A stretch of DNA of 64,000 nucleotides from the NCBI RefSeq assembly GCF_000017505.1, contig NC_009675.1, forward strand, positions 4,468,501 to 4,532,500, written 5' to 3'. Position 1 is the stretch's first letter; every line of letters starts with the position of its first letter. The translations under genes and the position numbers were made by a program. The notes beneath the pieces are model-generated. The model saw nothing but the letters and a program-made list of their open reading frames with translations. It was not told where the DNA came from and made no database searches. Shown piece by piece: positions 1 through 64,000 of this stretch. The DNA comes from Anaeromyxobacter sp. Fw109-5. GTDB taxonomy: Bacteria > Myxococcota > Myxococcia > Myxococcales > Anaeromyxobacteraceae.

Positions 1-899
1 CGCGGAGTCGTCCACCAGGACAGCGCGACCATGAGGAGCATGCCCGCCTCCTGGACGCCCGCGGGGAGCCGGAGCGACCCCGCGGCGAGGAGCACCCCCA
101 CCACGCCCGCCAGGTAGAGGAAGTTGAGCCTGCCCGCGATCGAGAGCGGGACCTTGTGCGCCTCGGCCTGCTCGTCGAGGTCGCCCGGCGTGGCGATGTC
201 CTCCTTGCGGAAGATGGTCGAGTCCACGACGTAGAAGATCGCGACGAGCGCCCCGTTCACGAACAGCCACTCGAGCCAGAGGCGCATCGTCCAGAGGAAC
301 GGCACGCCGCGCAGGAAGCCGAGGAAGAGCGGCGGGTCGCCGAGGGGCGTGAGCAGCCCGCCCGCGTTGCTCACCACGAAGATGAAGAACACGACGACGT
401 GCGCCACGCGCTTCCGCACCGAGTTCGCGCGGAGGAGCGGCCGCACGAGCAGCATGGAGGCGCCGGTCGTGCCCACGATCGACGCGAGCACGGCGCCGAC
501 CGCGAGGAGCGCCGCGTTCAGGCCCGGCGTGCCGGAGAGCGTCCCCCGCAGGACGATGCCTCCCGCGATCACGAACAGCGCGCCGAGCAGCAGGATGAAC
601 GCGACGTACTCGTGAAGCGTGTGGAGCACGACCGTGTGATCGTGCGTGGCGATCCACGCGATCACCGGGATGCCGAGCACCGCGCTCAGGATGGCCTTGT
701 TGTGGTTGTGCTCCCAGAAGTGCGGCGCGACGAGCGGCATCACCGCGATGGCCAGCAGGATGAGCGCGAAGGGCGCGACGCTCCACAGCGGGAGGATCTC
801 CCCGAGCTGGGCGCCGGAGCTCGAGGCGAGCGCGGCGCCGGGTGCCGCCACCAGGGCGAGAGCGAAGGCAGCGAGCGAAGCGACGAGTGAGCGGGGCAT
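1..899 (-). CDS. CitMHS/ArsB-like sodium:proton antiporter (3' end outside window)
   Basis: The minus strand is open from an ATG at 899 to the window edge, about 299 codons. It begins with a signal-like hydrophobic stretch (MPRSLVASLAAFALALVAAP), followed by at least six hydrophobic segments. The phrases EHNHNKA, GTTGASMLLVRPLLR and SNAGGLLTPLGDPPLFLG are typical of the ion-transporter superfamily that includes CitMHS_2 and the UIT3-type Na+/H+ antiporters, with the Thr-Gly and Asn-Ala-Gly-Gly hairpins expected at the ion site. It is divergent from the acetate-permease-like operon, so the gap between them probably holds regulation for both. The substrate (Na+/H+ or an organic acid) cannot be fixed from the sequence. 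The C-terminal part is missing only because the window ends. Confidence 0.8.
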   Translation of the reverse strand, partial: MPRSLVASLAAFALALVAAPGAALASSSGAQLGEILPLWSVAPFALILLAIAVMPLVAPHFWEHNHNKAILSAVLGIPVIAWIATHDHTVVLHTLHEYVAFILLLGALFVIAGGIVLRGTLSGTPGLNAALLAVGAVLASIVGTTGASMLLVRPLLRANSVRKRVAHVVVFFIFVVSNAGGLLTPLGDPPLFLGFLRGVPFLWTMRLWLEWLFVNGALVAIFYVVDSTIFRKEDIATPGDLDEQAEAHKVPLSIAGRLNFLYLAGVVGVLLAAGSLRLPAGVQEAGMLLMVALSWWTTP

Positions 900-1338
900 G
901 GCGCCGCAAGTTACCACAGCCCGAAAGTCCTCGGCGCACATGTTGCGCGCATCGGCTGCGCGCGGCCTCGCGCCGCACGTTCGCGGAGAGACAAAGACCC
1001 CAGCGCCGCCCTGTCCACGGCAATGCACCGATTGACGGCGCAAATCGCAGGCAGGCTGCCAAACGCACGCCGCGATTCGTTGCGTTCAGCGCATGACTTG
1101 CGCGCATCGGATGCGTCGCGGAATTCCTGCCGGGTGCACGCGGCAATGTGGAGCCCAACGAGTGATCATTTTGCGCGCAAATACCTCGGTGATCCTGTCC
1201 AAAGCGCAAACCCTTGCGCTAGTCTCTCGACCTCAACGCTGGCGGAGGCGGAGCCCAGGACGCACCCTCGGTGCGACACCTTGCCACCGCCGAGCAGCAC
1301 CACTCCCGCCGGCGAGCCCGGCGGAATCGGAGGAGACG
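900..1338. promoter_or_regulatory. Divergent intergenic region with TGCGC-type dyads
   Basis: This 439-bp gap between divergent transporter genes is richer in A/T than its surroundings. It holds a perfect 12-bp palindrome, TTTGCGCGCAAA (1170-1181). It also holds a perfect 7-bp inverted repeat with a 4-bp loop, AGCGCAA/TTGCGCT (1203-1220). The 13-mer TTGCGCGCATCGG occurs twice as a direct repeat (943-955 and 1098-1110). All share a TTGCGC core, which suggests binding sites for one dimeric regulator serving both promoters. No clear -35/-10 pair was identified. Confidence 0.45.
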
Positions 1339-1677
1339 ATGGCGGATTCTGCGGTTTCCCTCAGGCGCGACGGCCGCGCCAAGAGCGCTCACGAGGTGAT
1401 CGAGTCGAGCGACTTCAAGCAGCTCGTGAAGAAGCGCTGGACCGTGAGCATGGTCCTCCTCGCGCTGCTCTTCGTGGGCTACTACGGCTTCATCCTGCTG
1501 GTCGCGACGGCCAAGGACTTCGTGAACACCAAGGTCGGCGAGGTCACCACCCTCGCCATCCCGCTCGGGCTGGGCGCCATCGTCCTCGCGTTCACCCTCA
1601 CCGCGATCTACGTGGCGTGGGCGAACAAGTCCTACGACCCCGAGGTCGAGCGGCTCCGCTCGCAGCTGCGGCAGTAG
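1339..1677 (+). CDS. DUF485 small inner-membrane protein (YjcH-like)
   Basis: A 112-residue protein starts at the ATG at 1339, chosen because GGAGGAG (1329-1335) sits just upstream; the longer open frame to 1093 lacks such a site. Residues about 35-58 and 70-95 form two membrane helices. The pattern (SxDFKxLVKKRWxVS ... FVGYYGFILLVA ... IPLGLGAIVLAFTLTAIYV ... ANKSYDPEVERLR) is the DUF485 family signature. Family members are almost always encoded directly before an ActP-type sodium:solute symporter, as here (24-bp gap), and are thought to assist that permease. Co-transcription with the next gene is likely. Confidence 0.9.
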   Translation: MADSAVSLRRDGRAKSAHEVIESSDFKQLVKKRWTVSMVLLALLFVGYYGFILLVATAKDFVNTKVGEVTTLAIPLGLGAIVLAFTLTAIYVAWANKSYDPEVERLRSQLRQ

Positions 1678-1701
1678 CCCTCCTCACCCACAGGAACCTT
1701 C

Positions 1702-3321
1702 ATGACCTCGATCGACGCGATCCAGGCCGTCCTCCTCACGCAGGCCGCCACCGCCCCCGCGCCGGCAGCCGAGCAGATGCAGTCCTCGCTCGGCTCCCCG
1801 TCGCTGATGTCCATCCTCTTCTTCTTCATCATCGTCGCGGTGACGCTCGTCATCACGTACTGGGCGGCCCGGAAGACGAAGACCTCCTCCGAGTTCTACG
1901 CGGCCGGCCGCAGCGTCTCGGCGCTCCAGAACGGGTTCGCGCTCGCAGGCGACTACATGTCCGCGGCGTCGTTCCTCGGCATCTCCGGCATGGTCGCCCT
2001 CAAGGGCTACGACGGCATGATCTACGCGACCGGCTGGCTCGTCGGCTGGCCCGCGCTCATGTTCCTCGTCGCCGAGCCGCTGCGGAACCTCGGCAAGTTC
2101 ACCTTCGCCGACGTGGTCGCCTTCCGGCTGCGGCAGAAGCCGGTCCGCATCGCCGCCGCGATCGGCGGCATCCTGACGGTGCTCTTCTACACGATCGCGC
2201 AGATGGTCGGGTCGGGCGCCCTCATCCAGCTCATGTTCGGCCTCAAGTACGAGTACGCCGAGCTGATCGTCGGCGTGGTGATGCTCGCCTACGTGCTCTT
2301 CGGCGGCATGCTCGCCACCACCTGGGTGCAGATCATCAAGGCCGGCCTCCTCCTGTTCGGCGCGAGCCTCCTCACGGTCCTCGTGCTGGCGAAGTTCGGC
2401 TTCAACCCGGGCAACCTCTACTCCGCCGTGGTCGCGAAGTACGGCCAGGTGGCGCTCGAGCCGGGCGGCATCGTCGCGAGCCCGCTCGAGGCGGTCTCGC
2501 TCGGCCTCGCCCTCATGTTCGGCCTCCTCGGGCTGCCGCACATCCTGATGCGCTTCTACACGGTGCCCGACGCCAAGGCGGCCCGGAAGTCGGTGCTCTA
2601 CGCCACCGGCCTCATCGGCTACTTCTACGTCATCATCCCCATCGTGGGCTTCGGCGCGGCGGTGCTCCTGCCCGGCGGCCGCAGCACCATCACCGGGTTC
2701 GACGCCGGCGGCAACATGACCGCCCCGCTCCTCGCCGAGCTCCTCGGCGGCACCGCGTTCCTCGGCTTCATCGCGGCGGTCGCGTTCGCCACCATCCTCG
2801 CCGTGGTCGCCGGCCTCACCCTCGCCGGCGCGTCGGCCTACTCGCACGACATCTACGTGAACGTCATCAAGGGCGGGAAGGCGACGGAGGAGGAGCAGGT
2901 CAAGGCCGCCAAGACCGCGACCATCATCTTCGGCGTGGTGGCGGTCGGCCTGGGCATCCTCTTCAAGGGCCAGAACGTCGCGTTCATGGTCGGCCTCGCG
3001 TTCGCGATCGCCGCCAGCGCCAACTTCCCGGCGCTCCTCATGTCGATCGTGTGGAAGCGCTTCACGACGCAGGGCGCGGTCTGGTCGATCCTCGTCGGCG
3101 CGTTCAGCTCCTGCGCGATGATCGTGCTCTCCAAGACGGTCTGGGTGGACGTCTTCGGCTTCGCGCACGCCATCTTCCCGATGAAGAACCCGGCCATCTT
3201 CTCGATGACGGGCGCCTTCGCGGTCGGCATCCTGGTCTCGCTGCTCACCCCCGAGCGCGAGGCGCAGGAGAAGTTCGAGGACGAGAAGCTCCGCACGTAC
3301 CTCGGCGTCGGCGCCGAGTAG
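1702..3321 (+). CDS. actP: Sodium:solute symporter, acetate permease ActP-like
   Basis: This 539-residue integral membrane protein has about 13 predicted helices and an N-terminal cleavable-looking segment. Sequence blocks FYAAGRSVSALQNGFALAGDYMSAASFLG and GLLGLPHILMRFYTVPDAKAAR are characteristic of the SSS family subgroup containing cation/acetate symporter ActP. It probably imports acetate or another short monocarboxylate with Na+. It follows the DUF485 gene and ends 19 bp before a strong intrinsic terminator, so the two genes form a complete transcription unit. Substrate preference is inferred from family and from the DUF485 partner. Confidence 0.88.
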   Translation: MTSIDAIQAVLLTQAATAPAPAAEQMQSSLGSPSLMSILFFFIIVAVTLVITYWAARKTKTSSEFYAAGRSVSALQNGFALAGDYMSAASFLGISGMVALKGYDGMIYATGWLVGWPALMFLVAEPLRNLGKFTFADVVAFRLRQKPVRIAAAIGGILTVLFYTIAQMVGSGALIQLMFGLKYEYAELIVGVVMLAYVLFGGMLATTWVQIIKAGLLLFGASLLTVLVLAKFGFNPGNLYSAVVAKYGQVALEPGGIVASPLEAVSLGLALMFGLLGLPHILMRFYTVPDAKAARKSVLYATGLIGYFYVIIPIVGFGAAVLLPGGRSTITGFDAGGNMTAPLLAELLGGTAFLGFIAAVAFATILAVVAGLTLAGASAYSHDIYVNVIKGGKATEEEQVKAAKTATIIFGVVAVGLGILFKGQNVAFMVGLAFAIAASANFPALLMSIVWKRFTTQGAVWSILVGAFSSCAMIVLSKTVWVDVFGFAHAIFPMKNPAIFSMTGAFAVGILVSLLTPEREAQEKFEDEKLRTYLGVGAE

Positions 3322-3339
3322 GTCCGCGCAGCAGCTCCG

Positions 3340-3382
3340 CCGCGGCCGGCGTCCCCAGGGCGCCGGCCGCGGTCTCTTTTTT
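3340..3382 (+). terminator. Intrinsic terminator after the actP operon
   Basis: A perfect 12-bp GC stem (CCGCGGCCGGCG at 3340-3351, complement at 3361-3372) with a 9-nt loop is followed by TCTCTTTTTT (3373-3382). This is the clearest rho-independent terminator in the window and closes the DUF485-actP unit. Confidence 0.93.
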
Positions 3383-3452
3383 CGAACGGCTCGCCGGGCT
3401 CATCGTCATGGCCGTGCCCGCTTGCGTCGTTCCGGCTGGCTCGCGGTTCGAC

Positions 3453-3527
3453 ACAGGCTCACCGCGAACGCATCTCCTGATCCGCTCGCCCTGACCCCTC
3501 GACAGGCTCGGGGGAAGGGCGAGCGGG
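3453..3527. repeat. REP-like palindromes (GAGCCTGTCGA core family)
   Basis: An 11-bp inverted repeat, CCGCTCGCCCT (3482-3492) and AGGGCGAGCGG (3516-3526), surrounds the core TCGACAGGCTC. A second copy of a related core, TTCGACACAGGCTCA, flanked by CGCGGT/ACCGCG, lies just upstream. The same stem and core in opposite orientation recur at 42801-42833. Position between two convergent genes is typical of REP elements. Confidence 0.7.
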
Positions 3528-3553
3528 ATGGCTCGATCGGAGGGACCGCGCCA

Positions 3554-5239
3554 TCAAAAGCGTCGGTACTCCCCGTCGTGCGCGGCCGCCGCCGCGAGCG
3601 ACGCCTCCGCGGGAGCGGCGGACCGGCCGGCCACGGGCAGCGCGGGGACCGCGCGCGGGGCGGCCCGCCTGGGCTCCGCGGGGGGCGCGGGCTTGGCGTT
3701 CGACGCCCTCGGGGCCGGCGCCGGCCTGGGCGTCCCCAGGCCCGCGATCTCGAAGAAGGCGGTGAGCTGCTGGAGCGCCTCGGCCTGCGAGGCCATCTCC
3801 TCCGCGGTCGAGCTGAGCTCCTCGGCCGCCGACGCGTTCCGCTGCGTCACCTGGTCGACCACGCCCATGGCGCGGGCGACCTGCTCCACGCCCGCCGACT
3901 GCTCCTGCGAGGCGGCGGCGACCTCCTGCACGAGCTCCGCCGTCCGGCGGATCGCCGGCACCAGCGCGGCGATGAGCGACCCGGACCGCTGCGCGACGTC
4001 CACGCTCGTCGTCGCCATGGCGCCGATCTCCTTGGCCGCCTTCTGCGAGCGCTCCGCGAGCTTGCGCACCTCGGTCGCGACGACGGCGAAGCCCTTGCCG
4101 TGCTCCCCCGCGCGCGCCGCCTCGATCGCGGCGTTCAGCGCGAGCAGGTTCGTCTGGTACGCGATCTCCTCCACGATCGAGATCCGGTCGGCGATGGCGC
4201 TCATCGCCTCGACGGTCTCGCGGACCGCCGCGGCCCCCTCCTCCGCGTTGCGCGCCCCGCCCTTCGCCGTCGCCTCGGTGCGCATCGAGCTCTCGGCGTT
4301 CTGGGCGATCGAGGCGTTCATCTCCTCGAGCGAGCTCGTGGTCTCCTCCACGCTCGCGGCCTGCTCGCCGGTGCCCTGCGAGAGCGCCTGCGCCGTCTCG
4401 GACACCTGGGCGGAGGCGCTCGAGAGCGCCTCGGCGCCGGCCCGCACCTCGCCGATGACCTGCGCCAGCCGCGACGTCATCTCGGCCATCGCCGACTGCA
4501 GCCGCCCGAGCTCGTCCCGCCCGTCCACCTCGATGCGGGAGGTGAGGTCCCCCCCGGCGATCCGCTGCGCCGCGTCGACCGCGCGCGCCAGCGGCGAGGT
4601 GATGGAGCGCGTGACGAGCGCGGCGACGACGGCGGCGAGCAGCGCGGCGAGCGCCACGAGCGCGACGGTGACGTCGCGCGCCGAGCGCTGGATCGCGGCC
4701 GCGCCCTCGACCCCGCTCGCGACCTCCCGCGCGGTCTCGGCGATGAGCCGGCCGCACGCCGCCTCGAGCCGCTCCAGGACCGGGAACACGTCCGCCTGCG
4801 CCGCGCGCGCCGCGCCGGCCCGATCGGCGCCCGCCAGGAGCTGCTCGACGCGCTCGTGCTGCTCCTCCACGAGAGGCAGGAGGGCGCGCACCTCGGCGAC
4901 CTCCACGCGCTCGGCGTCGAGCAGCTGCCCGGTGCCCTCCAGGGCGGCGAGCTCCTCGATCGCCTCGGCCCGATGGTCGTCGATCTTGGCGATGGCGCGC
5001 CGGACGTGGGCGTCGTCCTCGGCGATGAGCAGGTCGCCCAGCCCGATGCGGATCTCCATCGCCATGTGGCCGACGGCGCGGGCGTGCTCCGCCCTGGCGT
5101 AGAGCACGCCCGTGATCCTCTCGGTCGCCTGGCCGATCCGCGACATGGCCCCGACCCCGAGCGCTCCAGCGCCGAGGACGAAGGCGCAGAGGGCGGCGAA
5201 TGCGATCCCGAGACGAGTGCCGATACCGAGCTTCCTCAC
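3554..5239 (-). CDS. Methyl-accepting chemotaxis protein
   Basis: A 561-residue transmembrane receptor. A GTG start at 5239 is preferred over the upstream in-frame ATG (5254) because GGGAGGT lies at the right distance before the GTG. A membrane helix is at about residues 7-30, a periplasmic four-helix-bundle-like domain runs to about 190, then come a second helix, a HAMP segment ([19 protein letters not shown]) and the cytoplasmic signalling hairpin with its conserved tip ([20 protein letters not shown]). The tip binds CheA and CheW. After the hairpin comes a roughly 60-residue Pro/Ala-rich tail ending in DGEYRRF, resembling a CheR/CheB tether. No che genes are nearby, so it is an orphan receptor. 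Confidence 0.93.
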
Positions 5240-5622
5240 TGTGTGACCTCCCATGGCGCTGGCCGCGGTCCCCCTTTGCCGGGTACGTGCCGCCCGAGCG
5301 TGACACGTCGCCGCATGGGCGCAGGGTGAAGTGGAGCGGAATCACACCGGTTTGCGGCGCTCTCGGGCCGACCACGGGGGCGGGTGGCTCAAAACCCCGG
5401 GTCCCCTTCCGGGTGCACGGAGCGGCACCGTGTAGTGACCCCGACCCTCGGAGCCGAGCGAGCGCCCGGTCGATGAACGCGCGTCATCACAGCGATCAGC
5501 CCGCTCCAAGCCGTCGCCATCCCTCGCGCTCTCGATCGCGGGGATGGTTCCAAAGGCGAAGCGGGTTCCACCTGCGCAGTGCGGGTACTGGGCGAGATCC
5601 CGGTCCCAGGCCCGGAGGTCGG
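5240..5622. other. Divergent intergenic region, no gene seen
   Basis: This 383-bp gap separates the divergent chemoreceptor and phosphatase genes. It should contain both promoters, but no convincing -35/-10 pair, dyad or RNA structure was found. Confidence 0.5.
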
Positions 5623-6951
5623 ATGAACACACGGCTGCTCCTGCTCTTGACCACCTTCGCCGCCACGACCGCGGTCGCCGCGCCGTCGCAGGTGCACCTC
5701 GGCTGGCAGGGTCCCACGGACACCACGATGACGGTGACGTGGCGATCGACCGAGCCGACGGGCGTCGTCGAGTACGGGAAGGACGGTGGGTACGGGCAGG
5801 TGCAGCCGGCGGTGTCCGTCGCGTACGAAGGCACGTATCTCCACGAGGCGCAGCTCACCGGCCTGGAGCCGGGTACGGAGTACCGCTACCGCTGCGGCGT
5901 GGACCAGGCCTGGTCGCCCGACCGCGTGTTCGCCACGGCGCCCGCGCCCTCGGCGACCGCGAGCTTCCGCTTCGCGGCGTACGGCGACAGCCGCACGGAC
6001 GACGCCGCCCGCGCGCGCGTGCGAGCCGCGGTCGAGCGCGCGCGCCCGGCGTTCTCGCTCGACTCCGGCGACCTCGTGGACAGCGGCGGCGTCCAGGCCC
6101 TGTGGGATCAGTGGTTCACGACCATGGAGCCGCTCGTCGCCACGAGCCCGTTCGTCTCGGCGGTCGGCAACCACGACGTCGGCAGCCGCTTCTTCCGGCA
6201 GTTCCCGCTGCCCCGTCACGCGCCCGCCGCGACGGGGTACGACGACGAGGCGTACTTCTCCTTCGACTACGGGAACACCCACCTCGTCGTGCTCTACTCC
6301 GAGTCCGGGAGCGCGGGCGACGCGCAGGAGCAGTGGCTCGAGGCGGACCTCGCCCGCGCCGCGGCGAATCCGGCCGTCCGCTGGACGGTGGTGACGTTCC
6401 ACCGGCCGCCGTACTCCTCCGGCAGCCACGGCAGCGACACCGGCCTGCGCGATCGCTGGGGCCCCGTCTTCGAGCGGTACGGCGTGGATCTGGTGTTCAA
6501 CGGGCACGACCATCACTACGAGCGCAGCCACCCGATGGCGGGCGGGGAGCGCGCCACGCAGGGCGGCGTCACCTACGTCGTGACCGGCGGCGCGGGCGCG
6601 CCCGTGTACTCCGTGGGCGCGAGCGCCTTCACCGCCTTCTCGCGCTCGGTCCACCACTTCGTGGAGGTGGACGTGACGGCGAACACGCTCTCCCTGGAGG
6701 CGCGGGACGTGGACGGAGTCGTGTTCGACACCCTCGTCCTCACGCACCCCTCGCCGCTCGCGGAGCCGCCCGCCGATGCCGGCCCGCCGCCGGACGGCTC
6801 GGGACAGGCCGGCGCGCCCATCCCGCTGCCCGCCTCGCCGGCCCGGGTCATCGCCGCCCGCAGCGGCTGCGGGCTCGGCGGTGGCGCCGCGACCCTCACC
6901 TCGCTCCTCGCGCTCGCCGCCGCCGGCGCCCTCCGCAGGCGGCACCGATGA
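5623..6951 (+). CDS. Secreted purple-acid-phosphatase-like metallophosphoesterase with MYXO-CTERM-like tail
   Basis: A 442-residue exported protein. The ATG at 5623 is chosen for its GGAGGT (5614-5619) and a following signal peptide cleaved near TAVAAPSQ. A fibronectin-like N-domain (residues about 20-105) precedes a calcineurin-like phosphoesterase domain. Visible metal-ligand motifs are GDSR, GDLVDSGG, GNHDV, TFHRPPYSSGSHG and GHDHHYERSHP, in the order of purple acid phosphatases. The C-terminus has a Pro-rich spacer, a Gly-Cys-Gly, a hydrophobic helix and RRRHR, the architecture of MYXO-CTERM sorting signals. The protein is therefore probably an outer-surface phosphomonoesterase or phosphodiesterase. 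Its stop overlaps the next start (ATGA). Confidence 0.88.
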   Translation: MNTRLLLLLTTFAATTAVAAPSQVHLGWQGPTDTTMTVTWRSTEPTGVVEYGKDGGYGQVQPAVSVAYEGTYLHEAQLTGLEPGTEYRYRCGVDQAWSPDRVFATAPAPSATASFRFAAYGDSRTDDAARARVRAAVERARPAFSLDSGDLVDSGGVQALWDQWFTTMEPLVATSPFVSAVGNHDVGSRFFRQFPLPRHAPAATGYDDEAYFSFDYGNTHLVVLYSESGSAGDAQEQWLEADLARAAANPAVRWTVVTFHRPPYSSGSHGSDTGLRDRWGPVFERYGVDLVFNGHDHHYERSHPMAGGERATQGGVTYVVTGGAGAPVYSVGASAFTAFSRSVHHFVEVDVTANTLSLEARDVDGVVFDTLVLTHPSPLAEPPADAGPPPDGSGQAGAPIPLPASPARVIAARSGCGLGGGAATLTSLLALAAAGALRRRHR

Positions 6952-7667
6952 GCGCGCCTCGGACCCGCTGCGCCCGCCCCTCCGCCCGGTTCCGCCCGCG
7001 GCGCGCGGCCTGGGCCGCCGCGGACGCCGGGGCGCGGGAGCGCCCCCCTGGACCCGCCGCCGCGCGCGCGCCGGTCGCCGCCTGCGCCACGGTGCTCGCC
7101 CTGTGCTTCACGTACGCCTTCGTGCGCTACGTGGTGTTCCACGGCGAGCCGCTCGCGAGCGTGCCGCTGTACGTGACGAACAAGGCGGTCGCCCTCGGGG
7201 CGGCGCTGCTCATCGCGGCGGCGGCGGCTCGGCCACACGCCGGCTGGGCGCGGGGGGCCCGGTCGGCGGGCCTCTGCGGAGCGGCGCTCCACGCCCTCGC
7301 GTCGGCGGTGCTCCTCGATCCGGCGTACCTCCCGAAGCTGCACGGGCCGGGCGGCCGCCTGAGCGGGTGGGCCGAGCTCGCGATCCTCGGCGGAGCCGGC
7401 GCGCTGGTGGCCTTCGGGGCGCTGAAGCTCGCGCGGCCGCCGGGGGCTCCCCCACGCGTCGCGCGCCGGGTGGCGCACGTCGCCCTGGCGATCGTGGGGG
7501 TGCACTGCGCGGCCCTCGGCGCGCGCGGGTGGATGACGCCCGCGGCCTGGCCGGGCGGGCTGCCACCGATCACGCTCCTTGGCTTCCTCGCGGTCCTGGC
7601 CGGGCTCGCCGCCGCGGCGGCGGAGGCCCGGCGGTCGGCGCCGCGCCCCGCTTCGCCCCCGCGCTGA
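6948..7667 (+). CDS. Hypothetical multi-pass membrane protein
   Basis: The protein is 239 residues long. Its ATG at 6948 overlaps the phosphatase stop by four bases, implying translational coupling. After a basic, Arg-rich N-terminal 45 residues, six hydrophobic helices are visible, including VAACATVLALCFTYAFVRYV, AVALGAALLIAAAAA and TLLGFLAVLAGLAAAAA. A short loop FHGEPLASVPLYVTNKAVAL follows the first helix. No family was recognised and no catalytic motif stands out. The tight coupling suggests a role linked to the exported phosphatase, but this is only positional inference. Confidence 0.75.
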   Translation: MSAPRTRCARPSARFRPRRAAWAAADAGARERPPGPAAARAPVAACATVLALCFTYAFVRYVVFHGEPLASVPLYVTNKAVALGAALLIAAAAARPHAGWARGARSAGLCGAALHALASAVLLDPAYLPKLHGPGGRLSGWAELAILGGAGALVAFGALKLARPPGAPPRVARRVAHVALAIVGVHCAALGARGWMTPAAWPGGLPPITLLGFLAVLAGLAAAAAEARRSAPRPASPPR

Positions 7668-7695
7668 GAGGGCGAGCGCCGCTGCCGCGGCGCCG

Positions 7696-10411
<2,716 letters not shown>

Positions 10412-10515
10412 GTCTCGAGGATGCGCATCCGGGGCGCCCGCGGCGGGGCGGTGCGACCGAGCTCCCCGGCGTTATGAGGCAGAGCATGACCCGGGCCGGG
10501 GGTGAGGGAGAGACG

Positions 10516-10800
10516 ATGTTCCGGACGACACAGAGCGTGACGGAGATCCGGCGCTGGGCCGAGTCGCGGGACGGGCGCCCCTGCCGCGACGAGGGGAGCG
10601 GGCGCCTCGGCATCGCGCTGCCAGGGCAGCCTTGCGAGGCTCGCGAGGTCGGCTGGGACGAGTTCGAGGTCGCCTTCCGCGTCACCGGCTGCGTGTTCCT
10701 GTACGAGGACGCCCCGGGGTCGCGCCGCCTGTTCGTGGGATCTCCGGACGACGCGCGCGCCTGGATGCGCGTGGCGTGCGCGCCCGCGGCGCGGCCGTGA
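10516..10800 (+). CDS. Small hypothetical protein
   Basis: A 94-residue protein, with the ATG at 10516 preferred because GAGGGAGA sits just upstream (10504-10511). It starts MFRTTQSVTEIRRWAESRDGRPCRDE and contains two Cys (residues about 21 and 36) and a compact alpha/beta-like pattern (GWDEFEVAFRVTGCVFLYEDAPG...RRLFVGSPDDARAWM). It is soluble and carries no recognised domain. Codon use matches its neighbours, so it appears to be a genuine native gene of unknown role. Confidence 0.65.
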   Translation: MFRTTQSVTEIRRWAESRDGRPCRDEGSGRLGIALPGQPCEAREVGWDEFEVAFRVTGCVFLYEDAPGSRRLFVGSPDDARAWMRVACAPAARP

Positions 10801-10804
10801 TCCG

Positions 10805-12886
10805 TCAGCTCCGGTCGAGCGCCCGGGCGGCCGCGCGGATGAGCGGCTGCGCCGAGACGGGCTCGCCGGTCGCCCCCTTCATCCAGACGTCGGGGGCGAG
10901 CGCCCCCTGCACCGTGATGCGCTCGATCTCCTCGCCGAGCCTCTTCCCAGGGGGGAGCCGCTCGAGGTGGTCCTCGAGCTGCGCGGCGATGAGGTGGCCG
11001 ATCGGGTAGTCGGGCAGGTAGAGCAGGTTCGAGACCAGGTGCGAGTAGATCGCCAGGAGCGGCACGTCGCGGGCGCCGAACACCGGCGCGTACCAGCGGT
11101 TCCACACCTCGCGCGCGATGCGGAGCGTGGCCTCGCGCAGCTCCGCCGGCGTGGCCCGCGGGTGCTCGTAGAGCCAGTGCCACATGCGGATGTCGACGAG
11201 CGCGACGCCCGCGATCTCGAACGTCGCCCAGAGGTCGTTGAGCGCGAGGAGCCGCTTCGCGTCCGCCGACGGCGGCGGGAGGCCCAGCACCTCGAGGTCG
11301 CGCGCCTGGAAGACGAACGCGATGGCCTCCGTGAACGCGGTGTTCGGCACCCCGCGCAGCAGCGTGTGATCCACGCCGTACAGCGAGAACACCTGCTCGA
11401 CGTTGTGGCCGAGCTCGTGGATCGCGATGTTGAAGCCCTTGTAGTCCATGCCGTCCGCGCCGACGCGGGTGCGCAGGTGGGCCTGGTCGCCGCGCCGCGC
11501 CGCCTCGAGCGCGTGGCCCGAGCCGCGCGCCGGATCGACGGCGATGCGCTCGGCGAGGAAGCGCGCCTTCTCGCCGGAGAAGCCGAGCGCCTTCAGGATC
11601 GCGGGCAGGTCCTTCGCGAACGCCTCGGCCGTCGGGTAGCGGCCGCGCGTCAGGCGGTCGAGCTCCGCCTCGGAGCGCTCCACGCGCGGCTTGAACCCCG
11701 CGTACCAGACGTCGAAGGGCTCGAGCTTGCGGCCGAGCCGTTCCTCGACGACGCGCGCGACGCGCGCGATCTCCGGCGCGCCGAGCACCTCCTCGAGCAT
11801 CGCCACCACCCGCGCCTCCGGGAGCTCGCGCTCCAGCTCGAACTTGCGGGCGATGTGCGTCGGCGCGGAGGGGGAGTACGGGTCCGCCTCCTTCACGGCC
11901 CGGAAGTTCGCGACGATGCGCGCGTAGCGCGCGTCCGGCTCGCGCGCCGCGGAGACCTCCGCGCGCGGCGGGCGCGCCTCCCCCTCGATCGTCTCCGCCG
12001 GCGCCGCGCGCACCTCGTTCGTGAAGGGGTTCCAGTCGACGCTCGGGTCGTTCACCACCGCCGCGGGGATGGTCTGCGTGACGATGCGCTCCATCGCCTT
12101 GGAGATCACGCGCTGGCGCGCGAGGCCGTCCCCCTGCGCGTACTGCGCCTTGATCTCGTCGCGCAGGTTCCAGTGCGAGAGGAGCCGCTTCCCCTTCGGG
12201 AACAGCCGCCGGCCGTCCTCGGCGAGGACGTGGTGCATGTGGAGGTTGTAGTCGGCGATGTAGAGGTCGGCGTCCGCCGAGGCGCGGGCGATGCCCTGGT
12301 TGACCGCCGCGGGCACGCGCCGCGCGAAGCGGTTCGCGAGCCGCGCCTCCGCCCACTCCCGGCGCGACCAGCCCTCGCCTCCGGCCAGCCGCTCGTCGAG
12401 GGTGGTGAGGGGGAAGTTGAGGAGCGCGACGAAGGCGATCTTGCCGGCGAAGAGATCGTCGACGAGGTGGGCCGAGGGATCGTGCGCCGCGAGCAGCGCG
12501 TCCACCGGGCGCATGGGTCCCTCGTCGAGCTGCGCGTAGCGCGACAGCTCGCGGTAGATCTCGAGCGCGTGCCCGTCCAGCGCCTCGAAGGACCGCTCGA
12601 GCCGCGCGAAGGTCGCGTCGAGGGCCTCGCCGCGCGGCAGGAAGTGCTCGGCGCAGAACGCCTCGAACGCCTTGGCGTCGCCGTCCGCCGGGCGCCAGAA
12701 GGCGGCGGCCTGGGCGACGCCCCGCGCGACGCGAGCGCGCTCCGGCTCGCCGTGCCTCGCGGCGAGCGCCGCGACGGCGCGGGCGACGGCCGGCCGCAGG
12801 CCCCGGGGCGGCTGCGGGATCGCGGAGCGGGCGGGCGGAGCGGAGAGGGCGAGGAGCGCGAGCACGGTCGCGGCGGTCGGGATCAT
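10805..12886 (-). CDS. Exported zinc metallopeptidase (HELGH, M3-like gluzincin)
   Basis: A 693-residue protein with a signal peptide (cleavage near SAIPQP at about residue 21). It is mostly helical and carries the zinc site HELGH at residues 490-494 with the third ligand Glu about 26 residues later (AFTEAIAFVFQ). This HExxH + E spacing and the helical fold fit M3/M2-like gluzincins, here a divergent myxobacterial branch. It probably cleaves peptides in the periplasm or outside the cell. No propeptide or sorting tail was seen. The 3' end lies 4 bp from the convergent 94-residue gene. Confidence 0.8.
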   Translation of the reverse strand: MIPTAATVLALLALSAPPARSAIPQPPRGLRPAVARAVAALAARHGEPERARVARGVAQAAAFWRPADGDAKAFEAFCAEHFLPRGEALDATFARLERSFEALDGHALEIYRELSRYAQLDEGPMRPVDALLAAHDPSAHLVDDLFAGKIAFVALLNFPLTTLDERLAGGEGWSRREWAEARLANRFARRVPAAVNQGIARASADADLYIADYNLHMHHVLAEDGRRLFPKGKRLLSHWNLRDEIKAQYAQGDGLARQRVISKAMERIVTQTIPAAVVNDPSVDWNPFTNEVRAAPAETIEGEARPPRAEVSAAREPDARYARIVANFRAVKEADPYSPSAPTHIARKFELERELPEARVVAMLEEVLGAPEIARVARVVEERLGRKLEPFDVWYAGFKPRVERSEAELDRLTRGRYPTAEAFAKDLPAILKALGFSGEKARFLAERIAVDPARGSGHALEAARRGDQAHLRTRVGADGMDYKGFNIAIHELGHNVEQVFSLYGVDHTLLRGVPNTAFTEAIAFVFQARDLEVLGLPPPSADAKRLLALNDLWATFEIAGVALVDIRMWHWLYEHPRATPAELREATLRIAREVWNRWYAPVFGARDVPLLAIYSHLVSNLLYLPDYPIGHLIAAQLEDHLERLPPGKRLGEEIERITVQGALAPDVWMKGATGEPVSAQPLIRAAARALDRS

Positions 12887-12984
12887 GGAGGCGAATCATA
12901 ACGGCCATCCGCGCTCCGTGGACGGCTACCGGCGAGCCCGCCGGAGCGCGACGGCGGCGGCGGTGACAGCACGCGCACGCGGAT

Positions 12985-13516
12985 GGGTCGTGTGCCGTCG
13001 TCCGTACGCAGATGTCGCTCGGGCATCGAAGGGGAAGCGCTCGGTTCCCGCGCGCGCCTCTGCCCATCACGGTGCGTCTTCACCGGCGTCGGCGCGGTGA
13101 CTGGTCAGCGGGCACCGCAGGTCCGAGGAAGTTGCGCGCACGCTCGGCCGACGGCGACATTCACCCATGTCCCTGCAATCTCCAGCGACAGCTCTTGCGG
13201 GCCACGCGAGTCCCAGTTGCGGTGGGTGAACGTTGCCCTCTTGACGAGGTTCGAGGCGAAACGCGCTTCGACGTCCTCGGCACGTCGAGAGCACGCTCCT
13301 CGCGAGCGCAGGCAGGCCGCGCCGTGCGCGTCCGGCGCGCCGCGTGGACGGCGAAGGGGCGGGCCCGGAAAGCGGCGCAGGCGCGATCCTGGTGCGTCTC
13401 ACTCTCGTAGCCCGCTTTCCCTCGCTCGTACTGCTCCCTCGCGCGTGCCCACCACGGTCGCGCGGTCGGCACCTCGTCCCGAGTCCAGGGCGAGCCGATG
13501 TGATGAATGGCAAGGG
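12985..13516 (+). repeat. ORF-less copy (scar) of the HNH element
   Basis: Aligning by eye, 12985-13400 matches the reverse complement of about 24228-23785. Identity is roughly 90% over its best 280 bp (13120-13400) and lower with small gaps further left. Bases 13404-13516 match the reverse complement of about 22492-22381. The roughly 1.29-kb middle of the other copy, which carries the HNH gene, is absent, and the junction lies near 13400-13404. Shared landmarks include CCAGTTGCGGTGGGTGAA and CGGTCGGCACCTCGTCCCG. The two copies are in opposite orientation in the genome. Confidence 0.8.
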
Positions 13517-13689
13517 CGAAGCCCCTCCGGCGGGGAACGGTCGCGCACCCGCGCAGCGGTCCCGCTCGACTTTGTGCCCGCTTCGCGTGCGCTGCGCTCG
13601 GGGTGAGCTGGACGTCCAAGGCCCCGCCGAGCAGGGGGTGGGGCCCCAGCGGCCACCGCCGCTGGGCGGGGGACGCGGTCCCCGTGTAA

Positions 13690-13718
13690 TTGACCTGGGG
13701 CCGGCCCGGCGCTAACGG
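13690..13718 (+). promoter_or_regulatory. Possible promoter for the MFS gene
   Basis: TTGACC (13690-13695) is followed by GCTAAC (13711-13716) or TAACGG (13713-13718) at 15 or 17 bp. Transcription would start only a few bases before the ATG at 13728, giving a nearly leaderless message. The -10 match is weak. Confidence 0.3.
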
Positions 13719-13727
13719 TCCGCCTCC

Positions 13728-15173
13728 ATGCGCGCGACGAGCCGTCCTCTGACCGTGGTCTCGGTGCTCCTCGGCACGTTCCTCGCCGCCATGGAGATGA
13801 CCGTCGTCTCGACGGCGATGCCGACCGTGGTGGGCGAGCTCGGCGGGCTCTCGCTGTACGCCTGGGCGTTCTCGGCGTACATGCTCACAGCCACCGTCAC
13901 GGTGCCGATCCACGGCAAGCTCGCCGACCTCTACGGCCGAAAGCCCGTCCTCCTCGCCGGGATCGCGCTCTTCCTCCTCGGGTCGAGCGGGTGCGGCTTC
14001 GCGGGGAGCATGGGCGCGCTCATCGCCTGGCGCGCCGTCCAGGGCCTCGGCGCCGGGGCCATCCAGCCGGTCTCGCTCACCATCGTCGGCGACCTGTTCG
14101 AGCTGCGCGAGCGCGCGCGCATGCAGGGCATCTTCGGCGCGGTCTGGGGCCTCGCGGGCCTCGTGGGGCCGGTGCTCGGCGGCGCCATCGTCCACGTGCT
14201 CGGCTGGCGCTGGATCTTCTGGGTGAACCTGCCGTTCGGGATCGCCAGCGCGGCGGTGCTGGCGATCGCGTACCACGAGCGGCCGGAGCGCCACCCGCAC
14301 CGGCTCGATCTCCCCGGCGCGGCGCTGCTCTCGATCGCGGTCGTGGCGCTCCTCTTCGCGGCCCGCTCTGGCGCGGCGGCGCTGGCGGCGCTCCCCGTCG
14401 GCGCGCTGGCGCTGGCCGCCTTCCTCCTCGTGGAGCGCCGCGCGCCCGAGCCGCTGCTGCCGCTGGACCTCTTCGCGCAGCGGGTGATGGCCGTGTCCTC
14501 CGCGACGGGGGCGCTGCTCGGCGCCGCCATGCTCGCGACGGTCACCTTCGTGCCGCTCTGGGTGCAGGCCATCCTGGGCGCGTCACCCACCGCGGCGGGC
14601 GCCGCGATCGCGCCGATGGCCGTCGGCTGGCCGCTCGCGAGCACGCTCGCGGGGCGTCTGCTGCCGAGCCTCGGCTACCGGCGGCTCCTGCTGGGCGGCC
14701 TCGCGACGAGCGCGCTCGCCGGGATCGGGCTCGCGCTGCTGCTCGGGCCGGGGGTGAGCCTCCTCGTGCCCCAGGGGCTCACCTTCGCCTACGGCGTCGG
14801 GCTGGGGCTCGCCAACACGCCCCTCATCCTCGCGGTCCAGACCAGCGTGCCCTGGCGCCGGCGCGGCGTCGCGACCGCGAGCGCGCTGTTCTTCCGCACC
14901 ATGGGCGGCACGCTCTCGGTCGGCATCCTCGGCGGCGTGCTCGCGGTGGGGCTCGCGCGCACCGGCGCCGCGCCCGGGATCGCGGAGAAGCTGCTCGGCG
15001 CCGAGCGCGCCTCGCTCTCCGCGGCGCAGCTCGCCTCGGTGGGCGGCGCGCTGCAGGGGGCGATGGAGATCGTCTTCTGGAGCGTCGCCGGGATCGCCGC
15101 GGCGGCGCTCCTCGTCGCGACGCGCTTCCCCCGCCTCTCCGTGGAGCCCGCGCCCGCGCCGGAGCGCGTCTAG
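13728..15173 (+). CDS. MFS multidrug efflux transporter, DHA2 (EmrB/QacA) family
   Basis: A 481-residue protein with about 14 hydrophobic helices. It carries DHA2 landmarks: the early TVVSTAMPTVVGEL motif in helix 1, the loop-2/3 motif GKLADLYGRKPVL, GLGAGAIQPVSLTIVGDLF, and motif C in helix 5 (GLAGLVGPVLGGAIV). It is a proton-driven exporter in the inner membrane, likely for drugs or toxic metabolites. No adaptor (EmrA-like) gene is adjacent. Its stop overlaps the stop of the convergent trans-sulfuration gene by four bases (CTAG). Confidence 0.92.
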   Translation: MRATSRPLTVVSVLLGTFLAAMEMTVVSTAMPTVVGELGGLSLYAWAFSAYMLTATVTVPIHGKLADLYGRKPVLLAGIALFLLGSSGCGFAGSMGALIAWRAVQGLGAGAIQPVSLTIVGDLFELRERARMQGIFGAVWGLAGLVGPVLGGAIVHVLGWRWIFWVNLPFGIASAAVLAIAYHERPERHPHRLDLPGAALLSIAVVALLFAARSGAAALAALPVGALALAAFLLVERRAPEPLLPLDLFAQRVMAVSSATGALLGAAMLATVTFVPLWVQAILGASPTAAGAAIAPMAVGWPLASTLAGRLLPSLGYRRLLLGGLATSALAGIGLALLLGPGVSLLVPQGLTFAYGVGLGLANTPLILAVQTSVPWRRRGVATASALFFRTMGGTLSVGILGGVLAVGLARTGAAPGIAEKLLGAERASLSAAQLASVGGALQGAMEIVFWSVAGIAAAALLVATRFPRLSVEPAPAPERV

Positions 15174-16336
15174 GCGCGCTTCGCCGCCGCGAAGCCGCGC
15201 TCGAGATCGGCGAGGAGATCGTCGGCGCGCTCGATCCCGGCGGACACGCGGATGAAGCCGTCCGCGATCCCGAGCTGCTCGCGCGTCTCCTTCGGCACCG
15301 AGGCGTGCGTCATGATGGCGGGGTGCTCGATGAGGCTCTCGACGCCGCCGAGGGACTCGGCGCACGCGAAGATCCGCACGTTCTCGAGGAAGGCGCGCGC
15401 CGCGGCGAGGCCGCCCCTGACGACGAACGTCAGCATGCCGCCGAAGCCGGTCATCTGCCGGCGCGCGAGGTCGTGCTGCGGGTGGGAGGCGAGGCCGGGG
15501 TAGGTGACGCGCTCGACCTGCGGGTGGCGCTCGAGGAAGCGCGCGATGGCGAGCGCGTTCTCGGCGTGACGATCCATCCGCACGTGCAGCGTCTTGAGGC
15601 CACGCAGCACGAGGAAGCTGTCGAGCGGCGAGGGCACGCCCCCGACCGCGTTCTGCAGGAAGGCGAGCCGCTCGAAGAGCTCGGCGTCGCTCGTCGCGAC
15701 CGCGCCGCCGATGACGTCGGAGTGGCCGTTCAGGTACTTCGTCGTGGAGTGGGCGACCACGTCGATGCCGTGCGCCAGCGGCCGCTGGAAGTAGGGCGTC
15801 GCGAAGGTGTTGTCGACCACCGTCCTCGCGCCGTGCCCCCGGGCGATCGCGGCGACGGCGGCGAGGTCCACCAGCTTCAGCATGGGGTTCGTGGGGCTCT
15901 CGATCCACACGAGCCGCGTCCGCGGCGTGAGCGCGCGCTCGACGTTCCGCGCGTCGCTCATGTCCACGTAGGCGAACTCGAGCCCGTGGCGCCGGTACAC
16001 CTTGTCGAAGATTCGGAAGGTCCCGCCGTACACGTCGTCGGACACGACGACGTGGTCCCCCGCCTGCAGCAGGTGGAGGATGGCGTCCGTCGCGGCCAGC
16101 CCCGACGCGAACGCCAGGCCGTGGCGCGCGCCCTCCAGCGCGGCGAGGCAGTCCTGCAGCGCGTGGCGCGTGGGGTTCTGCGTGCGCGAGTACTCGTACC
16201 CCTTGTGGACGCCCGGGCTCTCCTGCACGTACGTGGACGTGAGGTACACGGGCGTCATGATGGCGCCCGTGGTCGGATCGGGGGACTGGCCGGCGTGGAT
16301 GGCGAGGGTCTCGAAGGAGAGCTTCCGGTCGTCCAT
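15170..16336 (-). CDS. Trans-sulfuration PLP enzyme (cystathionine gamma-synthase/gamma-lyase)
   Basis: A 388-residue fold-type I PLP enzyme of the Cys/Met metabolism family. The PLP-binding Lys is residue 200 in HSTTKYLNGHSDVIGG, and SGLAATDAILHLLQAGDHVV, ESPTNPMLKLVD and VDNTFATPY are family motifs. The start at 16336 lies 22 bases after the stop of the cystathionine beta-synthase gene. That pairing favours the cystathionine gamma-lyase role, releasing cysteine, 2-oxobutyrate and ammonia. Gamma-synthase and gamma-lyase cannot be separated confidently by sequence alone. Confidence 0.9.
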   Translation of the reverse strand: MDDRKLSFETLAIHAGQSPDPTTGAIMTPVYLTSTYVQESPGVHKGYEYSRTQNPTRHALQDCLAALEGARHGLAFASGLAATDAILHLLQAGDHVVVSDDVYGGTFRIFDKVYRRHGLEFAYVDMSDARNVERALTPRTRLVWIESPTNPMLKLVDLAAVAAIARGHGARTVVDNTFATPYFQRPLAHGIDVVAHSTTKYLNGHSDVIGGAVATSDAELFERLAFLQNAVGGVPSPLDSFLVLRGLKTLHVRMDRHAENALAIARFLERHPQVERVTYPGLASHPQHDLARRQMTGFGGMLTFVVRGGLAAARAFLENVRIFACAESLGGVESLIEHPAIMTHASVPKETREQLGIADGFIRVSAGIERADDLLADLERGFAAAKRA

Positions 16337-16359
16337 GGCGTGCCTCCGCGCGGCGGTCG

Positions 16360-17739
16360 TTACTTGAGCCGCGCGCCCAGGAACTCGATGAGGTCGATCT
16401 TCGTGAGGATGCCGGTCACGCGATCGCCCTCCTTCACCACCGCCACGTGGTCGTCGTTGAAGATGTCGCGCAGCCGGCCGACCGGCGTGTCCGGGCCGAC
16501 GACGCCCTGGATCGGCTGCACGAGCGGCTCCACGTGCTCGGAGAGCCGGTGCTTCCCCTCGATGAGGAAGTTCAGCAGGTCGTACTCGTGGATCATCCCG
16601 ATCGCGCGGCCCGCCTCGTCGACGACCGGCATCTGCGAGATGTCGTTCTCCTTCATGGCGCGGACGATCGTCTCGACCTTGTCCGTCTTGCGGGCGGTGA
16701 TCACCTCGCCGCGCCGCCGGCCGAGCACGTCCTTCACGGTGGCGCTCGCGACCGGCTCCCCGCCCTCGATGGCGAAGCCGTTGTCGCGCATCCACTCGTC
16801 CGAGTACAGCTTCGAGATGTAGGCTCGGCCGCCGTCCGGGAGCGGGACGACGATGGTCTTCCCCTTCCCGAGCTCGCGCGCCAGCTGGACGGCCACGTGG
16901 ACGGCGGAGCCCGAGGAGCCGCCGGCGAAGATGCCCTCCTCGCGGGCGAGGCGGCGGGTCATCGTGAACGACTGCTGGTCGTTCACCTGGCGGACGTCGT
17001 CGAGGACCGAGAGGTCCATCGCGCCGCACATCATGTCCTCGCCGATCCCCTCCACCTTGTAGACGTGGGGCTGGGAGAGCTTCCCCGTCTTGAACATCGA
17101 GTGGTAGACGGAGCCGATCGGGTCGGCGCCGACGTTCAGGATCCTGGGGTTCCGCTCCTTGAAGTACTTCCCGCACCCGCTCATCGTGCCGCCGGTGCCG
17201 AGCCCCGCCACGAACGCGTCGAGCTGCCCGCCGGTCTGCTCCCAGATCTCGGGCGCCGTGCTCCGGTAGTGGGCCTCGATGTTGTCCACGTTGTGGTACT
17301 GGTTCAGGTAGAAGCTGTTGGGCGTCTCCGCCGCGATGCGCTTCGCCACGGAGTAGTAGCTGTCGGGCGAGTCGGCCGGCACGTTCGTCGGCGTGACGAC
17401 CACCTGCGCGCCGAAGGCCTTCAGCGTGTCCTGCTTCTCCTTCGACATCTTGTCCGGCATCGTGAAGATGCAGCGGTAGCCCTTCACCGCCGCCGCGATG
17501 GCGATGCCGACGCCGGTGTTGCCGCTCGTGTTCTCCACGATGGTGCTGCCCTTGCGCAGCAGCCCGGCCTTCTCCGCCTTCTCGATGATGTGCAGCGCCA
17601 TGCGGTCCTTGATGGAGCCGCCGGGGTTCAGGTACTCGAGCTTCACGAGCACCGTCGCGTCGTCGGGGCCGACGAGCTTGCGCAGGCGGACGAGCGGGGT
17701 GCGGCCGATCGCGGAGAGGACGTCGTCGTGGTAGGGCAT
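16360..17739 (-). CDS. cbs: Cystathionine beta-synthase with C-terminal CBS pair
   Basis: A 459-residue enzyme. The ATG at 17739 is chosen for its GGAG and because the family starts with this block (PYHDDVLSAIGRTPLVRL). Residues about 1-325 form the fold-type II PLP domain: Lys44 in GGSIKDRMA, the substrate loop ENTSGNTGVG, the phosphate loop GLGTGGTMSG and GGSSGSAV. Residues about 335-459 hold two CBS motifs, regulatory modules that bind adenosyl ligands in other members. It condenses serine and homocysteine to cystathionine in the cytoplasm. With the next gene it forms a two-gene reverse trans-sulfuration operon that makes cysteine from methionine-derived homocysteine. Confidence 0.93.
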   Translation of the reverse strand: MPYHDDVLSAIGRTPLVRLRKLVGPDDATVLVKLEYLNPGGSIKDRMALHIIEKAEKAGLLRKGSTIVENTSGNTGVGIAIAAAVKGYRCIFTMPDKMSKEKQDTLKAFGAQVVVTPTNVPADSPDSYYSVAKRIAAETPNSFYLNQYHNVDNIEAHYRSTAPEIWEQTGGQLDAFVAGLGTGGTMSGCGKYFKERNPRILNVGADPIGSVYHSMFKTGKLSQPHVYKVEGIGEDMMCGAMDLSVLDDVRQVNDQQSFTMTRRLAREEGIFAGGSSGSAVHVAVQLARELGKGKTIVVPLPDGGRAYISKLYSDEWMRDNGFAIEGGEPVASATVKDVLGRRRGEVITARKTDKVETIVRAMKENDISQMPVVDEAGRAIGMIHEYDLLNFLIEGKHRLSEHVEPLVQPIQGVVGPDTPVGRLRDIFNDDHVAVVKEGDRVTGILTKIDLIEFLGARLK

Positions 17740-17858
17740 GGGCGCTCCGTGAGGCCTCCGGCGCGGCAGATCGGCCGGTGACGGCGCGTTATAGGCAGGC
17801 GGTTCCGGCTCCGTCAACGCGACGCGCCGGGCGCGAAGAGCCGGGAGACACGACCCAG

Positions 17859-18902
17859 ATGAACGATTTCCAGACGGAAGCCCGCGTGCGTGGCGCAGTC
17901 GCCCGCGCGACCGGACGCGACACCTCCGGCGCGCCGGTGCGCCGCCTCGCCGGGCACGCCTCGCTGCGCAGCTACTGGCGCGTGGGCGTCGCGCCCGCCT
18001 CGCACGTGGTGATGGTGCTCCCGCCCGACGCCAAGCCCGAGGAGGTCACGAAGGGGGGAGCGCCCGCCGAGAACCCGTTCGTGGACGTGCAGCGCTACCT
18101 CGCCGCCCTGGGGGTCCGCGTCCCGGGCATCCTCGGCTGGGAGGAGGCCGAGGGCCTCATGGTCCTCGAGGACCTCGGCGACGACATGCTCGAGACGAGG
18201 CTCCTCGCCGGCGACGGGCGCGAGCTGCTCTACGCGCGCGCCGTGGATCAGCTCGCCCGGCTGCGCGCCGCGGCCGAGGCCCGTCCCGCCGGCTGCGTCG
18301 CGTTCACGCGCAGCTTCGACTACGACCTCTACCGCTGGGAGCTCGACCACTTCCGGGAGTGGCTGCTCGAGGCCTGGAAGGGCGCCGCGCTCTCGCCCGG
18401 CGAGCGGGAGGTGGTGGATCGCCACTTCGACCGGATCGCCCGCGCGCTCGACGCCGAGCCGAAGGGCTTCACGCACCGCGACTACCAGTCCCGGAACCTC
18501 ATGGTCCTGCCCGGCGGCGAGCAGGCGGTGATCGACTTCCAGGACGCGCTCCTCGGGCCGCGCCAGTACGACCTCGTCGCGCTGCTGCGCGACAGCTACG
18601 TCGAGCTGGAGGCGCCCTTCGTGGAGGCGATGCTGCGGCGCTACCTCGACCGCCTCGCCGCCGAGGGCGGCCCCCGCCTCGAGTACGGCCCGTTCCGCGA
18701 GGTGTTCGACCTGCTCACCGTCCAGCGCAAGCTGAAGGACGCGGGGCGGTTCGTCTTCATCGATCGGGTGAAGCAGAACCCCGGGTTCCTGGTCTCCATC
18801 CCGGCGTCGCTGCGCTACGTGCGCGACGCCTTCGGGCGCCGCCCCGATCTCGCCGAGCTCCAGGACGTGCTCGCGCGGCACGTGCCGGAGCTGCGCGGCT
18901 GA
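17859..18902 (+). CDS. amgK: AmgK-like amino-sugar (MurNAc/GlcNAc) anomeric kinase
   Basis: A 347-residue aminoglycoside-phosphotransferase-fold protein. The ATG at 17859 follows a GGGAG site. The catalytic and metal-binding region reads FTHRDYQSRNLMVLPGGEQAVIDFQDALLGPRQYDLVALLRDSYVEL, which is the COG3178/AmgK form of the HxDxxxxN and D motifs. AmgK phosphorylates the anomeric carbon of MurNAc during peptidoglycan recycling. Its usual partner MurU (a nucleotidyltransferase) is not adjacent here. A different hexose or amino-sugar substrate is possible. Confidence 0.8.
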   Translation: MNDFQTEARVRGAVARATGRDTSGAPVRRLAGHASLRSYWRVGVAPASHVVMVLPPDAKPEEVTKGGAPAENPFVDVQRYLAALGVRVPGILGWEEAEGLMVLEDLGDDMLETRLLAGDGRELLYARAVDQLARLRAAAEARPAGCVAFTRSFDYDLYRWELDHFREWLLEAWKGAALSPGEREVVDRHFDRIARALDAEPKGFTHRDYQSRNLMVLPGGEQAVIDFQDALLGPRQYDLVALLRDSYVELEAPFVEAMLRRYLDRLAAEGGPRLEYGPFREVFDLLTVQRKLKDAGRFVFIDRVKQNPGFLVSIPASLRYVRDAFGRRPDLAELQDVLARHVPELRG

Positions 18903-18999
18903 GCCTCGTGCCTCCCGGGGGCGAGGCGGAGCCCGCGGCGGGAGCCCGCCCCGGTGACCCGCGGGCGGCGCGAGCGACGGGCCCGCGGCGCCCGCGCGA

Positions 19000-21294
19000 T
19001 CAGGCGCGGGTCGCCTCGGTCTCGGCGCCCTCGTGCACCTCGGTCGACCCCTCGTCGACGTGGTGCGTGCGCTCGAGCGACCAGCCCGTGGCGAGCCCCA
19101 GCACGAACCAGCCGAGGACGAGCGCGCCCACGGCGAAGATCGTGTCCCCGGGCACGCGCAGCCAGCGGAGCACGTTCATGAGCGGGGTCTGCATGAACTC
19201 CGCGCTGCGCGCCCACCAGGTCCCGGTCTCGACCGCCGCCCAGGTCTGCAGGATGCCGACCGGCAGCACGGAGACGAGCACCATCAGCGCGAGCCCGCCG
19301 TTGATGCACCAGAACGCGACGGCGATCGGCCGCGTCTTCCACGCCGCGCCCGGCCGCAGCGCCCGCAGGCAGAACAGCATGAGGCCGATGCCGAGCATGC
19401 CGTACACGCCGAACAGCGCGGTGTGGCCGTGGACCGGCGTCGTGTTGAGCCCCTGCATGTAGTAGAGCGCGATGGGCGGGTTGATGAAGAAGCCGAACAG
19501 CCCGGCGCCGACCAGGTTCCAGAAGGCGACCGACACGAAGAAGTAGATCGGCCACTGGTAGGCGCGCACCCAGGTACGCGCCCTCGACAGGCGGATGTTC
19601 TGCCAGACCTCGAGCCCGACGAGCACGAGCGGGACGACCTCGAGCGCGCTGAAGGTCGCGCCGAGCGCCATGACGCTGGCCGGCGTCCCGGCGAAGTAGT
19701 TGTGGTGGAACGTGCCGAGGATGCCCCCGGCGAGGAACACCGTCGTCGCGAAGAACGTCGCGCGCGTCGCCTTCTCCACGTGCAGGAGCCGCAGCCGCAC
19801 GAACAGGAACGCGATCACCACGGTCGCGAACACCTCGAAGAAGCCCTCGACCCACAGGTGCACCACCCACCAGCGCCAGTACTCGACCATCGCGAGGTTC
19901 GAGCCGCGCCCGTACATGAGCCCCGCGCCGTAGAAGAGGGCGATGGCCGCGGAGGAGAGGACGAACAGGCCGAGCAGCGCGCGCGAGTCCGACGGACGTC
20001 GCAGCGCGGGCCAGAGGGCGCGCAGCATGAGGAACAGCCAGAGGAACAGGCCGACGAACAGGAAGATCTGCCAGAAGCGACCCAGGTCGACGTACTCGAG
20101 CCCCTGGTGCCCGAACCAGAACCAGAGCGTGCCGCCCAGCATCCGCTTCACGGAGAGCCACTGCCCGGCGAGCGAGCCGACCACGATCACCACCAGCGCG
20201 ACGAACAGGAAGTTCACCCCCGCGCGCTGGCCGGCGGGCTCGTGCCCGGAGACCGCGGGGCCGACGTAGAGGCCGGTGGCGAGCCACGCCGTCGCGATCC
20301 AGAAGATGCCGAGCTGGGTGTGCCAGGTGCGGGCCACGGAGTACGGGAGCACCTGGTCGAGCGGGAAGCCGTAGAACCCGGAGCCCTCCACGCCGTAGTG
20401 CGCCGTCACCGCGCCGAGGGCGATCTGCACGACGAGGAGCGCCGCCGCCGTCCAGAAGTACTTCACGGTGGCGCGCTGGCTCGGGGTCGGGTGGAGCCCG
20501 AACAGCGGATCCCGCTCCGGCAGCGTCGCGGCGACGGTCTCCGGCTCGACGCGGCTCCCGTGGTACCAGACGAGCGCGCCGATCCCCGCGAGGAGCAGCA
20601 CGAACGAGATGACGCTCCACACCACCGCGCCGCCGGTCGGGACGTTGCCGACGAGCGGCTCGTGCGGCCAGTTCATCGTGTAGGTCACCGTCTGGCCGGG
20701 GCGCTCCGTCGAGGCCGCCCAGCTCGTCCACCAGAAGAAGGCCGCCAGGTCGCGCAGCTGCGCGCGATCCGTGAGCGCACCCGCCGGGATGGCGTACGCG
20801 TCCCTCCCCTGGCTGAACACCTCCGCGTAGTGGGCGGCGGTCGCGTCGAAGGCGGCGGCGCGCTCGGCGGAGATCCGCACCGCGCCGGAGCGCGGGTCGT
20901 AGGTGTTCTCGCGCATCGCGCGGGTGAGCCGCGCGCGGAGCGCGGCCTGGCGCTCGCCCGGAAGGACCGCGTAGCCGGCGGCCCCCTCGGCCTTCGCCCA
21001 GCGGTCGAGCACGAACATGGCCTCGCGGTGGAGCCAGTCCGCCGTCCAGTCGGGCGCCACGTAGGCCCCATGCCCCCAGATCGAGCCGACCTCCTGGCCC
21101 CCGATCGACTGCCAGACGTCCTGGCCACGCAGGATGGAGTCCTCGTCGACGACGACCTGTCCCTTCGGACCGAGCACCCGCTCCGGGACCGGGGGGGCGG
21201 CCTTGCTGATGCGCGGGCCCCAGGCGCCCAGCACGAGGAAGGAGCCGCCCATGACGAGCAGGAGGGCGATCCAGTGGGCTCGATAACGTCGCAT
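19000..21294 (-). CDS. norZ: Quinol-dependent nitric oxide reductase (qNOR)
   Basis: A 764-residue inner-membrane heme-copper-oxidase-family protein that reduces 2 NO to N2O with electrons from quinol. Residues about 30-230 form the N-terminal fused NorC-like domain; the rest has about 12 helices. Haem and FeB ligands are visible: ARTWHTQLGIFW, VVHLWVEGFFE (His plus the two conserved Glu), GTFHHNYFAG (His pair) and VHGHTALFGVYGML (HxH). The gene is monocistronic with no norC, nirK or nosZ nearby, so NO detoxification or a partial denitrification step is likely. It is divergent from an MBL-fold gene across 139 bp. Confidence 0.94.
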   Translation of the reverse strand: MRRYRAHWIALLLVMGGSFLVLGAWGPRISKAAPPVPERVLGPKGQVVVDEDSILRGQDVWQSIGGQEVGSIWGHGAYVAPDWTADWLHREAMFVLDRWAKAEGAAGYAVLPGERQAALRARLTRAMRENTYDPRSGAVRISAERAAAFDATAAHYAEVFSQGRDAYAIPAGALTDRAQLRDLAAFFWWTSWAASTERPGQTVTYTMNWPHEPLVGNVPTGGAVVWSVISFVLLLAGIGALVWYHGSRVEPETVAATLPERDPLFGLHPTPSQRATVKYFWTAAALLVVQIALGAVTAHYGVEGSGFYGFPLDQVLPYSVARTWHTQLGIFWIATAWLATGLYVGPAVSGHEPAGQRAGVNFLFVALVVIVVGSLAGQWLSVKRMLGGTLWFWFGHQGLEYVDLGRFWQIFLFVGLFLWLFLMLRALWPALRRPSDSRALLGLFVLSSAAIALFYGAGLMYGRGSNLAMVEYWRWWVVHLWVEGFFEVFATVVIAFLFVRLRLLHVEKATRATFFATTVFLAGGILGTFHHNYFAGTPASVMALGATFSALEVVPLVLVGLEVWQNIRLSRARTWVRAYQWPIYFFVSVAFWNLVGAGLFGFFINPPIALYYMQGLNTTPVHGHTALFGVYGMLGIGLMLFCLRALRPGAAWKTRPIAVAFWCINGGLALMVLVSVLPVGILQTWAAVETGTWWARSAEFMQTPLMNVLRWLRVPGDTIFAVGALVLGWFVLGLATGWSLERTHHVDEGSTEVHEGAETEATRA

Positions 21295-21433
21295 TCGTGT
21301 TCACCTCCGGTGGTGGCCCCTTCAAGATGCGGCGCAGGTGCTCGCCCGTGGAGGGGGTGCGCTGGGGGTAAGGCGGGCACGAGCGAAGAAGTGGCCGCCC
21401 GCAGCGCGGCCGCGTAGGTTCGTGACCGTGCGC

Positions 21434-22279
21434 ATGGGCCGCTACGAGATCGCCACCGTCGTGGACGCGTGGTTCGCGCTCGACGGCGGCGCGATGTTCG
21501 GGATCGTCCCGCGGCCGCTCTGGGAGAAGAAGCTCGCCCCCGACGCGCGGAACCGCATCCGCCTCGCCGCGCGCTGCCTCGTCGCGATCGACCGCGACGC
21601 GCACCGCGTCATCGTGGTGGACGACGGCATGGGCGACAAGTGGGACGCGAAGCGCACCGACATCTACGCGATCGATCGCTCGAGCGGCGGGCTCGACGCA
21701 GGCCTCGCGCGGCTCGGGATCTCGCGCGACGACGTGACCGACGTCCTCCTCACGCACCTCCACTTCGACCACGCGGGCGGCACCACGCGGCGCGGGCCCG
21801 GCGGCAGGCTGGAGCTCTCCTTCCCGCGCGCGACCTACCACCTGCAGCGGCGCAGCTGGCTGTGGGCGCACGCGCCCTCGGAGCGCGACGCGGGGAGCTT
21901 CGTCCCCGACGACTTCGCCCTCCTCCAGCACTCGAACCGGCTGCACCTCATCGACGGCGACGCCTCGCCCTTCCCCGACGTGGACCTGATCCTGTCGGAG
22001 GGCCACACCGTCGGGCAGCAGCTCCCCCGCTTCCGCGGGGAGGGCACCCACCTCGTCTTCTGCGGCGACATCATCCCCACCCACGCCCACCTGCGGCCGA
22101 GCTGGGTCATGGGCTACGACCTCTTCCCGGTCACCACCGTCGAGGAGAAGAAGGTCCTGCTCGCCGAGGTGCTCGAGGACGACGGGGTCCTCGTGTTCGA
22201 GCACGATCCCGTGATGGCGGCGTGCCGGCTCCGCGAGGACGAGGGAGAGCCGGTGTTCCACGAGGTGGTCGAGCTCTGA
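21434..22279 (+). CDS. MBL-fold metallohydrolase
   Basis: A 281-residue protein of the metallo-beta-lactamase superfamily, with the core motif THLHFDHAGG (HxHxDH), GHTVGQ, FCGDI and the late His (EHDP). These give a complete binuclear metal site of the lactonase/AHL-hydrolase-like class. The start at 21434 (MGRYEIATVVDAWF) is favoured by the fold, but GTG codons at 21422 and 21428 are alternatives. It is divergently transcribed from the NO reductase. The substrate is unknown. Confidence 0.85.
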   Translation: MGRYEIATVVDAWFALDGGAMFGIVPRPLWEKKLAPDARNRIRLAARCLVAIDRDAHRVIVVDDGMGDKWDAKRTDIYAIDRSSGGLDAGLARLGISRDDVTDVLLTHLHFDHAGGTTRRGPGGRLELSFPRATYHLQRRSWLWAHAPSERDAGSFVPDDFALLQHSNRLHLIDGDASPFPDVDLILSEGHTVGQQLPRFRGEGTHLVFCGDIIPTHAHLRPSWVMGYDLFPVTTVEEKKVLLAEVLEDDGVLVFEHDPVMAACRLREDEGEPVFHEVVEL

Positions 22280-22341
22280 GCCCGACCTCGACCCCGCCTG
22301 GATCTCTCGTGGCCGGTCATCCCGCGCGGAGTCGAAAGGTC

Positions 22342-22377
22342 GCGACCGCGACCGCGACTCCGACCCCGACCCCGACC
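22342..22377 (+). repeat. Hexanucleotide tandem repeat, 6 units
   Basis: Six uninterrupted period-6 units: GCGACC twice, GCGACT once, CCGACC three times. It borders the downstream side of the HNH element and lies outside genes. Confidence 0.85.
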
Positions 22378-24228
22378 TTGTCATTCGTCACATCGGCTCG
22401 CGCTGGACTCGGGACGAGGTGCCGACCGCGCGCCCGCGGTGGGCACGCGCGAGGGAGCAGTACGAGCCAGGGAAAGCGGCCTACGAGGGGGCCGGAGGGC
22501 CGGCGTCGCCGCGCGTCCGCCGCGTCGCCGGAAGACGCTGCGGTCGGCTGCTCCCGTTCCGCCGACCGCGGTCACGTTGCCCACAAGCCCTGCTGAATGG
22601 CAGCTGGCGCGGCGCCGGCGTACCCCGTCCGCTCGGAGGCGCTCTCACGCCGGAAACGATCCATGTGCTCGCGCCCGTAGGTCTGTTCGGCGTGCAACAG
22701 GTTGTGCGACTTGCAGGCGACTCGGAGGTTCTCGACCGTCGAGGGTCCGCCCAGGGCCTGCGGGTGGATGTGGTCGAGCTCCAGCTGCCAGCGGCTGTCG
22801 CAGCGCCGCCCGTCCGGAGCGACCCAGGCGCAGCGTCCGCCGTCGCGCTTCCAGACCTCGCGCCGCACTATCGCCGGGATCGTGCTCGTGGGCGCGGCGG
22901 ACTCGGCGGAGGGACGTGGCTCCCGGTCGGTCCCCCGCTGCCGCTGCGGCGCGACCGCGCCCTTGCGCCTGCCGTGCTTCTCGATGGCGCAGCGGATGGC
23001 CTCCCGGAGCACCGCCGCGAGATCGCCGTCCGGGAACTCGTGCGAGAGCAGCGCGGTGAGCGTCTCGAGGTCCTCCTTGCAGGCCCGGTCGATGGTGACC
23101 CGCAGCGACCAGCCGCTCTCGCTCACCGCACGGGTGACCGCCCGCGTCCTCTGGCGAGACGGGTCGGACGGCGCGGGCATCGTGGCGGGGGACACCCCGG
23201 CAGCAGCGGCCGACGACGGCGGCGCGAGCGGCGACTCCTGCGGCTCGGCACGTGAAGGTTCGGCTGCCGCCAGCGGCAGCGCCGGGGCGCTCGCGGCTGA
23301 GGCGCGGTCGGGCAGCTTGCGCAGGCCCGCCCGCGGAGCGGTGCGCGCCTGGAGCGAGGCGACGAGGTGATCCACCTCGGCCTTGGTGCGGTAGGCGGCA
23401 CGGCCGACGAGGTCGGGCAGGTTCTCCTCGGTCAGCACCTGGCCGAGCAGCTGGACGGTGGAGATGCAAAGGCGGCCATCTCGCAGGGCGTCCTCGAGGC
23501 TGGGGAACCGGCGCAGCACCCGCATCGCCTGGATGCGTCGCCCCGCAGCCGCCCTCGCGCAGGTGGAGCACCTCCAGGCAATACGCCCAGAGCGAGGGGT
23601 ACCCGGCGTCCACGTACGCGCGGCGGCGATCGAACACCTCGAGGTGGAGGAGGAACTCGACCTGGACGTCGCGCTCCTGGCCTGCGAGCTCGCGCAGGCG
23701 CTGGGCGAGCAGGGGCGAGTCGAGGGCGGAAGGGGCGATCGCAGGCACGGTGCACCTCCTTGTGCACCCTTCGTAACACGCGATTTCCGCACCTCCCGAG
23801 ACGCGCCAGGATCGCGCCTGCGCCGCTTTCCGGGCCCGCCCCTTCGCCGTCCACGCGGCGCGCCGGACGCGCACGGCGCGCCCTGCCTGCGCTCGCGAGG
23901 AGCGTGCTCTCGACGTGCCGCGGACGTCGAAGCACGTTTCGCCTCGAACCTCGTCAAGAGGGCAACATTCACCCACCGCAACTGGGACTCGCGTGGCTCG
24001 CAAGAGCTATCGCTGGAGATAGCAGGGACTATCAGTGAACGCCGGCATGGGCGGAGACGTGCGCGCAACTTCCTCGGACCTGCTCTGCCCGCTCGTACAG
24101 TCCTCGCGCCGACGGCGACGAAGACCCGCCGCGTGCCATGCCCGAGGCGCGCCGGGAACCGGGCGCTTCTCCCCTCGATGCCCGAGCCCTCTGCGTCGAG
24201 CGGCGGCACACAACCCCGCGCGCGCGCG
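22378..24228 (-). mobile_element. HNH-endonuclease element, ORF-bearing copy
   Basis: The unit contains 0.44 kb upstream (24228-23785 when read on the minus strand), the HNH gene, and 0.11 kb downstream (22492-22381). Both flanks are found joined together without the gene at 12985-13516. Hexamer tandem repeats abut both ends (22342-22377 and 24228-24287). No terminal inverted repeats or target duplication were found. A mobile or formerly mobile HNH-carrying element is inferred from the duplication. Confidence 0.6.
22572..23748 (-). pseudogene. HNH endonuclease gene with one-base frameshift
   Basis: Translation should start at the GTG at 23748, preceded by a perfect AAGGAGGT. The first about 65 codons (VPAIAPSALDSPLLAQRL ... 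YVDAGYPSLWAYCLEVLHLREG) run in one frame. The rest (AAGRRIQAMRVLRRFPSLEDALRDG ... to the end) lies in another. One extra G near 23549-23553 explains it: the total is 1177 bases, one more than 392 codons. The C-terminus holds an HNH domain with paired Cys (GRCAWVAPDGRRCD) and LDHIHPQALGGPSTVENLRVACKSHN. The middle is a Ser/Ala-rich linker. The family resembles DUF222/13E12-type repeat-associated HNH proteins. The cause could be real decay, recoding or a sequencing error. Confidence 0.8.
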
Positions 24229-24370
24229 CGACCGCGACCCCGACCCCGACCGCGACCCCGACCGCGACCCCGACCCCCACCGCGACCCGTAAACGAGGCG
24301 TCGACGCCCTGGCGCCGTGGGCTCACCTCGGGTAAGGGTCACCGGCTTTCGCGCCGGAGGAGTCCGAGGC
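23749..24370. other. Intergenic region upstream of HNH gene and rlmI-like gene
   Basis: The 622 bases hold the conserved upstream flank of the HNH element (about 23785-24228), then a 60-bp hexamer repeat, then about 80 bp leading to the methyltransferase gene. The flank is similar to the scar copy although neither seems to encode a protein. It could be a structured RNA or recognition DNA. Confidence 0.6.
24228..24287 (+). repeat. Hexanucleotide tandem repeat, 10 units
   Basis: Ten period-6 units alternate between GCGACC and CCGACC with one CCCACC. They sit between the upstream end of the HNH element and the rRNA methyltransferase gene, in the same orientation as the tract at 22342-22377. Confidence 0.88.
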
Positions 24371-25537
24371 ATGGATGAGCAGAAGGTCACCGTCAGCCGC
24401 CGGGGCGCCGAGCGCCTCGCCGCCGGCCACCTGTGGATCTACCGCGCCGACGTGGAGAGGCCGCCGCGCGCGGAGGCCGGCGACGTGGTGGCGCTCGTGG
24501 ACGGCCGCGGCCGCTTCCTCGCGAAGGCGTTCTGGTCGGCGCGCTCCAAGATCGCGCTCCGCGTCGTGACGCGCGACGAGGTGCCCGTGGACGAGGCCTT
24601 CCTCGCCGAGCGGATCGCCCAGGCGGTGGAGCTGCGCCGCCACGCCTTCGGCGACGAGCGCTTCGTCCGGATCTGCCACGGCGAGGCGGACCTCCTCCCC
24701 GGCCTGGTGGTCGATCGCTACGGGGACGCCGCGGTGGTGCAGACGCTCGTGCCCGCCACCGACCGCCGCAAGGGGCTCCTCGCCGAGCTCGTCGCGACGG
24801 CGCTCGACGTGCGGACCGTGATCGAGCGGAACGACGTCCGCGTCCGCGAGCTGGAGGGGCTCGAGCAGGTGAAGGGGGTCCTGCGCGGCGAGGCGCCGGG
24901 CCCCGTCGTCTACCGCGAGGGAGCGGTCCGGATGACGATCGATCTCCTCACCGGCCAGAAGACGGGCGCGTTCCTCGATCAGCGCGAGAACCACCTGCGC
25001 GCGGGCGAGTACGCCCGCGGCCGCTGCCTCGACTGCTTCGCCTACGCGGGCGGGTTCGCCCTGCAGCTCGCCACGCGCGCGGAGCACGTCACGGCCGTCG
25101 AGATGCAGCCCACCGCGGCGGCGCTCCTGCGCGAGAACGTGACGCTGAACCTCGCCGCCAACGTCGAGGTCGTGGAGGCGAACGCGTTCGACTACCTGCG
25201 CGACCGCGCCGAGGAGGAGCCGGCCTTCGACCTCGTCGTGCTCGACCCGCCGGCGTTCGCGAAGAGCAAGGACGCGCTCGCCGCAGCGCGGCGTGGCTAC
25301 AAGGAGGTGAACCTCCGCGCCCTCCAGGTCCTGAGGCCGGGGGGGATCCTCGTCACCGCGTCGTGCAGCTACCACATGGCCGAGGCGATGCTGGAGGAGC
25401 TCGTCCTCGACGCCGCGAACGACGCGGGCCGGCGGGTGCAGCTGCTCGAGCGCCGCGGCGCGGGCCGCGATCACCCGGTGCTGCTCGGTGTCCCCGAGAC
25501 GCGGTACCTGAAGTGCTTCGTCCTGCGCGTCGTTTGA
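24371..25537 (+). CDS. rlmI: 23S rRNA m5C methyltransferase, RlmI family
   Basis: A 388-residue protein, similar in length to RlmI. The N-terminal PUA domain (residues about 1-75, VTVSRRGAERLAAGHLWIYRADV) and a small central domain precede the SAM-binding Rossmann domain. The SAM loop is CLDCFAYAGGFALQLA, the acidic strand end is VEMQPTA, the catalytic region is VVLDPPAFAKSK, and SCSYHM carries the nucleophile Cys. It would methylate cytosine C1962 (E. coli numbering) of 23S rRNA using SAM. The ATG at 24371 gives the conserved family start. It is separated from its downstream neighbour by 105 bp. Confidence 0.9.
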   Translation: MDEQKVTVSRRGAERLAAGHLWIYRADVERPPRAEAGDVVALVDGRGRFLAKAFWSARSKIALRVVTRDEVPVDEAFLAERIAQAVELRRHAFGDERFVRICHGEADLLPGLVVDRYGDAAVVQTLVPATDRRKGLLAELVATALDVRTVIERNDVRVRELEGLEQVKGVLRGEAPGPVVYREGAVRMTIDLLTGQKTGAFLDQRENHLRAGEYARGRCLDCFAYAGGFALQLATRAEHVTAVEMQPTAAALLRENVTLNLAANVEVVEANAFDYLRDRAEEEPAFDLVVLDPPAFAKSKDALAAARRGYKEVNLRALQVLRPGGILVTASCSYHMAEAMLEELVLDAANDAGRRVQLLERRGAGRDHPVLLGVPETRYLKCFVLRVV

Positions 25538-25642
25538 CGCTCCGCGAAGGACCCGCGCGGGCGCTCCGCCGCCCCGCCTCCTATCGGAGCGGACGCGCGG
25601 CGGGGTAGGATCCTCCCTTCGAGGCGGAAGGAGACGTCCGGA

Positions 25643-27784
25643 ATGGCCATCCGGCCCGACGAGCTCGGTGCGGGACCACTCGACGCGCTGGCGCGCGCGC
25701 CGCTCCTCGCGCGGCTCGACGCCGCCGAGCGCCGGGCCCTGCTCGCTTGCGCGCAGGTCGTGACCGTGCCCGCGCAGGCTCGGGTCCACGGGGCCGGCGA
25801 CGCGGGCCATCACCTCGATCTGGTCCTCGAGGGCGCCGCGACGCTGCGCCGCGCGGACCTGCCCCTGCGCCGCCTGGGTCCGGGGGATCACTTCGGCGAG
25901 CTCGCGCCGCTCCGCACCCACCACCGCGGCGAGACCGTCACCGCCGAGACCCCGCTCACGCTCGCGCGCCTCTCCGCCCGGTGCTGGGAGGGGCTGGAGC
26001 GAGATCGCCCCGCGCTCGCCGCGAAGCTCGCGGGCGCCCTGGCGGCGACGCTCTCCGAGGAGCTCGTGCGCCTGACGAGCGAGATGGGGCTCCTGCTGCG
26101 GGGGCGGTCCCTGCCGCGCGCCGCCGAGGTCACGGTGCGCGCGCTGGGCGAGGAGCTGCGCGTGCGCACGGGGACGCGCCTCGCGGACCTCCTCCCGGCG
26201 GAGGTCGACGGCGCGCTGGTCGTCGCCGGGCTGCTCGGGCAGAAGCCGGTGTCGCTCGCGACGCCGGTGTTCACCGACTCGACCGTGGCGCCCCTCACGC
26301 TCCGCCACTGGGAGGGGCGGGCCATCTACGCCCACTCGGTGGGGCTCCTCCTCCTCGAGGCCGCCCACACGCTCGCGCCCTCGCTCCACGTCCGCATGGG
26401 CGCGTCGCGCGGCAAGCGGCAGATCGTCGAGCTCGCCGGGGTGCCTCGCGCCGAGCTGCCCGGGTGGGCGGCGCGGATCGCGGCGCGCATGGAGCGGCTG
26501 GCGCAGGACGACGCGCCGATCCGGCTCGAGTACTGGCCGACCGACGAGGCGGCGGCGTACTTCTCGGAGCGCGGCTGGGACGACGCGGCGCGGCTGCTGC
26601 GCGTCCGCCGGCAGGCCACCGTCCGGCTCGTCTCCTGCGGCGAGCTGTACGCGCTGTCGATGGGGCCGCTCCTCCCTTCGACCGGCGCGCTGCGCGGCTT
26701 CCGGCTGGAGCCGTGCGAGGAGGGGCTGGCGCTCGACCTCGGCGAACGCGATCCGCGCAACGGCCGTCGGGGCGGACACGTGGCGCCTCCGCCGGCCGAC
26801 GGCGGGATGGTGGCGGAGCACCAGCGATGGCTCGAGGCGTTCGGCGTCACGAGCGTCGGCGCGTTCAACGACCTCTGCATCTCCGGGCAGGTGTCCCAGC
26901 TCATCCGCGTCGCCGAGGGCTTCCACGAGAAGCGCATCGGGCACATCGCGGACGCGATCGCGGCCCGCCGCGACCAGCTCCGCGTCATCGCCATCGCGGG
27001 GCCGTCCTCGTCGGGGAAGTCGACCTTCATCAAGCGCCTGACGGTGCAGCTGCAGATCGACGGCGTGAACCCCGTGGCCCTCGGCCTCGACGACTACTAC
27101 GTGGATCGCGAGAAGACCCCGCGCGACGAGGCCGGCGAGTGGGACTTCGAGGCGCTCGAGGCCATCGACCTCCCGCTCCTCCACGACCACGTGCGCCGGC
27201 TCATCGCGGGGGAGCCGGTTCGCACGGCGCGGTACGACTTCCTCACCGGGACCAGCCACCCCGACGGCGGCCCCCTCATCCAGTTCCGCCCCGGCGACGT
27301 CCTGCTCGTGGAGGGCATCCACGGGCTCGACCCGCGCCTGCTCGACGGCATCCCGCCGGCGGGGGCGCTCTACCGCGTCTTCATCCACCCCGCGACCACC
27401 CTGCCCTTCGACCGGCTCACGCGGACCTCCGCGACCGATCTGCGCCTCCTGCGGCGCATCGTGCGCGACCGCCACCGCCGCGGGTACGGCGCGGCGGAGA
27501 ACATCCTGCGCTGGCCGTCGGTGCAGGCCGGGGAGCGCGAGCACATCTTCCCCCACCAGCACGAGGCGGACGCGGTGTTCGACTCCTCGCTGGTCTACGA
27601 GCCGGCGGTGCTGAAGGTCTTCGCCGAGCGCTACCTGCTGGAGGTCCCGCCCAGCCACCCCGCGTACCCGACGGCCCACCGGCTCCGCTACCTCGTCGAT
27701 CGCTTCGTCTCCATCTACCCCGACCACGTCCCGCCGACCTCGCTCCTGCGCGAGTTCATCGGCGGCAGCGGGTTCGAGTACTGA
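25643..27784 (+). CDS. Cyclic-nucleotide-binding / TGS / uridine-kinase-like fusion protein
   Basis: A 713-residue fusion. Residues about 15-150 form a cNMP-binding-like beta barrel (GHHLDLVLEGAATLRR ... LGPGDHFGELAPL). Residues about 155-220 resemble a TGS domain. Residues about 225-400 resemble the second-additional (editing) domain of threonyl-tRNA synthetase (WEGRAIYAHSVG). Residues about 425-713 are a phosphoribulokinase/uridine-kinase P-loop domain with Walker A GPSSSGKST near residue 452 and LGLDDYYVDREKTPRDE. TGS + ThrRS-like + kinase proteins are known as nucleoside kinases; the added sensor domain is unusual. It probably phosphorylates a nucleoside under small-molecule control. A histidine kinase gene follows 6 bp later. 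Confidence 0.82.
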   Translation: MAIRPDELGAGPLDALARAPLLARLDAAERRALLACAQVVTVPAQARVHGAGDAGHHLDLVLEGAATLRRADLPLRRLGPGDHFGELAPLRTHHRGETVTAETPLTLARLSARCWEGLERDRPALAAKLAGALAATLSEELVRLTSEMGLLLRGRSLPRAAEVTVRALGEELRVRTGTRLADLLPAEVDGALVVAGLLGQKPVSLATPVFTDSTVAPLTLRHWEGRAIYAHSVGLLLLEAAHTLAPSLHVRMGASRGKRQIVELAGVPRAELPGWAARIAARMERLAQDDAPIRLEYWPTDEAAAYFSERGWDDAARLLRVRRQATVRLVSCGELYALSMGPLLPSTGALRGFRLEPCEEGLALDLGERDPRNGRRGGHVAPPPADGGMVAEHQRWLEAFGVTSVGAFNDLCISGQVSQLIRVAEGFHEKRIGHIADAIAARRDQLRVIAIAGPSSSGKSTFIKRLTVQLQIDGVNPVALGLDDYYVDREKTPRDEAGEWDFEALEAIDLPLLHDHVRRLIAGEPVRTARYDFLTGTSHPDGGPLIQFRPGDVLLVEGIHGLDPRLLDGIPPAGALYRVFIHPATTLPFDRLTRTSATDLRLLRRIVRDRHRRGYGAAENILRWPSVQAGEREHIFPHQHEADAVFDSSLVYEPAVLKVFAERYLLEVPPSHPAYPTAHRLRYLVDRFVSIYPDHVPPTSLLREFIGGSGFEY

Positions 27785-27790
27785 GGCCCG

Positions 27791-29566
27791 ATGCCGCTCG
27801 GCCGCGAGCCGCCCTGCCTCCGTCACCTCCGCGACGTCGTCGAGCGCGCGGCGCGCGACAGCACCCCGGAGGAGGCGGCCGCGCTCCGCGCCGAGGTACG
27901 GGACCTCGTCGAGGAGCGCGAGCTCGCCGAGGCCATCATCGAGCAGAGCGCCGCGCTGGTGGTGGTGCTCGATCGCGAGGGGCTCATCCGCCGCTGGAAC
28001 GCGGCCTGCGCCCGGATCACGGGCTACTCCGCCGACGAGATGCTCGGGCAGCCGGTGTGGAACCTGCTCGTGCCCGAGGAGCGCGAGGGGGTGCGCGGCA
28101 CCTTCGCGCGGCTCGTCGCGGGGAGCCTCGCGTCCACCTTCGAGAACCAGTGGGTCGCGCGCGACGGCGAGCGGCGGCTCGTCTCCTGGAGCAACGCCGC
28201 GCTCCTCGACGACGCCGGCGAGGTGCGGGCGATCGTGGCGACGGGGCTCGACATCACCGAGCGCAAGCGGGCGGAGCTGGCGCTGCGCGGCCACGCGAAG
28301 CGGCTCGAGGCGCTCGCGGAGGCCTCGCGCGTCTTCGCCTCCGGCCTCGACTACCGGACCACCCTCGACACCGTCGCGCGGCGGCTCGCGGAGCTCATCG
28401 GCGACGGGGCGCTCATCCGCATCGTCTCGCCGGACGGGGCGTGGCTCGTCCCGGTCGCCGTGTACCACCCCTCGCCGGAGCGGGCGGCGCTCCGGCGCCG
28501 GATCATCGCCGCCGCCCCGCAGCGGACGAACGAGGGGATCACCGCGGGGCCGCTCGCGACCGGGCGCACCCTCCGCATCCCGCACCTCTCTCGCGAGACG
28601 GTGCGCAACGAGATGAAGCCGGAGTACTACCCGTACCTCGAGGGCGTGACGAGCCTGCTCATCGCCCCCCTCGCCCAGCGGAACGAGGTGTTCGGGCACA
28701 TCACCCTCATGCGCGACGCGGGCGGAGCTCCGTACACCGTGGAGGACGAGGCGCTGCTGGAGGACCTCGCCCACCGGGCGGCGCAGGCGATCGAGAACGC
28801 CCGGCTCTACTCGGAGGCGCAGAACGCGGTCGCCGCGCGCGACGAGTTCCTGTCGATCGCCTCTCACGAGCTGCGCACGCCGCTCACCGCCCTGCGGCTC
28901 GCGCTCGGGAACATGCGGCGCGTCACCTCCCGCGAGGCGCTCGAGCGCCTCCCGCCGGAGCACGTGGAGCGGGTCCTCGCCGCCGCGGAGCGGCAGGGGC
29001 AGCGGCTCGAGAAGCTGGTCGCCGCGCTGCTCGACGTGTCCCGCATCCACATGGGCAAGCTCGAGCTCGAGCTCGACGAGGTGGAGCTCGGCGCGGTGGT
29101 GAGCGACGCCCTCACGCAGCTCGAGGACGAGGCCTCGCAGACGGGATCCACCCTGTCGGCGGCGGGCGAGCCGGTGCTCGGCGCGTGGGACCGGCTCCGG
29201 CTCTCGCAGGTGATCACGAACCTGCTCTCGAACGCGGTGAAGTACGGCGCCGGCAAGCCGGTCGAGGTGAGCTACGGCCCGAGCGCCGCGGGCGCGTACG
29301 TCCGCGTCCGCGATCACGGCATCGGGATCGCCCCCACCGACCAGCGCCAGATCTTCGAGCGCTTCGAGCGCGCGGTGTCGTCGCGCAACTACGGCGGCCT
29401 GGGGCTCGGGCTCTACATCGTGCGCCGCATCGTGGAGGCGCACGGGGGAACGATCCGCGTCGAGAGCACGCCGGGGGAGGGCTCCGAGTTCCGGGTCGAG
29501 CTGCCGCTGCGGCCGCTGTGCGCCCGCCCGCTGCGCGGGGAGGCGCCGCAGGGGGCGAAGCGCTGA
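27791..29566 (+). CDS. PAS-GAF sensor histidine kinase
   Basis: A 591-residue soluble sensor kinase with no transmembrane helix. A short helical region (about 15-45) leads to a PAS domain (about 48-160, LVVVLDREGLIRRWNAACARITGYSADEMLG) and a GAF domain (about 175-340). The HisKA phosphoacceptor is His359 in IASHELRTPLTALR, and the HATPase_c domain has NLLSNAVKYG, DHGIGI and GLGLGLYIVRRIVEAHGG. It should autophosphorylate and pass phosphate to a response regulator not encoded beside it. The 6-bp gap to the preceding CNB-kinase fusion argues for one operon and a shared signalling role. Confidence 0.93.
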   Translation: MPLGREPPCLRHLRDVVERAARDSTPEEAAALRAEVRDLVEERELAEAIIEQSAALVVVLDREGLIRRWNAACARITGYSADEMLGQPVWNLLVPEEREGVRGTFARLVAGSLASTFENQWVARDGERRLVSWSNAALLDDAGEVRAIVATGLDITERKRAELALRGHAKRLEALAEASRVFASGLDYRTTLDTVARRLAELIGDGALIRIVSPDGAWLVPVAVYHPSPERAALRRRIIAAAPQRTNEGITAGPLATGRTLRIPHLSRETVRNEMKPEYYPYLEGVTSLLIAPLAQRNEVFGHITLMRDAGGAPYTVEDEALLEDLAHRAAQAIENARLYSEAQNAVAARDEFLSIASHELRTPLTALRLALGNMRRVTSREALERLPPEHVERVLAAAERQGQRLEKLVAALLDVSRIHMGKLELELDEVELGAVVSDALTQLEDEASQTGSTLSAAGEPVLGAWDRLRLSQVITNLLSNAVKYGAGKPVEVSYGPSAAGAYVRVRDHGIGIAPTDQRQIFERFERAVSSRNYGGLGLGLYIVRRIVEAHGGTIRVESTPGEGSEFRVELPLRPLCARPLRGEAPQGAKR

Positions 29567-29572
29567 CGCCCC

Positions 29573-30589
29573 TCAGCGCGCCGGGAACTCGCGCGCGGGG
29601 AAGAGCAGCACGTCCTCGATGGCCGCCGCCTCCGCGACGAGCATGAGCACGCGGTCGAAGCCGACGGCGACGCCGCCCGCCTCCGGCAGGCGCCCCACCG
29701 CCTCCAGGAACGGCTCGTCGAGCGGGAACACGGGGCGCCCCAGGCGGCGCCGCAGCGCCTGCTCCTCCGCGAGGCGCGCGCGCTGCTCGGCCGCGTCGTT
29801 CAGCTCGGTGTAGCCGTTCGCGAGCTCCAGGCCGCCGGCGTACAGCTCGAACCGCTCGGCCCAGCGCGGGTCGCCGCGCTTCACGCGCGAGAGCGCGGCC
29901 ATCGAGGCGGGCCAGTCCACGAGGTACTCGGGGCGCTCCACCCCGAGCCGCGGCTCCACGGCGTCCAGCATGACGCGGAAGAACACGTCGTCGAAAGACT
30001 CTCCCGCCGGGCCGGGGTCGTGCCCGGCGGCGCGGGCGGCCTCCGCGAGCCGCGCCGCGTCCCCATCGCACGCCGCGAGGTCGACGCCGGCGTGGCGGCG
30101 GAACGCGTCCGCCACCGTGGTCCGGGGGTACGGCGCGGCGAGGTCGAGCGTGCGGCCGCCGCGCGCCACGCGGGTCCCTCCGGCGAGGGCGCGCGCGCAG
30201 GCCTCCACGAGGCGCTCCAGGTCCTGCATGACGCCCTCGTAGTCGGTGCCCGCGCGGTAGAGCTCGAGCATCGTGAACTCGGGGTTGTGCGTCCGCGAGA
30301 CCTCGCCGTTCCGGAACACGCGCGAGAGCTGGAAGATGCGGGGGAACCCCTCGGCGAGGAGCCGCTTCATCGCGTACTCGGGGCTCGTGATGAGCCACCG
30401 CGGCCGCCCCTCGCCGCCGCCCTCGGGGAGGAAGCGGGTCTCGAAGGGGTGGAGGTGCGGCTCCATCCCGGGGACGGGCACGAGGCAGGGCGTCTCCACC
30501 TCCTCGTAGCCGAGCGAGGACAGGAAGCGGCGCACCTCCGCGGCGAGTCGCGCGCGCTGGCGAGCGCGCTCGCGTCGGGTCACGGGCAT
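29573..30589 (-). CDS. epmA: EF-P lysyltransferase EpmA (GenX/PoxA), truncated LysRS-like
   Basis: A 338-residue class II aminoacyl-tRNA synthetase-like protein lacking the anticodon-binding domain. The ATG at 30589 is chosen because EpmA proteins begin at this block (RRERARQRARLAAEVRRFLSSLGYEEVETPCLVP). Motif 2 reads FRNGEVSRTHNPEFTMLELYRAGTDY; motif 3 reads GVAVGFDRVLMLV. EpmA activates (R)-beta-lysine and attaches it to a Lys of elongation factor P. Neither efp nor epmB is in the window. The longer open frame to 30745 encodes only Asp-Leu-Asp repeats from a simple tandem repeat and was discarded. It is convergent with the histidine kinase. Confidence 0.9.
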   Translation of the reverse strand: MPVTRRERARQRARLAAEVRRFLSSLGYEEVETPCLVPVPGMEPHLHPFETRFLPEGGGEGRPRWLITSPEYAMKRLLAEGFPRIFQLSRVFRNGEVSRTHNPEFTMLELYRAGTDYEGVMQDLERLVEACARALAGGTRVARGGRTLDLAAPYPRTTVADAFRRHAGVDLAACDGDAARLAEAARAAGHDPGPAGESFDDVFFRVMLDAVEPRLGVERPEYLVDWPASMAALSRVKRGDPRWAERFELYAGGLELANGYTELNDAAEQRARLAEEQALRRRLGRPVFPLDEPFLEAVGRLPEAGGVAVGFDRVLMLVAEAAAIEDVLLFPAREFPAR

Positions 30590-30643
30590 GCGCGGGAGAG
30601 TAACCGCTGGGCACGGCGGGCGCCGAGCGGTTCGGTGGAAGGG

Positions 30644-30736
30644 GTCGAGGTCGTCGAGGTCGTCGGGGTCGACGGGGTCGACGGGGTCGAGGTCGAGGTC
30701 GAGGTCGGGGTCGGGGCCGAGGTCGAGGTCGAGGTC
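30644..30736 (-). repeat. Tandem repeat, period 9 then period 6
   Basis: Five 9-bp units (GTCGAGGTC type) are followed by eight 6-bp units (GAGGTC/GGGGTC). On the other strand these read as the same NNGACC hexamers found at three other sites. The tract lies in the divergent epmA-bioH gap. Confidence 0.88.
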
Positions 30737-30763
30737 ACTCGTCAACCCCTTCGCCGTCCCAGG

Positions 30764-30793
30764 TTGACGACCCTCTCGCGCCTGCGGTACTCG
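30764..30793 (+). promoter_or_regulatory. Possible promoter for bioH-bioC
   Basis: TTGACG (30764-30769) and TACTCG (30788-30793) are 18 bp apart, 11 bp before the bioH ATG. The -35 is good, the -10 weak. It is placed just downstream of the tandem repeat. Confidence 0.33.
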
Positions 30794-30804
30794 GATCCTT
30801 CGCC

Positions 30805-31617
30805 ATGCCGCCCTTCCTCGACCCAGCGGGCCTCGCCCTGCACTGCGAGGACCAGGGCCGCGGCCCAGCGCTCGTCGTCGTGCACGGGTGGTCGCTGTCC
30901 GGCCGCTGGCTCGTCGACGCGCTCCCGCCAGCGCTGCTCGCCGGCCGCCGCGTCATCGCGCCCGACCTGCGGGGCCACGGCCGCTCGGCGGACGGCGCGC
31001 CCTTCCGGCTCGCGGAGCTGGCGGAGGACCTCGTCACCGCGTTCGACGCCGCCGGGATCGACGGCGCCCTGCTCCTCGGGTGGTCGCTCGGGGGCCAGGT
31101 CGCGCTCGCCGCGCTCCCGCGGCTGCGCGGCCGGGTCGCGGGGCTCGCGCTCGTGTCGGCCACCGCCCGCTTCACGGAAGGCGAAGGGTGGCCGCACGGC
31201 GTCCCCGCCCGCACGCTCGCGGCGCTCGCGCGGCAGGTCGAGCGCGATCCCGCGCGCGCGACGGCCCGCTTCCACGACGGCATGTTCCTGCCCGGCGAGC
31301 TCGACGCCGAGGCCGCGTCGCGCGCGGCCGCGCTCCGGGACCGCGCGCCGGTGCCGTCGCGGGCCGCGCTCCGCGCCGGGCTCGACGTGCTCGGCGAGGC
31401 GGACCTCCGCGGCGCGCTGTCGGACGTGGACGTGCCCGCGCTGGTCGTGCACGGCGAAGGGGATCCGGTGTGCGCCCCCGCGGCGGGACGCGCGCTCGCG
31501 GCGAGCCTTCCGCGGGCGGAGCTCGCCCTCCTGGCCGGGGCCGGTCACGCCCCCTTCCTGTCCCGCCCTCACGCCTTCGCCGGCGCGCTCTCCCCCCTCC
31601 TCGCCGCATGCGCGTGA
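30805..31617 (+). CDS. bioH: Alpha/beta hydrolase, BioH-type pimeloyl-ACP methyl ester esterase
   Basis: A 270-residue alpha/beta hydrolase with an oxyanion-type HGWSLSG, the nucleophile elbow GWSLGG, acid HGEGDPVC and catalytic His in GAGHAPFL. BioH removes the methyl ester from pimeloyl-ACP, ending the BioC-dependent pathway that makes the biotin precursor. The identity rests mainly on its 10-bp overlap with a bioC gene; alone it could only be called a generic esterase. The biotin link fits a biotin carrier protein about 4.7 kb downstream. Confidence 0.83.
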   Translation: MPPFLDPAGLALHCEDQGRGPALVVVHGWSLSGRWLVDALPPALLAGRRVIAPDLRGHGRSADGAPFRLAELAEDLVTAFDAAGIDGALLLGWSLGGQVALAALPRLRGRVAGLALVSATARFTEGEGWPHGVPARTLAALARQVERDPARATARFHDGMFLPGELDAEAASRAAALRDRAPVPSRAALRAGLDVLGEADLRGALSDVDVPALVVHGEGDPVCAPAAGRALAASLPRAELALLAGAGHAPFLSRPHAFAGALSPLLAACA

Positions 31618-32402
31618 ACCCCGTCGACAAGCGGCGCGTCGGGGCCGCCTTCTCGCGCTCCGCGGGCGCCTACGACGCGCGCGCGGAGGTGCAGCGGGTG
31701 GTGCAGGATCGCGTGCTCGCGCTGCTCGACGAGGCGGCGCCGGGCGCGCGCCGCGTCCTCGACGTCGGCGCCGGCACGGGCGCGCTCCTCGCCCGGCTGC
31801 TCGCGGCGCGCCCCGGCCTCTCCGCCTCCGCCGTCGACCTCGCCCCCGGGATGTGCGGCACCGCCCGGAGGGCCGCTCCGGGCGCCGCGGTCTCGGCGGC
31901 GGACGCGGAGGCCCTGCCGTTCCGCGACGGCGCCTTCGATCTCGTGGTGACGACCTCGACGCTGCAGTGGCTGCCGCGCGTCGCGCCCGCCCTCGAGGAG
32001 GCGCGGCGGGTGCTCGCGCCGGGCGGCGTCCTGTGCGTCGCGCTGTTCGGGGCGCGCACCCTGTTCGAGCTCCGGGAGGCCTGGCGCGAGGCGGGGGGCG
32101 AGCGCGCGCTGGGGACGCACCGCTTCCTCGCCCGCGAGGAGCTCGCGGCGGCGCTCGCGGCGGCCGGGCTCGCGGTGGAGGAGACCCGCGACGAGGAGCT
32201 CGTCGAGCGTCACCCCGACGCGCGCGCGGTGCTCCGCGCGCTCAAGGCGGTCGGCGCGTCGAACGCGGTGCCCGGACGAGCCGGGCTGGGCGGGCGGCGC
32301 GCGACGCTGGAGACGATCCGGCGCTACGAGGCGCGGCACCTCGGCCCGGCGGGCGTCCCCGCGACCTACCACGTGCTGTACGGGGTCGCGCGGCGCCGCT
32401 AA
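31608..32402 (+). CDS. bioC: Malonyl-ACP O-methyltransferase BioC
   Basis: A 264-residue class I SAM methyltransferase. It begins with the BioC hallmark (DKRRVGAAFSRSAGAYDARAEVQ) and has motif I VLDVGAGTGALLARLL, the acidic loop VDLAPGM, ADAEALPFRDGAFDLVVTTSTLQWL and a C-terminal lid with GRAGLGGRRATLETIRRYEA. It methylates the free carboxyl of malonyl-ACP to disguise it for fatty-acid elongation towards pimelate. The start at 31608 lies inside the bioH end, so the two are co-translated. Its stop overlaps the stop of the convergent PAS gene by four bases. Confidence 0.9.
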   Translation: MRVNPVDKRRVGAAFSRSAGAYDARAEVQRVVQDRVLALLDEAAPGARRVLDVGAGTGALLARLLAARPGLSASAVDLAPGMCGTARRAAPGAAVSAADAEALPFRDGAFDLVVTTSTLQWLPRVAPALEEARRVLAPGGVLCVALFGARTLFELREAWREAGGERALGTHRFLAREELAAALAAAGLAVEETRDEELVERHPDARAVLRALKAVGASNAVPGRAGLGGRRATLETIRRYEARHLGPAGVPATYHVLYGVARRR

Positions 32403-32836
32403 CCGGCCCTCGCCTCCAGCTCCTTCAGCCGCGCGCGCAGCTCCTTCTCGCGCTTGAAGCGGGCGGTCACGTCGCGGATCACCGCCGACGGCCCGAGGAT
32501 CCGCCCAGACGCGTCGCGGATGAGCTGGATCGTGAACTCGATCGAGAGGGTCTGGCCGTCCTTGCGGAGCGCGGGCACGGCGAGGACCTCGGTGCCGTAG
32601 CGGGTGACGCCCGTCTCCATCACGCGCTTCCAGCCGTCCCAGTGCCGCTGTCGCAGCCGCTCGGGGATGATGAAGTCCATCGACTGGCCGATGGCCTCGG
32701 CCGCGCTGAACCCGAACATGCGCTCCGCGCCGCGGTTCCAGAGCCGCACCACGCCGTCGCGATCGGCGAACAGGATCGCGTCTCCCGTCTCCTCGACGAT
32801 CCGCGCCGCGATGCCCTCGAACCCAAGGTCGTCCAT
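32399..32836 (-). CDS. Single PAS-domain protein
   Basis: A 145-residue soluble protein. The ATG at 32836 has an ideal AAGGAGGT site, so the longer frame to 32920 is rejected. Residues about 8-125 are a PAS sensor domain (GDAILFADRDGVVRLWNRGAERMFGFSAAEAIG ... GRILGPSAVIRDVTARFKREKELRARL), ending with a charged helix. There is no output domain, so it probably binds a cofactor or redox signal and acts by protein contact. Single-PAS proteins of this size are common in myxobacteria. Its partner is unknown. Confidence 0.9.
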   Translation of the reverse strand: MDDLGFEGIAARIVEETGDAILFADRDGVVRLWNRGAERMFGFSAAEAIGQSMDFIIPERLRQRHWDGWKRVMETGVTRYGTEVLAVPALRKDGQTLSIEFTIQLIRDASGRILGPSAVIRDVTARFKREKELRARLKELEARAG

Positions 32837-32941
32837 GTACACCTCCTTCCGCGAGCTTAACGGACCGACCGCTCGCCCGCCGCCCGCGAACAAGCCCGAT
32901 GGGGTCCCGGGGGACCTCACGCCCGCCGTCCGCGTGCGCCG

Positions 32942-33121
32942 CTATTCGTCGCGGCGATCCGCCGGTCGCCGCTCGGCGGTCCCGCCCTCGCGCTCGGCGC
33001 GGGTCGCGTGCTCGCCGCCGCCCGTGTCGCCCTGCTCCTCGTCCTCGAACTCCGCCCGCGCCTGCTTGTTCATCGCGCGCAGCTGGTCGCGGGGGTCCTT
33101 CGCGTCCCGGCTCTCGCTCAT
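32942..33121 (-). CDS. Small highly charged hypothetical protein
   Basis: A 59-residue frame from the ATG at 33121 with GGAGAGGTGA upstream: MSESRDAKDPRDQLRAMNKQ, then Glu/Gly/Arg-rich sequence. It appears disordered. Its size, ribosome site and same-strand placement upstream of the PAS gene support a real small gene, but coding evidence is limited. A longer start at 33211 is less likely. Confidence 0.45.
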   Translation of the reverse strand: MSESRDAKDPRDQLRAMNKQARAEFEDEEQGDTGGGEHATRAEREGGTAERRPADRRDE

Positions 33122-33254
33122 ACGTCCGTCACCTCTCCGCGGCTGGAGCCGCACATCCACCTTGGCGACGCCCGTGCGCGAACGCACCACACCCGGCGGC
33201 CGGTCGCTCACGGATCGTGAGCCCGCTTGCCGGCGCGTCCCGCGGGCGCGCGCC

Positions 33255-33282
33255 TTGTGGGGCCGGCACGGCGCGGGCTAAC
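33255..33282 (+). promoter_or_regulatory. Possible promoter for the Ser/Thr kinase gene
   Basis: TTGTGG (33255-33260) and GCTAAC (33277-33282) are 16 bp apart. The predicted start site is only a few bases before the GTG at 33295, giving a near-leaderless message like that suggested for the MFS gene. Confidence 0.3.
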
Positions 33283-33294
33283 ATCCGCGCGATC

Positions 33295-34992
33295 GTGGCC
33301 CAGGCAGCACTCCAGGCGAGCGGCGCCGACTTCAAGCCGCATCTTTTCGGGAAGTTCTTCCTCCTCCAGCGGCTGGCGGTGGGAGGGATGGCCGAGATCT
33401 ACCGCGCGCGCGTCCCCGGCGCCGGGGGCTTCGAGAAGGAGCTGGTGGTGAAGCGGATCCTGCCCGCGCGGGCCCAGGATCAGGGCTTCATCAAGATGCT
33501 CGTGAACGAGGCGAAGCTGACCGTCCAGCTCACGCACTCGAACATCGCCCAGATCTACGAGTGCGGCAGCAACGACGGGACCTTCTTCATCTCGATGGAG
33601 CTCGTGAACGGCGTCTCCCTCAAGGAGATGATGGCGGCGTTCGCGAAGACCGGGACGCAGCTCACGCCCGAGCAGGCGATGTTCCTCGTCCTGCAGCTGC
33701 TCCAGGGGCTCGACTACGCCCACCGGAAGACCGACGGCGAGGGCCACCCGCTCCGCATCGTCCACTGCGACGTGTCGCCGGACAACGCGCTCGTGTCGTA
33801 CGAGGGCGAGGTGAAGCTCCTCGACTTCGGGATCGCGCGCGCCGCGACGAACCTCTCCAACTACAAGGAGGGGATGCTCATGGGGAAGCTCGGGTACGTC
33901 GCGCCCGAGCAGGCCTCGCTCGAGCAGCGCTGGGATCACCGCGTCGACCTGTTCGCGGCGGGGATCCTCCTCTACGAGCTGCTCACGAAGCAGAAGGCCT
34001 TCCCCAAGGCCACCGACGTCGAGTCGCTCGTCCAGGCCCGCAAGGCGAAGGTCGTCCCGCCCACCTCGCTCGACCCGCGGCTGCCGAAGGAGATCGACGC
34101 CATCGTCTCGAAGGCGCTCGCCTACGATCCGGAGCGGCGCTTCCCCGACGCTCGCTCCTTCGCGGACGCCCTCGTCGACGTGCTCTTCCCGACGCCTCAC
34201 TCGTCGATCCAGGACCTCCTCGCCAGCCAGATGAAGGCGGTGTTCGCCGACAAGATCGCCCGGCAGCGCGCGGCCCGCGCGCACGACCCGCTCATCATGA
34301 AGGTCCTCACCAACGCGGCGGCCGCGGCCGGGATGCTCCCCCCCTCCGAGGCGACGCCCGCGCAGGCATGGGAGCCGTCGCCGCCGACCCCCCAGGAGCC
34401 CCGCCGCGCTCCTGCGCCCGCGCCGCGGCCCCGGACCATCGTCCGGGAGGGCGTGCGCCTGCGGACCGCCTTCCTGGCCGGGCTCGTGGTCGCGGGCGCC
34501 GGGTTCGCCGGGCTGCGCTACGCGGACCCGTGGCTGCGGTCCGGCGTGCTCGTCGTGACCTCCGAGCCGTCGGGCGCCGAGGTGACGCTCGACGGGGCAC
34601 CCACGGGCCTCAGCACGCCCGCGGTGATCGAGGACGTGCGCCTGACGCGGACGCACGAGGTGGCGCTCGGCGGAGAGGGGCTCCGCGCGGTGACGCTCAC
34701 CACCCAGCCGACGCCCGGCCGCCTCGTGGCGCGGGTGCACGCCCGGCTCGCTTCCGCGATGGGCGCGCTGCGCGTGGAGAGCGATCCCCCCGGCGCCGAG
34801 GTCCGGTTCGACGAGCGCGCCGTGGGACGGACGCCGCTGACGATCCCGGCCGTCCGGCTCGACGAGCGGCACCGCATCGACCTCGCGCTCCCGGGCCACG
34901 AGATCGACCAGTTCGTGGTGCTGCCGGAGAAGGACGGGGTGCAGTTCGCGCGCAAGCTCGCGCGCGTCGACGGAGGCCGACCGCGACCGTGA
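33295..34992 (+). CDS. Ser/Thr protein kinase with transmembrane helix and PEGA-like repeats
   Basis: A 565-residue Hanks-type kinase starting at the GTG at 33295. The kinase domain (residues about 17-290) shows GGMAEIY (Gly loop), the Lys in VVKRIL, the catalytic loop HCDVSPDN, LDFGIA (DFG) and APEQ. The usual HRD Arg is Cys here, so it is a non-RD kinase, although the catalytic Asp and Asn are kept. A Pro/Ala-rich linker, one membrane helix (about 390-410) and two PEGA-type beta repeats follow (VTSEPSGAEVTLDGAPTG and VESDPPGAEVRFDERAVG). Its stop overlaps the FHA gene start (GTGA), so kinase and phospho-reader are probably made together. Confidence 0.92.
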   Translation: MAQAALQASGADFKPHLFGKFFLLQRLAVGGMAEIYRARVPGAGGFEKELVVKRILPARAQDQGFIKMLVNEAKLTVQLTHSNIAQIYECGSNDGTFFISMELVNGVSLKEMMAAFAKTGTQLTPEQAMFLVLQLLQGLDYAHRKTDGEGHPLRIVHCDVSPDNALVSYEGEVKLLDFGIARAATNLSNYKEGMLMGKLGYVAPEQASLEQRWDHRVDLFAAGILLYELLTKQKAFPKATDVESLVQARKAKVVPPTSLDPRLPKEIDAIVSKALAYDPERRFPDARSFADALVDVLFPTPHSSIQDLLASQMKAVFADKIARQRAARAHDPLIMKVLTNAAAAAGMLPPSEATPAQAWEPSPPTPQEPRRAPAPAPRPRTIVREGVRLRTAFLAGLVVAGAGFAGLRYADPWLRSGVLVVTSEPSGAEVTLDGAPTGLSTPAVIEDVRLTRTHEVALGGEGLRAVTLTTQPTPGRLVARVHARLASAMGALRVESDPPGAEVRFDERAVGRTPLTIPAVRLDERHRIDLALPGHEIDQFVVLPEKDGVQFARKLARVDGGRPRP

Positions 34993-35576
34993 CGATACGG
35001 CTCGTCATCGAGGACGAGGCGGGGACCCGCTCGACCGTGCCGTTCACCGGCGACGAGATCACCGTCGGCCGCGCCGACGACGTCACCTTCCGCCTCGCCG
35101 ATCGCGACGTGTCCCGCCGGCACGCCCGCTTCCTCCGCGCGAGCGGCGCGGTGCTCGTCGAGGACCTCGGCAGCCTCACCGGGACGCGGGTGAACGGGGA
35201 GCGGATCACCGGCCGCCGCCGGCTGCGCGAGGGCGATCTCGTCCAGATCGGCGACTACGACCTCGCCGTGTTCGGCGAGCCGCAGGCCGGCGTCCCCGGA
35301 GAGCCCCCGCCCCTGCCCCCCACCCCGCGGCCCCCGACGGCCGCCGGCGACCTCGTGCCCCCCGGCGCCGCTCCCGAGCCGGTCGCCGCGGCGCCGCACC
35401 CGCCGCCGCCGAGGCCGCCACCGGCCGCCGCGCCCGCGTCATCGCCCGGCGCTGGCCTCCTCCGGCTGCTCCTCGTCGGCGCGATCTCGCTCGCCCTCGG
35501 CGCCGCCGCGGGCTGGGCCCTCGGCGCCGCCACGGCCCCTCCGAAGGACGCGCCCGCGGCGATCACTCGCCCTTGA
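34989..35576 (+). CDS. FHA-domain membrane-anchored protein
   Basis: A 195-residue protein. Residues about 5-95 form an FHA domain with the phosphothreonine-binding motifs ITVGRADD, SRRHARF and GSLTGTRVNGE. A Pro/Ala-rich linker leads to a C-terminal helix (LLRLLLVGAISLALGAAAGWALG). The GTG start at 34989 overlaps the upstream kinase stop. FHA domains bind phosphothreonine peptides, so it is likely a docking partner or substrate of that kinase at the membrane. Its 3' end overlaps the convergent crotonase gene by 14 bp. Confidence 0.9.
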   Translation: MTIRLVIEDEAGTRSTVPFTGDEITVGRADDVTFRLADRDVSRRHARFLRASGAVLVEDLGSLTGTRVNGERITGRRRLREGDLVQIGDYDLAVFGEPQAGVPGEPPPLPPTPRPPTAAGDLVPPGAAPEPVAAAPHPPPPRPPPAAAPASSPGAGLLRLLLVGAISLALGAAAGWALGAATAPPKDAPAAITRP

Positions 35577-36348
35577 ACCGCGCCGGGCGCCGCTCCTGCC
35601 ACGCGGCCCTGCCCTCGCGGATGTCCGCGCTCTCGAACGCGCGCCGCCTGAGCTCCGCGATCTCGGCCCGCTCCGCGTCGGAGAGGCCGCGCTCGTGCGC
35701 CCCCTCGAGGAGCCGGAGGATCCGCTTCATCCCGCGGACGGCGAGCGGCGCGTTGGCCGCGATCTCCGCGGCGAGCGCGAGCGCGTCGGCCTCCGCCGCC
35801 TCCGCGGGGACGACGCGGTTCACGATGCCCCAGGCGAGCGCGGTGTCGGAGTCGATGGGCCGCCCGGTGTAGAACAGCTCGCGGGTGCGCGCCGCGCCGA
35901 CGAGATCCAGGAACCGCCGCAGGCCGCCCTCCGGATAGACGACGCCGAGCTTGGCGGGGGGCATCCCGAGCTTCACGCCCGCCCGCGCCACGCGGAGGTC
36001 GCAGGTCGCGGCGAGCTCGAAGCCGCCGCCGAACGCCCCGCCGTTCAGGAAGGCGACCGTCGGGCAGGGCACCTCGTCGAGCGCCGCCGCGGCCCGCTCG
36101 ACCGCCTCGTCCGGACGCTCGCCGCGCGCGGAGGTGAGGGAGATCTCGGCGAGGTCGAACCCGGACGAGAACGCGTCGTCGCCCGCGCCGCGCAGCACGA
36201 GGCAGCGCACCGCGTCCGCCGTCGCCGCCGCGCAGGCGGCCTCGAGCTCGTCGAGAGCCTGGAAGTCGAGCGCGTTCCGCTTGCCGGCGTTCTCGAGGAC
36301 CAGCACGCGGACCGGACCGTGGTCCTCGGCGCGGACGCGGGGTGCCAT
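35563..36348 (-). CDS. Enoyl-CoA hydratase/isomerase (crotonase) family protein
   Basis: A 261-residue crotonase-fold protein. The oxyanion-hole block NGGAFGGGFELAATCDLRVA keeps the first catalytic Glu region. The second conserved Glu, usually in (Q)PExxLG, is replaced: the sequence reads MPPAKLGVVYPEGG. Such loss is seen in members that are not simple hydratases (isomerases, decarboxylases, thioesterases). It lies 3 bp after the gene for a small biotin-carrier protein, which hints at acyl-CoA carboxylation or decarboxylation. The exact reaction is not predictable. Confidence 0.85.
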   Translation of the reverse strand: MAPRVRAEDHGPVRVLVLENAGKRNALDFQALDELEAACAAATADAVRCLVLRGAGDDAFSSGFDLAEISLTSARGERPDEAVERAAAALDEVPCPTVAFLNGGAFGGGFELAATCDLRVARAGVKLGMPPAKLGVVYPEGGLRRFLDLVGAARTRELFYTGRPIDSDTALAWGIVNRVVPAEAAEADALALAAEIAANAPLAVRGMKRILRLLEGAHERGLSDAERAEIAELRRRAFESADIREGRAAWQERRPARFKGE

Positions 36349-36351
36349 CGG

Positions 36352-36564
36352 CTACTCGATGACGGCGAGGAGGTCGCCCTCGGAGACGGGCTGCCCCTCG
36401 GCGCAGCGGAGCTCGCGCACCTTTCCCGCGCCCGTCGCCTCGACCGGCATCTCCATCTTCATGGACTCGAGGATGACGACGGCGTCGCCCGCGCTCACCG
36501 CGTCGCCGGGCCTCTTCTCGATGCGCACGACGGTCCCGGTGATGTGGGCCGAGAGCTTCTCCAT
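36352..36564 (-). CDS. Biotin carboxyl carrier protein (single biotinyl domain)
   Basis: A 70-residue protein that is little more than one biotinyl/lipoyl domain. The biotin-accepting Lys36 sits in ESMKMEMPVEA, with the mirrored beta hairpin halves (GTVVRIEKRPGDAVSAGDAVV and GKVRELRCAEGQPVSEGDLLAVIE). It is the stand-alone carrier of a biotin-dependent carboxylase. No carboxylase or carboxyltransferase subunit is adjacent. It probably acts with the overlapping-operon crotonase gene. It depends on biotin, whose synthesis genes bioH/bioC lie upstream in the window. Confidence 0.9.
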   Translation of the reverse strand: MEKLSAHITGTVVRIEKRPGDAVSAGDAVVILESMKMEMPVEATGAGKVRELRCAEGQPVSEGDLLAVIE

Positions 36565-36687
36565 GAGGAATCTCCGCTCGCGATGAGGATCGACAGGTGC
36601 GCGCGGAAGTTAGCCCGGAGGCGCCCGCCCGGCAACACGCACGGGGGACGGGCGGGGGCGGCGGGCGCGGCGCGTCTGCGCGCGCGC

Positions 36688-36723
36688 CAGAAATGAAGAG
36701 GGTCCGCTCGATGGCGGACCCTC
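36688..36723 (-). terminator. Intrinsic terminator after the response-regulator gene
   Basis: A perfect 10-bp stem GAGGGTCCGC/GCGGACCCTC (36698-36707 and 36714-36723) with a 6-nt loop. Read on the minus strand it is followed by the T-rich TTCATTTCT, and it starts about 33 bp after the response-regulator stop. Confidence 0.75.
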
Positions 36724-36756
36724 GCAGCGACGTACCGGGGGCGACCACTCCTCGGT

Positions 36757-37299
36757 TTACCGGCGTGAGACCGGTATCGCGTGTAGCCGATCAATGCCCA
36801 CCGGATCGGCGGACGTCAACCCCGCCGCGGCCGTGGCCCCCGCGGGGGAGCCTCGTCCGCGCAGCGCGTCGCGCACTGCGTCGGCGAGCCCCTCGAAGCT
36901 CACCGGCTTTCGCAGGAAGCGGGTGATGCCGAGCGCCGCGAGGCGGTCCTCCTCGCGAGCGCCGCCGCTCGTCGCCACGACGACCGGGAGCGAGGAGAGC
37001 AGCGGCGCGGCCCGGATCTGCTCGACGAGCTCGACGCCGGAGATGTCGGGCATGAAGACGTCGGTCACGACGACGTCCACGGTCGGCGGGCGCAGGAGCC
37101 GCGCGAGCGCCTCACCGCCGTCGCGCGCGATCTCCACCGCCAGCGGCAGGCGGTCGCCCTCCGACACCCGGCGCAGCGCCGCCTCGTACATCGAGGCGAC
37201 CAGCGCGTTGTCCTCGACGACGAGCACGCGCGCGTCCTGCGGCGCGTGCGAGGGCTCCTCGGCGGTCCGGGCCTGCGGCCCGCGTGTCTCGTCGTGCAT
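36757..37299 (-). CDS. Single-domain response regulator (receiver)
   Basis: A 180-residue protein. The ATG at 37299 is preferred because TTGGAGGGG lies just before it; the longer frame to 37452 is not. Residues about 24-150 form a CheY-like receiver with acidic pair ED (29-30), phosphoacceptor Asp80 in VVVTDVFMPD, the switch Thr/Ser in VATSGG and Lys in FLRKP. The 25-residue tail carries no output domain. It probably relays phosphate to another protein. A terminator follows, so it is monocistronic. Confidence 0.9.
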   Translation of the reverse strand: MHDETRGPQARTAEEPSHAPQDARVLVVEDNALVASMYEAALRRVSEGDRLPLAVEIARDGGEALARLLRPPTVDVVVTDVFMPDISGVELVEQIRAAPLLSSLPVVVATSGGAREEDRLAALGITRFLRKPVSFEGLADAVRDALRGRGSPAGATAAAGLTSADPVGIDRLHAIPVSRR

Positions 37300-37461
37300 G
37301 TCCCCTCCAACGAGCTGCGGCGGCCCGCCGCGAGCGAGCCCCCATGATGGCGGGTTCCGCTGCGATCGAGGCACGCCGCAAGCGAACCGTGCCGATGCGT
37401 CACTCGCCCGGGGGACGCCGCCGACGCGTGGGCCGCACCCCCTCGGGACCACGTCCCGGCG

Positions 37462-40275
37462 TCAGGGCGCCGCGCGCGCCAGGTCAGGCCGCGGACGCGC
37501 CGGCGGGCGGCTGACCCGGGCAGCGGCGCGGGCGCGGAGCAGCTTCTCCACGGAGACCACCGGCAGCACCACCGCGCCGGCCAGCGCCGCGAGGGCGACG
37601 TCGCGGGGGACCAGCGCGGCGGTCCCGAACACCGACTGCAGCGGCGGCAGGTAGATGAAGGCGACCTGCAGCGCCGCGAGCGCGGCGATGCCGACGAAGA
37701 CCATCCGGTTCGAGAAGAAGCCGATCCGGAAGGCGGACTCGCGGAGCGAGCGGCAGTTGAGGAGGTAGAACGCCTGGAAGAAGACGACCGTCGTGACCGC
37801 CATCGTACGCGCCTCGGCGAGCGCGACCGCGTGCCCCACGAGCGGCGCCTCGCGCCGGTACTCCCACAGGAAGAGCCCCACCGCGGCCCCCGCCATGAGG
37901 AAGGCGACCAGCACGGTGCGCGCGACCACGAACGCCCCGAGCACCGGCGCGCCGGGGTCGCGCGGGGGACGCCGCATCACGTCCCGCTCCTTCACCTCGA
38001 AGGCGAGCGGCAGCGCGAGCGCCACCGAGGCGACGAGGTTCACCCACAGGAGCTGCGTGGGCAGGATGGGCAGGAGCGGCTCGAGCGCGCCCCCCACCTC
38101 GTGCAGCGGGAAGAACAGCACCGCCACCACGAGGATGGCCCCGAGCCCCAGGTTCGTCGGCAGCACGAACGCGAGCGCCTTGACGAGGTTGTCGTAGGTG
38201 CGCCGGCCCTCCTCGACGGCCGCGGAGATGGTCGCGAAGTGATCGTCGGCGAGCACGACGTCCGAGGCCTCCTTCGCCACCGCCGTGCCGGTGATGCCCA
38301 TGGCGACGCCGATGTCCGCCTGCTTCAGCGCGGGAGCGTCGTTCACGCCGTCGCCGGTCATCGCGACGACGTGCCCCTCCTCCTGCAGCGCGCGCACGAG
38401 CCGCAGCTTGTGCTCGGGCGCGACGCGGGCGAACACGTTCACCTCGTGCGCGGCGCGACGTAGCGCGGCGCCGTCGAGGGCGCCGAGCTCGGCGCCGGTG
38501 AGGGCGCGCTGGCCGGGCCCGAGCAGGCCGAGGCGCGCCCCGATGGCCTCCGCCGTCCCCCGGTGGTCTCCGGTGATCATCTTCACGGCGACGCCCGCGC
38601 CGTGGCAGGCGGCGATCGCGGCGACCGCCTCCGGCCGCGGCGGATCGATCATGCCGGCGAGCCCGAGGAAGGTCAGGTCGCGGACGTCCTCCTCGTGGAG
38701 CGCGGTCGCTCCGTCCGCGCGGCGGTGGGCGAGCGCGAGGACGCGCATGCCCTGGCGCGCGAGCGCGTGGACCTCGCCGAGCACCGCGTCCGCGCCCTCC
38801 GGCAGCGCGCAGCGCGCGAGGACCACCTCCGGCGCGCCTTTCACGAAGATCGAGGCGCCGGCGGGCGCCCGCTGCACCGCCCGAGCCGAGGGGAGGGCGT
38901 GCAGGGTCGCCATGTACTGCCGCTCCGACTCGAAGGGGATCGCGTCGAGCCTCGGCCAGTCCCGGCGCAGGTCGTCGACCGCGAGCCCCGCCTTCTCGGC
39001 GGCGACGACGAGCGCGCCCTCCGTCGGGTCACCCGCCACCGCCCAGGCGCCTTCCTTCGCGTGCAGCGACGCGTCGTTGCAGAGCGCCGCGGCCCGGAGC
39101 GCCGCCGCGAGCTCCTCGGGGGGCTGCCCGACCTCGACGCCCGCGCGGCTGACGACCCCCTCTGGCGCGTAGCCGACCCCGGAGACGTCGTACTGCGCGA
39201 CGGGCGTCCACACCTGCTGCACGGTCATCTCGTTGCGCGTGAGCGTGCCGGTCTTGTCGGTGCAGATGACGGTGGTGGAGCCGAGGGTCTCGACGGACGG
39301 GAGGTGGCGGACGACCGCGCGACGGCGCGCCATGCGCTGCACGCCGATCGCGAGCGCGATGGTGATGATCGCGGGGAGGCCCTCCGGGATGGCCGCGACC
39401 GCGATGGTGACGGCGACGAGGAGCCCGTCCGCGAGGGAGTAGCCGCGCAGCAGGCCGACGGCGAGGAGCGCGAGGCCGAGCGCGACGACGCCGACCGTGA
39501 GCCACCGCCCGACGCGCCCGAGGGCTCGCGTGAGCGGCGTCTGCAGCTCGATCACCTGGCCGAGCAGGGCGGAGATCCGGCCGAGCTCGGTCGCGCCCCC
39601 GGTCGCGACCACCACCGCCATCCCGCTACCGGAGGTCACGTGCGTCCCGCCGTAGAGCAGGCTCCTTCGGTCGCCGAGCGGCGCGTCCGCGTTCGCGGGC
39701 TCGACGTGCTTCGCGACGGGGAGGGACTCGCCGGTGAGCGCCGCCTCGTCCGCGTGCAGCTGGCGCGCGGACAGGACGCGGGCGTCGGCAGGGACGCGGT
39801 CGCCGGAGGCGAGCACCACGACGTCTCCGGGCACGAGCTCCGCGGCGGGGACGCTGAGGCGGCGCCCGCCGCGCACCACCGTGGCGACGTCGGGGACCAT
39901 GCGCGAGAGCGCCGCGATGGCGCGGCCGGCGCGATACTCCTGCACGAAGCCGATGAGGGCGTTCACCACCACCGCGCCCAGCACGACGGCTCCGTCCACC
40001 GGCTTCCCGAGCGCCATCGCCAGCGCGCTGGAGGCGAGGAGGAGATAGACGATGGGCTCGTGCAGCTGCCGGAGCAGGATCCGGATCGGCCCCGGCCCCT
40101 CGTCCCGCGCGAGGAGGTTCGGTCCGCAGCGGGCGAGCCGGTCGGCCGCCTCCTGGGGGACGAGCCCGGCCTCGGAGGTACCGAGCCGCGCGAGCGCCTC
40201 GGCGGAGGCCAGCGCGTGCCACGCGAGCGCGGGGGTGTGGGTGGCGCCTCGGGGAGTGGTCGTCGTCTCGCTCAT
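37462..40275 (-). CDS. P-type cation-transporting ATPase (PacL/PMR1-like, P2A type)
   Basis: A 937-residue ATPase with the ATG at 40275 (GAGGAAC upstream). The N-terminal cation-ATPase domain (HALASAEALARLGTS...), actuator TGES loop (LTGESLPVA), helix M4 motif PEGLP, phosphorylation site DKTGTLT (Asp near residue 340), nucleotide-binding KGAPE, and hinge GDGVNDAPALKQADIGVAMG are all present. Ten membrane helices are expected. It pumps Ca2+, Mn2+ or a related cation out using ATP. No regulator is adjacent. It is divergent from the short-chain dehydrogenase. Confidence 0.92.
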   Translation of the reverse strand: MSETTTTPRGATHTPALAWHALASAEALARLGTSEAGLVPQEAADRLARCGPNLLARDEGPGPIRILLRQLHEPIVYLLLASSALAMALGKPVDGAVVLGAVVVNALIGFVQEYRAGRAIAALSRMVPDVATVVRGGRRLSVPAAELVPGDVVVLASGDRVPADARVLSARQLHADEAALTGESLPVAKHVEPANADAPLGDRRSLLYGGTHVTSGSGMAVVVATGGATELGRISALLGQVIELQTPLTRALGRVGRWLTVGVVALGLALLAVGLLRGYSLADGLLVAVTIAVAAIPEGLPAIITIALAIGVQRMARRRAVVRHLPSVETLGSTTVICTDKTGTLTRNEMTVQQVWTPVAQYDVSGVGYAPEGVVSRAGVEVGQPPEELAAALRAAALCNDASLHAKEGAWAVAGDPTEGALVVAAEKAGLAVDDLRRDWPRLDAIPFESERQYMATLHALPSARAVQRAPAGASIFVKGAPEVVLARCALPEGADAVLGEVHALARQGMRVLALAHRRADGATALHEEDVRDLTFLGLAGMIDPPRPEAVAAIAACHGAGVAVKMITGDHRGTAEAIGARLGLLGPGQRALTGAELGALDGAALRRAAHEVNVFARVAPEHKLRLVRALQEEGHVVAMTGDGVNDAPALKQADIGVAMGITGTAVAKEASDVVLADDHFATISAAVEEGRRTYDNLVKALAFVLPTNLGLGAILVVAVLFFPLHEVGGALEPLLPILPTQLLWVNLVASVALALPLAFEVKERDVMRRPPRDPGAPVLGAFVVARTVLVAFLMAGAAVGLFLWEYRREAPLVGHAVALAEARTMAVTTVVFFQAFYLLNCRSLRESAFRIGFFSNRMVFVGIAALAALQVAFIYLPPLQSVFGTAALVPRDVALAALAGAVVLPVVSVEKLLRARAAARVSRPPARPRPDLARAAP

Positions 40276-40453
40276 CGAGTTCCTCGCTCGAAAGACCGTC
40301 CCCTCAGGCTGTGGGCGGCGCCGCTCGCGGACCATCAGATAAATTCCGGGTCATGCTGAGGTCGGACCGAAGTCTCGGCGCCGGCGGGCATTGCGAGCGC
40401 CGCCCGCGGGCCGGTATGGTCTGGTGGAGCCCATTGGGACGTGAGGAGGCCGC

Positions 40454-41227
40454 ATGGAGCCCTTGCAGGGACGCGTCGCGCTCGTGACCGGTGGCGGGCG
40501 CGGGATCGGTCGCGCGATCGCCCTCGCGCTGGCGCGGGCCGGAGCGGACGTGGCGGTCGCCGCCAGGACGGTCCCGGAGATCGAGGCGGTCGCGGCGGAG
40601 ATCGCGGCGCTGGGGCGGAAGACGCACTTCTTCCCGCTCGACCTGTCGGACCGGGCGCGCCTCGCCGTGGCGCCGCGGGAGGTCGAGGCGCGGCTCGGAC
40701 CGGTCGACGTGCTCGTGAACAACGCCGGCATGCACGGCAGCGCGCCGGTGCACCGGCTCGACGACGCCCTGTGGGACGGGATCCTGGCGGTGGATCTCAC
40801 CGGCCCCTTCGTCCTCGCCCGCGCCTGCCTGCCCGGGATGTACGAGCGGCGCTTCGGGCGCGTGATCAACATCGCCTCCGTGGCCGGCAAGATCGGGCTG
40901 AAGTACGGCGCCGCCTACTCGGCCGCGAAGCACGGCCTCATCGGGCTCACCCGCAGCCTCGCGCTCGAGGGCGCGCGCAAGGGGGTGACGGCGAACGCGA
41001 TCTGCCCGAGCTGGACCGAGACGCGCATGATGGAGGAGGCGGCGAGCGGGATCGCCGCCTCCACCGGCCGGACGCGGGCGGAGGCGCGCGAGGCGATGCT
41101 GCGCGACAACCCGCTCGGCCGCGCCGCGCTGCCGGAGGAGGTGGCGGACGTCGCGGTGCTGCTCGCGTCGAACGGCGCGATCACCGGCCAGGCGATCCAC
41201 GTCGACGGCGGCGAGGTGATGGCCTGA
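40454..41227 (+). CDS. Short-chain dehydrogenase/reductase
   Basis: A 257-residue classical SDR with the cofactor-binding TGGGRGIG (residues 12-19), NNAG, the catalytic Ser in NIASVAGK and YSAAK (Tyr/Lys), and a C-terminal GQAIHVDGG. The early TGGGRGIG and AARTVPE fit NAD(H) or NADP(H); substrate is unclear (a 3-oxoacyl or hydroxy-acid derivative is usual). GAGGAGG precedes the ATG. The following TrpB2 gene has its own promoter-like sequence, so they may not share a message. Confidence 0.92.
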   Translation: MEPLQGRVALVTGGGRGIGRAIALALARAGADVAVAARTVPEIEAVAAEIAALGRKTHFFPLDLSDRARLAVAPREVEARLGPVDVLVNNAGMHGSAPVHRLDDALWDGILAVDLTGPFVLARACLPGMYERRFGRVINIASVAGKIGLKYGAAYSAAKHGLIGLTRSLALEGARKGVTANAICPSWTETRMMEEAASGIAASTGRTRAEAREAMLRDNPLGRAALPEEVADVAVLLASNGAITGQAIHVDGGEVMA

Positions 41228-41257
41228 CCGGGCGAGAGACGGCGGCGCTCCCAGGGC

Positions 41258-41287
41258 TTGACGCGCCGGCGGTCGTCCTGCGCTAAT
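41258..41287 (+). promoter_or_regulatory. Probable promoter for trpB2
   Basis: TTGACG (41258-41263) and GCTAAT (41282-41287, four of six bases of TATAAT) are 18 bp apart, with the start codon 25 bp downstream. It is one of the better sigma-70-like matches in the window. Confidence 0.45.
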
Positions 41288-41312
41288 CGCCCCCCTTTCC
41301 TCGAGGAGACCC

Positions 41313-42671
41313 ATGCAGCAGACCAAGTACCTCCTTGGCGAGGACCGCATCCCCACCCACTGGTACAACGTGGTGGCGGATCTGCCCGCGCCGCCCGCGC
41401 CCGTGCTCCACCCCGCCACCGGCAAGCCGGTGACCCCCGCGGACATGCTCCCGCTCTTCCCCGCGCCGATCCTCGAGCAGGAGATGTCGAGCACGCGCTG
41501 GATCCCGATCCCCGAGGAGATCCGGCAGATCTACGCCCTCTGGCGCCCCTCGCCGCTCTTCCGCGCGCGCCGGCTCGAGGCGGCGCTGGGGACCCCCGCC
41601 CGCATCTACTACAAGTACGAGGGCGTCTCGCCCGCCGGCTCGCACAAGCCGAACACCGCGGTGCCGCAGGCCTACTACAACAAGCTCGCGGGCACGAAGC
41701 GGATCGCCACGGAGACCGGCGCCGGCCAGTGGGGCAGCTCGATGGCGCTCGCGTGCCAGATGTACGGCCTCGAGTGCACGGTCTACATGGTGAAGGTCTC
41801 GTTCCAGCAGAAGCCCTACCGCAAGAGCATGATGCAGCTGTGGGGAGCGGAGGTCGTGCCATCGCCCTCCCCCCGCACCGCGGCCGGCCGCGCGATCCTG
41901 GCGAAGGACCCCGAGAGCCAGGGGTCGCTCGGGATCGCGATCTCCGAGGCGGTCGAGGACGCCGTCTCCCGGGAGGACACCCGCTACGCGCTCGGCAGCG
42001 TGCTGAACCACGTCTGCCTGCACCAGACCGTGATCGGGCTCGAGGCGAAGGAGCAGCTCGCCCTCGCGGGCGACTACCCGGACGTCGTGATCGCGGCGCA
42101 CGGCGGCGGCTCGAACTTCGCGGGCGTGGGCTTCCCCTTCATCGCCGACAAGGCCGCCGGGAAGCAGGTCCGCGTGGTGGCCATGGAGCCGTCGTCCTGC
42201 CCGACGCTGACGAAGGGCGTCTACGCCTTCGACTACGGTGACACGGCGAAGATGGCGCCCATCACCAAGATGTACACGCTCGGTCACGACTTCATGCCCC
42301 CCGGCATCCACGCGGGCGGCCTGCGCTACCACGGCGCGTCGCCGCTCGTGTCACAGCTCGTGCACCACGGGCTCGTCGAGGCGCGCGCGGTGGGCCAGCT
42401 CGCCTGCTTCGAGGCGGCCACGCTCTTCGCCCGGACCGAGGCGATCATCCCCGCGCCCGAGTCGTCGCACGCCATCCGCGGCGCGGTGGACGAGGCGCTG
42501 CGCGCGAAGGAGGAGGGGAAGGCCCGCGTCATCCTCTTCAACCTGTCCGGCCACGGACACGTCGACATGGCGGCCTACGACGCCTACTTCGCGGGGCAGC
42601 TCGAGGACTTCGAGTACCCGGCGGAGAGCGTCGCGGCCTCGCTCGAGAACCTCCCGAAGGTGAAGCTCTAG
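41313..42671 (+). CDS. trpB2: TrpB2, tryptophan synthase beta-like protein
   Basis: A 452-residue fold-type II PLP enzyme of the TrpB2 subfamily, longer than TrpB1 (about 400). The N-terminal extension ([15 protein letters not shown]) is typical of TrpB2, the PLP Lys is near residue 112 in AGSHKPNTA, and phosphate-loop [10 protein letters not shown] and GHGHVD are seen. It condenses indole and serine to tryptophan, usually without TrpA; here no trpA or trp operon is adjacent. It may therefore salvage indole. Confidence 0.92.
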
Positions 42672-42673
42672 CT

Positions 42674-44311
42674 TTGCCGGGTCGCACGTCTCCCGGCCGC
42701 GCGTGCCTCGCCGCGGCCCTGATGGCCAGCGCGTTGCTCGTCTCCGCCGTCGCCGCGGCGGCGGAGAGGCGTCCGGCGGCCGAGATCGGGCCGGTCGAGG
42801 CCGCTCGCCCTGAGCCTGTCGAAGGGCGGGCGGGCGTCTCCGCCGAGGGGCCGACCACCCCGACCCCCCTCCCCCCAGCAACCAAGGACCCCGACCCCGC
42901 TGAGGACCTCGCCCAGGACGAGGCGACCCTCGGCCCGCAGGACGCGGACCCCGTCCTGCCCGGCCCCGCCCCCACCCGCCCCCCGCCGCGCGCGCTGCCG
43001 CCCATCGCGCCCGACCCCGCGCTGGCCCCGGTGCTGGAGTCCCCCGGGCGTCCCGAGGCGGTGGCCCCGCCGCAGCGGCCGGCGATCGTCATCCGGACCA
43101 TCATCGGGCTGGCGCTGATGCTCGCCCTGGCCTACGCCGCGGCGCACCCCGCGGTCGAGCGCTTCGAGCGGCGCATCGGCGTCTCGCACCTCGTCACGGC
43201 GGGCCTGCCCTTCATCGCCCTCGGCATGCTGGCGCGGTCGCCTCCCTTCGGCGTGCTCTCGGACGACGTGCTCGCCCAGCTCGCGCCGGTCCTGCGGCTG
43301 GGCCTCGGCTGGATCGGCTTCATCGTCGGGTTCCGGCTGGACGCGCGCCAGCTCTCCGGGACCGACGAGCGCGCCGTCGCCTCGGCGGCGCTGCTCTCGT
43401 CGCTGCCGTTCGCCGCGGTGGTCGCCGCGGCCGCGGCGGTCCTCGTCCCCTCCGGCGCGCTCGCCGACCGGTTCAGCGACCCGGTGTTCCTGCGCGACGC
43501 GATCGTGCTGGGGACCGCGGCGTCGATGACCGCCGCCACCGTGCCGCACCTGCTCCCGCCCGGCACGCAGCCCGCCGCCACCGCGGCGGTCTGGCGGATC
43601 GTCCGCCTCGAGGAGATCGCCGGCATCCTGGGCCTCGCCCTGGTGGCCGCCTACTTCCGCCCGCAGGGGGACGCCGTGACGTGGCGGCTGCCGGGCACCG
43701 CCTGGCTCATGCTCACCGCCGGCGCCGGCACGCTCCTCGGGCTCGTCGTGCTCGTGCTGCTGCGCCGCGCGCGGAGCGGAGCCGAGTTCTCGGTGCTGAC
43801 GCTCGGCTCGGTCGCCTTCTCGTCGGGGCTCGCCGGGTACCTGCACCTGTCGTCGGTGGTCGTCTGCTTCGTGGCCGGCGTGCTGCTCGCGAACTTCCCC
43901 GGCGCGCACCAGGCGCGCTTCCGCGCGGTGCTCGACCTGCTCGAGCGGCCCATCCACCTCGTCCTGCTCGTCATCCTCGGCGCGCTCTGGCCGACGCGCT
44001 CGGTCACGGGCTGGCTGCTCATCCCGGTGTTCGTGGGCGCCCGCGTGCTCGGGCGCTGGGTGGGCGCGCGGACCGCGGCGCGCATCGGCGCGCTCGAGCT
44101 CGACGAGCCGGCCCGCCGGGTGGTCGCCGCCGCCCCCGTCGGCTCCCTCGCCATCGCCATCGTCGTGAACGCGCAGCTCCTCTACCCCGGCGGCTCCATC
44201 GCCGACGCGGTGGTCGCGGTCGTCGGGGGCGCGCTCGTCACCGAGGCGCTCGTCCACGCCGTCCGCCGCCGCCGCTTCCCGCCGCGGCCGGCGCCGGAGC
44301 CGTCGCCGTGA
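42674..44311 (+). CDS. Cation:proton antiporter-like membrane protein with Pro-rich exported N-region
   Basis: A 545-residue protein. A signal-like N-terminus (ACLAAALMASALLVSAVAAAAE) is followed by a Pro/Ala-rich hydrophilic stretch of about 110 residues and then about 10-12 membrane helices of CPA2-like type (GTAASMTAATVPHLLPPG ... LSSVVVCFVAGVLLANFPGAHQARF). The TTG at 42674 is a weak start; the ATG at about 42721 is an alternative. The residues RPEPVEG are encoded by a REP-like palindrome inserted in frame. Its stop overlaps the next antiporter gene (GTGA), so the two probably work together. Confidence 0.75.
   Translation: MPGRTSPGRACLAAALMASALLVSAVAAAAERRPAAEIGPVEAARPEPVEGRAGVSAEGPTTPTPLPPATKDPDPAEDLAQDEATLGPQDADPVLPGPAPTRPPPRALPPIAPDPALAPVLESPGRPEAVAPPQRPAIVIRTIIGLALMLALAYAAAHPAVERFERRIGVSHLVTAGLPFIALGMLARSPPFGVLSDDVLAQLAPVLRLGLGWIGFIVGFRLDARQLSGTDERAVASAALLSSLPFAAVVAAAAAVLVPSGALADRFSDPVFLRDAIVLGTAASMTAATVPHLLPPGTQPAATAAVWRIVRLEEIAGILGLALVAAYFRPQGDAVTWRLPGTAWLMLTAGAGTLLGLVVLVLLRRARSGAEFSVLTLGSVAFSSGLAGYLHLSSVVVCFVAGVLLANFPGAHQARFRAVLDLLERPIHLVLLVILGALWPTRSVTGWLLIPVFVGARVLGRWVGARTAARIGALELDEPARRVVAAAPVGSLAIAIVVNAQLLYPGGSIADAVVAVVGGALVTEALVHAVRRRRFPPRPAPEPSP
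42801..42833 (+). repeat. REP-like palindrome inside a coding region
   Basis: CCGCTCGCCCT (42801-42811) and AGGGCGGGCGG (42823-42833) pair with one mismatch around GAGCCTGTCGA. It is the same family as the element at 3482-3526. It encodes RPEPVEG in the N-terminal linker of the antiporter-like protein. Confidence 0.75.
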
Positions 44312-45636
44312 TCGACGCGGTGCTCCTCGCCTTGCTCGCCGGCCTGATGCACACGGCGCGCACGTTCTCGACCGGCGGCGCGGCGCCCGCCGGCACCTCG
44401 CTCGGCTTCGGCTACCTGCTGCTCACGGCCTTCCTCTCGGGCCGGATCTTCTCCGCGCTGCGGCTCCCCAAGCTGACCGGCTACATCGCCGCCGGAGTGA
44501 TCGTGGGCCCCTCGGTGCTGGGGTTCCTCGACGAGGCCGTCGTCGAGAACCTCCAGATCGTGAACGGCGTGGCCGTCTCGCTCATCGCCCTCACCGCCGG
44601 CACGGAGCTGCGCATCGACCGCGTCCGCCCGCTCGCCCGCACCATCGGGCTCACCACCGCGCTGGGCGTCGTCGGCGGCGCCCTAGCGATCGCCGCGACG
44701 GTGTTCCTGCTGCGGGGCCAGCTCGCGTTCCTCGGCGCGCTCCCGGCCTTCCAGGCGGCGGCGGTGGCGCTCGTGCTCGGGGTCGTGCTCGTGGCGCAGT
44801 CACCCGCCGTGGTGGTCGCGCTCTCCGACGAGCTCCGCGCGGACGGCCCCGTCACGCGCGTCGTGCTCGGCGTGGTGGTCCTCGCCGACCTGTTCGTGAT
44901 CGTGCTCTTCGCGCTCGTGTCGGCCGTCGCGAAGGCGGCGCTGGGGGTGGCGGGCGGCGCCCGCGCCGCCGTGGGGCACATCGGCTGGGAGCTGCTCGGC
45001 TCGATCGTGGCAGGGTTCGTGCTGGCCGCGCTGCTCGCCGCCTACCTGCGCTGGGTGCGACGCGGGGCGACGCTCTTCGTCCTCGGCGCCGCGTTCGTCG
45101 TCGCGGAGGTCGGGCAGCGGATCGGCTTCGACCCGCTCCTCGTGTCGCTCACCGCCGGCGTCCTGGTCCGGAACCTCACCGCGCTGGGGGACGAGCTCCA
45201 CGAGCTCGTCGCGGGCGCCTCCCTGCCGGTGTACGTCATCTTCTTCGCGGTGACCGGCGCCAAGCTGCACCTCTCGGACGTCCCGCCCGTCGCCGTCCCG
45301 GTGCTCGCGATCGTGGCGGTCCGCGCGGCCGCGCTCCTCTCCGCCGGCCGCGTCGGGGCACGCCTCGCCGGGGCGCCGGCGGAGGTGGCGCGCTGGGCGC
45401 CGTTCGGGCTCCTGCCGCAGGCCGGGGTCGCCCTCGCGCTGGCGCTCCTCTTCGCGCGCGCCTTCCCGGAGTTCGGGGGAGAGGCCTCCGCGGTGGCGCT
45501 CGGCGTGGTGGCGATGAACGAGCTCGTGGCCCCGGCCGTGTATCGCCTCGCCCTGGTGCGGAGCGGCGAGGCCGGTCGCACCCGCGCGCGCGCGACCCCC
45601 GCGCCGTCGCACGAGCGCGCGGTGCACCACGGCTGA
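44308..45636 (+). CDS. Cation:proton antiporter, CPA2 (KefB/NhaS-like)
   Basis: A 442-residue protein with about 12 helices and the Na+/H+-exchanger domain: LRLPKLTGYIAAGVIVGPSVLGFL, the central LVAQSPAVVVALSDE and LADLFVIVLFA. The ion site in KefB/NhaA-type exchangers contains an Asp in that last helix (LAD), kept here. Its start GTG overlaps the previous antiporter-like gene by four bases. Pairs of such genes may form a heteromeric transporter or separate K+/Na+ exchangers. No cytoplasmic TrkA-N gating domain is present. Confidence 0.85.
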   Translation: MIDAVLLALLAGLMHTARTFSTGGAAPAGTSLGFGYLLLTAFLSGRIFSALRLPKLTGYIAAGVIVGPSVLGFLDEAVVENLQIVNGVAVSLIALTAGTELRIDRVRPLARTIGLTTALGVVGGALAIAATVFLLRGQLAFLGALPAFQAAAVALVLGVVLVAQSPAVVVALSDELRADGPVTRVVLGVVVLADLFVIVLFALVSAVAKAALGVAGGARAAVGHIGWELLGSIVAGFVLAALLAAYLRWVRRGATLFVLGAAFVVAEVGQRIGFDPLLVSLTAGVLVRNLTALGDELHELVAGASLPVYVIFFAVTGAKLHLSDVPPVAVPVLAIVAVRAAALLSAGRVGARLAGAPAEVARWAPFGLLPQAGVALALALLFARAFPEFGGEASAVALGVVAMNELVAPAVYRLALVRSGEAGRTRARATPAPSHERAVHHG

Positions 45637-45785
45637 GGCCTCCGCGCCCGGTCGCCGCGCCCGTGGGGCGGAGGCTCCCGGAACGCCCCATTGGAGAACG
45701 GCGGACCCCTCGTCCGCGGCGTAAGCCTCCGTCTACGCCCCGCGACGGTGCGTGAACTCGCGTCGCGGCCCCACCGGAGGACCTC

Positions 45786-46748
45786 ATGACCCGCTTCCTC
45801 GCCCTCGCCGTGGCCGCCCTCACCCTCGCCGGGCCCGCCCGCGCGCAGGACGTCGTCCGCCTCGGCAACCTCAAGTTCGCGCACTACGGCGCGGTCTCGT
45901 ACATGAAGGACCACTGCGGGAAGTTCGGCCTCAAGGTCGAGGAGATCGTCTTCCCGAAGGGCATCGACATCTTCCCCGCCATCGTGAAGGGCGAGGTGGA
46001 CCTCGCGGCCAGCGCCGCCGACGCCGCCATCGCGAACCGCGCCGGCGGCGGGCGGATCTACGTGGTCGCCGGCTTCGCCAAGGGCGGCGCGCGGCTCGTC
46101 GCCGCGACGGACGCGCCCATCAAGTCGGTGGCCGATCTGAAGGGCAAGAAGGTCGGCGTCGCCCGCGGCGGCGCCCAGGAGCTCCTGCTCCTCGCCGAGC
46201 TCGCGAAGCACGGGCTCACCTGGTCGGACAAGCCGGGCAAGGACGTCCTGCTCGTCTACCTGCCCTTCGCCGACCTCAACCAGGCCCTCATGCAGAAGCA
46301 GGTGGACGCGATGTGCCAGTCCGAGCCCCAGTCGTCGCAGGCCATCAACAAGGGCTTCGGGCGGGAGCTCCTGAAGCCCTACGACACGCCGCTCGGCGAG
46401 CCGGTGCGGGCGCTCGTGATGACCGAGAAGCTCTACAAGGAGAAGCCGGACGTCGCCCAGCGCGTGATCGACTGCTTCGTGGACTCGACGAACAAGTTCC
46501 TCGCCGATCCCAAGTTCGCCGAGAAGTACGTGGTCGAGCAGATGTTCAAGGGGCAGATCACGAGCCAGGACTACAAGGACGCGATCGCGAACTCGCCCTT
46601 CACGCACGACATCACGGTGGAGCACGTCCAGACGACCACCGACCTCATGGTGAAGTACGGCGTCGGCAAGATGCAGCGGCCGCCGAAGGCGCAGGACTGG
46701 GTGAAGCTCGATCTGCTCCAGAAGGCGAAGGCGAAGTTCGACAAGTGA
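45786..46748 (+). CDS. ABC transporter substrate-binding protein (NitT/TauT, NMT1-like)
   Basis: A 320-residue exported protein with a clear signal peptide (MTRFLALAVAALTLAGPARA). The remaining fold is periplasmic-binding type of the NMT1/SsuA group (VRLGNLKFAHYGAVSYMKDHCGKFGLKVEE ... EVDLAASAADAAIANRAGGG). It captures a small ligand and delivers it to the permease encoded next. The stop overlaps the permease start. The ligand (nitrate, sulfonate, riboflavin/thiamine precursors or other) cannot be told. Confidence 0.88.
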   Translation: MTRFLALAVAALTLAGPARAQDVVRLGNLKFAHYGAVSYMKDHCGKFGLKVEEIVFPKGIDIFPAIVKGEVDLAASAADAAIANRAGGGRIYVVAGFAKGGARLVAATDAPIKSVADLKGKKVGVARGGAQELLLLAELAKHGLTWSDKPGKDVLLVYLPFADLNQALMQKQVDAMCQSEPQSSQAINKGFGRELLKPYDTPLGEPVRALVMTEKLYKEKPDVAQRVIDCFVDSTNKFLADPKFAEKYVVEQMFKGQITSQDYKDAIANSPFTHDITVEHVQTTTDLMVKYGVGKMQRPPKAQDWVKLDLLQKAKAKFDK

Positions 46749-47569
46749 CCCTGCGCTCCCAGGCCATCCGGCTCGCGCGCCAGCTCCTCGTCCCGGCGAT
46801 CGTGATCGCCGCGTGGGAGGGGATCTCGCGCGCGGGCTGGGTCTCCCCCATCGTCCTGCCCGCCCCGTCCCAGGTGCTGCTGCGCTGGATCGACTACGCG
46901 CGCCCCCTCGCGCCCTACGATCCGGCGGAGGGGAGCCGGCTCGCCTGGATCTTCTCCGGCGAGCTGCCGCACGACGCCCTCGCGAGCCTCATCCGCGTCG
47001 CGGGCGGCTTCGCGCTCGGCGCCGTGCTGGCGCTCCCGCTCGGCCTGCTCATGGGCGCGAAGCCCATGGTCTACGAGCTCATGAACCCGCTCGTGCAGAT
47101 CCTCCGGCCGATCCCGCCCATCGCCTACATCCCGCTCGCCATCCTCTGGTTCGGCCTCGGGAACCCGCCCGCGTTCTTCCTCATCTCGCTCGGCGCCTTC
47201 TTCCCCATCCTCATGAACACCATCGCCGGCGTCCGGAACGTGGACGCCATCTACCTGCGCGCGGCGAAGAACCTCGGCGCCTCCGAGTGGACGCTGTTCT
47301 GGCGGATCATGATCCCGGCGGCGATGCCGTACATCCTGGCCGGGGTCCGGATCGGCATCGGGGTCGCGTTCATCGTGGTCATCGTGGCCGAGATGATCGC
47401 GGTGAACTCCGGGCTCGGGTACCGCATCCTCGAGGCGCGCGAGTACTTCTGGTCGGACAAGGTGATCGCCGGGATGATCAGCATCGGCCTCGCCGGGCTC
47501 GGGATCGACTTCTTCATGAACCGCCTCAACGGCTGGCTGCTGCGCTGGCACCGCGGGATGGAGGGATGA
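46745..47569 (+). CDS. ABC transporter permease (NitT/TauT type)
   Basis: A 274-residue inner-membrane permease of BPD_transp_1 type with about six helices. The EAA loop reads YLRAAKNLGASEWTLFWRIMIPAAMPYILAGVRIGIG, which contacts the ATPase. The GTG start at 46745 overlaps the binding-protein stop. It precedes the ATPase gene directly, so this is a complete three-gene importer. Confidence 0.92.
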   Translation: MTLRSQAIRLARQLLVPAIVIAAWEGISRAGWVSPIVLPAPSQVLLRWIDYARPLAPYDPAEGSRLAWIFSGELPHDALASLIRVAGGFALGAVLALPLGLLMGAKPMVYELMNPLVQILRPIPPIAYIPLAILWFGLGNPPAFFLISLGAFFPILMNTIAGVRNVDAIYLRAAKNLGASEWTLFWRIMIPAAMPYILAGVRIGIGVAFIVVIVAEMIAVNSGLGYRILEAREYFWSDKVIAGMISIGLAGLGIDFFMNRLNGWLLRWHRGMEG

Positions 47570-48384
47570 TGGCCGGCGCCGAGGTCGCCGCCGCGCCCGC
47601 CATCCAGATCCGCGGGGTGCGCAAGGTGTTCAGCGGGGGAGCCGGCGAGGTCGTCGCGCTCGACGGGATCGACCTGGACGTGGCGCCCGGCGAGTTCGTG
47701 TGCCTCCTCGGCCCGTCCGGCTGCGGAAAGTCCACGCTCCTCAATGCCGTGGCCGGGTTCTCGCCGCCGACGTCCGGCGCCATCGTCGCCGGCGGCCGGC
47801 CGGTGACCGGCCCCGGCCCCGACCGCGCGATGGTGTTCCAGGAGTACGCGCTCTTCCCGTGGATGACCGTCGAGCGGAACGTCGCCTTCGGGCTCGAGAC
47901 GAAGGGGACGCCGGCGCGCCAGCGGCGCGAGCGCGTGGACGCGCTCCTCGCCATGCTCAACCTGCGCGAGTTCCGCGACCGCTTCCCGAAGGACCTCTCC
48001 GGCGGCATGCGCCAGCGCGTCGCCATCGCGCGGGTGCTGGCCATCGACTCGCCCATGCTCCTCATGGACGAGCCGTTCGGCGCGCTCGACGCGCTCACGC
48101 GGCGGAACCTGCAGGACGAGCTGCTCCGCCTCTGGGCCGAGCTGCGCAAGACGATCCTGTTCGTCACCCACGGGATCGAGGAGTCGATCTACCTCGCCGA
48201 CCGCGTGGTGGTGATGACCTACCGGCCCGGCACCGTGAAGCGGATCGTCCCGGTGACGCTCCCCCGCCCGCGCGACCCCGCCGCGGCCGAGTTCAACGCG
48301 CTGAAGCGCGAGGTCTCGCAGATGGTGATGGAGGAGCAGGCGCGGCACGCCGAGGCCGAGGCGGGCGGGGTGAGGGCGGACTGA
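47569..48384 (+). CDS. ABC transporter ATP-binding protein (NitT/TauT type)
   Basis: A 271-residue nucleotide-binding subunit with Walker A GPSGCGKST, the Q loop, signature LSGGMRQR, Walker B MLLMDEPF, and the H loop THGIEE. Two ATGs in tandem (47566 and 47569) are possible starts; the second is chosen because the GGAGGG site is better spaced. It powers import by the preceding permease and binding protein. No gene follows in the same operon. Confidence 0.92.
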   Translation: MAGAEVAAAPAIQIRGVRKVFSGGAGEVVALDGIDLDVAPGEFVCLLGPSGCGKSTLLNAVAGFSPPTSGAIVAGGRPVTGPGPDRAMVFQEYALFPWMTVERNVAFGLETKGTPARQRRERVDALLAMLNLREFRDRFPKDLSGGMRQRVAIARVLAIDSPMLLMDEPFGALDALTRRNLQDELLRLWAELRKTILFVTHGIEESIYLADRVVVMTYRPGTVKRIVPVTLPRPRDPAAAEFNALKREVSQMVMEEQARHAEAEAGGVRAD

Positions 48385-48469
48385 GGAGGATCACGCCGAG
48401 CGGCGGCCGAAAGAGCCGGGGGAGAGGCTCGCCTCCGCTGGAGCAGGCCATGCACCGAGCTGCGGATCG

Positions 48470-48835
48470 CTACTTGGCCTCGCCTTTGGCCGCCAACTCA
48501 GCGCGAGCAACTTTCTCTCGGAAGCAGCGAATGATCGCAGCCAACTTGCCAGCGTCGCCTGCACCGATGAATCGAGCACCCTGGGTTCGACAGATCATCC
48601 AGTCCGGACCACCGATGTTCTGATTGGCCTCGCTCGGAGGGTCCCCGACGACTTCTAGAACTCCGTCGCCCTTCTCGAAGCCGTCCTTGTCGATGTCGAT
48701 CATCACCCGCCAGCCCGGGTTGTCGATGGTCTCGATGCTGACGCCCTTCTCGTGCTCCCACTGTCCGTCACATCGGCTCGCGTACCATTGCTGGAGCCAC
48801 TCCAACTCGTCAGTAGCGTCAGGGGCGACGTTCAT
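48470..48835 (-). CDS. Imm53-like immunity protein
   Basis: A 121-residue protein from the ATG at 48835. The block DELEWLQQWYASRCDGQWEHEKGVSIETIDNPGWRVMIDI matches the Imm53 immunity family pattern (WLQxWY...CDGxWEH...TxDNPGW). It should neutralise a cognate nuclease-like or other C-terminal toxin domain. Its start overlaps the stop of the upstream toxin-tip fragment (ATGA), the typical order toxin then immunity. Codon use is less GC-biased than its neighbours, suggesting horizontal transfer. Family assignment is from recalled motifs. Confidence 0.82.
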   Translation of the reverse strand: MNVAPDATDELEWLQQWYASRCDGQWEHEKGVSIETIDNPGWRVMIDIDKDGFEKGDGVLEVVGDPPSEANQNIGGPDWMICRTQGARFIGAGDAGKLAAIIRCFREKVARAELAAKGEAK

Positions 48836-49164
48836 AGGCAAATGACGCTCTCCTTCTTGTTGTAGAAGCATTCGCACGTCACAGAGTTTTGATTCATGAT
48901 CCACTCCTCGACGTGAACGTGATCCCCCGGGCACGGAAAGTGCGGCTTGCTCGGCGGCACTTTGTCGTACCGGACTTGCCGCCCGCCGGGCGCGTCGCTT
49001 ACCCCAACGCACGGTTCACACGTCTTGGGTAGCGGTGGGCCATCGCACTTCGAGATGACGTCCGCAACCCCGAGCCCCAGCGTCACCCCCGCGCCGAGGA
49101 TCGCGCGGGTCCCGCCCGAGAGTAACCAGCGCGGGTCCCGCCCGAGAGTAACCAGCGCGAGCAC
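48832..49164 (-). pseudogene. Polymorphic-toxin C-terminal tip fragment
   Basis: The open frame from GTG 49164 gives 110 residues. The first about 30 come from the tandem-repeat array. The rest contains VADVISKCDGPPLPKTCEPCVG, a Gly/Pro spacer and PPSKPHFPCPGDHVHVEEW...NQNSVTCECFYNKKESVICL. This Cys/His-rich end resembles the tips of Rhs-type or other secreted toxins. No large N-terminal (Rhs, secretion or adhesion) part exists upstream, so it is an orphaned tip, retained next to its immunity gene. Fold and activity are unknown. Confidence 0.65.
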
Positions 49165-49231
49165 ACGGGTCCCGCCCGAGAGTAACCAGCGCGCGGGTCC
49201 CGCCCGGGGTCCCGCCCGAGAGTAACCAGCG
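49106..49231. repeat. 26-bp tandem repeat array, four copies
   Basis: Units at 49106-49131, 49132-49157, 49166-49191 and 49206-49231 are nearly identical (CGGGTCCCGCCCGAGAGT then AACCAGCG), plus an 11-bp partial unit at 49194-49204. The unit contains the small palindrome CGGGTCCCG. The array invades the 5' part of the toxin-tip reading frame. Units abut or have short gaps, so this is not a CRISPR array. Confidence 0.92.
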
Positions 49232-49438
49232 CGAGCACGAGGAGCGAACGCAGTCGATGCTCAATTCGCGAGGAGGATGGGCAGCTCGCGCTGGCTCCCA
49301 AGAGCCTCCGAGAGCCACTCGACGCGGGTTCCCAGCGTTCGTAGGCGGGGAGTAGCCGCTTCAGCGCACACCGCTGCAATGACTGAGCGCGAGCGCACTC
49401 AGGCGACCGGACGGACCTGGTGAACGGATGGAATGGTT
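49232..49438. other. Intergenic region upstream of the repeat array
   Basis: Between the repeat array and the transposase gene, about 200 bp show no supported gene. Slightly lower GC and no similarity to other parts of the window suggest remnant accessory DNA. Confidence 0.4.
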
Positions 49439-50335
49439 CTAGGCTGCGCCTGCGCACTGCACGCCATGGAGCACGCGCAGGAGGTAGGTGCCGGCGGGGA
49501 AGACCACGCTGCGTTCGCCCGAGCTCCACCTGGCCAAGGCTTGGCGGTACGCGTGAACGAACGACTTCAGGCGAAGCAGGCCTTCGACCCTCCTCCACTT
49601 GTCGCGCGCCGCGACCCGGGGCTTGAGCCCAAACCGAGGCTCACCGCCCGACGGCCGCGTGAACGGGTTCTGTGCCAGCACCCGTGCGACGCCGAGGAAC
49701 CGGCGGCCTTGTGCAACGAGCTCCCGGTGATGCTTCTGCTCGAGGTCCTGCAGCGCCGCCGAGACGAGCGCGCGGAACTCGGCCGCGGAGGCGAAGCCTG
49801 GAGGGGACGTCAGCTCGAGCTCGACCTTCTCCGGAAGGTAGCCCTTGGGGTCGAAGAAGACCTGCGGCCGTGTGGCCGTGAGCTTGTTCCCGATCTGCTC
49901 GGGGGCGCTCCAGAGGCCCGGCCACTCCGCGCCGCGCCGGACGAGTCCGGCGGCGACGGGGTTGGCGAGCACGTACGCGGTCTTGGCGACGACGTCCGCG
50001 GCATCGAGCGGCTCGACCGCGCTGTAGCTCCCGTCGGTCGCCCAGAACCCCTCGAAGCGGCCCAGAGAGGCGTTCACCGCGCGAGCGACGAGGGAGTCGA
50101 GATACTGCATGAACGCGGGGAGGCGTCCCAGCGGGTCCGTGATGATGAGGTGGGCGTGGTTGGAGAGGACGCAATACGCGTGGACGAGGATGCCGTGGCG
50201 GGCGGCCGCGAGCGCGAGGACGTAGAGGAAGATCTCGTTGATGAGCTTGGATGGACGAAGGAAGAAGCGTCGTTCCGAGCAGCGCCGAGTCATGAGGTAG
50301 ACGGTCCCGGGCAGAACGCGGCGAGGAGTGGTCAC
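49439..50335 (-). CDS. IS200/REP-associated (Y1) transposase
   Basis: A 298-residue Y1_Tnp protein. A GTG at 50335 (VTTPRRVLPGTVYLMTRR) is the likely start. The HUH metal motif is HAH (residues about 60-62, in VLSNHAHLIITDP), with the conserved start-helix CSERRFFLRPS, the AYVLANPVAAGLV block and a C-terminal extension. The subclass resembles REP-associated tyrosine transposases, which act on short palindromic repeats using a Tyr nucleophile in single-strand cleavage. No IS ends are visible. The repeats on both sides are candidate substrates. Confidence 0.85.
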   Translation of the reverse strand: MTTPRRVLPGTVYLMTRRCSERRFFLRPSKLINEIFLYVLALAAARHGILVHAYCVLSNHAHLIITDPLGRLPAFMQYLDSLVARAVNASLGRFEGFWATDGSYSAVEPLDAADVVAKTAYVLANPVAAGLVRRGAEWPGLWSAPEQIGNKLTATRPQVFFDPKGYLPEKVELELTSPPGFASAAEFRALVSAALQDLEQKHHRELVAQGRRFLGVARVLAQNPFTRPSGGEPRFGLKPRVAARDKWRRVEGLLRLKSFVHAYRQALARWSSGERSVVFPAGTYLLRVLHGVQCAGAA

Positions 50336-50468
50336 GGGAGCGGCTGCAAGGCACGCATCGTGCCGTCGCAGGCCGCGCGTCGGTACACCCATTTACCGAT
50401 CGTGGCCGAAGGAGAAGGGGTCGCGCCTCAGGCGCTCGGTCCGCGGCGCGGTACTCTCGGTCAGGCTC

Positions 50469-50544
50469 GGCTCGCGGCTCGCGGCTCGCGGCTGGCTCGG
50501 CTCGGTCAGGCTCGGCGGGCTCGGCGGGCTCGGCGGGCTCGGCG
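50469..50544. repeat. Short tandem repeats, 7-bp x3 and 9-bp x4
   Basis: CGGCTCG-type 7-bp units (three, about 50469-50493) are followed by four perfect 9-bp units GGCTCGGCG (50509-50544). They lie upstream of the transposase, between it and the SDR gene. Confidence 0.85.
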
Positions 50545-50627
50545 GCGGAAGGGCGCCCGCTCGCAGTCCCGCAAGCACGCGATCGCGTGCGCGTGAGTTT
50601 GCGAAGAGCGCCCGCTCGGGCGTTCGC

Positions 50628-51449
50628 TCAGTCGAGGAACAGGTCCGGCATCAGCTCCTGCCCCGGCTCCACCGCGTACCTCGCGAAGCCCGCGACGCCC
50701 TCCTCCCGAAGCACGTCCTCGTCGATGAAGAAGTTGCCGGTGCAGCTCCGGCTCTCGCGCTTCAGGATCGCCACCGCCGCGTCCGCGACGATCTCCGGAG
50801 TCCGGCCGTGCCTCGCCGTCTCCTCGCCGCCGAGGAGGTTCAGGGCCGCGGTCGCGATCACGGTGCGCGGCCAGAGGGCGTTCACCGCGATGCCCTGCTC
50901 GCGCAGCTCCTCCGCCATCCCGAGCACGCACAGGCTCATGCCGTACTTCGCCATGGTGTACGCGACGTGCGGGGCGAACCAGCGCGGGTTCAGGGAGAGC
51001 GGCGGCGACAGGTTCAGGATGTGGGGGTTCGCGCTCTTCTCCAGGAGCGGGATGCACGCCTGCGAGCAGGCGAAGGTGCCCCGCGCGTTCACCTGGTGCA
51101 TGAGGTCGTAGCGCTTCATCGGCGTGGCCACGGTGCCCGCGAGGAAGATCGCGCTCGCGTTGTTGACGAGCACGTCGATCCCCCCGAACCGCTCCGCCGC
51201 CGCCTTCACCGCCGCCGCGATCTCCGCCTCGTCGCGGATGTCGCAGTGGACCGCGAGCGCCTTTCCTCCGGCGGCCTCGATCTCCTGGGCGGCGTCGTGG
51301 ATCGTCCCCGGCAGCTTCGGGTTCGGCGCGCTCGACTTCGCCGCGACCACCACGTTCGCGCCCTCGCGGGCGGCGGCGATGCCGATCGCCTTGCCGATGC
51401 CGCGGCTCGCGCCGGTGATGAAGAGCGTCTTTCCTCGAAGTGAAGGCAT
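50628..51449 (-). CDS. HSDL2-like short-chain dehydrogenase
   Basis: A 273-residue SDR. Starting at the ATG at 51449, it has TGASRGIG, NNAS, and the YTMAK catalytic Tyr/Lys in AYTMAKYGMSLCVLGMAEEL. The pattern HILNLSPPLSLNPRWF is a mark of the hydroxysteroid-dehydrogenase-like-2 group, here without the SCP2 domain. It probably oxidises a fatty or steroid-like alcohol with NAD(P). It reads away from the dcw operon, with a 500-bp gap containing a hexamer tract. Confidence 0.9.
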   Translation of the reverse strand: MPSLRGKTLFITGASRGIGKAIGIAAAREGANVVVAAKSSAPNPKLPGTIHDAAQEIEAAGGKALAVHCDIRDEAEIAAAVKAAAERFGGIDVLVNNASAIFLAGTVATPMKRYDLMHQVNARGTFACSQACIPLLEKSANPHILNLSPPLSLNPRWFAPHVAYTMAKYGMSLCVLGMAEELREQGIAVNALWPRTVIATAALNLLGGEETARHGRTPEIVADAAVAILKRESRSCTGNFFIDEDVLREEGVAGFARYAVEPGQELMPDLFLD

Positions 51450-51532
51450 GGCCGACCTCGCGCTGGGGTGATCCGCGAGGATGGCGGGACACCCGGCGGG
51501 GAGCAACGCGACGGACGGGGCGGGGCGAGGTC

Positions 51533-51606
51533 CCGACCGCGACCCCCACCGCGACCCCGACCGCGCGACCCCCACCGCGACCCCCACCGCGACCCCCACC
51601 GCGACC
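51533..51606 (+). repeat. Hexanucleotide tandem repeat, about 12 units
   Basis: Period-6 units of GCGACC, CCCACC and CCGACC run from 51533 to 51606 with one 2-base slip (51563-51564). Degenerate GACC units continue to about 51634. Same family as at 22342, 24228 and 30644. Confidence 0.88.
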
Positions 51607-51778
51607 CAGACCACCCCGACCTCGACCGCGACCCCGCCGTGACAGTCCGGCGCGCCTGATCGGGCCTGATCGGGACCCCTCTGCCCTTCTCGAGTGGGAA
51701 CGGTCCAGCGCTCGTCGCTCGACCGGCCGACCGACCGATCGGGTGTCCCCGCCGGCTCCAGACGCCCGCCCGTCGTAT

Positions 51779-51794
51779 GTAGGCATGCGCCTAC
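51779..51794. promoter_or_regulatory. Palindrome upstream of mraZ
   Basis: GTAGGC-ATGC-GCCTAC is a perfect 6-bp inverted repeat with a 4-bp centre, about 70 bp upstream of the mraZ -35 box. It has operator-like size, but no regulator is suggested. Confidence 0.35.
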
Positions 51795-51861
51795 ACCCAC
51801 CCGCCGTGATCGCGCCCTGAACGCATTGCCAGCGCGTGAAACCCGCTGATCCGGGCGCCCG

Positions 51862-51890
51862 TTGACTTCACCCGCCGATGTCCGTAGATC
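51862..51890 (+). promoter_or_regulatory. Probable dcw-operon promoter
   Basis: TTGACT (51862-51867) and TAGATC (51885-51890) are separated by 17 bp, giving a predicted start near 51897, about 55 bp before the mraZ GTG. This is the usual place for the main dcw promoter. Confidence 0.55.
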
Positions 51891-51902
51891 GGGACCATTC
51901 AG

Positions 51903-51917
51903 TGGGAAAAAGTGGCA
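51903..51917 (+). promoter_or_regulatory. MraZ-box direct repeats
   Basis: TGGGA (51903-51907) and TGGCA (51913-51917), separated by 5 bp, match the TGGGN direct repeats (10-bp period) recognised by MraZ in other bacteria. They lie just after the predicted start site, consistent with self-repression. Confidence 0.6.
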
Positions 51918-51951
51918 AGCAGCGGTTCAGAGCGGCAGGATCGGCCAGCCC

Positions 51952-52389
51952 GTGTTCTTCGGAACCTTCAACCACGCGATCGACGCGAAGGGGCGCACGA
52001 GCCTCCCGGTGAAGTTCCGGGAGTCGCTGGCCGCGGCGGGCGAGCCCCGCATCGTGCTGATGCAGTACCCGCACTGGCGGGCGGTGCAGGCGCTCCCGCA
52101 GTCGGTCTGGAACGAGCTCGTGAAGAAGGTGATGGACGCCTCTCCGCTCGACGCCCGGACGCAGCGGAGCGTCCTCAAGTTCGTGTCCTCGGCCCACGAG
52201 GTGGACCTCGACGCGAACGGCCGCGTCCTCGTGCCGCCGGCGCTGCGCGAGTGGGCGGGGCTGCAGAAGGACGTGGTCTGGGTGGGGATGGGCCGGACCA
52301 TCCACCTCTACGACAAGGCCGCCTACGAGACGCAGGTGGCCGAGGAGATCCCGAGCGACCAGGTGGTCGACTTCTTCGGGAAGGTGTAG
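51952..52389 (+). CDS. mraZ: MraZ transcriptional regulator
   Basis: A 145-residue protein with two SpoVT/AbrB-like repeats: [23 protein letters not shown] (residues about 2-24) and [22 protein letters not shown] (about 80-101). The GTG at 51952 is chosen because MraZ proteins begin at MFFG; the longer frame from 51862 overlaps the promoter. MraZ represses its own dcw operon through TGGGN repeats, which are visible upstream. It is the first gene of the cluster. Confidence 0.93.
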
Positions 52390-52418
52390 CGGCGGCACGC
52401 GGGCGGAGGAGGCGAGCG

Positions 52419-52721
52419 ATGTTCGAGGCGAGACATCAGGACGACGTGACGATCATCCGTGGCGTGGGAGAGCTCACGAAGGACGAGCTGTCGGCGATCG
52501 CCGCCATCGCGCGGCGGGCGCGCGACGACGGGCGGCGCGTGGTGGTCGATCTCAAGAACGTCACGCACCTCCACTACGCGGGCGCCGCGCTCCTGAAGGC
52601 GATCCCCGGGCTGCGCGCGGCGGGTGCGAGCCGTTACGTTCGCGATCTCGTCCACGCCGGCGGCGCGGGCGGTCACCTCGAGCTCTTCGAGGACGTGGAG
52701 GCGGCCTTCCGGGCGGCGTGA
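52419..52721 (+). CDS. STAS-domain protein (anti-sigma-antagonist-like)
   Basis: A 100-residue protein from the ATG at 52419 with a strong GGAGGAGG site. The STAS core [62 protein letters not shown] is recognisable. The phosphorylatable Ser usual in DSxG is replaced (HYAGA), so it may not be controlled by a serine kinase. It sits between mraZ and rsmH and its stop overlaps the rsmH start (GTGA). A role linked to division is suggested only by position. Confidence 0.85.
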
Positions 52722-53650
52722 GCGGGGAATTCGTCCATGCTTCGGTACTCGCGAGAGAGGTCGTCGAGGTCCTGCGCCCCGCCCCGGGCAAGCTCCTGCT
52801 CGACGGGACGCTCGGCGGCGGCGGCCACTCTGAGCTCCTGCTGGAGCGGGGGGCGCGCGTGATCGGCCTCGACAAGGATCCGCGCGCGCTGGCCGCCGCG
52901 ACCGCGCGCCTCGCGCGCTGGGGCGAGGCCTTCCGCGCGGTGCGCGCCGACTTCCGCGACGCCAAGAACGTCCTCTCCGCCCTCGGCCTCACCGGGGTGG
53001 ACGGGACGCTCGTGGACCTCGGGGTCTCCTCCCCTCAGCTCGACCAGGCCGACCGCGGCTTCTCGTTCTCACGGCCCGGCCCGCTCGACATGCGCATGGG
53101 CGACGAGGGCGAGCGGCTCGAGGATCTGCTCCGCCGCATCGACGAGCGCGAGCTCGCCCGCATCCTCCGCGAGTACGGGGAGGAGCCCTTCGCGCGGCCC
53201 ATCGCCCGCGCCGTGAAGCGCGCCGTCGAGTCGGACGAGGCGCTCGACACCGCGCGCCTCGCCGACATCGTGGCGAAGGCCATCCCGCGCAAGGCCTGGC
53301 CGCGGCGGATCCACCCCGCGACGCGCACCTTCCAGGCCCTCCGCATCGCGGTGAACGACGAGCTCGGCGCGCTCGCCGCCTGGCTCGACGGCCTGCCCGC
53401 GACGCTCAACGTCGGCGGCCGCGCCGCGGCGATCTCGTTCCACTCGCTCGAGGACCGCATGGTGAAGGAGCGCTTCCGCGCCCTCACCCAGGCCTGCACC
53501 TGCCCGCCCGATCTGCCCGTGTGCGCCTGCGGCGCGCGCGCCTCGTTCGCCGCGATCACGCGCAAGGCCGTCGTTGCGTCCGAGGCCGAGGTGGCGGAGA
53601 ACCCCCGCGCGCGCAGCGCGAAGCTGCGCGCGGTGGAGAAGATCCGATGA
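52718..53650 (+). CDS. rsmH: 16S rRNA m4C1402 methyltransferase RsmH
   Basis: A 310-residue SAM methyltransferase (MraW). It has [34 protein letters not shown] (SAM loop), [22 protein letters not shown], and [23 protein letters not shown]. It modifies C1402 of 16S rRNA. The GTG at 52718 overlaps the STAS stop. Standard dcw position, upstream of ftsL. Confidence 0.95.
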
Positions 53651-54180
53651 GGCGCGCCCCCGCCCGAGGTCGCGCCGCGGCCGCTCCTCCCCGCGCCTCC
53701 GCCCCCACGAGCGCCGTGCCCGTCGCCCGGGCCGCCACCGTGGCGCTGCTCGTCGTGGTCCTCGGCGTCTTCCACATCTGGTCCCGCACGCGCGTGGTCG
53801 CGACGGGATACCGGCTCGGCGCGCTGCAGGCCGAGCACACGAAGCTCACCTCCGAGCACGACCGCCTCCGCATCGAGGTGGAGAGCCTCCGCGCGCCCCG
53901 CGCGCTCGAGGCGTTCGCTCGGACCAAGCTGGGCATGGCTCCGCCGGACTCGGGTCCGGTGTGGGCGGCAGGCCCGCGCCCCGCAACGGCGGGCGCGGGT
54001 TGGGCGGGCGTGGACGGTGTGGATCACCGGTCCGGCCCGGCGGAGCCATCCCATTCCTCGAAGGCTGGGCGGGCGGCGGCGGGGCCCGCGGCGGACTCCG
54101 GTCCGCTCGTCCTGAACGTCCGGGGCGAGCGCGAGCGGGGCCCGCTGCGGGCGGGCCGCTCCCTGCCGCGCGAGAGGTAG
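53647..54180 (+). CDS. ftsL: FtsL-like cell-division protein
   Basis: A 177-residue bitopic protein. A short cytoplasmic part is followed by a helix ([19 protein letters not shown], about 30-48) and a leucine-zipper-like coiled coil ([43 protein letters not shown]). It then has about 80 extra residues rich in Gly, Ala, Pro and Ser that most FtsL proteins lack. Its ATG overlaps rsmH (ATGA). FtsL forms the FtsBLQ complex that controls septal synthesis. Assignment is from position, topology and the coiled coil, since FtsL sequences vary widely. Confidence 0.85.
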
Positions 54181-54183
54181 CCG

Positions 54184-56199
54184 TTGCGCCCCGGTCCCGA
54201 TCCGCGCGCGACCCGCTGGATCGCCGTCCGGATCGGCGCCGTCGCCGTCCTCTTCGCCGCCGGCTTCGCCGTCGTCGCGGGCCGGGCGTTCCAGCTCCAG
54301 GTGCTGCGCCGCGACGTGCTCATGGGCGAGATGGTCGACCAGTACCGGCGGCAGCTCGTGCTGAAGCCGCGGCGCGGCGTCATCACCGATCGCTCGGGCC
54401 TGCTGCTCGCCGGCAGCGCCGACGCCCAGTCGGTGTTCGCGGATCCCGCGGTGCTCGACAGGGAGGACGGCGGCGCCGAGGCGCTCCGCCGCATCTCCAG
54501 GGCCCTGAAGCTCGACGCCCGCGCCGTCCGCAGGAAGCTCGGCAAGAGCGGCCGCTTCCTGTGGATCGCGCGCCGGATCTCGCCGGCGCAGGCCGCCGAG
54601 GTCGAGGCCATCGTGAAGGCCACCGGCGTGCGAGGGATCGCCCTCGTCCCCGAGACCCGCCGTTACTACCCCAAGCTCGAGCTCGCCAGCCAGCTGCTCG
54701 GGCTCGTCGGGGACGACGGCGAGGGGCTCGAGGGGATCGAGCTCGCGCTCGACGACGTGCTGCGCGGCGAGCGGTCCAAGATGCCCTCCCTGCGGGACGG
54801 GGCCGGGAACATCGTGCTCCCCCACGCCCCCAAGCCCGGCCAGGAGCGCGAGGGCGTGCGGGTCGAGCTCACCATCGAGCAGGGGATCCAGCTCTCCGCC
54901 GAGCGCGCCCTCGCCGCGGCGGTGAAGCGCTCGCGCGCGCTCTCCGGCATGGCGGTCGCGCTCGAGCCGCGCACCGGCGAGGTGCTCGCGATGGCGAGCT
55001 GGCCTCCCTACAACCCGAACGCTCCCGCCCGCGGCGCCGAGCTGCGCAACCGCGTCGTCACCGACTCGTTCGAGCCGGGCTCGACGGTGAAGGCGCTCAC
55101 CGTGGCGGGCGCCCTCGCGCGCGGCGCGCTGCACCCGCTCGATCCCATCGACTGCGGCAACGGCCGGTACGCGATCGGCGCCCACGTGATCCACGACCAC
55201 GACGCGCTCGGCTGGGCGGGCGCCTCGAAGATCCTCGCGGTGAGCTCGAACATCGGGGCGTCCAAGATCGCGGCGCGGCTCGGGCGGGCCGGGCTGCACG
55301 CGTCGCTCGCGGCCTTCGGCCTCGGGGAGAAGACCGGCCTCGGGCTGCCGGGCGAGATCCGCGGCCAGCTCCCCGTGCCGCGCTCCGAGGTGTCGCTCGC
55401 GACGCAGAGCTTCGGTCACGGCCTCACCGCGAACGCGCTCCAGATCACCAACGCCATCGCCGCGCTCGCGAACGGCGGCAAGCTCATGCGCCCGATCGTG
55501 GTCCGGCGCATCGTCGACCCCGCCACCGGCGAGGTGCTCGAGGCGGCGACTCCGGAGCTCGTCCGGCAGGCGGTGCCGCCCGCGGTGGCCGAGACGATGA
55601 CCCGCTTCCTCGTGGGGGTCGTCGAGGACGAGAAGGGCACCGGGAAGCGCGCCCGGATCGACGGCTGGCGCGTCGCCGGCAAGACCGGCACCGCGCGCAA
55701 GGTGGACCCGGTCTCCGGCGGCTACGCCTCGGATCGCCACTTCAGCTCGTTCGTCGGCTACGCGCCTGCGGAGGCGCCGCGCATCGTCGTGGGCGTGTTC
55801 CTGGACGAGCCCAAGGGCGACGTGCACGGCGGCGAGATCGCGGCCCCCGCGTTCCGAGAGATCGTCATCGAGTCGATGCGGGTGATGGGAGTGCCCGCGA
55901 CCGGCCCCACGGCGCCGCGCCCGCCAGCGGTCGCGGCGTCGGAGCCCGCCGAGGAGGAGCCCGAGGGGCCGCCGCCCGTCGAGCTCGCGGCTCGCGCCAC
56001 GGGGACGGGGAGCGAGCTGACCGTCGCGGTGCCCTCGCTCGCCGGGCTCCCGGCGCGCTCCGCCATCCGCGCGCTCGAGCGGCTGGACCTCGCGGCCGAT
56101 CTCGACGGTGCGGGCCGCGTGGTGCAGCAGTGGCCGTCGCCCGGCAAGGTGGTGGAGCGCGGGACGCGGGTGCGGATGCGGCTCGCGCCGACCGGGTGA
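54184..56199 (+). CDS. ftsI: FtsI/PBP3-type transpeptidase with C-terminal PASTA domain
   Basis: A 671-residue class B penicillin-binding protein. An N-terminal helix (about 12-35) is followed by the dimerisation domain and the transpeptidase domain with catalytic STVK (in FEPGSTVKAL), SSN and KTGT (in AGKTGTARK). The last about 65 residues (AVPSLAGLPARSAIRALERL...VVQQWPSPGKVVERGTRVRM) form a PASTA domain, as in the sporulation/SpoVD-type subgroup and several myxobacterial PBPs. It cross-links septal peptidoglycan. A TTG at 54184, three bases after ftsL, is the annotated start. Confidence 0.93.
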   Translation: MRPGPDPRATRWIAVRIGAVAVLFAAGFAVVAGRAFQLQVLRRDVLMGEMVDQYRRQLVLKPRRGVITDRSGLLLAGSADAQSVFADPAVLDREDGGAEALRRISRALKLDARAVRRKLGKSGRFLWIARRISPAQAAEVEAIVKATGVRGIALVPETRRYYPKLELASQLLGLVGDDGEGLEGIELALDDVLRGERSKMPSLRDGAGNIVLPHAPKPGQEREGVRVELTIEQGIQLSAERALAAAVKRSRALSGMAVALEPRTGEVLAMASWPPYNPNAPARGAELRNRVVTDSFEPGSTVKALTVAGALARGALHPLDPIDCGNGRYAIGAHVIHDHDALGWAGASKILAVSSNIGASKIAARLGRAGLHASLAAFGLGEKTGLGLPGEIRGQLPVPRSEVSLATQSFGHGLTANALQITNAIAALANGGKLMRPIVVRRIVDPATGEVLEAATPELVRQAVPPAVAETMTRFLVGVVEDEKGTGKRARIDGWRVAGKTGTARKVDPVSGGYASDRHFSSFVGYAPAEAPRIVVGVFLDEPKGDVHGGEIAAPAFREIVIESMRVMGVPATGPTAPRPPAVAASEPAEEEPEGPPPVELAARATGTGSELTVAVPSLAGLPARSAIRALERLDLAADLDGAGRVVQQWPSPGKVVERGTRVRMRLAPTG

Positions 56200-56371
56200 C
56201 GCGGCGCTCGCCCGCCCGGGCGATGCACCGAGGCTGGGCGCCGCCCCCCTTTGCTGTAAGATGTGCCGCGCCGCGCCGTGGTGCGTGTCCCGGCGGACAC
56301 GACGGCGCGTAACCGGGCGAGCGCACAGGGGAAGAGATTCCGGACGGCGGCTTGCATTCCGGTGCGGTGAC
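56200..56371. other. ftsI-murE gap with palindrome
   Basis: A 172-bp gap in an otherwise gap-free cluster. It contains the inverted repeat CGTGTCC-CGGC-GGACACG (56284-56301) and lower-GC bits such as CTTTGCTGTAAGATG (56251-56265). A second promoter or an attenuation structure for murE-murG is possible. Confidence 0.4.
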
Positions 56372-57865
56372 ATGAAGCTCTCGGCGGTCATCCAGGGTAC
56401 GGGCGCGCGGGGTGAGGCGGCGGACGATCACGAGATCGTCCTCGTCACGGGCGACTCGCGCGAGGTCGTCCCCGGCGCGCTCTTCTTCGCCCTCCCCGGC
56501 GCGGTGCGCGACGGCCACGACTTCGCCGCCCAGGCCGCGGCCCGCGGGGCCGTGGCGATCGTCGCGGAGCGCCCGGTCGCCTGCGCCCCCGCGGCGCTCC
56601 TCCTCGTCCCCTCGTCGCGCCGCGCGATGGCGGTGGCGGCCGCGAACTTCCACGGTCGTCCCGCCGACGCGCTCCGCGTCGCCGGCGTCACCGGCACGAA
56701 CGGCAAGACGACCGTCACCTACCTCGTGGAGGCGTGCGCGCGCGCGGCGGACCTGCCCGTCGGCGTGCTCGGCACGGTCACCCAGCGCTTCCCCGGCGTC
56801 GAGCGCCCCGCCAGCCACACCACCCCCGAGTCCACCACCCTCCACGCGGTCCTCGCCGAGATGCGCGCGGCCGGTACGCGGGCGGTCGTGCTCGAGGTCT
56901 CCTCGCACGCGCTCGCGCAGGAGCGGGTCGGCGGGATGCGCTTCGCGGCGGCGGGGTTCACGAACCTCACCCGCGATCACCTCGACTACCACGGCGACAT
57001 GGACGCGTACTTCGCCGCGAAGCGCCGGCTCTTCGCCGAGCACCTCGCGCCCGACGGCGTCGCGGTGGTGAACGCGCGCGATCCGTACGGCGCGCGGCTC
57101 GCGGCCCAGCTCGGACCGGGCCGGCGCGTCTGGCGCTACGGCACCCGCGCGGACGACACGCTGCGGGCCGAGGCCGTCTCGACGGGGCTCGCCGGCATCG
57201 CGGCCACCTTCGCGACGCCGGCGGGGCCGATCGCGATCCGCTCGCCGCTCGTCGGCGCGCACAACCTCGAGAACCTGCTGTGCGCGGCCGGGCTCGCGCT
57301 CGCGCTGGGGATCGCGCCCGACGCAGTCGGGCGGGGCCTGTCCGCCTCGGCCGGGGCGCCCGGGCGGCTCGAGCGCATCGACGGCCGAGGTGTCTCGATC
57401 TTCGTGGACTACGCCCACACCGACGACGCGCTCGGCCGCGCGCTGGAGGCGCTCCGCGCCCTCGCGCCGCGGCGGCTCCTGTGCGTGTTCGGCTGCGGCG
57501 GCGATCGCGATCGCGGCAAGCGCCCGCTGATGGGCGAGGTCGCCGCCCGCGGCGCCGACCTCGTGGTGGTGACGAGCGACAACCCCCGCACCGAGGCGCC
57601 CGAGGCCATCATCGCGGACGTCCTGCCCGGCCTCGAGCGGGCGGGCGCGGCGCGCCTCTCCGCCCGGGCCGCGGCCGACGGCGCGCGCGGCTTCCTCGTC
57701 GAGGCCGACCGCCGCGCCGCGATCGCCCTCGCAGTCTCCCTCGCGCACCCCGGCGACGCCGTGCTCGTCGCCGGCAAGGGGCACGAGGACTACCAGCTCG
57801 TCGGCACGACGAAGCACCCCTTCTCCGACCGCGAGGAGGCCCGGAAGGCCCTCGGCTTCGTATGA
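56372..57865 (+). CDS. murE: UDP-MurNAc-tripeptide ligase MurE (meso-Dap type)
   Basis: A 497-residue Mur ligase. ATP loop GVTGTNGKTTVTYL, HTTPEST, SSHAL, and the substrate-specific motif SDNPRTEAP are visible; DNPR marks meso-diaminopimelate addition. It adds the third residue to UDP-MurNAc-L-Ala-D-Glu in the cytoplasm. It starts at 56372 after a 172-bp gap, the largest in the cluster, then overlaps murF by four bases. Confidence 0.95.
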   Translation: MKLSAVIQGTGARGEAADDHEIVLVTGDSREVVPGALFFALPGAVRDGHDFAAQAAARGAVAIVAERPVACAPAALLLVPSSRRAMAVAAANFHGRPADALRVAGVTGTNGKTTVTYLVEACARAADLPVGVLGTVTQRFPGVERPASHTTPESTTLHAVLAEMRAAGTRAVVLEVSSHALAQERVGGMRFAAAGFTNLTRDHLDYHGDMDAYFAAKRRLFAEHLAPDGVAVVNARDPYGARLAAQLGPGRRVWRYGTRADDTLRAEAVSTGLAGIAATFATPAGPIAIRSPLVGAHNLENLLCAAGLALALGIAPDAVGRGLSASAGAPGRLERIDGRGVSIFVDYAHTDDALGRALEALRALAPRRLLCVFGCGGDRDRGKRPLMGEVAARGADLVVVTSDNPRTEAPEAIIADVLPGLERAGAARLSARAAADGARGFLVEADRRAAIALAVSLAHPGDAVLVAGKGHEDYQLVGTTKHPFSDREEARKALGFV

Positions 57866-59244
57866 CCGTCCCCCGCTTCTCCCCCGACGAGCTGGCCGCC
57901 GCGACCGGCGGACGCTGGATGGGCGCGCCGCCCGCAGAGCTCGCCGGCGTCTCGACCGACACCCGCACGATCGTGCCCGGCGCGCTCTTCGTCGCGCTCC
58001 GCGGCGAGCGCTTCGACGGCCACGCCTACCTCGGCGAGGCCTCCGCGAAGGGCGCGGCCGCCGCCGTCGTCGCCCACGGCGCCGCCGCGGGGGCCCCGCT
58101 GCCGGTCCTCGCCGTCCCCGACACGCTCGCGGCGCTCGGCGCGATCGCGCGCCACCACCGGCGCCGGTTCCACATCCCGGTCGTGGGGGTCACCGGCTCG
58201 AACGGCAAGACCACCACCCGCGAGATGATCGCGGGGATCCTCGCCACGCGCGGGCCGGTCCTCAAGACCGAGGGCAACCTCAACAACGAGGTGGGCGTCC
58301 CGCTCACGCTCCTCGGGCTCGGGCCGGAGCACCGCTCGGCCGTGATCGAGATGGGGATGAACCATCCGGGCGAGATCGCCCGGCTCGCCGCCATCGCCGA
58401 GCCGTACGTCGGGGTCGTGACGCTCGCCGCCGCCGCGCACCTCGAGGGGCTCGGCACGGTGGACGCGGTGGCGGACGCCAAGGCCGAGCTGTACCAGGGG
58501 CTCCAGGACACCGGCATCGTGGTCGCCAACGCGGACGACCCGCGCATGCTGAAGCGGGCGCAGGCCGCCGGCAAGCGCATGCTGACCTTCGCGGCGGGCG
58601 CGGGTCGGCGCGGCGACGTGGTCGTGCTCGAGATCGGCTCGCAGGGCGACGACGGCCTCCACTTCGTGCTCGGCGTCGGCAACCGCGAGGTCCCCGTGCA
58701 CATCCCCGGGCTGGTGGGCGCGCACAACGCCGTGAACGCGGCGGCGGCCGCCGCGGCGGCGATCTCGCTCGGCTGCAGCGACCGCGAGATCGCGCAGGGG
58801 CTCGCGGCGGTCCGTCCGGTCGGGCGGCGCCTGCGGCTCGAGCGGCTCGCCTCCGGGCTGCGCCTCGTGGACGACTGCTACAACGCGAACCCGGCGTCGA
58901 TGTCGGCCGCGCTCCGCACGCTCGTGGACCTCGCGCGGCCCGACGCCCGGGCGGTGGCGGTCCTCGGGGACATGCTGGAGCTCGGCGCCTTCGAGGAGCC
59001 GGCGCACCGCGAGCTCGGCGGCGAGGCCGCCCGCGCGGGCGTGAGGCTCCTCGCCGCCTTCGGCCCGCGTTCCCGCGCCACCGCCGAGGCGGCGCGCGCC
59101 GCAGGCCTCGAGACCTTCCACACCGACGACATGGACGCGCTCGTCCGCTGGGCCCGGACCGCGCTCGCGCCGCCGTCGGACGTCCTCCTCGTCAAGGGCA
59201 GCCGCGGCATGAAGCTCGAGCGGCTGGTCGAGGCCCTCCGCTAG
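57862..59244 (+). CDS. murF: UDP-MurNAc-tripeptide:D-Ala-D-Ala ligase MurF
   Basis: A 460-residue Mur ligase with STDTRTIVPGALFVALRGERFDGH, the ATP loop GVTGSNGKTTTREM, NLNNEVGVPLTLL, EMGMNHPGEI and the late DDCYNANPASM. It attaches D-Ala-D-Ala to complete the pentapeptide. The ATG at 57862 overlaps the murE stop. The stop is followed immediately by the mraY ATG. Confidence 0.95.
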   Translation: MTVPRFSPDELAAATGGRWMGAPPAELAGVSTDTRTIVPGALFVALRGERFDGHAYLGEASAKGAAAAVVAHGAAAGAPLPVLAVPDTLAALGAIARHHRRRFHIPVVGVTGSNGKTTTREMIAGILATRGPVLKTEGNLNNEVGVPLTLLGLGPEHRSAVIEMGMNHPGEIARLAAIAEPYVGVVTLAAAAHLEGLGTVDAVADAKAELYQGLQDTGIVVANADDPRMLKRAQAAGKRMLTFAAGAGRRGDVVVLEIGSQGDDGLHFVLGVGNREVPVHIPGLVGAHNAVNAAAAAAAAISLGCSDREIAQGLAAVRPVGRRLRLERLASGLRLVDDCYNANPASMSAALRTLVDLARPDARAVAVLGDMLELGAFEEPAHRELGGEAARAGVRLLAAFGPRSRATAEAARAAGLETFHTDDMDALVRWARTALAPPSDVLLVKGSRGMKLERLVEALR

Positions 59245-60387
59245 ATGCTCTATCACTTCCTCTACCCGCTCTCGGGGCAGTTCGGGCTCTTCAACGTCCT
59301 GCGCTACCCCTCCTTCCGCATCGTCGCGGCGGGCCTCGTCTCCCTGCTCATCGGCCTGCTCCTCGGACCGCTCTTCATCGAGCGGATGCGCGTCCTGCAG
59401 TACGGGCACTCCAACGTCCGCGAGGACACGCCCGAGCGGCACAAGAAGAAGGCCGGCACGCCCTCCATGGGCGGCGCGCTCATCCTCCTCGCCGTCACCG
59501 TCTCCACGCTGCTCTTCGCCGACCTCGGGAACCGCCTCGTGTGGGCGGCCCTCCTCGTCACGCTCGGCTACGGCGTGATCGGGTTCTGGGACGACTGGCT
59601 CAAGATCTCGAAGCGGAACTCGAAGGGGCTCGCCGGAAAGAAGAAGCTCGTCCTCCAGGTGCTGGTGGTGCTGGCCGTCTACTACGGCCTGCTCACCGAC
59701 TGGCAGCCGCGCACGACGGACGGGTTCCCCTTCCTCACCATCGGCAGCCTCGTCGACCTGCACCTCACGCTGCCGTTCGTGCCGACGCACCTGTTCTCGC
59801 CGTCGCTCGGCTGGCTCTACCTGCCGTTCATGATCTTCGTGGTGGTCGCCACGTCGAACGCGGTGAACCTCACCGACGGGCTCGACGGCCTCGCCATCGG
59901 CCCGACCATCGTCTCGTCGATGACGTTCCTCGCGCTCTCCTACGTGGCGGGCGCGACCATCGCCGGCTTCAGCCTGGCCGAGTACCTGCGCATCGCCTAC
60001 ATCCCCGGCGCCGAGGAGCTGGGCGTGTTCTGCTCCGCCATCTTCGGGGCCGGCATCGCGTTCCTCTGGTACAACACGTACCCCGCGTCGGTGTTCATGG
60101 GCGACGTCGGCTCGCTCGCGCTGGGCGGCGGCCTCGGCATGCTCGCCGTCCTCACCAAGAACGAGGTGGCGAGCGCCATCCTCCACGGCGTGTTCCTCGC
60201 CGAGACGGTCAGCGTCATCCTGCAGGTCTGGTCGTTCCGCACCACCGGCAAGCGCATCTTCCGGATGGCCCCCATCCACCACCACTACGAGCTGAAGGGG
60301 TGGGCCGAGCCGAAGATCATCGTACGGTTCTGGATCATGTCGATCATGCTCGCCCTGGTGGCGCTCATGTCCCTGAAGCTGAGGTAG
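59245..60387 (+). CDS. mraY: Phospho-MurNAc-pentapeptide transferase MraY
   Basis: A 380-residue membrane enzyme with about 10 helices. It shows KKKAGTPSMGG, the catalytic region GFWDDWLKISKRNSKGL, NAVNLTDGLDGLA and FMGDVGSLALGG plus MAPIHHHYELKGWAE. It moves phospho-MurNAc-pentapeptide from UDP to undecaprenyl phosphate, making lipid I. It begins directly after the murF stop. Confidence 0.96.
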   Translation: MLYHFLYPLSGQFGLFNVLRYPSFRIVAAGLVSLLIGLLLGPLFIERMRVLQYGHSNVREDTPERHKKKAGTPSMGGALILLAVTVSTLLFADLGNRLVWAALLVTLGYGVIGFWDDWLKISKRNSKGLAGKKKLVLQVLVVLAVYYGLLTDWQPRTTDGFPFLTIGSLVDLHLTLPFVPTHLFSPSLGWLYLPFMIFVVVATSNAVNLTDGLDGLAIGPTIVSSMTFLALSYVAGATIAGFSLAEYLRIAYIPGAEELGVFCSAIFGAGIAFLWYNTYPASVFMGDVGSLALGGGLGMLAVLTKNEVASAILHGVFLAETVSVILQVWSFRTTGKRIFRMAPIHHHYELKGWAEPKIIVRFWIMSIMLALVALMSLKLR

Positions 60388-60393
60388 CGCCGC

Positions 60394-61779
60394 GTGACTC
60401 CCCAGCTGAAGGGCAAGCGCGTCACCGTCGTCGGCCTCGCCAGGAGCGGCGTGGCGGCGGCGCGCCTCTGCGCGCGCGAGGGCGCGCGGGTCACGGTCAC
60501 CGACCGGCGCGCCGAGGAGCACCTCACCGGCCCGCTCGCGGCCCTGGAGACGGCCGGCGTTCGCCGGGTGCTGGGAGGCCACGACGCGGAGGACTTCACC
60601 CGCGCCGACCTCGTGGTGGTCTCGCCGGGCGTCCCGATGGCGCTCGCCGAGGTCGTCCGCGCCCGGGCCGCAGGGGTGCCGGTGTGGGGCGAGGTCGAGC
60701 TCGCGGCCCGGTTCCTCGCGGGCGTGCCGATCGTCGCGATCACCGGCACGAACGGCAAGAGCACGACCACCGCGCTCGCCGGGGCGCTCTTCGCGCGCCA
60801 CCGGCGGACGTTCACCGGCGGCAACCTCGGCACCCCGCTCTGCCAGCACGTCCTCGACGGCGGCGGCGCGGAGGTGGTCGTCGCGGAGCTCTCGTCGTTC
60901 CAGATGGAGGGGCTGCTCTCGCTGCGCCCCCGGGTGGCCGCCATCCTGAACGTCACCCCGGATCACCTCGACCGCTACCGCGACGTGGACGACTACGCCG
61001 CCGCGAAGGCGCGGCTGTTCGGGCTGCAGCAGCCGGGCGACCACGCCGTCGCGAACGCCCGCGACCCGCGCGCGCTCGCGATGGCCGAGGCCTCGCGCGC
61101 CGTCCTCCACACCTTCGGCTTCGGCCCTCCCGGCCCCGGCGCGCGCGATCCCGGCCTCGAGCCGGACGAGGGCGGCGCGACGGAGCTGTGGGTGCAGGCG
61201 CGCGGGGGCGGCCCCGAGCGCTTCCGCCTCGCGAACCGGGCCCTGCGCGGGCGGCACAACCGCGAGAACGCGATGGCCGCGGTGCTCTGCGCCCGCCTGC
61301 TCGGCGTGCCCGGCGGCGAGGTGCAGGCCGGGCTCGACGCCTTCGGGGGCCTGCCGCACCGGCTCGAGGTCGTGGGCGAGCGCGGCGGGATCGAGTGGGT
61401 GAACGACTCGAAGGCGACGAACGTGGACTCGACGCTCGTCGGGCTCTCGGCGTTCCCCGCGGGGACGGCGCGCGTGGTCCTGGTGATGGGGGGGCGCGGC
61501 AAGGGCGCCCCCTACGCCCCGCTCCGGCCGCTCTTCGCCGGGCGCGTGAAGGCGCTGCTGACCATCGGCGAGGACGCGCCCGCCGTGGAGCGCGAGCTCG
61601 GCGACCTCTGCCCGACCGAGGCGTGCGTCACCCTCGAAGCCGCGGTGCGGCGCGCGGCGGCCCTCGTCCGTCCGGGGGATGCGGTGCTGCTCTCGCCGGC
61701 GTGCGCGAGCTACGATCAGTTCCGCAACTACGAGGAGCGTGGCGAGGCGTTCCGCCGCCACGTCGCGGAGTTCGCATGA
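60394..61779 (+). CDS. murD: UDP-MurNAc-L-alanine:D-glutamate ligase MurD
   Basis: A 461-residue Mur ligase beginning at a GTG. GLARSGVAAARL is the N-terminal UDP-binding site, ITGTNGKSTTTALAG is the ATP loop, and NVTPDHLDRY and VNDSKATNVDST are family motifs. It adds D-glutamate to UDP-MurNAc-L-Ala. The stop overlaps the ftsW start. Confidence 0.95.
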   Translation: MTPQLKGKRVTVVGLARSGVAAARLCAREGARVTVTDRRAEEHLTGPLAALETAGVRRVLGGHDAEDFTRADLVVVSPGVPMALAEVVRARAAGVPVWGEVELAARFLAGVPIVAITGTNGKSTTTALAGALFARHRRTFTGGNLGTPLCQHVLDGGGAEVVVAELSSFQMEGLLSLRPRVAAILNVTPDHLDRYRDVDDYAAAKARLFGLQQPGDHAVANARDPRALAMAEASRAVLHTFGFGPPGPGARDPGLEPDEGGATELWVQARGGGPERFRLANRALRGRHNRENAMAAVLCARLLGVPGGEVQAGLDAFGGLPHRLEVVGERGGIEWVNDSKATNVDSTLVGLSAFPAGTARVVLVMGGRGKGAPYAPLRPLFAGRVKALLTIGEDAPAVERELGDLCPTEACVTLEAAVRRAAALVRPGDAVLLSPACASYDQFRNYEERGEAFRRHVAEFA

Positions 61780-62987
61780 GCAGAGCCGAGGACGCGCCCG
61801 CGCCGCGGGCGGGCACGACGGTGGACGGGATCCTGGTCGCGGCCCTGCTCGCGCTCACCGCGCTCGGCGCGGTGATGGTGTACTCCGCGAGCGCCATCCC
61901 CGCGTCCCAGAGCGCCCGGCTCGGACACGACGAGTTCTACTACCTGAAGCGCCAGCTCGCGGCGGCCGTCGCCGGGGTCGGCCTCCTCCTCCTCGCGCTG
62001 CGCCTCGGGACGCGCCGGATCTCGGCCCTCGCGTACCCCATGCTCGGCGTCACCTTCCTCACGCTGCTGCTCGTGCCCCTCGTCGGGAAGAGCGCGGGCG
62101 GCGCGCAGCGCTGGATCCCGCTCGGCCCGGTGCAGTTCCAGCCCGCCGAGGCGGCGAAGGTCGCGCTCGTGCTCTACCTCGCCCGCTCGCTCGCGCGGAA
62201 GCAGGAGAAGGTACGGGTCTTCTCCATCGGCCTCCTGCCGCACCTGCTCGTGACCGGCGCGCTCGTCGTGCTGTGCCTGTGGCAGAGCGATCTCGGCACC
62301 GGCGTCATCCTGTTCCTCGTGCTGTTCGCGATGCTGTTCGCGGCGGGCGCGCGCGTCTCCTACCTCCTCGGCGCCGGGCTCCTCGCGCTGCCGATCGCCT
62401 GGCACCTCGTGAAGTCCACGCCGTACCGGTACGAGCGCGTGATGGCGTTCCTGGACCCCGAGCGCTACCGCTCCGGCGCCGGGTTCCAGCTGTGGGAGTC
62501 GCTGCTCGGCACCGCGCACGGGGGCTGGCTCGGCCAGGGGCTCGGCCAGGGGAAGGGGAAGCTCTTCTACCTGCCGGCGGCCCACACCGACTTCATCGCG
62601 GCGGTGATCGCGGAGGAGACCGGGCTGCTCGGCATCCTGCTGCTCGTGGGGCTCTACGCCGTCGTGGTCTGGCGCGGGGTGCGGGCCGCGCTGAACGCCT
62701 CGGAGCCGTTCGGCTGCTACGCCGCGCTCGGCGTGACCTCGCTCGTCGGGGCGCAGGCCCTCGTGAACCTGGCGGTCGTCTTCGGCCTGCTCCCGACGAA
62801 GGGGCTCACCCTGCCCTTCGTCTCCTACGGCGGCTCGTCGCTCATGACCCTGCTCGGCGCCTCGGGCGTGCTGCTCGCGGTGAGCGGCGAGCGTGGCGGG
62901 TTCCTGCGGCGGGCGCCGTCCGCGGTGCGGGTCGGAGCGGGCGACGGGGTGCGGCTCGACAGGGGAGCGGAAGGGACGACGCCATGA
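61776..62987 (+). CDS. ftsW: FtsW septal glycosyltransferase (SEDS)
   Basis: A 403-residue SEDS protein with about 10 helices. GAVMVYSASA, GGAQRWIPLGPVQFQPAEAAKVALVLYLA, YLPAAHTDFIAAVIAEETG and PFVSYGGSSLM are SEDS signatures. It polymerises glycan strands at the septum with FtsI. Its ATG overlaps the murD stop. Its stop overlaps the murG start. Confidence 0.95.
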   Translation: MSRAEDAPAPRAGTTVDGILVAALLALTALGAVMVYSASAIPASQSARLGHDEFYYLKRQLAAAVAGVGLLLLALRLGTRRISALAYPMLGVTFLTLLLVPLVGKSAGGAQRWIPLGPVQFQPAEAAKVALVLYLARSLARKQEKVRVFSIGLLPHLLVTGALVVLCLWQSDLGTGVILFLVLFAMLFAAGARVSYLLGAGLLALPIAWHLVKSTPYRYERVMAFLDPERYRSGAGFQLWESLLGTAHGGWLGQGLGQGKGKLFYLPAAHTDFIAAVIAEETGLLGILLLVGLYAVVVWRGVRAALNASEPFGCYAALGVTSLVGAQALVNLAVVFGLLPTKGLTLPFVSYGGSSLMTLLGASGVLLAVSGERGGFLRRAPSAVRVGAGDGVRLDRGAEGTTP

Positions 62988-64000
62988 GGATGCTCATCGC
63001 CGGCGGCGGCACGGGCGGGCACGTGTTCCCCGGCATCGCGCTCGCGGAGGAGGTGGTCGGGCGCCACCCGGGCAACGACGTCGTGTTCGTCGGCACCGAG
63101 CGCGGCCTGGAGGCGAAGGTCGTCCCCGCGGCCGGCTTCCCGATCGAGCTCATCGACGTGAAGGGGCTGAAGGGGAAGGGGATCCTCTCCCTCCTCCTCA
63201 ACCTGCTCCTCGTGCCCCGCGCGCTCCTGCAGTCGCACCGGATCCTCCGCAAGTGGCGGCCGGACGTGGTGGTCGGCGTGGGCGGGTACGCGAGCGGGCC
63301 GGTCGTCCTCGTGGCCTGGCTGCTCCGCATCCCCACCGCGGTGCAGGAGCAGAACGCCATCGCCGGCTTCACGAACCGCGTCCTCGGCCGGTTCGTGGAC
63401 GCCGCGTTCACGGCCTTCCCCGAGGCGGCACGCCACTTCGCCGGACGCAAGGTCTACCAGCTCGGCAACCCGATCCGCCGCACGCTCATGGAGAACTACA
63501 TGCGGCCGGAGGTGAAGCACCCGCGGCCGAGGATGCTCGTCTTCGGGGGGTCGCAGGGCGCCCACGCGCTCAACATGCGCGTCATCGAGGCGCTGCCGCA
63601 CCTCGCCGATCTGCGCGAGGCGCTCGCCGTGACGCACCAGACCGGGGCGCGCGACCGCGAGCAGGTGGAGAAGGGCTACCGCGCCTGCGGGTTCGAGCCG
63701 GACGTGCGCGAGTTCATCCACGACATGAGCGCGGCGTACGCCGGCGCGGACCTCGTGGTCTGCCGCGCCGGGGCGACCACGCTCGCCGAGCTCACCGTCT
63801 GCAAGAAGCCGGCGATCCTCGTGCCCTTCCCCGCCGCCGCCGACAACCACCAGGTGGTGAACGCGCGCAGCCTGGTGGTCGCCGGCGCCGCCGTGATGAT
63901 CGAGGAGCGCGACCTCACCGGCGAGCTGCTCGCGGCGGAGATCCGCGCCATCCTCACCCACCCGGAGCGGCGCGAGCGGATGGCGCGCGCCGCCGGCCGG
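62984..64000 (+). CDS. murG: MurG lipid II synthase (3' end outside window)
   Basis: The reading frame begins at the ATG at 62984, four bases into the ftsW stop, and is open to the window edge (339 codons). The glycosyltransferase-B fold motifs GGGTGGHVFPGIALAEEV (N-terminal), VGVGGYASGPVVLVA, EQNAIAGFTNRVL, VFGGSQGAHALN, and RAGATTLAEL are present. It adds GlcNAc from UDP-GlcNAc to lipid I. The few C-terminal residues are missing only because the window ends. Confidence 0.95.
   Translation, partial: MRMLIAGGGTGGHVFPGIALAEEVVGRHPGNDVVFVGTERGLEAKVVPAAGFPIELIDVKGLKGKGILSLLLNLLLVPRALLQSHRILRKWRPDVVVGVGGYASGPVVLVAWLLRIPTAVQEQNAIAGFTNRVLGRFVDAAFTAFPEAARHFAGRKVYQLGNPIRRTLMENYMRPEVKHPRPRMLVFGGSQGAHALNMRVIEALPHLADLREALAVTHQTGARDREQVEKGYRACGFEPDVREFIHDMSAAYAGADLVVCRAGATTLAELTVCKKPAILVPFPAAADNHQVVNARSLVVAGAAVMIEERDLTGELLAAEIRAILTHPERRERMARAAGR

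What the first reader, a model, noticed from the sequence alone, without database searches (positions are those of the whole stretch)
12985..13516. ORF-less scar of a duplicated HNH-endonuclease element
The same about 0.55-kb flank sequence exists twice in opposite orientation: once split around an HNH gene (22378-24228) and once seamlessly joined. Over the best 280 bp the match is about 90% by eye. Because the joined copy lacks exactly the gene-bearing 1.29 kb, the pair captures either loss or gain of an HNH cassette within a conserved non-coding scaffold. Conservation of the non-coding flanks suggests they are functional (RNA or target DNA), not passive.
Basis: partly seen in the sequence, partly recalled or inferred. 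Interest (0 to 1): 0.72.

Follow-up and report, generated by a model that had tools for sequence, protein, structure and literature searches.

The report
Dead copy of HNH-carrying Tn5-type cassette
The repeated stretch is a broken relic of a small jumping element, present in about 30 copies in this bacterium, that has ends like the transposon Tn5 but carries a DNA-cutting HNH gene instead of its own transposase; the relic is ordinary decay, while the element family seems undescribed.

Summary
In detail: window 12972-13518(+) matches 24230-22373(-) at 88-93%, minus about 1.31 kb. But the pair is 2 of about 30 copies in the genome of one ~1.85-kb element. Nine copies carry internal deletions, all with different break points, so the 'scar' is ordinary decay of a dead copy that also lost its left end. 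The flanks are the element's own arms: they differ between species, diverge within a genome by about 10% (not consistently less than synonymous sites), and show no RNA covariation.

The element family is the interesting part. In five Anaeromyxobacter species, HNH genes as little as 31-36% identical lie between conserved inverted ends (CTnAnsATTCrTCACAws) flanked by 9-11-bp target duplications on G+C palindromes; uninterrupted copies of the target repeats confirm the duplications. The HNH protein (ParB-like HTH domain plus HNH) is under purifying selection. No transposase lies inside. The ends match those of a Tn5/IS50-like IS that sits twice in the same genome, in the same (GGTCGN)n target at the same phase. 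Best reading: transposase-less Tn5-type cassettes with HNH cargo, moved in trans. The other TIR-positive genomes hold no detectable Tn5-like transposase, and the HNH's role is unproven.

The parts
12972..13518 (+). Internally deleted, left-truncated relic of the HNH element (the finding); HNH gene absent
   Evidence: ends defined by comparison with intact copies
13402..13403 (+). Deletion junction; element positions ~435-1743 lost, 2-nt filler (CT)
13496..13514 (-). Surviving right terminal inverted repeat of the relic (read inward: CTTGCCATTCATCACATCG)
22373..24230 (-). Second copy, nearly full length (~1.86 kb), left terminal repeat lost, HNH gene frameshifted
22572..23748 (-). HNH gene of the second copy (GTG start, +1 frameshift at codon ~66, so two frames); intact copies elsewhere encode 387-391 aa
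   Evidence: Pfam HNH
23749..24230 (-). Left non-coding arm (5' of the gene), ~480 bp here, ~500 bp in intact copies
22377..22395 (+). Right terminal inverted repeat of the second copy (CTTGTCATTCGTCACATCG)
22341..22377 (-). (GGTCGN)n hexamer array on the right side of the second copy: target sequence
24229..24288 (-). (GGTCGN)n hexamer array abutting the truncated left side of the second copy

Best explanation
The joined sequence is a dead deletion derivative of a multi-copy, transposase-less, Tn5/IS50-type mobile cassette. The complete element (~1.85 kb here, 1.8-2.1 kb in relatives) has ~18-19-bp terminal inverted repeats of Tn5 type, a left non-coding arm (~400-590 bp), one gene for a ~390-aa HNH nuclease with an N-terminal ParB/DUF222-like helix-turn-helix domain, and a shorter right arm. 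A Tn5-like DDE transposase supplied in trans excises and inserts it with a 9- (sometimes 11-) bp duplication: into (GGTCGN)n arrays in this genome, into short G+C palindromes in related species. After insertion copies decay by deletions and frameshifts; 12972-13518 lost its gene and left end, 22373-24230 lost its left end and reading frame. SHOWN by sequence: element limits, end conservation, target duplications with uninterrupted target copies, absence of another conserved gene, purifying selection on HNH, similarity of the ends to a Tn5-like IS in the same genome that uses the same target. INFERRED: that the Tn5-like transposase moves these elements, and that the HNH nuclease helps their copying or retention rather than serving the host.
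For: ~30 copies, most alike over the full 1.85 kb. A blind whole-genome search for the end motif ATTCRTCACAWS gave 48/26/8/16/12 hits in G000/G003/G004/G005/G008 against 0 for the reversed control, and 0 in four congeners. Most motif loci opened hold an HNH gene, down to 31-36% identity to the window family; exceptions are listed in the Against line. Duplications: own-flank matches of >=9 bp in 8/15 A. oryzae elements vs 7% for swapped flanks; 9 bp exact at ends CT..AG in L089, L090, L091, L134, L142, L144, and 11 bp in L095 and L315. Empty target copies: the joined flanks of L095 match dozens of uninterrupted copies of a ~190-bp repeat, and an HNH element only 36% identical sits at the same position in A. 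oryzisoli with its own 11-bp duplication; L142 likewise has empty target copies. HNH dN/dS 0.30-0.57. Tn5-like IS: two copies in this genome, transposase E 1e-32 to Tn5 transposase and PF14706+PF01609, end CTGACTATTGATCACATCT in (GGTCGN)n arrays at the same phase as the HNH elements. HNH-element ends match the IS ends on average at 12-15 (best 17) of 19 positions vs a random mean of 5.2.
Against: No Tn5-like transposase was found in the other TIR-positive genomes, and no PF01609 protein in A. oryzae, A. soli or A. terrae; there the motor must be lost, very divergent, or something else. HNH-element ends differ consistently from the IS ends at position 10 (C, not G). The Tn5-like IS was found only after the HNH-alone idea, by an IS lying next to one copy. 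Four motif matches carry no detectable HNH sequence: L138 and L141 in A. oryzae, L207, L209; L140 is a solo end and L162 a deleted copy. Three motif hits lie at contig ends. Several elements show no clean duplication.
Confidence: 0.78

Rival explanations
1. The HNH protein is itself the transposase: an insertion sequence whose single gene is an HNH nuclease with a ParB-like DNA-binding domain that recognises the inverted ends and palindromic targets.
For: HNH is the only gene inside the ends in five species and in HNH lineages ~33% identical; purifying selection; N-domain resembles the ParB/Noc/KorB HTH fold, whose known members bind inverted-repeat sites (VIA-align Z 8.5-9.8 over ~100 residues); no Tn5-like transposase in four TIR-positive genomes; target duplications centred on palindromes.
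Against: Ends and duplication length are those of Tn5/IS50, and a Tn5-like IS with matching ends, target and phase is in the same genome; HNH relatives are multi-copy in A. dehalogenans-like genomes without these ends; HNH enzymes are not known to me as transposases; two frameshifts are each shared by two copies, as if broken copies moved or were converted.
Confidence: 0.07
2. A homing-type element: HNH cuts the target repeat and the element is copied in by repair using flanking repeats ((GGTCGN)n or GGGGGCGCAGCCCCC) as homology.
For: In this genome 22 of 23 copies lie in (GGTCGN)n arrays in the same orientation, as homology-driven copying would give; arrays are abundant and independent of the element.
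Against: True 9-11-bp target duplications at non-array sites with empty counterparts; conserved inverted ends; the Tn5-like IS shows the same array phase. It could still be a second, auxiliary route.
Confidence: 0.1
3. A conserved structured RNA or RNA-guided system (IscB/HEARO-like): the left arm is a guide RNA and the joined copy an RNA-only locus.
For: Long non-coding arm upstream of an HNH gene, as in IscB; weak HNH-domain similarity to IscB (NCBIfam 20.5 bits).
Against: No RuvC domain recognised; 20.5 bits against a cut-off of 175; no Rfam match in the window; no covariation, z -1.5; arms unrelated between species.
Confidence: 0.02

Closest known systems
Tn5 / IS50 (IS4 family) and non-autonomous derivatives (mobile insertion cassettes such as MIC231, transporter IS; naming from my own knowledge)
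   Same: ~19-bp ends that match the ends of a Tn5-like IS in the same genome (means 12-15, best 17 of 19); 9-bp duplications; cargo gene instead of transposase
   Different: Cargo is an HNH nuclease under purifying selection, linked to these ends across five species; C not G at end position 10; insertions on hairpin-like palindromes, some duplications 11 bp; cognate transposase missing in the other TIR-positive genomes
DUF222 / 13E12-repeat HNH proteins (REP13E12 of Mycobacterium tuberculosis)
   Same: Multi-copy genes, N-terminal helical domain (4 of 20 members hit Pfam DUF222, best E 3e-4) plus C-terminal HNH
   Different: Here the genes sit inside defined transposable units; I found no report of ends or target duplications for REP13E12 in the papers that could be searched
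IscB / HEARO (IS200/IS605 type)
   Same: HNH domain; non-coding arm 5' of the gene
   Different: No RuvC, no recognised guide RNA, Tn5-type instead of IS605-type ends
KolobokP, eukaryotic DDD/E transposons with a His-Me finger nuclease (PMC9587614)
   Same: A DNA transposon that carries an HNH-superfamily nuclease
   Different: KolobokP also encodes its transposase and has long terminal direct repeats; unrelated nuclease group

Membership tests
Tn5/IS50-type (IS4 family) non-autonomous cassette | Terminal inverted repeats matching a Tn5/IS50-type IS | tested here: met
   mean 12-15, best 17 of 19 positions vs random mean 5.2; IS identified by Tn5 transposase match E 1e-32
Tn5/IS50-type (IS4 family) non-autonomous cassette | 9-bp target duplication | tested here: met
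   9 bp exact in L089, L090, L091, L134, L142, L144; 11 bp in L095, L315; empty target copies. For the window copies themselves it cannot be read: left ends lost
Tn5/IS50-type (IS4 family) non-autonomous cassette | No transposase gene inside | tested here: met
   Only the HNH frame is conserved between the ends
Tn5/IS50-type (IS4 family) non-autonomous cassette | Cognate autonomous IS in the same genome | tested here: inconclusive
   Present in G000 (two copies plus a relic), not detected in G003, G004, G005, G008
Tn5/IS50-type (IS4 family) non-autonomous cassette | Mobilised in trans by that transposase | not testable with these tools
   needs an experiment
DUF222/13E12 HNH family | N-terminal DUF222 domain | tested here: inconclusive
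   4 of 20 members hit PF02720, best E 3e-4; the window-family protein itself does not
DUF222/13E12 HNH family | C-terminal HNH domain with intact motif | tested here: met
   PF01844 in 17 of 20; HNH motif present in all 10 intact-frame copies examined here
Homing endonuclease element | Insertion at the cut site by homologous repair, without target duplication | tested here: not met
   9-11-bp duplications
IscB/HEARO | RuvC + HNH protein above the IscB cut-off | tested here: not met
   20.5 bits vs 175
IscB/HEARO | Structured guide RNA 5' of the gene | tested here: not met
   No Rfam match; no covariation in 20 arms
Group I / group II intron | Ribozyme core recognised by Rfam | tested here: not met
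   No match at gathering threshold in the window

The most novel reading that the evidence does not exclude
The HNH nuclease is a working part of the element's life cycle: its ParB-like domain recognises the palindromic target or the ends, and its cut makes the host copy the element back (retention or homing, as TnpB/IscB do for IS605 elements), so a cut-and-paste Tn5-type cassette without a transposase gene gains copies. A stronger form, in which HNH alone transposes the element, is not excluded in the species where no Tn5-like transposase was found.
Probability: 0.25. Interest if true: 0.75.

Novelty: new variant of a known kind. Interest (0 to 1): 0.42.

Why it matters
DUF222-like HNH genes occur in many copies in many bacteria with no known reason. 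Here one branch of them is shown to be cargo of defined mobile units with Tn5-type ends, target duplications and a palindrome or hexamer-array preference. That turns an unexplained gene expansion into a testable question: does the nuclease help the unit spread or stay, or is it only a passenger? It also gives Anaeromyxobacter genomes an annotated, still partly intact family of about 10-30 cassettes each.

Tried and rejected
(1) Filled/empty pair as gain of an HNH cassette in a fixed scaffold: rejected, about 30 copies and nine different deletions. (2) Functional RNA in the left arm: Rfam, RNAalifold with column-shuffle control. (3) HNH as the transposase: for a while my leading idea, as HNH is the only gene; downgraded when a Pfam DDE search placed an IS next to copy L044 and its ends and protein proved Tn5-like. 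(4) Target duplication length set by hairpin loop length: looked right at first (9 vs 11), dropped because both palindrome classes have 3-nt loops. (5) The same ends in distant phyla: a de novo end+duplication finder gave 0 of 34 Eisenbacteria/Acidobacteria/Armatimonadetes and other relatives, with 4 of 993 control pairs (the finder itself recovered only 9 of 41 Anaeromyxobacter loci, some of those by chance, so it is insensitive); one locus in another family of the order (L206) has recognisable ends around an HNH gene. (6) Amplified deletion derivatives as proof that HNH is not needed in cis: no large deletion is shared, but two frameshifts are each shared by two copies, so undecided. (8) Paper searches for HNH transposons, REP13E12 and Anaeromyxobacter HNH repeats found no description of these elements; the library lacks most subscription journals.

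Full report
OBSERVATION. BLASTN of the window against itself finds 12972-13400(+) against 24230-23798(-) at 87.9% and 13404-13518 against 22487-22373(-) at 93%. The joined copy lacks about 1.31 kb that includes the HNH frame.

THE PAIR IS PART OF A FAMILY. The own genome (5,277,990 bp; the size fits Anaeromyxobacter sp. Fw109-5, from memory) holds about 30 places that match the joined copy, and most of them extend over the full 1.85-kb element at 85-95% identity. Nine copies, the finding included, have internal deletions, and all nine pairs of break points differ. The junction in the finding has a 2-nt filler. The joined copy is therefore one random deletion. It has also lost its left end. The second window copy has lost its left end too, and its HNH frame carries a +1 shift. 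Both window copies are dead.

ELEMENT LIMITS. Extending copies outward showed sharp, inverted ends: left CTCTTCATTCGTCACATC..., right ...GATGTGACGAATGACAAG, with (GGTCGN)n hexamer arrays outside. The same end motif bounds HNH elements in A. oryzae (G003), A. soli (G005), A. terrae (G008) and A. oryzisoli (G004) (names), although the arms between end and gene are unrelated between species except for close relatives. Pooled over 74 ends the consensus is CTswnsATTCrTCACAws, and information rises abruptly at the terminal CT. A blind search for ATTCRTCACAWS gave 48, 26, 8, 16 and 12 hits in five genomes, 0 for the reversed motif, and 0 in four congeners including the two A. dehalogenans-like genomes. 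Nearly all loci opened from that list contained an HNH gene between convergent ends, even where the HNH protein was only 31-36% identical to the window family. Exceptions: one internally deleted copy (L162), one solo end (L140), three hits at contig ends (L146, L147, L149), and single matches without HNH at L138, L141, L207 and L209.

TRANSPOSITION. Own left and right flanks share >=9 bp in 8 of 15 A. oryzae elements, against 7% of swapped flanks. With ends CT...AG the duplication is 9 bp in L089, L090, L091, L134, L142 and L144, and 11 bp in L095 and L315; in most of these it is centred on a palindrome with a 3-nt loop, e.g. GGGGGC-GCA-GCCCCC, CGTGCCT-GTA-AGGCACG. Empty counterparts exist: joining the flanks of L095 at one copy of its duplication gives a sequence that matches many uninterrupted copies of a ~190-bp dispersed repeat across the genus, and an HNH element of another lineage sits at the same position in A. 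oryzisoli with its own 11-bp duplication. The target repeat of L142 likewise has many empty copies in A. oryzae. In the window's genome the targets are hexamer arrays, where a duplication cannot be read unambiguously; L041, in a short array, shows GTCGCGGTC. The arrays are independent of the element: 1,421 overlapping (GGTCGN)4 matches in G000, 1,203 in A. terrae, none in two A. dehalogenans-like genomes.

THE GENE. Intact copies encode 387-391 aa with a Pfam HNH domain. dN/dS among copies is 0.30-0.57 in five TIR-bearing genomes, so the protein has been kept. Relatives are multi-copy through most of the family and in one other family of the order, and absent from the large f4 family sampled, which I take for Myxococcaceae; other relatives occur in Acidobacteria, Eisenbacteria, Armatimonadetes and Elusimicrobia. 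Four of 20 members match DUF222 weakly. An AlphaFold model of an A. soli relative (pLDDT 77.7; above 95 in most of the N-terminal and HNH domains) has residues 21-135 resembling the HTH domain of Noc, ParB, Spo0J and KorB (Z 8.5-9.8 for the best, rmsd 2.2-2.8 over ~100 residues) and a C-terminal HNH like McrA, GVE2 HNH, IscB and Cas9 HNH. For a helical domain this Z is suggestive, not proof.

WHO MOVES IT. Because HNH is the only gene, I first took it for the transposase. A search for the DDE family PF01609 found four matches in G000, one of them next to copy L044, and none in A. oryzae, A. soli or A. terrae. That IS exists in two copies 99.4% alike. Its protein matches Tn5 transposase over its length (E 1e-32) and has PF14706 and PF01609. 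It lies in (GGTCGN)n arrays at the same phase as the HNH elements, and one end reads CTGACTATTGATCACATCT. A second Tn5-like relic in G000 has the end CTAACGATTGATCACAAGT. Ends of HNH elements match these IS ends at 12-15 of 19 positions on average by species and end, 17 at best; random 19-mers from the same loci average 5.2. Tn5's 9-bp duplication and 19-bp ends (established knowledge) fit. The simplest account is a transposase-less Tn5-type cassette moved in trans. The weak point is that no Tn5-like transposase is detectable in the other four TIR-positive genomes.

FLANK CONSERVATION. Within the genome the arms differ by 9-10% per pair against dS 0.13; in A. oryzae the left arm is more divergent than synonymous sites, in A. 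soli less. Left arms of 20 copies show no RNA covariation (alifold z -1.5 against column shuffles). The arms are alike because copies share recent ancestry, not because they need be a functional RNA.

VERDICT. The finding itself is ordinary decay of a mobile element. The element family (an HNH nuclease gene riding in Tn5-type ends, persistent across species, inserting at palindromes or hexamer arrays) is a new variant of a known kind, as far as the searchable papers show. Whether the nuclease serves the element is open and testable.

Noticed in passing
window 30644-30736 and 51532-51643: (GGTCGN)n hexamer arrays without an element; such arrays are extremely common in this genome (1,421 overlapping 4-unit matches) and in A. 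terrae, and absent in two A. dehalogenans-like genomes.
   Followed up: partly
L095, L293, L294, L312-L314, L330, L331: A ~190-bp, largely self-complementary intergenic repeat (centre CGTGCCTGTAAGGCACG) is dispersed in dozens of copies through the genus and is a repeated target of HNH elements; its nature is unknown.
   Followed up: partly
left arm end in intact G000 copies, e.g. L033 just before the ATG: The ribosome-binding site AGGAG lies in the loop of a perfect hairpin GGTGCAC-nAGGAG-GTGCACC next to the start codon, with a similar arrangement in A. terrae; possible translational control.
   Followed up: no
L108-L117 and L155-L160 (A. dehalogenans-like genomes, PSR-1): HNH genes of the same family are multi-copy there too, but without the Tn5-type ends; how they multiplied is unexplained.
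   Followed up: partly
G000 copies: 22 of 23 copies in hexamer arrays have the same orientation relative to the GGTCGN strand, unexpected for symmetric insertion.
   Followed up: no
L341 and L332 (G000:C1:1472474-1473886 and 3598679-3600091): Two nearly identical copies of a Tn5-like IS in the same hexamer arrays; the only detectable Tn5-like transposase in nine congeneric genomes, apart from a relic at 5155888-5156386.
   Followed up: yes
window 56962-57064 vs 60948-61053, and 56466-56519 vs 57971-58024: Additional short direct repeats (77-84% identical) outside the element, not examined.
   Followed up: no

Follow-up and report, generated by a model that had tools for sequence, protein, structure and literature searches.

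A cyclic-nucleotide-binding barrel fused to the three-domain "uridine kinase" core in Myxococcota, a kinase family that probably does not phosphorylate uridine

What does a cyclic-nucleotide-binding (CNB) barrel do at the N-terminus of a protein that otherwise resembles a uridine kinase joined to part of ThrRS? The question is raised by a gene in a 64,000-nucleotide stretch of Anaeromyxobacter sp. Fw109-5 DNA, which was analysed here as a whole and is referred to as the window. The initial annotation had described a CNB-TGS-ThrRS-like-uridine-kinase fusion, in which the barrel would tie nucleoside phosphorylation to a nucleotide signal, and had placed it in a two-gene signalling unit with a downstream histidine kinase. 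The gene and its parts are as follows.

25643..27784, + strand: CNB-TGS-pseudoediting-kinase fusion protein, 713 aa, a single open frame; in-frame fusion in 25/195 Myxococcota genomes
25673..26077, + strand: cyclic-nucleotide-binding barrel and C-helix, residues about 11-145 (PF00027, 36.9 bits; GlxR 4byy, Z 16.8)
25892..25939, + strand: phosphate-binding cassette FGELAPLRTHHRGETV, residues 84-99, with Gly85, Glu86 and Arg95 (aligned cassettes; model confidence drops to about 72)
26120..26308, + strand: TGS domain, residues about 160-222, boundary approximate (profile match to ThrRS 1nyq, E 3e-32)
26309..26740, + strand: ThrRS editing-like (SAD) domain lacking the editing residues, about 223-366 of the protein (ThrRS 1qf6, Z 19.5; no conservation at the two His positions or at the Cys/His pair)
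26963..27592, + strand: uridine-kinase-fold P-loop kinase domain, residues 441-650 (PF00485, 62.1 bits; structural matches to UCK2 and pantothenate kinase; residue table)
26999-27025, + strand: Walker A of the kinase domain
27089-27091, + strand: Asp483 codon
27311-27313, + strand: Glu557 codon
27593..27781, + strand: conserved C-terminal tail, terminating in VPPTSLLREFIGGSGFEY (REFIGGS kept family-wide)

The 713-aa ORF at 25643-27784 (+) is one uninterrupted open frame that spans all domains. The ATG at 25643, which is preceded by AAGGAG at 25628-25633 (read by eye), is the sole ATG, GTG or TTG in frame upstream of the domain match; a promoter and terminator scan found nothing. In Pfam searches, residues 40-115 scored 36.9 bits with the cNMP_binding model PF00027, above its gathering score of 27.5, and residues 448-562 scored 62.1 bits with the PRK/uridine-kinase model PF00485 (cut-off 22); tRNA_SAD, the ThrRS/AlaRS second additional domain, reached 14.2 bits, under its cut-off of 24. 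The TGS/editing-like identity of the middle part is nevertheless certain, because a family profile of 77 relatives matched the TGS and editing domains of ThrRS (1nyq) at 3e-32; the same profile matched uridine kinases at 2e-20 to 4e-19 and the mitoribosomal protein mL39 at E about 1e-10. An AlphaFold2 model of the full-length protein had a mean pLDDT of 90.2 and a pTM of 0.81; confidence was lower in some parts, including the phosphate-binding cassette of the CNB barrel (pLDDT 71-72 for blocks 81-100). Aligned with VIA-align, this model matched GlxR 4byy over residues 11-144 (Z 16.8, rmsd 2.3, 134 aligned), ThrRS 1qf6 over residues 163-381 (Z 19.5, rmsd 3.3, 211 aligned), pantothenate kinase 5xlv over residues 379-653 (Z 17.6, rmsd 3.7, 223 aligned) and UCK2 6pwz over residues 445-704 (Z 15.9, rmsd 3.7, 189 aligned); a structural match to mL39 had a Z of 17.3. 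The structure prediction that the initial annotation had called for supports all domains, and with Pfam and the family profile it bears out the proposed architecture.

The core without a CNB barrel is widespread across bacterial phyla, where it is annotated as uridine kinase and known as "three-domain uridine kinase". The window protein has the TGS domain, the ThrRS editing-like module and the C-terminal PRK/uridine-kinase P-loop domain of that family, groups with its CNB-less members over the whole core, and shares the core tree (124 rows) with the Thermotogota members L111 and L117. It is a CNB-bearing Myxococcota variant of the three-domain family; the CNB-less family is already known, and the CNB-fused form is what is new here. 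A full-text search of a PMC library did not bring up any publication describing the CNB fusion, and literature searches on the pocket residues, on CNB-gated acetyltransferases and on cAMP in Anaeromyxobacter listed nothing pertinent beyond PMC9163393 and PMC10248530.

Among 195 Myxococcota genomes, 45 encode the core (E ≤ 1e-40), and 25 of these 45 alignments extend into the CNB barrel: all nine members of the window's genus, three others of its bacterial family, eight of family f4 and five of families f12, f13, f15 and f25. The match in G022 ends at a contig end and was not scored for the barrel. A GTDB genome scan added five CNB-fused Myxococcales MAGs among the best 80 of 588 relatives. The other 75 of these 80 loci, mostly about 550 residues long, are without CNB; they belong to Bacillota, Bacteroidota, Chloroflexota, Spirochaetota, Thermotogota, Acidobacteriota, other Myxococcota and some unassigned phyla, and their pairwise identity to the window core is 33 to 42 percent. 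When 77 family members were scanned singly, cNMP_binding was found in six, a number equal to that of the CNB carriers already identified (the window and five others). The initial annotation had suggested a search for the same fusion in other phyla; none was seen among the best 80 of 588 relatives, and a viral-contig scan found no relatives there. Four of the 80 loci (L113, L122, L144 and L160; odd starts or fragment) were left out of A3 and of the first model, and A4 took in 51 of 79 kinase stretches.

The core tree was built from 124 of 125 rows, without the G022 fragment. In it, all 30 rows with a CNB group with the two CNB-less ones from G010 and G015 in one clade, with an SH-aLRT of 100. 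The tree requires two changes in CNB presence, read here as a single gain and a single loss. Both CNB-less proteins of the clade, L042 (G010) and L043 (G015), retain VQGRSIPR close to the N-terminus; it corresponds to the LLLRGRSLPR linker of the fusion, and this remnant fits a loss of the barrel. The fusion is real, ancient and of single origin and, as far as seen in the genomes examined and the best 80 of 588 relatives, confined to Myxococcota. That two adjacent genes were joined by a reading or assembly error, the outcome which the initial annotation had named as fatal to its proposal, has practically no probability left: no supporting point was found, and it is refuted by the single open frame with its only start at 25643 and by in-frame fusions in 30 proteins with one origin.

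The neighbouring genes in the window are listed below; the comparison between genomes used neighbourhood clustering with rough gene calls by frame GC or ORF length.

24317..25537, + strand: RlmI-type 23S rRNA methyltransferase, upstream neighbour (NF053718, 399 bits, under the cut-off of 575)
27791..29566, + strand: PAS-GAF-HisKA-HATPase_c histidine kinase, 6 bases between the fusion stop and its ATG (Pfam)
29573-30745, - strand: EpmA/GenX-type EF-P lysine ligase gene, adjoining the unit (TIGR00462, 361 bits, above the cut-off)

The histidine kinase gene adjoins the fusion gene in 9/9 genus members (the window included) and in G022. It was not seen in G009, G010, G015, G016, G021 or any further CNB locus that was looked at, where flanks were in some cases short. 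The two-gene signalling unit proposed at the outset thus holds, with its 6-bp spacing, for the genus and G022, but for no other CNB-fused locus examined. Within the genus, the two genes may well be co-transcribed; the histidine kinase is a neighbour and not a defining part of the fusion. The RlmI gene shows a wider linkage, which takes in the genus as well as G009, G010, G015 and G021. No partner was found that is conserved across Myxococcota or the whole protein family. Local themes occur elsewhere, such as a conserved gene upstream of the core gene in Spirochaetota and, in Clostridia, what we take to be dnaG-rpoD, a putative tRNA methyltransferase gene and a NIF3-like gene (named by reading the sequences). 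The start of the longest EpmA/GenX frame is probably too far upstream, because this frame begins beside hexamer repeats and reads through them. Tandem arrays of such GGTCGR-type hexamers lie at 22341-22377, 24227-24288 and 30644-30736, between genes and at their edges. Genome-wide, GGTCGRGGTCGRGGTCGR gave 401 + 381 matches and its reversed control 1 + 0, indicating that dispersed hexamer arrays are a feature of the whole genome.

The kinase domain was examined in a residue table of 124 of the 125 rows (L088, incomplete, was dropped) and ten canonical Myxococcota Udks; an eleventh candidate, L179, resembles a phosphoribulokinase rather than a Udk and was removed from the Udk set. Lys459 of Walker A, Asp483, Glu557 and Arg604/605/608 are invariant in 124/124 rows, so the machinery for using ATP and transferring a phosphoryl group looks intact. 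The pocket for the nucleoside is different. Asp84 of UCK2 makes a ribose contact, according to the excerpt of PMC9163393 on the roles of UCK2 pocket residues; its counterpart, Glu503 in the window protein, is Glu in 122/124 family rows as compared to Asp in all ten canonical Udks. The DHPDAF motif of Udks is absent from the family, and His560, present in 124/124 rows, takes the place of a Leu or Met in Udks. At the position of His117 the family has Gly in 122/124 rows, which alone does not exclude pyrimidine nucleosides since the canonical Udks vary there (five Ser, three His, two Tyr). With the NCBIfam Udk model TIGR00235 the window protein scored 63.9 bits, far below the cut-off of 220.3.

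Modelled alone, the kinase part reached a pLDDT of 94.3, and VIA-align matched it to pantothenate kinase 5xlv with a Z of 18.1 (rmsd 3.6, 222 aligned). Pantothenate kinase was considered as an identity and set aside: VIA-align ranks it above UCK2 (Z 18.1 versus 15.9), but Foldseek puts uridine kinases first, and pantothenate kinase is missing from the 43 profile-search matches, which include uridine kinases. Among solved structures, the kinase part of the family profile is matched best by chain K of PDB 9y3v, "Uridine kinase P10" with 210 residues (E 2e-20), ahead of the Thermus and human enzymes. The N-terminal domain of Schizosaccharomyces pombe Tad2, a tRNA adenosine deaminase subunit (PDB 7eey), has the same kinase fold (Z 14.4, rmsd 2.9, 171 aligned) and is another uridine-kinase-like fold joined to a tRNA enzyme.

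A separate Udk above the cut-off occurs in 28 of 30 core holders outside the window's bacterial family, and in all 13 CNB-fused genomes outside it. Within that family (G000-G023), no canonical Udk was found in any of the 24 genomes at E ≤ 1e-20, and the fusion protein is also missing from nine of these Udk-less genomes. Upp was above its cut-off in one of the 24 (G023). Salvage of uracil and uridine by the usual enzymes therefore seems to have been lost across the family, judging from the gene content; as a salvage marker, Upp was not informative. The excerpt of PMC10248530 reports that the "three-domain uridine kinase" of Thermotoga maritima, which carries the ThrRS domain, formed no UMP either at full length or in those truncated forms that could be produced, and that it showed ATP phosphatase activity in the presence of uridine. 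The kinase of this family is probably not a uridine kinase, and the nucleoside phosphorylation assumed in the initial annotation finds no support in this relative, in the altered pocket, in the low Udk score or in the true Udk that accompanies the CNB fusion in all 13 genomes outside the family.

The ThrRS-like module has likewise kept the fold and lost the chemistry. The catalytic set of ThrRS editing in E. coli, which we take to be HxxxH and CxxxH (His73, His77, Cys182 and His186), aligns by HMM to residues 231, 235, 339 and 343 of the window protein, where H, L, S and L are found. Among 125 rows, His stands at the first of these positions in 9 and at the second in 1, Cys at the third in 4 and His at the fourth in 2, and neither a complete His pair nor a complete Cys/His pair occurs in any row. 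A regular-expression search for HxxxH over a wider stretch gave one match (L148), which is not at the editing positions. The module is a pseudo-editing domain, as far as its residues tell; the likeness to ThrRS that was first noted is real in fold and sequence, but does not extend to the editing catalytic set.

The phosphate-binding residues of the barrel, the absence of which would have spoken against the initial proposal, are present: Gly85 is kept in 30/30 CNB rows, Arg95 in 29/30 and Glu86 in 18/30, and the window cassette has all three. Glu86 is replaced in the other 12 of 30 rows; the cassette Glu is lost in family f4 and in the other genera of the window's bacterial family. The complete canonical cassette, FGE...PRAA, occurs in L070, L071, L074, L089 and L090, the first three of which are basal members. 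PR(A/S/T)A around the cassette Arg is a CNB motif. Several basal members have it as PRAA; in the window it is replaced by HRGE, and all nine members of the genus have FGE or YGE...HRGETV and not PRAATV. Rough Nei-Gojobori estimates of dN/dS within the genus, to be read with caution in view of synonymous sites at high G+C, were 0.14-0.67 for the CNB barrel versus 0.07-0.25 for the kinase; on this rough measure the barrel is under purifying selection, yet evolves faster than the kinase.

Class III cyclases (PF00211) are encoded in 22 of the 25 CNB-fused genomes, with two matches in the window's genome. G002, G005 and G006, three of the nine genus members and all CNB-bearing, had no PF00211 match, even in a relaxed search, and no class I cyclase (PF01295); two of the three are single-contig genomes. 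An argument from the presence of cyclases to cAMP as the ligand is weakened by these three. G010 and G015, which lack the barrel, are also without PF00211 and PF01295 cyclases, which is anecdotal as they are near relatives. That the barrel senses a nucleotide is plausible in the family at large but doubtful in the window's genus, and cAMP or cGMP control in particular appears doubtful there because of the HRGETV cassette and the three of nine congeners without a PF00211 cyclase.

The reading that we prefer, with a probability of roughly 0.5, is that the fusion is a CNB-equipped, ATP-using and probably translation-linked enzyme and not a nucleoside-salvage switch; we consider it a better reading than that of a nucleotide-signalled nucleoside kinase. 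The barrel would have been added once to the N-terminus of the three-domain "uridine kinase" core in Myxococcota. The TGS domain and the dead editing module would offer a docking surface for a component of translation (tRNA, aminoacyl-tRNA or the ribosome), and the kinase domain would use ATP to act on something that is neither free uridine nor free cytidine. In members with a canonical cassette the barrel, which the LLLRGRSLPR linker joins to the core, may gate the kinase when it binds a small nucleotide; the window's genus has a drifted cassette, and there the gate may have changed its ligand or become constitutive. A docking role in translation is preferred because a same-fold ThrRS-like module acts as a ribosomal protein in mL39. 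For the family, a link to translation is probable on the basis of this fold resemblance and of an older proposal, cited in the excerpt of PMC10248530, that the three-domain uridine kinase has a role in autoregulation of translation.

The most serious competitor, which we still regard as the lesser possibility, is that, for the window's genus at least, the barrel is a purely structural or dimerisation module that does not bind a nucleotide. The HRGETV cassette in 9/9 genus members, the loss of Glu86 in 12/30 rows, the three congeners without class I or III cyclase matches, the faster change of the barrel relative to the kinase, and the fact that G010 and G015 dropped the barrel and kept the enzyme all argue for it, but the near-complete retention of Gly85 and Arg95, the five complete FGE...PRAA cassettes and the cyclases in 22/25 CNB-fused genomes, with two matches in the window's own, argue against. 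It is rather unlikely that the protein is an ATP-hydrolysing regulator that transfers no phosphate to a small molecule, its dead ThrRS-like module sensing tRNA or threonyl-tRNA and its ATPase cycle driving a conformational switch. The strong match to ThrRS and to the same-fold mL39 would suit such a regulator; the general base Asp483 and the lid arginines, invariant in 124/124 rows, are instead expected of a true phosphotransferase, and tRNA binding is a presumption.

A more specific form of the translation-linked enzyme, which we hold to be quite unlikely, is a cyclic-nucleotide-gated phosphotransferase in which the ThrRS-like module presents a tRNA, aminoacyl-tRNA or ribosomal component, the kinase-fold domain phosphorylates it and the barrel makes the reaction depend on a second messenger. 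If true, cyclic nucleotides would act on translation by a new route, and the widespread three-domain "uridine kinase" family would gain its missing substrate. A genuine uridine or cytidine kinase switched by a cyclic nucleotide, as initially annotated, seems very unlikely. By sequence, the solved structures closest to the kinase domain are uridine kinases, every catalytic residue is kept, the His117 position varies even among canonical Udks, and in the window's bacterial family, with canonical Udk absent from 24/24 genomes, the fusion is the sole strong uridine-kinase-like protein. Against this stand the score of 63.9 bits versus 220.3, the replacement of Asp84 and DHPDAF, the coexisting Udk in 13/13 CNB-fused genomes outside the family, the nine of 24 Udk-less family genomes that lack the fusion as well, the apparent absence of uracil salvage anyway (Upp in only 1/24), and the homologue from T. 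maritima, inactive on uridine both at full length and truncated in the excerpt of PMC10248530.

For a CNB-less core that is labelled uridine kinase in many phyla, the one tested member found in print formed no UMP (PMC10248530, excerpt). The annotation "uridine kinase" on proteins of this family is unsafe. If a ligand of the barrel alters ATP turnover, an assay for the family's substrate becomes switchable.

Among known systems, the three-domain uridine kinases of T. maritima (TmUK) and Treponema pallidum likewise combine a TGS/ThrRS-like module with a uridine-kinase-family domain; the excerpt of PMC10248530, by the description in which TmUK was compared, describes no CNB barrel, whereas one is present here. 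ThrRS shares the fold and sequence of its N-terminal TGS and editing domains with the fusion (1nyq, E 3e-32), but here HxxxH/CxxxH is not conserved and a kinase takes the place of the synthetase core. In mL39 (E about 1e-10), a ThrRS-like module of the same fold is part of a mitoribosomal protein. Udk and UCK enzymes have the same P-loop kinase fold (6n54, Z 15.9, rmsd 2.5, 180 aligned) and the same catalytic residues, but their Asp84, DHPDAF and Leu560-type residues are replaced in the fusion, which scores under the Udk cut-off and carries additional helices ahead of its P-loop; these align with pantothenate kinase (5xlv). The PKA regulatory subunit is the best solved relative of the CNB barrel by sequence. 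Mycobacterial Pat acetyltransferase is a cyclic-nucleotide-gated enzyme, and the NCBIfam Pat model NF058543 matches 2/77 family members. In Pat and PKA, as in the fusion, a CNB domain accompanies an enzyme, within one chain or as part of a complex; here the effector enzyme is a different one, and ligand binding is putative.
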